DNA of 23,433 nt from a virus: positions 1-23,433 of IMG/VR virus record IMGVR_UViG_3300021437_000084. One strand, given 5' to 3'. Both the position numbers and the translations under genes were made by a program. Below the pieces are notes generated by a model. The model was not told the DNA's origin, did no database searches, and worked only from the letters and a program-made list of their open reading frames with translations. Positions 1-23,433 of the stretch are shown piece after piece; position 1 is the first letter of the stretch, and each line of letters starts with the position of its first letter.

Positions 1-381
1 AGTGCAATCCGCGCCGCGCTCGCACTGAGTTTCGATGAGGGCCTGACGTATGAGTCGCTTGGTCACGCGATCGAGAAGCTGGGCATTCCCCCAGAGAAGG
101 CGTTTTCGATCGCCTGCACAGAATCAGCACGGGCCTCGTCGATAGAGAACCTCGAATCAATGAGGGCTTCTGGCTGCAGATCAAAGCAGTGGCTCGTCGG
201 CGGCAGTCCCTGCGTGATGTGTCAATACATCGCGGCGAAGGTCGAGGCGCGGGGAGGTTCGATACACATTGACGAGCCCTTTGCGGTCGCTGGTGAAATC
301 AAAGGGGTGCGGCGCGATATCTATTACCCGCCGGCACATAACAAATGCTGTTGCGATATCTGTGGCGGTCCCTCGGAGTGA
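1..381 (+). CDS. MuF-domain head morphogenesis protein, C-terminal part (5' end outside window)
   Basis: The frame is open from the first base to the TGA at 379-381 and gives 126 residues of a protein that begins upstream of the window. It aligns without gaps to the C-terminal end of the portal-MuF protein at 17053-19362; by hand I count about 60 identities in roughly 118 residues. Shared landmarks are the TES-A-ASS segment (residues 40-47), the CxxC pair (CVMC, residues 72-75), the GGSI-IDEPFA block and the PPAH...CxC ending. The usual PPxHPNCxC ending is altered to PPAHNKCCC. MuF (phage_Mu_F family) proteins are minor head components acting at the portal. This copy is on the opposite strand to the rest of the phage and lies outside the integrase and attachment core. 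It is therefore probably part of a second related prophage or a remnant, and whether it is still functional cannot be seen. Confidence 0.8.
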   Translation, partial: SAIRAALALSFDEGLTYESLGHAIEKLGIPPEKAFSIACTESARASSIENLESMRASGCRSKQWLVGGSPCVMCQYIAAKVEARGGSIHIDEPFAVAGEIKGVRRDIYYPPAHNKCCCDICGGPSE

Positions 382-467
382 CACCCTAACACCGACGACG
401 AATCGGACGACGCGAAATTGGGAATGAAATTGTGCATGACAGTACCAATTCCGCAACTTGAGCGGCC

Positions 468-498
468 CTATTCTGGTCCCAATCTAGACCGGAAATAG
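468..498. repeat. Imperfect inverted repeat beside the attachment core
   Basis: CTATT (468-472) pairs with AATAG (494-498), and GGTC (475-478) with GACC (487-490), around an 8-base loop. It lies in the gene-free, AT-richer stretch 382-557 between the MuF fragment and the tRNA-like core. It could be a weak terminator for the MuF gene, an integrase arm-site element, or chance. Nothing else in 382-557 looks like a gene. Confidence 0.3.
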
Positions 499-557
499 TG
501 GCAAAATCCATGCAGAAACCCGCCGTATTTCGCAATTAGCCCGCGCGGTGTCAGTCA

Positions 558-598
558 GTTTAGGAAACCGCCGCTCTATCCAACTGAGCTACCGGGAC
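558..598 (-). other. Attachment-site core: 5' half of tRNA-Arg(CCU)
   Basis: Read on the minus strand from 598, the sequence is a good tRNA 5' half: acceptor strand GTCCCGG, TA, D-stem GCTC/GAGC around AGTTGGATA, then the anticodon arm with loop TTCCTAA (anticodon CCU, arginine). After the first two bases of the 3' anticodon stem the match to a tRNA stops. No T-arm or acceptor 3' strand follows in 1-557. It begins one base beyond the integrase stop codon. Tyrosine integrases often recombine within tRNA anticodon loops, so this is most likely the attL/attR or attP core. It is not an intact tRNA. The partner att copy is not in the window. Confidence 0.75.
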
Positions 599-1768
599 TT
601 AAGGGGTTTTTCGAGCTTTTGACTTTTTTGGGGATGGATTTGGGAAGTTTTGCGGCTTGTCTTTGCCCAAGTCTATGCCCGCCTCTTTGTTAGGGTCGCG
701 GGATATGGCGGTGAAGAACTTCTCGCTGTCCCTCAAGTAGTGCATCATCATCACCTTGGGATCGTGGCCCATGGCGCGGGCAATGTCCGGTATCGAGTGG
801 CCGGCGTCCACCCAGTCGCGCTCGCAGCTTGCGCGGAGAGAATGGTGCGGGTCGCCATTCCAGACGACCCCTGCACGCCTGATTGCTGCCCGCGTGTTGC
901 GTCCGCATCGGTCGTAGCTGAGATTGTCACACGGGCCGGACGAGCCCACAGGGGCCGACTCGTAGGCCGCGAGAAGTGCGTCGTAGAGCTCCGGCCTGAT
1001 CGGGATTGTCCTGGCCCCGTGCTTGGTCGAGCGCTTGCGCGTGCCGTGTCTGTCCTTGCCCTTGAGGTTGATGATCCGGCGTTCAAAGTCGATCGCGGTC
1101 CACGGCAGGCGATCGGGGAAGCACTCGTTCAGTCTCAGGCCAGCCCAGCGACAGAGTTGCAGGAGTATCGGGTGTTGCTTGGCGCGGACGCCCGCGTGCT
1201 TCACGAGCTGTCTGAACGTCGCGTCCGTGATGTATGGAACTTCTTTGTCAACCCGAAGCGGCCCGCTCTTGAGCGCCTTGAACGGATTGCGCGAGAGATA
1301 CCCCCGATCGATCGCCCAGTTGCAGAACTTCTTGGCAATCGCGTTGTATCGCCTGATGGTGAACTCTGACAGGGGCTTGCCGCGGATGCCTAGGCGACGG
1401 CTTACGCTGGCCTCCCATTCGTCGGCGCGGGTGCGGGAAATCGCGTCGATGCGGGCACCGGCGCCAAAGAACTCGACGAGCGAGCGCATCACTGTGTCTT
1501 GGAGCCGGATCGTGCCAGTCGCGGCCGACGAGTACGCGGCCTCCATGCGCTCGCCCAGATCGCGGAAGGTCATGGCCTTGTGTTCGATCGCCTGCGAGTC
1601 GCTGCGCAGCCTGCTCGCATAATCGATGACGACCGCCCGCGCCCGTGCCCTGCTCAATTTCGCCATGGCGCCGAGTGATTTCGTGCGAATGACACCCTCG
1701 GGCGTGACCCATTTCATCTGCCAATATTTGCCGTTCCGAAGCGGTCCCCAGACTCGTAGTTCGCTCAT
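599..1768 (-). CDS. int: Tyrosine site-specific recombinase (phage integrase)
   Basis: This 389-residue protein is a typical length for phage integrases. An N-terminal arm-binding and SAM-like core-binding region (about 1-175) is followed by the catalytic domain. The expected residues are visible: Arg212 in the GLRLNE segment, a candidate Lys249, His309-x-x-Arg312 (HSLR), His335 in AMGHD and nucleophile Tyr344 in MMHYLR. It would cut and join DNA at the tRNA-Arg core, which starts one base past its stop codon. The ATG at 1768 is preceded by GGAGGAGG. The 88-base upstream gap holds a weak inverted repeat (GGTTAGGC at 1795-1802 with GCCCAACC at 1813-1820). The gene is transcribed in the same direction as the late genes and is the last one before the attachment core. 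The C-terminal tail after about residue 357 is basic, Lys/Pro-rich and probably disordered. Confidence 0.95.
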   Translation of the reverse strand: MSELRVWGPLRNGKYWQMKWVTPEGVIRTKSLGAMAKLSRARARAVVIDYASRLRSDSQAIEHKAMTFRDLGERMEAAYSSAATGTIRLQDTVMRSLVEFFGAGARIDAISRTRADEWEASVSRRLGIRGKPLSEFTIRRYNAIAKKFCNWAIDRGYLSRNPFKALKSGPLRVDKEVPYITDATFRQLVKHAGVRAKQHPILLQLCRWAGLRLNECFPDRLPWTAIDFERRIINLKGKDRHGTRKRSTKHGARTIPIRPELYDALLAAYESAPVGSSGPCDNLSYDRCGRNTRAAIRRAGVVWNGDPHHSLRASCERDWVDAGHSIPDIARAMGHDPKVMMMHYLRDSEKFFTAISRDPNKEAGIDLGKDKPQNFPNPSPKKSKARKTP

Positions 1769-1856
1769 TGCCCGCCTCCTCCGTGGAAGGTCAAGGTTAG
1801 GCGTATGGCGCAGCCCAACCTAGACACGCAAGCATGTCCCGGCGCGGGGCCGACTT

Positions 1857-2297
1857 TCAGTTGGAACCGGTCTCTTTGAGGAGACGTAATCGAGATGGAC
1901 GTGCGCGAGCGGCTTTGCTTGCGCTCTCCACCGGCTGGGGCAAGACGTGTCGCTTTCCGTGACATCGCCTGCATAACCACTCTACTTCATCGGGCTTGCT
2001 GTAATCCTCATGGTGAGCCACCGTCTTGCACACAATCGAGCATTCGGAACACACGGTTGGTCGGACTAATTTCCCACGACGAATTCGCATATTGATAAGA
2101 CCGTTCGCCCGCAACTTTTCAGCCTTCGACGCGACAGGGGCGACAAAGACGCCGAGCCTCTTTTGAGATTTAGCCGCACACAAAGCGGTACAGAAGTTTC
2201 CCCCGACGCCGCGTTTCACGAGAGACGCCTTTGCCTGAAAGACTATTCCGCAATGCTTGCAAGTTGCTGGTATGAGTCTGTGAATTGCCTTTGCCAT
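1857..2297 (-). CDS. HNH-type zinc-finger endonuclease-like protein
   Basis: This 146-residue protein has two cysteine pairs at the N-terminus (C13-x2-C16 and C36-x3-C40). A second zinc-binding unit follows: C83-x2-C86, then HHEDYSKP (95-102) and WLCRRCHGKRH (107-117). This His-His-x-Asp-Tyr...Cys-x2-Cys-His arrangement recurs in small phage HNH-like proteins, so DNA binding or nicking is plausible. An asparagine in the classic HNH position is not obvious, so activity is uncertain. The ATG at 2297 has a GGAG about 10 bases upstream. The gene sits alone between structural genes and the integrase, with short gaps on both sides. One 60-base line inside it (2041-2100) is about 45% GC against 60-70% in many neighbours. 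It looks like an acquired accessory or homing-type gene. Confidence 0.7.
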   Translation of the reverse strand: MAKAIHRLIPATCKHCGIVFQAKASLVKRGVGGNFCTALCAAKSQKRLGVFVAPVASKAEKLRANGLINMRIRRGKLVRPTVCSECSIVCKTVAHHEDYSKPDEVEWLCRRCHGKRHVLPQPVESASKAARARPSRLRLLKETGSN

Positions 2298-2338
2298 TGA
2301 ACCAGGCTCCTCTACCGCACAGAGTGATCATATCGGTG

Positions 2339-2575
2339 TCACGGCTCTTCGGCGGTGAAAAACGTTTCGGGCTGATCTTCGATCGGATGGACGACCGTGA
2401 ACGTGTTGAACCGGTAGCTGCCGGAGAGCTCGGCCCAGAAGTAGACAACCGCGTCCTGCGCATCGAGCTTCTCGACGCCCGTCGTGTTTTCGACCGCGAG
2501 CTTCAGCGCTCGAAGCCTGTCGAGTTCCTGCTCGGTCATCTGGAACTCAAGACGCTCTTTGGGTTCGTCACTCAT
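2339..2575 (-). CDS. Hypothetical protein, 78 residues
   Basis: The start is taken at the ATG whose first bases overlap the stop of the upstream fibre-like gene (ATGA at 2572-2575). The product is acidic and begins with a helical segment containing MTEQELDRLRALKL, followed by a probable beta region (DAVVYFWAELSGSYRFNTFTV, about residues 42-62). I do not recognise it. Tight coupling to the fibre-like gene suggests that it helps fold, assemble or accompany that protein, but this is inference from position only. Confidence 0.65.
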   Translation of the reverse strand: MSDEPKERLEFQMTEQELDRLRALKLAVENTTGVEKLDAQDAVVYFWAELSGSYRFNTFTVVHPIEDQPETFFTAEEP

Positions 2576-3129
2576 TTGTAAATCAACTCCACTGTCACCC
2601 AGTCGCAGGTGCATACGTCCGAGCCCGTCGCCATATTGCAATAGAACACGAGATCCTTCGAAGTGGTTTGATCGATCGCCGGTGCCCCGCGCCCGCATAG
2701 ATGCGTGACGGTCCCGGTCGTGAACGACTTTGTGTGCACCTGATATCGCTGGGCGTTTGTCGCACCATCGCCCCAGAGATCAACCTCTTCAATCCAGTTG
2801 AGTGTCACGACGCCCGTATTTGCATCGAGCCGCGTGCCGCCGAATTTGACGCCCGTGAAGGTGCTGGACGATCCGGTGGTGTGCCGCATCCCCGCCTTGA
2901 TCCGAAGCCCGCGGTTGGTGCTCAGTGTGTTGGGATCGATCGGGATCGTCAATAGAACTTGATCGCCGGTCCCGGTCGCCGTCGTGTTCACCCGCTGCGC
3001 ATAGATCACGATCGGAATGTTGAGCCATGCGAGCACGCCGCTTGCCGCCCAGCTCAGGACCTGGCCGACGGATCCCGAGGTCGGCAACTTCATCACGGCC
3101 GAGCCGAATCTCAGGAGAGAGGCGATCAT
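2572..3129 (-). CDS. Tail-fibre / receptor-binding-like protein
   Basis: The ATG at 3129 overlaps the upstream stop (ATGA), giving 185 residues. Near the N-terminus, about residues 13-36, the pattern PTSGSVGQVLSW..SGVLAWLN matches the SGxxGQVLxW..G...W repeat common in phage tail fibres. The remaining roughly 150 residues are Thr/Gly/Val-rich with alternating hydrophobic residues, as expected of a beta-sandwich tip. They carry three cysteines near the end (CNM, CTC). The probable role is host-surface binding at the tail tip. The family assignment is by pattern only, and it could equally be another beta-rich virion protein. Confidence 0.55.
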   Translation of the reverse strand: MIASLLRFGSAVMKLPTSGSVGQVLSWAASGVLAWLNIPIVIYAQRVNTTATGTGDQVLLTIPIDPNTLSTNRGLRIKAGMRHTTGSSSTFTGVKFGGTRLDANTGVVTLNWIEEVDLWGDGATNAQRYQVHTKSFTTGTVTHLCGRGAPAIDQTTSKDLVFYCNMATGSDVCTCDWVTVELIYK

Positions 3130-3512
3130 GATGATGCTCGCGACGTGATGCTCAGGTCGATCCAGCACGCATAGTCGTTCAGTTGAATCGAGTACGCGTG
3201 CCGGCCGTGTGGCTTGACCATCGGCATTCCAACCGTGTCACCCTCTTTGAACTTGTGCATGTCCGGGCACTTGCCGCCGAGTTCCTGAATCAGCATCTGA
3301 ACCAAGACCTCGGGGGCAACCGCGTCGTCTACCCAGGGGACGGCGATGAGATCAAGATCCCGGCGCATCGAACCGTGAAGGGCGATCGCGTATCCGAGTT
3401 TCCGCGCAGTCTCGCGAATTAGCGGCAAGATCAGGGCGAAGAGCGCGGCGTAGTTGTGCGTGTCGCATTTTGACACCGCGGTGAACCCCGGAGCTAGCTG
3501 GGTCTCTGTCAC
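3126..3512 (-). CDS. Nucleotidyltransferase-like phage protein, 128 residues
   Basis: It starts with GTG at 3512, overlapping the stop of the holin-like gene (GTGA). The segment LGYAIALHGSMRRDLDLIAVPW (about residues 39-60) has the Gly-Ser...Asp-x-Asp layout of the nucleotidyltransferase fold. The C-terminal KPHGRHAYSIQL...WIDLSI (about 99-122) is also typical of a family of small phage and prophage proteins of unknown function often found near lysis or tail genes. The true substrate is unknown. Three acidic catalytic positions cannot all be assigned, so nucleotidyl transfer is not proven. Confidence 0.6.
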   Translation of the reverse strand: MTETQLAPGFTAVSKCDTHNYAALFALILPLIRETARKLGYAIALHGSMRRDLDLIAVPWVDDAVAPEVLVQMLIQELGGKCPDMHKFKEGDTVGMPMVKPHGRHAYSIQLNDYACWIDLSITSRASS

Positions 3513-3808
3513 TTATCGTCTCTCACGGATTTCTCGATCGCACGCGTGTTGATCGCCAGCGCCGTCGTATTCTGGTTCAGCGCGGTCGAGACCTTTTCCA
3601 TGATCTCGCCGTTCTTCTTTGCCATGCCCTCTTGGAAATCATGACAGCTCTTGCTGACCTCGGCGATCGAATCCACGGTCTTGCTATGAGAGTCCACGAA
3701 CTTGTCGATGAGGAACTTCAGCGCGGTCAGGAACATGCCGACGACGACGATCAGCGCTCCGATGCTTCCATATCCAACATACGAGGTCTCAGCTTCGGCC
3801 AACAGCAT
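3509..3808 (-). CDS. Holin-like small membrane protein
   Basis: This 99-residue protein has one clear transmembrane segment (about residues 14-36, SIGALIVVVGMFLTALKFLI), then a charged, heptad-like helical tail to the end. The tail contains repeated Asn-Thr-x-Ala segments around 79-88. Small one-helix proteins with coiled-coil tails next to envelope-acting genes are typical of phage holins or holin accessories that open the inner membrane at lysis. The ATG at 3808 has GGAG, which itself belongs to the last codons of the upstream gene (stop at 3812). A membrane protein with a different role is possible. Confidence 0.55.
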   Translation of the reverse strand: MLLAEAETSYVGYGSIGALIVVVGMFLTALKFLIDKFVDSHSKTVDSIAEVSKSCHDFQEGMAKKNGEIMEKVSTALNQNTTALAINTRAIEKSVRDDK

Positions 3809-3811
3809 CGC

Positions 3812-4795
3812 TTACTCCTTTGGCGCGGTGTCAACCGTCGCATTGATCAGCCCGGTCCACTGCGCCGCGGTCTTCGTGATCTGATAGCCGCCTACGAGCA
3901 CGATCCAGCCCTCGCGGCATCGCGCGATCTTCCACTCGTCGCTACGCGGAGAATTTTCGAGGATGAAGACCTGGCCCTTGATCTGGTTGAGCGGGATCCG
4001 CCACTCCTGACCGCTGCCGTCGAACAACTCGCTGGTGATAATGAAATCACATTCGGGATCCGCCGCCCACTGCGGCGCGTCGATCGACGGCGTGGGCTCG
4101 CTGCCGAATCGGGCGAACCCCATGCGCTTGGCGATGCACCGCACCTGCCAGCTATTCGAGGTCGGGCCCATCACGGCGCCCGCGTCCAGATATGGCGTGA
4201 AGTCCGGGACCGAGAGATACGGCGCGAGTTCGGCCTCGACGCGTTCCGCGAATTCCGTCGGTGTCATCGCCGCCCATTGCGCCTGATGCCCGTGATCGAC
4301 CGTCCCGAAATACGAACAGGGCTTGACCCCGCATTGCATTTGAAGCACGCGCAGCACCTGGCTGTAGGCCTTGGTATCTGCCAGCTTGTCGAATCCCATG
4401 TCCTTCGCCCGCTCAACACCATCGAACGGCATTTCCGCGTCGTCGCCCGCCGCGGTCTGCGATCGACCGAACGGCAGATGGAAAAACACGTGGGTTCCGG
4501 CTGGCGCTCGTCCGCCGTAGAACTGAGTGAGGCGCGGGATGAATGTTTTGCGGGCGGCCGCGACCCAGCCCTCGGTCCGCACCTGATAGTTTGAACCAAG
4601 GTTTTCCAGATCCGCGCCCGCGCCACAGGCAAAGAGCAGTTCGATATGTCCGGGCGGCCGCGAGGCGACGGTCGTGACCGTGGTCGGCGGCGAGGCGGCG
4701 GCGGGCTTTGGCGCGACGAACACCGCGAAGAGCACGAAGAATGCGACGAGGACCACGAGGACGATGAGGATGAAAGACGTGAAGCGACGAGCCAT
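3812..4795 (-). CDS. Membrane-anchored exported protein with predicted alpha/beta-barrel layout; candidate lysis protein
   Basis: The 327-residue protein starts with a basic MARR and a strongly hydrophobic segment (about 7-30). That segment is followed by Ala-Ala-Ala-Ser and a Pro/Thr-rich linker, so it is either a cleaved signal peptide or an N-terminal anchor. The rest has a repeating strand-helix order: HIELLFACG, THVFFHLPFG, CSYFGTVD, PYLDAGAVMG, FARFGSEPTP, CDFIITSELFD, GQVFILEN and GWIVLVGGY. This resembles a (beta/alpha)8 barrel such as a glycoside hydrolase. Asp and Glu residues sit after several predicted strands, but no family signature is certain. It lies between a lipoprotein gene and a holin-like gene, with a terminator-like hairpin in front, and no other endolysin is visible. 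I infer a possible wall- or surface-sugar-degrading role. A virion or superinfection function is an alternative. Confidence 0.5.
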   Translation of the reverse strand: MARRFTSFILIVLVVLVAFFVLFAVFVAPKPAAASPPTTVTTVASRPPGHIELLFACGAGADLENLGSNYQVRTEGWVAAARKTFIPRLTQFYGGRAPAGTHVFFHLPFGRSQTAAGDDAEMPFDGVERAKDMGFDKLADTKAYSQVLRVLQMQCGVKPCSYFGTVDHGHQAQWAAMTPTEFAERVEAELAPYLSVPDFTPYLDAGAVMGPTSNSWQVRCIAKRMGFARFGSEPTPSIDAPQWAADPECDFIITSELFDGSGQEWRIPLNQIKGQVFILENSPRSDEWKIARCREGWIVLVGGYQITKTAAQWTGLINATVDTAPKE

Positions 4796-4813
4796 GTGTT
4801 GGAGCCTCCCTTT

Positions 4814-4848
4814 GAAAACACGCTCGCGGCCGTTAGATCGCGAGTGTG
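4814..4848 (-). terminator. Probable intrinsic terminator after the lipoprotein gene
   Basis: On the minus strand a GC-rich stem formed by 4848-4839 and 4828-4819 (10 pairs, one A-C mismatch) encloses a 10-base loop and is followed by TTTTC (4818-4814). It lies between the lipoprotein stop (4868) and the next start (4795). It would reduce read-through from the tail genes into the membrane-protein and holin genes. Confidence 0.5.
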
Positions 4849-4867
4849 CGGAATCGTGAGGTCCGAT

Positions 4868-5233
4868 TTACTTGGGGGGGCCAGTGCTGGGCGCGGCGGG
4901 TGCCGTAGTCGTGACGCCCGGAATGCTGATGCGATCGGTCAGCGACTTGAACGCATCCCATCGCTTGGCCTCGACCTCGACATTCGCCTGCAGCGCGGCC
5001 GCCGGGTCCACCGTTGCATCCTTGATCTCGAGCAATCGATGCTCGCCGGTCTTGGCGTTCGTGTACTCATATTTGGCGTTGTAGTGACCCGCTTTAGGCA
5101 GTTCGGCCGTGTCGTTGCCAATCTTGATCTGAGAGGCAGTGGGAGGACCGTTGCACCCGAGCATGACGATGGTCAGGGCTGTGGACGCGAGCACGATAAG
5201 AATCTCAACAAATCGAATGGATCTAAAGGACAT
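4868..5233 (-). CDS. Small lipoprotein (possible outer-spanin-like or surface protein)
   Basis: The start at 5233 is fixed by a perfect AAAGGAGG five bases upstream and gives 121 residues. The N-terminus is a classic lipoprotein signal: MSFRSIR, then a hydrophobic stretch (about 8-25), and the lipobox MLGC with the modified Cys at residue 27. The mature part is polar with one central charged region (EIKDATVDPAAALQANVEVEAKRW, about 71-94) and ends in a Pro/Thr/Ala-rich tail. A small lipoprotein beside a holin-like gene suggests an envelope-disrupting (o-spanin-like) or superinfection-exclusion role. It lacks the very short proline-rich form of Rz1, so the function is open. Confidence 0.75.
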   Translation of the reverse strand: MSFRSIRFVEILIVLASTALTIVMLGCNGPPTASQIKIGNDTAELPKAGHYNAKYEYTNAKTGEHRLLEIKDATVDPAAALQANVEVEAKRWDAFKSLTDRISIPGVTTTAPAAPSTGPPK

Positions 5234-5265
5234 AAGTCCTCCTTTCAGAACGGAACTAAAGCGAT

Positions 5266-5658
5266 TCATGGAACGCCTTGTGCTGATCCTCGGGCGGAAC
5301 CTCGATCCAGCGCCTTCCACTCGGCCTTAAACCGCTCCCACAAATCGCGCGTCGAGCGCGGACAGCCGCAACCGTCGTAGCTCGATGGTCTGTGATGCTT
5401 CCAGTTGAAGGCCCAGATCAGCAACCTGGTCCAGTACGGAACTCGATAGATCTTGATCTCGCCATCGAGCACGCTGGTGATGCCTGTGTCGTCCGTGAAC
5501 TTCTCGCGCGGACACCCGCGGCGGCCGACGACTGGCTGCAGATCGATCGTGCAGAGCGTGACTTTCGCCGCGCGATCGTGCAGGGCATCGGGACACGCCC
5601 AGCACATGGCCGCGACCTCCCGCTGACTGATCGGGCAATCGCCGTTGCAACAGCTCAT
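5266..5658 (-). CDS. Cysteine-rich protein, 130 residues
   Basis: The ATG at 5658 overlaps the stop of the upstream cysteine-rich gene (ATGA). Cysteines are concentrated in two groups: MSCCNGDC...CWAC (residues 3-22) plus CT and GCP in the next thirty residues, and DGCGCP near residue 98. The middle reads as a beta-helix stretch (GEIKIYRVPYWTRLLIWAFNW). A zinc-binding or disulphide-stabilised fold is likely. No named family is recognised. Coupling to the 435-residue cysteine-rich protein suggests a joint tail-tip or cell-contact function, which is inference from order. Confidence 0.65.
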   Translation of the reverse strand: MSCCNGDCPISQREVAAMCWACPDALHDRAAKVTLCTIDLQPVVGRRGCPREKFTDDTGITSVLDGEIKIYRVPYWTRLLIWAFNWKHHRPSSYDGCGCPRSTRDLWERFKAEWKALDRGSARGSAQGVP

Positions 5659-6962
5659 AGCAGATCTCCGGCGAGTCCCGAGGGCCCGACGCCGCCGGTC
5701 CCGACCTCGCGCGAGCCACAGGCGCGGGCGAGAAGATCCGGGCAGTTGGCGACCGCGCCCGGTGCGCACGGATCGATGCGGTTGATCGAGAAGCTGCCTG
5801 AGTGCGTTCCATGCCCCCAGACCTGCAGCGCGCGATGGATGTTCGTGAAGGGCTTGACGAATCGCTTGTTGTCATACGTGAACGTGAAGCTCGCCCCGGT
5901 CTGGGATATCGCGACGCTCCAGGTGTAAGTCACTTCGTTCAGATACTCGCCTTCGAACGGCCCGCCGCTCTGTTGAAAGACTGTGTTTGAACACCGACTG
6001 AAGTCGCCAGTTCCCAGCCCGATATCGCCGATCGTGCCGACCGGCATCAGGCGCAGTATCGCATCGCGCGAGGTGTTCGCCAGCACCGTCGCGATGCCCG
6101 TCGCCATCTGGGCAAAGATCGCATTTCTGAGCAGCGTCGCGTGTCCGCAATGTGACGGATATTGAGACACATAGATAGCGTCCGGATTGTTCGGGTTGTC
6201 GCTATTGTGGCTGGCCGAGGCCTCGCCCTCGAAGTTCATGCCCGTGAGCTGGTGGACGCTGACCTGCACGCGCGTCGTGCCATTCCATTTCCAGACCATC
6301 GTCGAGTGGTTGCATGTCCCATCGTCCTCGGTACAGACGTGCGTCGAGTTTGCCGTGTAGTCGCGGGTGACCGTCGTATTCGAGATCTCGCCGCGCTGGA
6401 TGCCGCCCGTCGTGTCGTACTGAATCGAGCTCGAAGTACCGGTGCCAGACGACTGCGTGTTGTAGGTCGATCCACAGTGTCGGCAGAACTGGTGATAACA
6501 ATCGTTGATGATCGCCGTGTCGCAGCACTCTTCGCACGCGAGGCACTGTTGACAGGTGGCAAGCGTCGGATTCTGGAACGTCGCGACCGGCAGCGCCCCG
6601 TAGTTGAACACATAGGGGCAGCCGGCCGGCACGAAGCACCGGGAGCAATTGCGGTCCAGAACGTAGCACGCCTCGGGGTCGGTCCCGAATCGGATGAGGC
6701 GGCAGGGCGTGAGCTGCGCATCGTTCTGTGCAATCCACTGGGCCCAGGTGACACCGGGCGAGACAAACGCGTTCAAGTCGATGCGGTAGAACCCTTGCGG
6801 GATCTGGTCCGTCGGACACTGAGGACAGAACCGATCGCACTTGCGGCGCAGCACCGGACCCGGACAGCGACGACAGCACCGCGCGATGCACGCCGCGGTA
6901 TTCACGATGACCCGACCGCCGCGGATCATCACCTTTCCGGCCTTGGTCAAGATCGAGCTCAC
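5655..6962 (-). CDS. Large cysteine-rich virion/tail-tip protein
   Basis: It starts with GTG at 6962, overlapping the upstream stop, and has 435 residues. The N-terminus, KVMIRGGRVIVN (residues 9-21), leads into a dense cysteine cluster (ACIARCCRRCPG, KCDRFCPQCP). A second cluster follows at about 100-118 (ACYVLDRNCSRC, GCP), then a zinc-ribbon-like block at about 135-168 (CQQCLACEECC...CYHQFCRHCG). The C-terminal half is Ser/Thr/Gly-rich and beta-like, with scattered cysteines and a final CAPG...CPD...C group. The position among tail genes behind the tape measure suggests a tip or fibre protein stabilised by metal or disulphides. I cannot name the family. Similar cysteine-dense openings occur in planctomycete phage-like proteins, by memory only. 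Confidence 0.65.
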   Translation of the reverse strand: MSSILTKAGKVMIRGGRVIVNTAACIARCCRRCPGPVLRRKCDRFCPQCPTDQIPQGFYRIDLNAFVSPGVTWAQWIAQNDAQLTPCRLIRFGTDPEACYVLDRNCSRCFVPAGCPYVFNYGALPVATFQNPTLATCQQCLACEECCDTAIINDCYHQFCRHCGSTYNTQSSGTGTSSSIQYDTTGGIQRGEISNTTVTRDYTANSTHVCTEDDGTCNHSTMVWKWNGTTRVQVSVHQLTGMNFEGEASASHNSDNPNNPDAIYVSQYPSHCGHATLLRNAIFAQMATGIATVLANTSRDAILRLMPVGTIGDIGLGTGDFSRCSNTVFQQSGGPFEGEYLNEVTYTWSVAISQTGASFTFTYDNKRFVKPFTNIHRALQVWGHGTHSGSFSINRIDPCAPGAVANCPDLLARACGSREVGTGGVGPSGLAGDLL

Positions 6963-7801
6963 GCGCCGACCACGGATCCGATCGCGGCCGTTCGCGGGCC
7001 GCCGGCGATCGGTGTTTCATTGCTGAACGTGACGGCGACACCCGCCTGTGTATTTCGATTGATCTTGGCACTCGCCCACGGGCGGAAGGCCGTCGAGCCG
7101 ATGGTGCAGGCGCGGGTAGCGTTTTCAACCGTGAACGTTCCGGCCATGTTGCCCGTCGCGATATTGCCGCCGCGCCAATCGGTGACCGCCGTAGGCCCGT
7201 CCGTGAAGTTCGTGCAGTTGAGCACCGTGTCGTAGATGATCAGAGCGCTGTGATTCACGAGCGTCGTTACCTGACGCTTCAAGATGATCATGCCGGTCTG
7301 GGCCGTGAGCGTCGTGATCGGCGTCGCGTTGTACTCGTAGGTCGCGGTGCCCCCCGAGTGATTGACGGTCGTGACAACCGTCGAGGAGTTCACGTTGATG
7401 ACGCCCGCGCCCTGCTGGACTTCGGTGACGGTTCCCCCGAGCAGATCGGTTCGGCCCGTGCCTGATTGAATAAACAGGGCGATGGTGTTGGCCGCGCCCG
7501 TGCCAGCGATACAGGCCGCCATCAAACTCAGAATGCCGCCCATCGCCGCGTTCTGAATGCGGGTCTTGGCCCCGGTCTTCAGCGGGTTGGCGGTAGTCCC
7601 GATCGATCCGCTGAACGTCGGCTGAAAATCGAGCGACGTGACCTGGGGGAGCGCCGACTGATCGCAGAACAGATTAACGTCCTGATTCTCGCCGTGCGGA
7701 GCATCGAAGATGAGCGTCGCATCCTGCGCGAATCCGATACCGTCATCCCATGCGGCGGCCGCCATCGAAGTAGAGCCCGGAACGTGATAGGCATTAGCCA
7801 T
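6959..7801 (-). CDS. Putative virion (tail) protein, 280 residues
   Basis: The ATG at 7801 lies three bases past the upstream stop, with GGGAG about nine bases in front. The product opens with MANAYHVPGSTSMAAAAWDD and is Gly/Thr/Ala-rich. Alternating hydrophobic residues through the middle and C-terminus suggest a mainly beta structure. One hydrophobic patch (about 88-112, GGILSLMAACIAGTGAANTIALFI) is more likely a buried strand-helix than a membrane span. No family is recognised. The position between other tail genes and the cysteine-rich protein supports a structural role. Confidence 0.65.
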   Translation of the reverse strand: MANAYHVPGSTSMAAAAWDDGIGFAQDATLIFDAPHGENQDVNLFCDQSALPQVTSLDFQPTFSGSIGTTANPLKTGAKTRIQNAAMGGILSLMAACIAGTGAANTIALFIQSGTGRTDLLGGTVTEVQQGAGVINVNSSTVVTTVNHSGGTATYEYNATPITTLTAQTGMIILKRQVTTLVNHSALIIYDTVLNCTNFTDGPTAVTDWRGGNIATGNMAGTFTVENATRACTIGSTAFRPWASAKINRNTQAGVAVTFSNETPIAGGPRTAAIGSVVGA

Positions 7802-7803
7802 TG

Positions 7804-8154
7804 TTAATTTCTCCCTGCAAAATCAAGATTGATGAATGAATCGACGCTGTTCGCCGTCGTGATGAACGGCGCGATATAGCGAAATCCCGGCGCGAACATC
7901 TCGAGCGCGGGCGATGACGCGGTGATCGTCGAGACGCCCGAGAGCGCGATCCACGATGAGGCGGGCGCATCCGGGTTGTTCGATCCCTTGATCGTGATGA
8001 CGCCCGTGTCCCAGGTCTGTGCGCCGGGCGTGGCCGTGACGCTCACAAGGTCGTCGTCCTTTGTGTCATAGACGCAACGGCGGGCCGTGTAGTCCATGCC
8101 GCACTGCACGTTCTTGAGATTGACGCCGATGAATTGTTTGCTCTGTGGTTTCAT
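7804..8154 (-). CDS. Putative small virion protein, 116 residues
   Basis: The start overlaps the upstream stop (ATGA at 8151-8154). The sequence has DTGVITIKGSNNPDAPASSWIALSG (about residues 49-73) followed by beta-rich text ending NLDFAGRN. The 'VITIKGSNN...W..L' layout resembles the strand arrangement of small decoration or tail proteins and is similar in style to the protein at 14242-14661. No named family is assigned. Confidence 0.65.
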   Translation of the reverse strand: MKPQSKQFIGVNLKNVQCGMDYTARRCVYDTKDDDLVSVTATPGAQTWDTGVITIKGSNNPDAPASSWIALSGVSTITASSPALEMFAPGFRYIAPFITTANSVDSFINLDFAGRN

Positions 8155-8429
8155 GGTTCGTCACAGCTCGCAGTCCAAGCGAAAGTTTCTTTGATGAGGA
8201 AGATCAGGGTCCCAGCGATGTCAAAGCACTGCACAGGCTTTCCCGGCGATGCCGCGATAGTCCAAATTTCATCAGGAAGCATCCGGTCACTCGGCGTTAC
8301 TCCCGCGATCTCGCGTGGTGAACCAGAGCCCATATTGATTGCGACCGTATAGGTAATTCCGCTACCCGGTCCCGGATTCTGACCCTGAACACTCACCACC
8401 ACGCCGTCATAATGCGTTGCTGGTGTCAT
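8151..8429 (-). CDS. Hypothetical protein, 92 residues
   Basis: The ATG at 8429 is chosen because it overlaps the stop of the gene upstream (ATGA); a longer version starting at 8456 would overlap that gene by 31 bases. The protein begins with a beta-barrel-like stretch (YDGVVVSVQGQ...ITYTVAINMGSG) and has two cysteines (about 69 and 89). The VVVSVQG...YTVAIN...GVTPSDRMLPD pattern suggests a small beta domain such as an OB or SH3-like fold. The probable role is a tail-tip accessory, from position only. Confidence 0.6.
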   Translation of the reverse strand: MTPATHYDGVVVSVQGQNPGPGSGITYTVAINMGSGSPREIAGVTPSDRMLPDEIWTIAASPGKPVQCFDIAGTLIFLIKETFAWTASCDEP

Positions 8430-9295
8430 GGCACAATCCCCGGCAGAATCTGCCAATGATCGAGATAGTTGATTCCACCAAGCTCCTCAAACGCGAAGGG
8501 CTCCTGATAGAACGTCGGAGGAAATGGATGCTCATCGGCGTCGGTACCAACACCGTTACGCACGATGAATCGGTGAAACGGCTTTCGCATCAGCCCGCCG
8601 CTATTTGGAATGACGGGTGGGTAGGCAAAGACCTGGTTGGAGCTTTGCGTTGCGGGTGTCCCCGGATCGTGTAACCAGTAATAAGTAATCCGATCGCGAG
8701 TCGCATCCTCTGGAAAGCTCGATGGTGGGTAAAACTCGTACTTGAGATTTCCACCGAATGGTCCAGTTAGAAGATGGACCTTGTTAATTTGCGAAATAAT
8801 TTGGGCTTGTTGCTGAGCGGTGATCGCGGGCACGATGACTGTGAGCGTGAGGAATGGTCTATTTTCGGTAAGGTGTGTCGCGCCGGGCGGAAGTTCATCC
8901 CAGAACTCTGTGAGGGATTGAACGTTTCCGGTCGGCACCATCTTCTCGGCCAATACAAATCCCGGGATGTAGACCTGTACTTGCTTTATGCTCTGCCCCG
9001 GTCGCGCCTTGGTGCTGATCGTCGCTCTAGTGTTCTGGACAATTTCAAACGAGCGGTCATTCGAGTAAAGAACGGTCGGGGTGATCGCGCCGTCAGATTC
9101 CTTGCCGAACGCCACGGAGTCGACGACGACCCCCTGATAGTTCGGATGCTGTGTGCCCTTCTTCGGCAGGCGTGCGTCGGCCGCACACGCTTCCTTGCTG
9201 TAGTAGGTCGATACCCATTCCTGAGTGATGCGGATCACGCCACTTCCAGAATCGACGATCGACTCGCCGCCAAGTTTGACACTGAGCAGGGCCAT
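8426..9295 (-). CDS. Putative distal tail / tip protein, 289 residues
   Basis: It is the first gene behind the tape measure; its ATG at 9295 overlaps the TAA of that gene by one base. In siphoviruses this slot normally encodes the distal tail protein. The sequence is beta-rich throughout, with an N-terminal MALLSVKLGGESIVDSGSGVI and a long Pro/Phe-rich C-terminus (about 200-289). No Dit-family motif can be named with certainty. Base composition drops here: the line 8761-8820 is about 43% GC by my count. Confidence 0.6.
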   Translation of the reverse strand: MALLSVKLGGESIVDSGSGVIRITQEWVSTYYSKEACAADARLPKKGTQHPNYQGVVVDSVAFGKESDGAITPTVLYSNDRSFEIVQNTRATISTKARPGQSIKQVQVYIPGFVLAEKMVPTGNVQSLTEFWDELPPGATHLTENRPFLTLTVIVPAITAQQQAQIISQINKVHLLTGPFGGNLKYEFYPPSSFPEDATRDRITYYWLHDPGTPATQSSNQVFAYPPVIPNSGGLMRKPFHRFIVRNGVGTDADEHPFPPTFYQEPFAFEELGGINYLDHWQILPGIVP

Positions 9296-10599
9296 TAGTT
9301 GTTTCTCCTAATGGCTTCCACTGCATCGCGCACAAGGCTTGTGAGTTCTTGAAGGGATGCAGATTGACCGCCGAATGAGTTTGCGAAGATCGATTGATTC
9401 GATGAGCGCCGAACATCTTCCATGGCCTGCTCTGCCTCCTGAGCTGCGCGGCGAGCGGATTCAACCTTGATGCGTGCCTTCTCGTCTTCTTCCCTTTGTG
9501 CAATGCCGATCTTTATGTCCGCCACCTTGGTCGCCGCCGCGATTTCGCGAGCGAGATATTCGGCCTCCTCGTAATTGCCGATTTCCAAAGCATCAGCTCG
9601 TTTCTTAGACAGAGCATCGATAGCTATTTCCTTTTCCTTCTGAAGCCTCGTGACGCCTTCGAGTTCCGCGATAACCGCGTCCTGCTCGGCCTTCTCGACT
9701 TCCTTGATCCGTGCCTCGCGCGCCTGACGCTCTTTGGCGACAACCTCGTTTACGGTTGCCCATCGTGCAATAGCCTCTTGTTCAGAAGCCTTGATGGATT
9801 CCTTGAGTCTTTCCTGATCTGATTTCCGAACGATTGCGCGTTTCGTCCCTTCAGCCTGATTGAGAATCCGCGCCTCGTCGTTCAGATACTCTTCATACGC
9901 GCGCGCATAGCTATTGAAGATGCTCTTCTTTTTCTCCATCGTCTCGTGTATAGAAGCGATTGTCTTGTTGGCTTCTGCGTCGATGAGACTGAACGTTTTT
10001 TCCAACTCACCCGGCGGCGTTACCAGATCCTTTGTGAATTGATTCCATGCCAACCGCGTTCTCTGGATCTCTTCCTCGGCTTCCTTCAACGCCTTCTTGG
10101 CCTCAATCCATTTGTAAACACCAAATCCGATCGCCCCTACGACTGCAGTGATTGCCGCTGTTGCCCCAGCCGCCGCCGGAATTAGTCGGAGCAATCCAGT
10201 GCTTAAGTGGCTTGGAATTCCGACGAGCGTGCCAGCCTTTGACAGCGCTTGGATCACAGTTGAACTGAATAGGGAAGTGCTCTTTGACGCGGCGTTCGCT
10301 GCTGCTGGGATTTTCCCAAGTTCCTTCTCGACATTTCCGAGAGCTGACGCCCACTGTTGAACATCGTGCAGTGCGCCGCCACTCGCATCGACACCGCCGC
10401 CGCCGGCCGTCATCGCCGCTCGACGAAGCAAACCAGCGGCCCCGCCAGAACCACCTCCGAGAGCAGGGAGACCGCCGCCACTATGTGCCTGTTGCTCGGC
10501 CTTCGCCTGTCCGCGCTGAACCTCTTTGGCGATGTTGTCACCGCCAGTCGCTTTGATCTCGACATAGACCTCGCCGACTTTGTTCGCGCTATCGCCCAC
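9295..10599 (-). CDS. Tail tape measure protein (short)
   Basis: This 434-residue protein starts with GTG at 10599 behind AAAGGAG. An N-terminal beta/helix segment (GEVYVEIKATGG, 9-20) leads to a Gly/Ala-rich stretch (40-76). A hydrophobic region (about 138-162, LIPAAAGATAAITAVVGAIGFGVY) follows, then a long charged coiled coil to about residue 410 rich in Glu, Ala, Lys and Arg. This order (flexible N-terminus, hydrophobic segment, long coil) and the position after the tail tube gene identify a tape measure. At about 0.15 nm per residue it would set a tail near 65 nm. No frameshifted chaperone pair precedes it: only nine bases separate it from the tube gene. GC content is lower than in the tube and head genes. 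Confidence 0.75.
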   Translation of the reverse strand: MGDSANKVGEVYVEIKATGGDNIAKEVQRGQAKAEQQAHSGGGLPALGGGSGGAAGLLRRAAMTAGGGGVDASGGALHDVQQWASALGNVEKELGKIPAAANAASKSTSLFSSTVIQALSKAGTLVGIPSHLSTGLLRLIPAAAGATAAITAVVGAIGFGVYKWIEAKKALKEAEEEIQRTRLAWNQFTKDLVTPPGELEKTFSLIDAEANKTIASIHETMEKKKSIFNSYARAYEEYLNDEARILNQAEGTKRAIVRKSDQERLKESIKASEQEAIARWATVNEVVAKERQAREARIKEVEKAEQDAVIAELEGVTRLQKEKEIAIDALSKKRADALEIGNYEEAEYLAREIAAATKVADIKIGIAQREEDEKARIKVESARRAAQEAEQAMEDVRRSSNQSIFANSFGGQSASLQELTSLVRDAVEAIRRNN

Positions 10600-10608
10600 G
10601 CCGCTCCT

Positions 10609-11478
10609 TTAGGTGATCGAGTAGACGCCCGTGCCCTGCAGCTCAATCGAGATCCCGATCAGGCCCGAGATCGGGCAGACGATGCCGACGCGCCGCCAGA
10701 AACAGAACCCGCTGAACGTCAGGCCGCCGCTCTTGGCCGTGAACGTGATTGCCACGTCCGGGTTTCCATCGCCCGTCGTGTCCCAGTCAGGCTGGTCGAC
10801 GGCGCCCGCCGGGAACACCGCGACGATGCCGCCCGTTCCGCTCGTGGCGGTCAGCACACCATCGCCCGTGAAGCTGTACTTGAGCTGCTGGAGCGTCGAG
10901 TTCTGAACCGCGTTGTGCGAGAGCTGGTTGAGGATGACGGCACCGGCCAGCGTGGGGTCCGCCGCGCCGTCTTCCGTGAGCTTGAACGTCGCGGTCGGAT
11001 AGGCCGAGATGGCCGTCGATGCGTTGACCGGGATGATCGCGGCCGTCGCCGAGTCATACATCGCGTCGATATCGCCGCCGAACTTCACGAGCTTTGAGGG
11101 GCGGAAATACTTGAAGTTCTTATTCGCCTGGTCCTGACTGCTGATGTCGTGCACCTGATCGGTCTCGACGTTCAGGCTGTAACCCTGAATCCACTTGATG
11201 TCCGTCGCATCGCTCCACGTGATATCGCCGTTGTTGCCCAGCAACTTCGTGGCACGCGGGAACCATGCTTGTGCCCGCGCCGTCCACTGGCCGAGTCCCG
11301 AGCGCTGGCGTTTGGCCGTGTCGCCCTGGCCCGTGACGTCGAAGATATCGGAGTTCGCATCGATCGTGAACGTGTAGGGACAGACCGAGCCCGTGGTTGG
11401 ATGGAGCATGGTCGCGAGATCAGTGGCCGCCGTGACCGTCGCGAGTGAGAATTCGATGCCTTCAAGTTGCTGACCCAT
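10609..11478 (-). CDS. Putative major tail (tube) protein
   Basis: This 289-residue protein lies between the tail terminator and tape measure genes, the usual place of the tube protein. The N-terminus (MGQQLEGIEFSLATVTAATDLATML) is followed by beta-rich sequence with FDVTGQGDTAKRQRSG near residue 46 and many Thr/Gly/Val residues, as in tail tube proteins. The C-terminal third (about 190-289) looks like an extra beta domain. The ATG at 11478 has GAGG nine bases upstream. Assignment is mainly by gene order. Confidence 0.65.
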   Translation of the reverse strand: MGQQLEGIEFSLATVTAATDLATMLHPTTGSVCPYTFTIDANSDIFDVTGQGDTAKRQRSGLGQWTARAQAWFPRATKLLGNNGDITWSDATDIKWIQGYSLNVETDQVHDISSQDQANKNFKYFRPSKLVKFGGDIDAMYDSATAAIIPVNASTAISAYPTATFKLTEDGAADPTLAGAVILNQLSHNAVQNSTLQQLKYSFTGDGVLTATSGTGGIVAVFPAGAVDQPDWDTTGDGNPDVAITFTAKSGGLTFSGFCFWRRVGIVCPISGLIGISIELQGTGVYSIT

Positions 11479-11488
11479 GTGAAAATCC

Positions 11489-11977
11489 TCAAGTTGGGAA
11501 GCGGCTAATCGCTACTTCAAACGTGGTCGTGTGTGACAAAAACAGTTCATCCTCGTCGATCGAATAGCCGCCGCCCTGGCAGACAAGCTGCGAGCCTTTC
11601 CAGCCCAGGCCGGTCGCGCCGTCGATTTCGATCATGTGACGATGCAGGCCATAACTTGGCACGCCGCCAAGCGAGAGCGTGAGACTGGCGTCGCCGAAGA
11701 TTCGCGCGATGATCGCTTCGATGCGGGCCACGCCGTTGGCGACCTCGTCGACGACCGTGACGCGGACTGTCGCCATGAATCCATCGCCGCGCCCTGCGTG
11801 CCGCGGTTCACCCGTCGTCTCGCACATGACCACGACATAGGGATAGCCGGCGCCGACCGTCACGCCCCGCGCGGGTCCCCGGAACTCACGGAAGCCGCCG
11901 AGCACCAGAGCCTTGATCGTCTCGTCGGTGTTGAGCCGCGCGATGATCGCGTTACAAAGTCCGATACTGGCGGTCAC
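11489..11977 (-). CDS. Tail terminator / tail completion-like protein
   Basis: The GTG start at 11977 overlaps the upstream stop, giving 162 residues. The N-terminus is helical (CNAIIARLNTDETIKALVLGG). The centre has GYPYVVVMCETTGEPRHAGRGDGFMATVRVTVVDE (about 43-78), a strand pair typical of the tail-terminator (gpU/gp17-like, DUF3168-like) fold, then a helix (VARIEAIIARIFG) and a beta C-terminus. These proteins cap the tail tube and join it to the head connector. Gene order (gp10-like gene upstream, tube gene downstream) agrees. Confidence 0.6.
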   Translation of the reverse strand: MTASIGLCNAIIARLNTDETIKALVLGGFREFRGPARGVTVGAGYPYVVVMCETTGEPRHAGRGDGFMATVRVTVVDEVANGVARIEAIIARIFGDASLTLSLGGVPSYGLHRHMIEIDGATGLGWKGSQLVCQGGGYSIDEDELFLSHTTTFEVAISRFPT

Positions 11978-12561
11978 TGGGTCACCCCCGCCATGAAGTT
12001 GGAGCCCGCGGCCTTGGCGAAGATCGTGCTCATGCGGGGCGCGACGCGGCCAAGTGCAGGCGCGAGATACGGGCGGGCCGCGAGGTTCGTGCCGTGGATC
12101 AGCACATAGAGCAAGCCGCGTTTGGTCTTGCGTCCACTCTTCGACTTGCGGACGACAAACCAGCCGCCGGCACGGCGCGGGATGAACGCGAAGTTTTTCT
12201 TGTCATTGCGGACGGCCGTCGGTGTCTCGCCCGCGCGGGCGTTGATCGGCACCCACAGGAAGCGGCCGTTGCGGGGCCGGATCGTTCCGCCCTTCTCCTG
12301 GATGCGGGCATATGCGAGGTTCGAGCCCACGCGCGCAGTTCGACCCTCGACCACGCTGGAAATTGAACGGCTGAGAGCCCCTTGCTGGCGATTGGGCGGC
12401 GAGCCGGGCGCCGATGGCTTCCCGCCGTGCATCGAGCCCATGCTGGCCTTTGCATCGGTCCTGACGGCTGTCCCGCACGCGGCGAGCCCCGTGCCGATCG
12501 CGCGTTCGACCTTGCCGTTGATCGCCGCGAGATCCAGATTGGTCGTGACGCGGTAGTTCAC
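11974..12561 (-). CDS. HK97 gp10 / Mu gpG-like head-tail (tail completion) protein
   Basis: The GTG start at 12561 overlaps the upstream TGA, giving 195 residues. Family features are VRTDAKASM near residue 33, a Pro/Gly segment with the LSRSI helix start (about 63-67), VGSNLAYARIQEKGG (about 78-92) and the closing NLAARPYLAPAL (about 157-168). Between the last two lies an insert rich in Arg/Lys, longer than in HK97 gp10 and closer to the virion morphogenesis proteins of the Mu gpG type. It works in joining head and tail. A longer reading frame reaching 12792 runs through the upstream gene and is rejected. Confidence 0.75.
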   Translation of the reverse strand: MNYRVTTNLDLAAINGKVERAIGTGLAACGTAVRTDAKASMGSMHGGKPSAPGSPPNRQQGALSRSISSVVEGRTARVGSNLAYARIQEKGGTIRPRNGRFLWVPINARAGETPTAVRNDKKNFAFIPRRAGGWFVVRKSKSGRKTKRGLLYVLIHGTNLAARPYLAPALGRVAPRMSTIFAKAAGSNFMAGVTQ

Positions 12562-12917
12562 TCGACGGCCTCCAGATTGACAATCCAGAAACTGCCGGTG
12601 CCCGCGCTGTTGGTGGGTGGCGAAGTCGCCTGATAGACGCGGCCCGCCGATGGGTAGCCGTCGCCCGTCACGATGACCCGAAAGTCTTTGACCAGCGTCA
12701 GCTCGGGCGGGAAGTAACCGACCGCCACGCGCTGGCCCGCGAACCGCTGGAAGGCCAAGGCGTTGACGCCGCTGCGCTCCTGAATCGAGCAAGGGGTAGA
12801 GGTACCCGCGCCCGCCGCGGGATAGGTCAGGACATCGACGTTGTTGACCTGGGTGACAGTCGGCGCGAGAATCTCGCCCGTCTGTGACATCGTCCAGGTC
12901 GGTGTCGGGAAGTACAT
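12558..12917 (-). CDS. Head-tail adaptor / head closure-like protein
   Basis: The ATG at 12917 overlaps the upstream stop (TGATG), giving 119 residues. The chain is beta-rich, with AFQRFAGQRVAVGYFPPELTLVKDFRVIVTGDGY (about 54-87) that reads like the OB-type barrel of head closure proteins, and short loops. Its place between the gp6-like connector and the gp10-like protein is the usual slot for the stopper. No strict motif is available, so the call is by size, composition and order. Confidence 0.6.
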   Translation of the reverse strand: MYFPTPTWTMSQTGEILAPTVTQVNNVDVLTYPAAGAGTSTPCSIQERSGVNALAFQRFAGQRVAVGYFPPELTLVKDFRVIVTGDGYPSAGRVYQATSPPTNSAGTGSFWIVNLEAVE

Positions 12918-13552
12918 CAGGGGCCTCCCAACTTGAATGAGGCGAAGATGTGGTGGATCATCGATTGAACGGTGGGCGAGGCATCGAACTTCGTGTAACT
13001 CGCATCGCGCACCGACTGAGATTTCATCGTCGGATCAACCCGGCGATCGGCCATCATCGCGTCGATCAGTTTGTACATCGCGTACTTCGCACGGTTGGGC
13101 ATGGCGTTCGACGCCCAGCCGCTGACGTACACGATTTCATAGTTGCTGGTTCCCTCGACCCAGCGGGGACCGACTCCCAGATCCTGATCTTCGAGCGGAC
13201 CCCATTCGTCGCGGGCCATGACGCCCATGCCGCGTCCGGTCCCCGGCAGATAGAGAATCGACTTCGCCGCGTCATAGGTATAGGTCGTGGAATCGACCAG
13301 CTCGTAGGCGCTGACCGAGCTATAGCGCTTGACGCTCGTGATGCTCGTGACCGGATACCCCTTGAGGTAGATCTTGTTTGAATCGATCGGCCCGCTGTAT
13401 CGCTCGGTCCTCGTCCCGGTGTCGAACGCAAAGCCCAGCCAGTCCTCGGCCAGCTCCTGACCGCAGGCGATGAGCACGGCCAGCACGGCGTCGAACGTCG
13501 TGCCGGAGATCCCGGCATATGCCTTGTATTCTGCGACTGAGATGACAGCCAC
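12917..13552 (-). CDS. Head-tail connector (HK97 gp6-like)
   Basis: The GTG start at 13552 has GAGGTGA upstream, giving 211 residues. The N-terminus, ISVAEYKAYAGI...FDAVLAVLIACGQELAEDWLGFAF (4-43), is the helical pair of gp6-type connectors. Then come the typical beta part ERYSG...KIYLKGYPVTSITSVKRY (about 51-82) and a C-terminal helix bundle (NRAKYAMYKLIDAMMADRR, about 152-170). Connectors of this family form a ring under the portal and receive the tail. The order after the head genes agrees. Confidence 0.75.
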   Translation of the reverse strand: MAVISVAEYKAYAGISGTTFDAVLAVLIACGQELAEDWLGFAFDTGTRTERYSGPIDSNKIYLKGYPVTSITSVKRYSSVSAYELVDSTTYTYDAAKSILYLPGTGRGMGVMARDEWGPLEDQDLGVGPRWVEGTSNYEIVYVSGWASNAMPNRAKYAMYKLIDAMMADRRVDPTMKSQSVRDASYTKFDASPTVQSMIHHIFASFKLGGP

Positions 13553-13560
13553 GAATCACC

Positions 13561-14142
13561 TCATGAGGTTGGGTACAACTTGGGAATTGCCAGCATCTCG
13601 ATGATCACGCCGGTTCCGGCGATGTTCGCGGGTGTCGTGACCATCGGGAAGATCCAACGGGCACCGAAGCGATCGCCCTTGATGCCGCTGATCGGATGCG
13701 TGTAGGTGAGCCAGTTCGAATACGAGTAGGTGCCGTCGCGCAAGTCCGTTGCGGCGACACAGGTGAGCGTGAGGCCAGCGGCGGAGTTGATGCCGTCCAG
13801 GCGATCGAAAGGGATCGTGTTGTCGTTCGGGAACGCGTTGGTCACCGGGTCAGGATCGGTATCGGTGTACGCGCCGAAGACCTTGATGACGGGCGATGTC
13901 GTAATCGCCGAGGTCGCCGCGCGACGACAGCGGAACAAGATTCGCCCCACGTCATCGCCGAGCTTGACCCACTGATGCTGCGCGTCCGCCCAGGCGAGCG
14001 GGATCGTGACGTCCGTTGCATCAGGAGTCGAGACTGCCTCGGCGTCGGCGATCACCGTGATCGGGGCGCTCGGGAACGCCAGCCCGCCGTTGTTGTAGCT
14101 GAGAACCTTGCAGTTCAACCGTTTTGGTGCGAGTAGTGTCAT
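13561..14142 (-). CDS. Putative virion protein, 193 residues
   Basis: This is the first gene after the head-module terminator. The ATG at 14142 has AAGGA five bases upstream; a small GC-rich hairpin (14160-14174) lies before it. The product is beta-rich (NCKVLSYNNGG, DDVGRILFRCRRAAT, VIKVFGAYTD, WIFPMVTTPANIAGTG) with a GILFR-type strand layout similar in style to decoration proteins. No family is recognised. It probably belongs to the head or the connector. Confidence 0.6.
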   Translation of the reverse strand: MTLLAPKRLNCKVLSYNNGGLAFPSAPITVIADAEAVSTPDATDVTIPLAWADAQHQWVKLGDDVGRILFRCRRAATSAITTSPVIKVFGAYTDTDPDPVTNAFPNDNTIPFDRLDGINSAAGLTLTCVAATDLRDGTYSYSNWLTYTHPISGIKGDRFGARWIFPMVTTPANIAGTGVIIEMLAIPKLYPTS

Positions 14143-14200
14143 CGGAGTCCTTCACACGCGCGGGCGCCGCCCGCTTCTTGTTCTCTGGTAAACGCCGCAT

Positions 14201-14233
14201 AAAAACCACGGGGCGCATCCCTGCACCCCGCGG
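14201..14233 (-). terminator. Intrinsic terminator of the capsid transcript
   Basis: On the minus strand a 12-pair stem (14233-14222 with 14217-14206, including two G-U pairs) closes a GGGA tetraloop and is followed by TTTTT (14205-14201). It begins nine bases after the stop of the decoration-like gene. This is the best intrinsic terminator in the window, and it separates head genes from connector and tail genes. Confidence 0.85.
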
Positions 14234-14241
14234 CGAAGGGA

Positions 14242-14661
14242 TTAAGGCTGCAGGAACGCCGAGGCGATGAGTCCGCGCTTGGTGTCCGTGTCGGGCGTCT
14301 CGTCCATGTAGAGGTCGGCCCAGACCGCGATGTAGGTGCCGGCCGCGCCGTCGCCGAGCGTGATCGAGACATCCAGCCACTTCTTTGAGGGCCGGATGAA
14401 CCAGCTCACGAAGCCGTTATCAACCGTGGCAGTGATGTTTGCGACCAGATCGCTGCCGGTGATATCGGTGTAGCCGGAGTCCGTGTCTGAGTGCTGGACC
14501 TTGAACGTGACGGCCGCGATATCGATCGCGCCGATGTAGGCCGTGATGATCACGTAGTCCGCGCCATCGCGCTTGAATGAGGCGGTGGCCGCCGCCGCGT
14601 TGTCGATGATTGCGGCGGGCGGAGTGATGCTGACTTTCTTGGGAATCGGAAAATGAAGCAT
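14242..14661 (-). CDS. Head decoration-like structural protein
   Basis: This 139-residue protein lies directly behind the major capsid gene; its ATG at 14661 has AAAGGAG nine bases upstream. It starts MLHFPIPKKVSITPPAAIIDN and has strand-like segments (YVIITAYIGAIDIAAVTFKVQHSDTDSGYTDI, about 36-67, and WLDVSITLGDGAAGTYIAVWADL, about 95-117). The 'VTFKVQHSDTDSGYTDI' text is typical of small phage structural proteins that follow capsid genes. A role in capsid surface stabilisation is inferred. Confidence 0.65.
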   Translation of the reverse strand: MLHFPIPKKVSITPPAAIIDNAAAATASFKRDGADYVIITAYIGAIDIAAVTFKVQHSDTDSGYTDITGSDLVANITATVDNGFVSWFIRPSKKWLDVSITLGDGAAGTYIAVWADLYMDETPDTDTKRGLIASAFLQP

Positions 14662-14700
14662 GGGAAAAACTCCTTTGGAGTTCTGTTGTGCGAATGTGAA

Positions 14701-16194
14701 TTAGGCGGCAGTGGTGAGGAGGGCGACGACAGGACCGGCGACGCGGGAGGCCGCGGTCGCGTGGTAGTTGCCGACGTCGTGAACCTTGATGCCAACGCGC
14801 TCGACGCCACGGAATCCGATTTCGTCGGTTGCCCAGTAGACGTGCTCGGAGCGATCGATTCGCATCGAGCCCCGGACCTCGCCGAACTTGGCGGCCATCG
14901 AAATGTCGCCGAGGATGAGCGGGATCTGGCTGTTCGCGTCCACGTTGGGCATGACCTGAACTTCTTCGACGGGGATGCCGCGGAATCGGAACGAGGGAAC
15001 GCCGTTGAGAATGTTCGCGTTGGTGTCAGTCGCGATGCCCAGACGCTCCACGACCGACCAGTAGAACTGCGAGTGGCAGTAGAACTTGGGAGTACCGCGC
15101 TTCCAGACGTATTTCGGCAGACGGCCGATCATGTCGAGGATGTTCTGCAGCGAGATTTCGGCGAAGGTGTTACCCGCGGCAAGCACGATGCCCGCCTGTT
15201 TCACGCCATCGGCATCGCCCCATGTGCCACCCGCGGCCTCGACGATCTGGCGGAACTTGAAGAGCAGGCCGATGAAACCGCCGTAGGTCGAAGCGCCGGT
15301 TCCGTTGAAGCCCGCGTCATCCTCGGCATTCGAGAAGTCCTGCGCGACTTCGGTAGCGATCTGATCGGCGATGTTGACCGGCGTGTCGTTCAGCAATTCA
15401 TTCGTGACCTTGCTGAGCGTCATGCGCTTGTCGGTCGTGACCTTGATCTGGTCGTAAGTGGGATTGGACGCGGCGGGCGAACCCGATTCGCTGGTCCAAG
15501 CACCGGTCACGCCAGCCGTGCGCCGTGAGAGGTCGAGCGTGTGATTCGTCATCGGCTCGTACTTTGCGGACGCGCGGAACACGCCGTAGTCCTCGACGAG
15601 CCGGACGATCTCATTCGAGAACTGCTGGGGAATGAGCAGGCCGCCGGCGGTCTCGGGGAAAATCGCCATCGTCTTCTTGACGATCTCGCGATCGACTGCA
15701 GCCTGACCGTACATGCCTTTGACCGATGGGTTGATGTCGGCCAGCGTCATGCGGAGCAGAGCGCCGAAGGCCTCGGCCATATTCGCATTCGCGAACACCG
15801 TGCCGACGTTCTTCTGGCCCTTGCGGACGCGACCGGACTTCGCGCGATGGTTGTAGCTGTCCTTCGACTGCGCGCGGTAATCGCCGATGACCTTGATGTC
15901 AAGATCTTCGGCACCGAGGGCCGCCGTGACGTTGTTGGTTTCGCGCGAGCTGTCGCCGCCATTGCCGCGGGCCTTCGTGCCGGCGGGCGCGGCCTCTTCG
16001 GCCTCGACCGTGAGTTCGAGGGCCTTGGTTGCCGGGGCAAAGACCTCATCGATCTTGTGCTCGACGTCGCCGACCTTGATGACATCGATCGGGTAATCCT
16101 GCTCTTCCAACCACTTCTTGACGTTGACAAGCTGAGCGTCGCCCGTGTATCCGAGCTTCTTGAGTGCGTTCAGCACCCGCTGCTTAAGTTTCAT
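14701..16194 (-). CDS. Major capsid protein (HK97 fold)
   Basis: The 497-residue protein has an N-terminal charged, partly helical region (1 to about 135) that probably acts as a scaffolding delta domain. The HK97-type body follows: GGLLIPQQFSNEIVRLVEDYGVFR (about 184-207), WTSESGSPAASNPTYDQIKVTTDKRMTLSKVTNELLND, the FNGTGAS...GFIG turn, and a C-terminal region with FRGIPVEEV, GDISMAAKFGEVRGSMRIDRSEH and RVGIKVHDVG. The prohead protease gene directly upstream fits removal of the N-terminal domain during maturation. The ATG at 16194 has GAGG six bases upstream, but this ribosome site lies inside a long hairpin (16201-16256), so translation may be regulated. Confidence 0.9.
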   Translation of the reverse strand: MKLKQRVLNALKKLGYTGDAQLVNVKKWLEEQDYPIDVIKVGDVEHKIDEVFAPATKALELTVEAEEAAPAGTKARGNGGDSSRETNNVTAALGAEDLDIKVIGDYRAQSKDSYNHRAKSGRVRKGQKNVGTVFANANMAEAFGALLRMTLADINPSVKGMYGQAAVDREIVKKTMAIFPETAGGLLIPQQFSNEIVRLVEDYGVFRASAKYEPMTNHTLDLSRRTAGVTGAWTSESGSPAASNPTYDQIKVTTDKRMTLSKVTNELLNDTPVNIADQIATEVAQDFSNAEDDAGFNGTGASTYGGFIGLLFKFRQIVEAAGGTWGDADGVKQAGIVLAAGNTFAEISLQNILDMIGRLPKYVWKRGTPKFYCHSQFYWSVVERLGIATDTNANILNGVPSFRFRGIPVEEVQVMPNVDANSQIPLILGDISMAAKFGEVRGSMRIDRSEHVYWATDEIGFRGVERVGIKVHDVGNYHATAASRVAGPVVALLTTAA

Positions 16195-16200
16195 TTGAGA

Positions 16201-16256
16201 CCTCGACTGAGATAAGACAACTGTGACGAGTTCGTCAGGGTCTTACCGAGTCGAGG
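16201..16256 (-). promoter_or_regulatory. Long hairpin that buries the capsid-gene ribosome binding site
   Basis: The 113-base gap between the protease and capsid genes contains nested inverted repeats. CCTCGACT (16201-16208) pairs with AGTCGAGG (16249-16256), TAAGAC (16213-16218) with GTCTTA (16240-16245), and TGACGA (16224-16229) with TCGTCA (16232-16237). In the minus-strand RNA the 3' arm AGTCGAGG contains the GAGG that serves the capsid ATG at 16194. There is no T-run, so it is not an ordinary terminator. Translational control, RNA processing or mRNA stabilisation are possible. Confidence 0.75.
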
Positions 16257-16307
16257 AAGGACGGACAAAGCGTCGATCGACGAGCAGAGCAGGCTCCGAG
16301 CCGCGAT

Positions 16308-17063
16308 TTACTCTACCGAAAGCACACGCTTCGGCAGATCGATTTCCAACGGGGCTTTCGCCCCTGGCACTGAAAGTATACCACGATTGAGATGCGTGAG
16401 CCCAAGGGCGATCGCCGACTCGCGTCGAATCTTGCCCTTGGTGACCAGCGACTCGATGAGCGTGATGGATTTCTGCTCGGCCTCGGACGGCGCGAGGATC
16501 GCGCGGCACGAGACGTTGCAGGGCATGGCCGTCAGGCTGAGTTCAACCCAGCGCCATTTGCGGACGATCGACCGGGCCATCGGATAGGCCTTGGCCTCGT
16601 CCAGCTCAAGGTCTCCCCACTCGGTTGCCTCGAAGCCGATCGAGACGCCGAGCTGGCCGCCTTGCTTGATGATCGTGTAGCAGTCGTCGGCCAACGGTGA
16701 CCGCATCGAATGGAAGAGACCGGCGCGGAATTCCCAGCCCTTGCCGTTCGCGGCCGGCCGCACATAGCGGATCGAGCCCACGACCTGGGAGATCCCGTAG
16801 CTGTGATCGGCGTAAAGCGTACGGGTAGCGTTGATATACGTCAGGTCCGCGCCCTCGGGCAGTACGACCTCGCTCGATTCGTCCACGTCGTCGGTCGTGG
16901 CGATGCCGATGATGTCGCGGTCGGTCCCCGCCTCTTTGAGCTTCAAGTGGGTCTGAGAAACGCCGATGGCGCCGACGCCCCCGCCCTTGGCCCATTTGTA
17001 TTGAGCGTGACGCGAGCGAAGTGCATCCTGGAACATGACGCCCGCCATTGCATTAATCGGCAT
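16308..17063 (-). CDS. Prohead protease (HK97-type serine protease)
   Basis: The start at 17063 is chosen for its GGAG seven bases upstream and an 11-base overlap with the portal stop; it gives 251 residues. The herpes/HK97 protease pattern is visible: RTLYADHSYG with the likely catalytic His87, and QLGVSIGFEATEW with the likely catalytic Ser141. The WVELSLTAMPCNVSCRAI segment follows (about 177-194). It cleaves the capsid precursor during head maturation. It lies between portal and capsid genes, the usual order. The C-terminal 40 residues after KSITLIESL are variable. Confidence 0.85.
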   Translation of the reverse strand: MPINAMAGVMFQDALRSRHAQYKWAKGGGVGAIGVSQTHLKLKEAGTDRDIIGIATTDDVDESSEVVLPEGADLTYINATRTLYADHSYGISQVVGSIRYVRPAANGKGWEFRAGLFHSMRSPLADDCYTIIKQGGQLGVSIGFEATEWGDLELDEAKAYPMARSIVRKWRWVELSLTAMPCNVSCRAILAPSEAEQKSITLIESLVTKGKIRRESAIALGLTHLNRGILSVPGAKAPLEIDLPKRVLSVE

Positions 17064-19362
17064 TGGTGTCTCCTGAGTCGAAATCACAGACGCAGTTGGG
17101 GTGCGCCGGTGGATACATGATGTCGCGATCGATACCGGGGAATTCGCCGGCCGTGGCGAACGGCTCATCGATCGGAATCGAGCCGCCTTTGGCCGCTACC
17201 TTGGCGTAGATGTATTCGCAGATCGCACATGGTGCACCGCCCAGGAACCACTTCTTGGTCTTGATCCCCGCGTCCTTCATGCCCGCGAGCGTGCCCATGC
17301 TTGAGGCGTTTGCGCTCTCGGTGCGTGCAATACGCTCGGCCCTGACCGCCGGGTATCCTGAATCCTGAATGTCTTTCGCGATGTCCGCGTAGGTCTTGCC
17401 CTCTTCGAGCCCGATCGAAATCGCCTGCCTGATGTCGTCCTGGGTCTTGCCCGCAATCTGCTCGATGACGAGTGCACCCTCTTGCTTGACGGCATCGAGC
17501 GCGTCGACCGGCGCGAGTGGCGGCATATCCGTCGGGCGCTCGATGTTGACGGCCGTCGCAAACGCCTCGGCCATGTTGCGGTAGACGATCTTTTCGAGTT
17601 CCGCGTACTGGGCTTCCGTGAGCTCGGCGAAACCCGCGCCGATGTCCTGGGTGACCGCCGCGAGCCACCGCTGGATTTCGATCTGCATCTTCGCCGCGAC
17701 GTCCGGGTTCGGCGGCATCTTGTCCTTGCGGCCAGCGCGACATGATCCGCATGAGCACGACGCGCGATGCTTTGAGGCCTGCGGAACATCTGCGACCGGC
17801 GCGGGCTCGGGCTTCGCCGGTTCAAAGTTCTTGAGCGGGTTGAAGATCTCGTTCAACGTCGCGTCGTCAATGGCGGGGAATGCGGCGTGCGCGATTGCCC
17901 GTGCCGTTTCCAGCGGGAGTTCGTTTGCCGCGACCTGTGCGGCGAGCCCAGCGAGTGACGTCACCTGTGCACCGTTCAAGCTTGTGTCAACCGTTGTCGT
18001 ATCGGCGTTCACCTGATCGGTCGCCGCGGTGTCCACATTGCCGGGCAGCGCTGGTTTCTTCGCGTCGGTCGCCGCAACATCGATCGCGGGTGCGTGGCTC
18101 ACGGGTTGCCCAGCGATGCGCGGTACGTCGCCCCCGAACTCGTCGGGATATGGATCAAGCCCGAGACAGGCGCGGGCCTCGTTCAGCGTACGCACACCGC
18201 TATCGGTCTGCGTCTTCAGGATCGTGGACTCCGCCGCCTCGTCCTCCTGGGCCACTGCGTCATACGCATAGAACTCTGTCTCGGCAATGAGCCCCACACG
18301 GCGATGTTGCTCGGTGAGCTGATCGGCATCGCGACACAGGCCAGGCCAGATCGTGATCTCGTTGTAGAACCTCATGGCGGCCTGGGCAGCGGCCAGCGCT
18401 CCATCGTTGGGGTAGAAGATCGCTTTGGGAATGCCGAATGCCGCGAGGATCATCTGCTCGCTGACGTTCTGTCCCGCGAGATACTCCATCTCCTTCGGGC
18501 TGAACCCCAGCATCTTGACGTCAACCGCCTGACCATAAAGCCAGTTGCCGGTGTTGCGCACGCCCCGCACCTGATCGCGCATTTTCTTGACCGCGAGGTC
18601 GAACTGCTCATCCGTCATCTCTTTCGGCAGCGACGCGTACGCCGGCGGCCGCCCATCGTTGTTCCACCGATCGGTCTCGGACTTCAGGGCGCTGCGCATC
18701 AGATCCGCGTGCTGATAGCAGTTCGCGGTCGGCCCATAGCCCCAGAACGGATCGTGGATCGATGCACGGTGCTTGAAGTGCATCACCTCGTCGCGCGGCA
18801 GATCACGCTCGGCCACGCTCTCGCGGCCATAGCGCCAACCCCAAATGATCTCGCCCGACCGCGAGGGAATGACGTTCATGAATTGGGGACGAAGCGTAAA
18901 GCACTGATCGTCTGTCCAATTGTTGAAGGCGTTTCCGCAGGCCCATCGACCATAATGACGCAAGTAGTTTGCGTCGATGCCAGACTCGAAGTCGTTAGGC
19001 TTCTCCAAGATAGCGAGGCCGGGGGAGCTAAATACCTCGGTCGCTTCTTCCGTTGCGTACTTGGATTTACTGCGCGACATCTGAAGGGATTTGAGACTCT
19101 TCGGAGAGAGGCGCTTTCCTTTGCCATACCGAAAGAGCCTGATCTTTGCGGACGTCTGAAATGTCGCGTTCTTATCAGCGCACGTCGCGACCCAGCCAAA
19201 GAGCCGGGCGATGTACTCCTGACCGGGTTTGATCTGCCACTTCGAAGACTGCAGCTCGCTCTGCGTGACGTTCATCGCGACCCACTGCTCGCGCGTCTTG
19301 CGGCCCGATGGGGGAACGGCGAGGGCCAAGGCAGATTGACCGATGGAGCGGATGAGGTTCAT
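17053..19362 (-). CDS. Portal protein fused to a MuF head-morphogenesis domain
   Basis: The ATG at 19362 overlaps the upstream stop (ATGA) and gives 769 residues. Residues 1 to about 400 are a phage portal of the HK97 type (VATCADKNATF near 58-68, then GWRYGR...DEVMHFKHRASIHDPFWGYGP, WLYG, AAFGIPKAIF). A linker with a helical segment LAGLAAQVAANELPLETARAIAHAAFP (about 468-494) and a small CSCGSC cysteine knot (536-541) follow. The C-terminal region is a MuF domain with TESANASS, the CxxC pair 712-715, GGSIPIDEPFA and PPAHPNCVC (751-759). Separate genes in most phages are here one protein, so DNA entry and minor-head functions are joined at the portal vertex. The MuF end is related to the fragment at 1-381. 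Confidence 0.9.
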   Translation of the reverse strand: MNLIRSIGQSALALAVPPSGRKTREQWVAMNVTQSELQSSKWQIKPGQEYIARLFGWVATCADKNATFQTSAKIRLFRYGKGKRLSPKSLKSLQMSRSKSKYATEEATEVFSSPGLAILEKPNDFESGIDANYLRHYGRWACGNAFNNWTDDQCFTLRPQFMNVIPSRSGEIIWGWRYGRESVAERDLPRDEVMHFKHRASIHDPFWGYGPTANCYQHADLMRSALKSETDRWNNDGRPPAYASLPKEMTDEQFDLAVKKMRDQVRGVRNTGNWLYGQAVDVKMLGFSPKEMEYLAGQNVSEQMILAAFGIPKAIFYPNDGALAAAQAAMRFYNEITIWPGLCRDADQLTEQHRRVGLIAETEFYAYDAVAQEDEAAESTILKTQTDSGVRTLNEARACLGLDPYPDEFGGDVPRIAGQPVSHAPAIDVAATDAKKPALPGNVDTAATDQVNADTTTVDTSLNGAQVTSLAGLAAQVAANELPLETARAIAHAAFPAIDDATLNEIFNPLKNFEPAKPEPAPVADVPQASKHRASCSCGSCRAGRKDKMPPNPDVAAKMQIEIQRWLAAVTQDIGAGFAELTEAQYAELEKIVYRNMAEAFATAVNIERPTDMPPLAPVDALDAVKQEGALVIEQIAGKTQDDIRQAISIGLEEGKTYADIAKDIQDSGYPAVRAERIARTESANASSMGTLAGMKDAGIKTKKWFLGGAPCAICEYIYAKVAAKGGSIPIDEPFATAGEFPGIDRDIMYPPAHPNCVCDFDSGDTNAD

Positions 19363-19634
19363 GATTCGCGCTCCACGGATTTCTTAGTTTCGAGTTTGAA
19401 GTATCCCAGCGGCTTAGTCGAATCCTCCACGATCTGGACGCTGCGATAGGGGGCTGCTTTGTCAGGCGTAAACACCATTCCGCTGATGAGCTTCTTGAAG
19501 CCTTCGAAGCTCCACACCACGAGAACTTTCTCTTCTTGCTTCTCGATCCCATTGAGGGCATGCAGAATCGATTCCATCGTGACCGGGCGATGGGTATTCG
19601 CGAAACCCGTTGTTGTGTACGCGTTCGCGATCAC
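19359..19634 (-). CDS. Hypothetical protein, 91 residues
   Basis: It starts with GTG at 19634, overlapping the stop of the upstream gene (GTGA). The product has a helical N-terminal third (RPVTMESILHALNGIEKQEEK) and then an alternating strand pattern (VLVVWSFEGFKKLISGMVF, SVQIVED, LGYFKLETKK). It is translationally coupled to the portal gene. I do not recognise it. An accessory role in packaging or head assembly is possible from position only. Confidence 0.6.
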   Translation of the reverse strand: MIANAYTTTGFANTHRPVTMESILHALNGIEKQEEKVLVVWSFEGFKKLISGMVFTPDKAAPYRSVQIVEDSTKPLGYFKLETKKSVERES

Positions 19635-19834
19635 GACTCACGCTCCAACATCTCGATCAGTTGCTTACGCGCCTCGATCGGTGTGATCTGCCATTTGCGA
19701 GCCGCGATGAGCACGATCGCCGCGTCTTCAAAGATCTGCTCGACCACTTCGATTGAGCAGACACACTGACCACTCGCAACCTCTTCGGGAGTGCGTTCGG
19801 TCAGATATCCGGCTTCGGTCGTGTAAATGATCAT
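19631..19834 (-). CDS. Hypothetical protein, 67 residues
   Basis: The ATG at 19834 is preferred to upstream starts because it lies just behind a hairpin in the short intergenic gap and avoids overlap with the KOW-like gene. The product begins MIIYTTEAGYLTERTPEEVASGQCVCSIEVV and ends in a helical, charged tail (ITPIEARKQLIEMLERES). One Cys-x-Cys pair sits at about 24-26. The function is unknown. Confidence 0.55.
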   Translation of the reverse strand: MIIYTTEAGYLTERTPEEVASGQCVCSIEVVEQIFEDAAIVLIAARKWQITPIEARKQLIEMLERES

Positions 19835-19840
19835 GTAAAT

Positions 19841-19871
19841 TTGTCCCCGCGCCGTTAAGCACTGGGGACAA
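19841..19871 (-). promoter_or_regulatory. Hairpin covering the start region of the 67-residue gene
   Basis: TTGTCCCC (19841-19848) and GGGGACAA (19864-19871) form a perfect 8-pair stem around a 15-base loop. On the minus strand the 3' arm GGGGACAA lies seven bases before the ATG at 19834, so its GGGGA would be the only ribosome-binding-like sequence and is paired. It may control translation or act as a weak terminator. Confidence 0.5.
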
Positions 19872-19872
19872 C

Positions 19873-20079
19873 TCAATCTTTCTTGACAGTGCTCTTCTCG
19901 ATCACTTCGCACTCGGTCAGATCCAGCCATTCGATTCGTGCTTCGTTGTTCGCGTTGGCCTTCGGCGTGACCTGCACGCGATCGGGCGAGAGCAAGTATG
20001 TCACATAGCCCGTGACGACTCCGGTGAAGCCCGAAACCTTGTGCTTGATCGTGTCGCCGAGTTCAATCTTCTGATTCAT
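19873..20079 (-). CDS. KOW-like small phage protein, 68 residues
   Basis: The sequence starts MNQKIELGDTIKHKVSGFTGVVTGYVTYLL and continues DRVQVTP. 'GDxxKxKVSGFxGVVTG' plus 'DRVQV' is a pattern seen in many small phage and prophage proteins of unknown function with a KOW/SH3-like barrel. A nucleic-acid or ribosome-related role has been suggested from the fold only. The ATG at 20079 has AGAAAGG upstream. It is separated from the membrane-protein gene by a hairpin (20097-20114). Confidence 0.65.
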   Translation of the reverse strand: MNQKIELGDTIKHKVSGFTGVVTGYVTYLLSPDRVQVTPKANANNEARIEWLDLTECEVIEKSTVKKD

Positions 20080-20096
20080 AAGGCACCTTTCTAAAT

Positions 20097-20114
20097 CCCA
20101 GCGGAATTGCTGGG
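20097..20114 (-). terminator. Small hairpin in the gap before the KOW-like gene
   Basis: CCCAGC (20097-20102) and GCTGGG (20109-20114) pair around a 6-base loop. On the minus strand the stem is followed by ATTTAG, not a real T-run. It is at best a weak terminator or pausing hairpin, or a structure in front of the next ribosome site. Confidence 0.35.
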
Positions 20115-20126
20115 GTTGTTCCTGAC

Positions 20127-20315
20127 TTAGCTTGTCGCTCCCGGTTTCTTAAACTGCGAGAAGAGCAAAGGCGCGAGCAGCACGACGAACGCCAGCGCGA
20201 AGCCAATGAACGGCCTGCAGTTGAAGCCAAAGCCCCAGGCGATCGCGGCTGACGCCAGCGCGAGCACGAAGAGCAGGATGAGGAGGCCGACGATGTTCTC
20301 TGTGTGTTTCACCAT
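20127..20315 (-). CDS. Small two-helix membrane protein
   Basis: The ATG at 20315 is chosen for its close GGAG and a seven-base overlap with the terminase stop; it gives 62 residues. Two hydrophobic helices (about 8-28 and 34-53) are joined by GFNCRP, with a basic tail (FKKPGATS). This could be a holin, a superinfection-exclusion factor or a membrane anchor. The position between terminase and portal is unusual for a lysis gene. Confidence 0.65.
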   Translation of the reverse strand: MVKHTENIVGLLILLFVLALASAAIAWGFGFNCRPFIGFALAFVVLLAPLLFSQFKKPGATS

Positions 20316-21556
20316 GTACTCCTGCCAACGGGCTCCCACATTGATTCGTCATGCTCGAGCGAAGTTCTGACGGCGGCGGTTCCGCCCACGATGCGCGGCA
20401 TCGGCGTGCGACCCATGCGGCTGAACTTGTGCCAGGCCATTGCGGCCGCACACACGCAGTCGTCGTGCATACCCCTCGGCGCCTCGTAGCGCACGCCCGA
20501 GCGGGTGTACTCGTACTCGAAGAGTTCAAGCTCTGAGCGGATGACGTCGGTCGAGAACTTGAAGCGGTTGGTCTGGATGCCCGCCGCGAGCCCTTCCATG
20601 ATCTGCTGTTTGCTCGTCTGGCTGAACTTGAAGGCCTCGATGCCGAACCGCGAGTTGTGCTGCAGCTCTTCGACGATCGGATCACCGACGCCCGTCGCGT
20701 CGGCAATGGCCGGTGCATCGAGCTTGTCCATGATGCGGCGCTTGGTATCGCCCCACGGTCCTTGCCAGCGATCGAAGTAGCACTCTTGACCGTTGCCATC
20801 GAGACCGATGACAACCGTCCAGTCCTGGGACTTCGCGAGGTCGATGCCGTAGACGACTGGTTTGCCCGGCACGATCGGACCGAAGCACGCGGCGATCGCG
20901 GCCATGCCGAAGGGATTGCCGCCGTTGTCGGCCGGGATGCCCTCGAACTCCTGGGCGAAGACCTCGGGTGGTAGTTCGCGGCGTGCGTCTTCGATTTCTT
21001 CAGGGTCGATCGCGGGGTTCGTCGCTGTCGGCATCCTGAAGCTGGCCCAGTTTGGCTTGCCCTGTGCCGCCCGCTCGAAGAACGCATGGAACTCGCGGCG
21101 ACCTTTGGGCGTGCCCAGAAACCAGCCCTCGCCCTTGAAGTCGGCGAGCGTCGCGCGAATGGAGCTATTCCAGATCTCGGTGAGGGACTTGACGAGTCCG
21201 CCCTCGTCGATGAAAACTTTATGATACTTACGTGAGCGGCCCGGATCCGGCGTGTCCATCGTCCAGCATTCGATAACCCCTCCGCCCATGACCTCGATAC
21301 GTTTTTCCTGCACGTTACTGGCGACGAGCACGGGCGCGAGGATCTTGAGCATGTCGCGCCATGCTTCCATGAGATACTTGTACGTCGGTGCGAACCAGCC
21401 GATGAGCTGGCCTTCGATTGCCCCTTCGCAGGCGAGCACGACGCCAAACAGCGTCTTTCCCCAGCGCCGCCCGCATTCGAGAACGTTGAATCGTTTCCGA
21501 CCCCGGTAGACCGAGATCTGGCCCGCGTGCAACGATGGCAGTTCAACTGTCAGCAT
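20309..21556 (-). CDS. terL: Terminase large subunit
   Basis: The start at 21556 follows GGAGG by seven bases and overlaps the upstream stop; it gives 415 residues. The ATPase part has Walker A GRRWGKT (29-35), Walker B KVFIDE (113-118) and the coupling motif GTPKGR (148-153). The C-terminal nuclease has Asp240 in YGIDLA, Asp287 in ADATGVGDP, and Asp366-Asp367 in GMHDD. It cuts concatemeric DNA and pumps it into the prohead through the portal. Gene order fits: small-subunit candidates upstream and portal downstream. Confidence 0.95.
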   Translation of the reverse strand: MLTVELPSLHAGQISVYRGRKRFNVLECGRRWGKTLFGVVLACEGAIEGQLIGWFAPTYKYLMEAWRDMLKILAPVLVASNVQEKRIEVMGGGVIECWTMDTPDPGRSRKYHKVFIDEGGLVKSLTEIWNSSIRATLADFKGEGWFLGTPKGRREFHAFFERAAQGKPNWASFRMPTATNPAIDPEEIEDARRELPPEVFAQEFEGIPADNGGNPFGMAAIAACFGPIVPGKPVVYGIDLAKSQDWTVVIGLDGNGQECYFDRWQGPWGDTKRRIMDKLDAPAIADATGVGDPIVEELQHNSRFGIEAFKFSQTSKQQIMEGLAAGIQTNRFKFSTDVIRSELELFEYEYTRSGVRYEAPRGMHDDCVCAAAMAWHKFSRMGRTPMPRIVGGTAAVRTSLEHDESMWEPVGRSTW

Positions 21557-22028
21557 CGATGGCCTCCGGTGCATGGAGGCGATTGACGTGGACGACACGA
21601 ACCGTCTGATTGTCCGTGGACTTCCCAGTGTCAAGGCGATCGTTCTTGTCCTGGGCAAGATCGTCGGCCTGATGCTGGCCCTCCATCATCGCCGCGGTCT
21701 TCGCGATGCTGATGAGGACCTTCGCGCCGTTGAGCGGATCCGAGACCGTCGCCGGCGTCTTCAGCGCCATCTCGCGCGCGGTCTTCAGATCCTCGACGAC
21801 CTGATCTTTGAACTCGGCGGTCAAACCTCGCCAACGCCGCGGCCATCGCTTCGTCGCCTCACGGACCAAGCCCCGATCCCGCTCGTTCGTCATGTCGAGC
21901 GAAGACTTTGCCCCTCCCGCCGCAGATCCCGCCCGAGGCTCTCCTTGAGAAACCGATGACGCGACGGTAGGATCAATCTTTGTTTGATCTGCGTTAGCCG
22001 CATCGGTCTGGTTCTGCCCTTCGCTCAT
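21543..22028 (-). CDS. Probable terminase small subunit, 161 residues
   Basis: The start at MSEGQNQTDAAN (22028) gives 161 residues and a 35-base overlap with the upstream gene; a longer version reaching 22139 would run through that gene. The N-terminus is low-complexity (Asp/Ala/Ser/Gln). The middle (about 53-111) is helical with RDRGLVREATKRWPRRWRGLTAEFKDQVVEDLKTAREM and a second helix VLISIAKTAAMMEGQHQADDLA. It lies directly before terL, the usual place of the small terminase that recognises the packaging site. No HTH motif is definite, so this is by order and helical make-up. Confidence 0.55.
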   Translation of the reverse strand: MSEGQNQTDAANADQTKIDPTVASSVSQGEPRAGSAAGGAKSSLDMTNERDRGLVREATKRWPRRWRGLTAEFKDQVVEDLKTAREMALKTPATVSDPLNGAKVLISIAKTAAMMEGQHQADDLAQDKNDRLDTGKSTDNQTVRVVHVNRLHAPEAIDADS

Positions 22029-22455
22029 GCTGATTCGCGCCTGTCCCGTGTCGCTGCCAGGGCCAAGTACCCGGCTTCCTGATCTGAGCGTAGATTTCCA
22101 TGACCCGCTCTTCGCTGAACGGGAGGCGGTTGGCATCACGAATCCGCCCGAGGATCAGCACGGCGACCGGATGGGTTTCTGACCACTCGACGAGCCGCTG
22201 AGTGATCTCGTGAATGCGACGGCGATCGATGCCCATCACGCGCTCGAGCTTGCGATTGCTGGGAATGACATCGAACTTCATCGGGTGCCTGACCAGCCAT
22301 ATCGCAAGGTCCCGCCGTGCCATCTCGTGGGCGTCCGGTTGCTTGCGGGTGACGACCGGGAGTCGCACGCCGAACAAGCGGCTTGCCAGTTCGCGACGTT
22401 GTTTGAGTGTGAGTGGGGTAATGAGATCTGGCGACGACAGAGGCCCGCGTTCCAT
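21994..22455 (-). CDS. HTH-like DNA-binding protein, 153 residues
   Basis: The ATG at 22455 has GGAG eight bases upstream and is preferred to a TTG at 22512. The central region (about residues 45-100) is basic and helical: EMARRDLAIWLVRHPMKFDVIPSNRKLERVMGIDRRRIHEITQRLVEW. Its second half has the spacing of a helix-turn-helix (SNRKLERVMGIDRRRIHEITQRL). It may be a packaging-site recognition protein or a late regulator. A parS-like site lies about 70 bases upstream. The end overlaps the next gene by 35 bases. Confidence 0.6.
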   Translation of the reverse strand: MERGPLSSPDLITPLTLKQRRELASRLFGVRLPVVTRKQPDAHEMARRDLAIWLVRHPMKFDVIPSNRKLERVMGIDRRRIHEITQRLVEWSETHPVAVLILGRIRDANRLPFSEERVMEIYAQIRKPGTWPWQRHGTGANQHERRAEPDRCG

Positions 22456-22524
22456 GCGATTTGCTCCAGCCGTTCGGAGTGTAGCAACTTTTCTCGGGTA
22501 AGTGTTATGCAACCTCCGGGTTGC

Positions 22525-22540
22525 CGTTCCACGTGGAACA
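22525..22540. promoter_or_regulatory. parS: parS-like centromere site
   Basis: The sequence CGTTCCACGTGGAACA contains the perfect 14-base palindrome GTTCCACGTGGAAC (22526-22539). Established bacterial parS sites have the form TGTTTCACGTGAAACA, and the variant TGTTCCACGTGGAACA occurs in Pseudomonas, so the match is 15 of 16. It lies in a noncoding gap (22456-22547). ParB-type proteins bind and spread from such sites. Expected chance occurrence of this exact 14-mer in 23 kb is about one in ten thousand. Confidence 0.75.
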
Positions 22541-22547
22541 CTTTGCT

Positions 22548-22724
22548 CTAGACTTCGGGGTTGTCCACGCGACAGAGTGCGATGAATGCGACGCGCTTGT
22601 GATCGCCGGAGCTGAAGATCTCTTCGATCGTCGTCCGCCGTGAGTTTGCGATTCGCTCCAGGGCCTCGCGCATGATCGCGTTCTCGCGTTCAAGTTCCTG
22701 GACCGTGCGGGGGTGCGTGCTCAT
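22548..22724 (-). CDS. Hypothetical protein, 58 residues
   Basis: The ATG at 22724 overlaps the stop of the gene upstream (ATGA). The short product MSTHPRTVQELERENAIMREALERIANSRRTT has a strongly helical, heptad-like stretch (about 8-28), which may form a coiled coil. It continues with IEEIFSSGDHKRVAFIALCRVD. It ends just before the parS-like site. No function is recognised. Confidence 0.55.
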   Translation of the reverse strand: MSTHPRTVQELERENAIMREALERIANSRRTTIEEIFSSGDHKRVAFIALCRVDNPEV

Positions 22725-22918
22725 GCGGTCCTCGCCTCTGGGTACACCGGGGCAATCGCGTAACGCAACGTCGGCGACAGCTTCGACCGTCGGGCCCTGT
22801 CGCGTGCCCTGAGCGCGGCGGATCTGAACGCGAACGGCTCGAATCCGATGCGCTCGCCGCCCGAGTAGGCCACGAGCAGCCAGCCGCAAGGTCGCAGACT
22901 TCGGCGTGTGAGTTTCAT
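22721..22918 (-). CDS. Hypothetical basic protein, 65 residues
   Basis: The ATG at 22918 overlaps the stop of the upstream gene (ATGA) and its own stop overlaps the next start (ATGA), so it sits in a coupled trio. The product is very basic with MKLTRRSLRPCGWLLVAYSGGERIGFEPFAFRSAALRARDRARR. It has a strand-helix layout and could be a small nucleic-acid-binding protein. A longer reading frame to 23266 is rejected because the real gene upstream occupies that stretch. Confidence 0.6.
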   Translation of the reverse strand: MKLTRRSLRPCGWLLVAYSGGERIGFEPFAFRSAALRARDRARRSKLSPTLRYAIAPVYPEARTA

Positions 22919-23433
22919 GCCACGTTCCCCCGTTGATTTCGCTTTGCCTGCTCGCGTTTCTGGATCAGGTTGGCGAGGCCAGGATCGGCCAGAATCGCGT
23001 TCTTGAGCGTGCCGGACCTTCGCGGAAGCTCGATGCCGTGGGCCTTGCACAGGCCCGCCACGAGCACGCGGATCGGATCTCGTGAACCACGCTGGGCGTC
23101 GGCCCACGCCGCGGCGATGATCGGCGGGGTGATCGCATGGTGCTCGGCCAGTCGGGTCAGTGCCGGTTCTCCGACCCCGATGAATCGCAGGGCTTCCCGT
23201 GGCGAGTTCTGGGGCAGGCAGGCAGGCAGTGCCCCTTGAGAATTTCCCCCCCCGTTCTCGGCACAAGCGACAGGCTCGCTGCCTGCCAGTGTGTTTTCTC
23301 TTTTCTTCTCTGCTTCTGGCTCTGCTCTAGGTGCGCGTTTCGTAACGCTGCCCGTAACGCTCTGTGCGTTACTATTGTGCGCTGGTTTGTGTCGGAATTT
23401 CGCGGCCCGTTTTGCGCCCTGTGCCCGCTTCTT
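22915..23433 (-). CDS. C-terminal part of a probable phage replication/early protein (5' end outside window)
   Basis: The minus-strand frame is open from the window edge (23433) to TGA at 22915, giving 172 residues with no methionine, so the start lies beyond the window. It begins with a basic linker KKRAQGAKRAAKF, then Asn/Ser/Thr and Pro/Glu-rich text (RAPRAEPEAEKKREN) typical of the linker in phage replication proteins of the DUF1376/replisome-organiser kind. A helical C-terminal domain follows (REALRFIGVGEPALTRLAEHHAITPPIIAAAWADAQ and ...SGTLKNAILADPGLANLIQKREQ). The functional guess rests on the linker style and position. The linker is encoded over a G8 run and a GGCA repeat (23211-23253). 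Confidence 0.55.
   Translation of the reverse strand, partial: KKRAQGAKRAAKFRHKPAHNSNAQSVTGSVTKRAPRAEPEAEKKRENTLAGSEPVACAENGGGNSQGALPACLPQNSPREALRFIGVGEPALTRLAEHHAITPPIIAAAWADAQRGSRDPIRVLVAGLCKAHGIELPRRSGTLKNAILADPGLANLIQKREQAKRNQRGNVA
23211..23253. repeat. Short tandem repeat and G8 tract inside the replication-like gene
   Basis: Four tandem GGCA units (23213-23228) lie inside an inverted repeat (GGGGCA 23211-23216, TGCCCC 23230-23235). Eighteen bases further lies a run of eight C (23246-23253), eight G on the coding strand. Both fall in the low-complexity linker of the gene ending at 22915. Such tracts are prone to slippage and could shift the frame. Confidence 0.6.

Follow-up and report, generated by a model that had tools for sequence, protein, structure and literature searches.

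The interval 3812-4795 is a genuine coding gene, and its 327-aa product is best read as an envelope protein tethered to the membrane, encoded in the late operon and possibly part of a lysis cassette; the results identify it neither as a wall-degrading enzyme nor as a barrel. The gene lies in an IMG/VR record of 23,433 bases, a linear fragment without end repeats, which was analysed over its whole length (the window). Here a minus-strand run of genes leads, from right to left, from the terminase through a portal-MuF fusion, a protease, the capsid and the tail genes to the integrase at 599-1768. In order of transcription, the Cys-rich genes at 5655-6962 and 5266-5655 are followed by the gene of a predicted lipoprotein, the 327-aa gene, the gene of a protein with one transmembrane (TM) segment, a nucleotidyltransferase (NTase)-like gene, small genes and the integrase. 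The features considered in this analysis are the following:

3812-4795, minus strand: the gene of interest, 327 aa, with a predicted TM segment at residues ~5-28, a Pro-rich linker at ~29-48 and a putative exported domain at ~49-327
4868-5233, minus strand: upstream neighbour, a predicted small lipoprotein or exported protein, with a lipobox-like VMLGC and the ribosome-binding site AAAGGAGG
3509-3808, minus strand: downstream neighbour, a 99-aa protein with a single N-terminal TM segment (hydropathy up to 2.47) and a long helical tail
3126-3512, minus strand: a small nucleotidyltransferase-like protein, with the motif HGSxxRDxDLIAxPW (PHROG 35913, E 2.5e-16)
599-1768, minus strand: a tyrosine integrase, which closes the late region (Pfam PF00589, E 4.2e-8)
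5266-5655, minus strand: a small Cys-rich protein, encoded by the final gene ahead of the predicted lipoprotein (open reading frame and codon bias)
5655-6962, minus strand: a Cys-rich, probable tail-end protein (open reading frame and position past the tail genes)
20309-21622, minus strand: the large terminase, TerL (Pfam PF03237), used as the query for finding relatives

A minus-strand open reading frame coincides exactly with 3812-4795, in agreement with the original prediction, which had left the strand unstated; its product is 327 aa long (MARRFTSFILIVLVVLVAFFVLFAVFVAPKPAAASPP...). The GC content by codon position of this gene (0.62/0.49/0.79) resembles that of terL (0.59/0.48/0.79) and of the capsid gene (0.61/0.42/0.82), and the overlapping plus-strand frame has an anticoding profile (0.79/0.46/0.60). 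A ribosome-binding site, GGGAGG, is found upstream of the ATG, and it is from this site and from the codon-position GC that the gene can be considered real.

The N-terminal membrane segment that had been proposed for the product is clear: residues 11-29 have a mean Kyte-Doolittle hydropathy of 3.17, which is strongly hydrophobic, and a helix at residues 2-27 is the sole well-predicted part of the AlphaFold model. Since the Arg-rich start MARR precedes the hydrophobic segment, the N-terminus is probably cytoplasmic, and the domain behind the Pro-rich linker, some 280 residues long, would lie outside the inner membrane. The core of the segment contains 3 small or weakly hydrophobic residues out of 20 and no Gly, and because of this composition, together with the high mean hydropathy, it looks like a permanent anchor.

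Searches with the 327-aa protein gave no catalytic-domain match to known endolysin families in Pfam, PHROGs and NCBIfam, no glycoside hydrolase family in Pfam even at a permissive cut-off, no solved structure and no defence model. The sole sub-threshold matches were ExbD (E 0.31, in the TM region), DUF3405 (E 0.25, a fragment) and PHROG 12058 (E 0.75), a family to which no function is assigned. No relative was retrieved with the whole protein among viral and genome contigs, or with a fragment among viral contigs, in a scan that demands exact 8-residue matches and so misses distant kin. The same was true of tblastn against phages and plasmids, and of HMMER against 50 records of related viruses and, within a single bacterial phylum, 398 genomes, where four matches at E 0.008-0.0095 per genome correspond to the chance expectation over that many genomes. 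A syntenic homologue, sought among the terminase relatives, was not found either. It should be noted that these negative results depend on a limited search depth.

Concerning the fold, the original prediction had described eight strands in the order of a TIM barrel. These were segments recognised by eye (residues 50-57, 102-108, 159-166, 202-209, 228-233, 249-255, 275-280 and 297-303), and the pattern is not above chance by a Chou-Fasman scan, which is a weak test: it found 10 strands and 6 strand-helix alternations against 8.6 and 6.0 in shuffled sequences, values reached by 28.6% and 62% of the shuffles, respectively. The structure prediction that had been proposed as a check gave a low-confidence answer. 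From a single sequence, AlphaFold reached a mean pLDDT of 42 with the full-length protein and of 37.5 with the exported domain alone, placing strands at about five of the eight segments with pLDDT <50 across nearly the entire domain.

The prediction had also relied on the fact that no known endolysin is visible in the window. This is true for the proteins scanned, none of which matched a peptidoglycan hydrolase family in Pfam, PHROGs or NCBIfam; targeted searches of the record for glucosaminidase and destabilase were empty, and a regular-expression scan of the window for lysozyme-like motifs returned nothing credible. As support, this absence is uninformative. The record extends just 1.8 kb beyond terL on the upstream side. 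The terminase is 45-51% identical, over most of its length, to those of the 18 nearest IMG/VR records, and two of the nearest (G004 and G007) carry a Destabilase (PF05497) gene 8.5-9.3 kb upstream of terL:

L186:3693-4085 (G004) and L187 around 1797-2186 (G007): an i-type-lysozyme-like gene (PF05497, E about 1e-8)

Its product in G004 has 130 aa and a hydrophobic N-terminal signal; among solved structures its matches are invertebrate-type lysozymes (8bbu, E 2.4e-10; also 3ab6 and 4pj2). The two copies are nearly identical and therefore count as one lineage; in the other near relatives no recognisable lysin was found among the frames scanned. A search of the literature for i-type lysozyme-like genes in phages found little, and destabilase domains are listed among predicted lysins in PhaLP 2.0 (PMC13237592). 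Since two of the nearest relatives have their lysozyme-like gene about 9 kb upstream of terL, at a distance from the tail genes, the absence of an endolysin from a linear fragment such as this one carries no weight as evidence.

The gene had further been placed between a lipoprotein and a holin-like gene. The position is correct. The lipobox of the 4868-5233 product is imperfect and its ribosome-binding site strong, and the holin-like protein at 3509-3808 has one TM segment and weak matches to PHROG 3999 and 1009, families to which no function is assigned. Neither Pfam, PHROGs nor phage sequences gave a match for the former, and tblastn against phages gave none for the latter. With regard to the adjacent holin and spanin genes of a lysis cassette, both neighbours have a fitting size and membrane features, and their matches are to PHROGs without function or to nothing. 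The NTase-like gene overlaps that of the one-TM protein by 4 bases, and its product is judged nucleotidyltransferase-like from its motif. It has 110 relatives in IMG/VR and matches in 43 phage records, where it is annotated as hypothetical protein; proteins of PHROG 35913 occur across phages of Caulobacter, Rhizobium, Vibrio, Erwinia and others. Because it is spread over many phages that are not related to one another, and the genes upstream of it differ, with no regular lysis context, it is not a marker of a lysis cassette.

Upstream in the order of transcription, the 5266-5655 protein has no family match in Pfam or PHROGs, and Cys-rich proteins are placed likewise in two relatives (L170 and L172), as the pair at 5266-6962 is here. 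From the Cys-rich tail genes and the style of the integrase, we suspect that the host is one of the Planctomycetota. Portal and MuF are fused in one 769-aa frame (17053-19362, minus strand; PF04860 and PF04233), whereas in Halorubrum phage Hardycor1 they are separate genes. At the left edge, an open frame entering on the plus strand (1-381) encodes a second MuF-like C-terminus, which shares 58.6% identity over 70 aa with the portal-MuF fusion of the opposite strand and perhaps belongs to a neighbouring related prophage or to a rearranged end.

The original prediction had put forward a candidate wall-degrading enzyme, and this can be imagined in more than one form. A new class of TIM-barrel glycoside hydrolase, acting as the phage endolysin and held at the membrane until lysis, would agree with the eight candidate strands in order, several of which end in an acidic residue (the Asp of YLDAG and the Glu of FGSEP, ITSEL and ILENS), and with the five or so strands present in the low-confidence models; we consider it unlikely, since the strand pattern falls within the shuffled range, AlphaFold without an alignment yields no confident fold, and no glycoside hydrolase appears even among sub-threshold matches. 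Quite improbable is a related form in which the protein, as a barrel hydrolase without known family, would remain tethered permanently and open the wall from there, so that lysis would need no release of the enzyme. A SAR endolysin, which leaves the membrane once a pinholin has dissipated the proton motive force, would account for a membrane segment that follows two basic residues and has an exported domain behind it. Nevertheless, of the 20 residues in the membrane segment of Mu gp22, a proven SAR endolysin, 10 are weak (PMC9239132), against 3 out of 20 and no Gly in our protein, whose mean hydropathy is that of a permanent anchor; a segment rich in weakly hydrophobic small residues is thus not what we observe, and this reading is disfavoured and very improbable. 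With the missing endolysin uninformative and the segment lacking SAR-like weak hydrophobicity, the case for a lysis enzyme is weakened, and what still favours it is position and size.

A tethered role in a lysis cassette is the likeliest single reading, although a tentative one. The 3812-4795 product would be made together with the late genes, beside the predicted lipoprotein and the small one-TM protein, and would target the host envelope at a late stage of infection, perhaps as a hydrolase. The genes from the tail to the integrase are co-oriented and have ribosome-binding sites, the neighbours show membrane or lipoprotein features, and among the predicted membrane-bound or exported products encoded between tail and integrase the 327-aa protein alone has the size typical of an enzyme; moreover, exported wall-lytic enzymes exist in near relatives, as the signal-bearing lysozyme-like protein of G004 indicates. 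Against such a cassette, the protein resembles no hydrolase, nor anything else in the collections searched, and in the relatives what comes after the Cys-rich gene is a stretch reaching first a tail-fibre-like gene and next recombination genes (functions assigned by eye). The single lysozyme that can be recognised in the group lies outside the tail-to-integrase stretch, and the contexts of the NTase-like gene are varied rather than regularly beside lysis genes. Ranking close behind, and nearly as likely, is a non-lytic envelope protein of the inner membrane, serving superinfection exclusion or lysogenic conversion, with the true lysis enzyme encoded in the missing flank. The interval between tail and integrase is the usual place for accessory genes of these kinds, and an orphan sequence with a permanent anchor, the accessory-type NTase-like neighbour with its scattered contexts and the distant lysozyme-like gene of the two relatives all suit this role; the flanking predicted lipoprotein and one-TM protein, however, fit a lysis cassette too. 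That the gene comes directly after the tail genes could also point to a virion-associated or tail-assembly protein crossing or residing in the host membrane, but this is hardly likely, a strong N-terminal anchor being unusual for a virion protein and no relative having a homologue of the gene among its tail genes.

If the tethered cassette protein were indeed the opener of the wall, it would be a tethered lysin of a new class, in an environmental phage group for which no cultured near relative was found. For now, 3812-4795 is another orphan, a late gene from an environmental phage or prophage.

Compared with known systems, the product shares with SAR endolysins such as Mu gp22 (PMC9239132) an N-terminal membrane segment behind basic residues, an exported domain and a late-gene location, but its segment is strongly hydrophobic and it lacks known muralytic domains and catalytic motifs. 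The likeness to the (beta/alpha)8-barrel wall glycosidases (GH25 lysozymes and GH3 NagZ, PMC6403190) consists only of the strand order seen by eye and of acids at several strand ends; in contrast to those barrels, it has neither a Pfam match at a permissive cut-off nor a confident fold. The Destabilase protein of G004 and G007 differs in being a recognisable lysozyme, of 130 aa in G004 against 327 aa here, encoded far upstream of terL and without a copy in the window. Both proteins are nevertheless exported, or predicted to be, by means of an N-terminal hydrophobic segment, and both come from phages that belong, by their terminase, to the same group.
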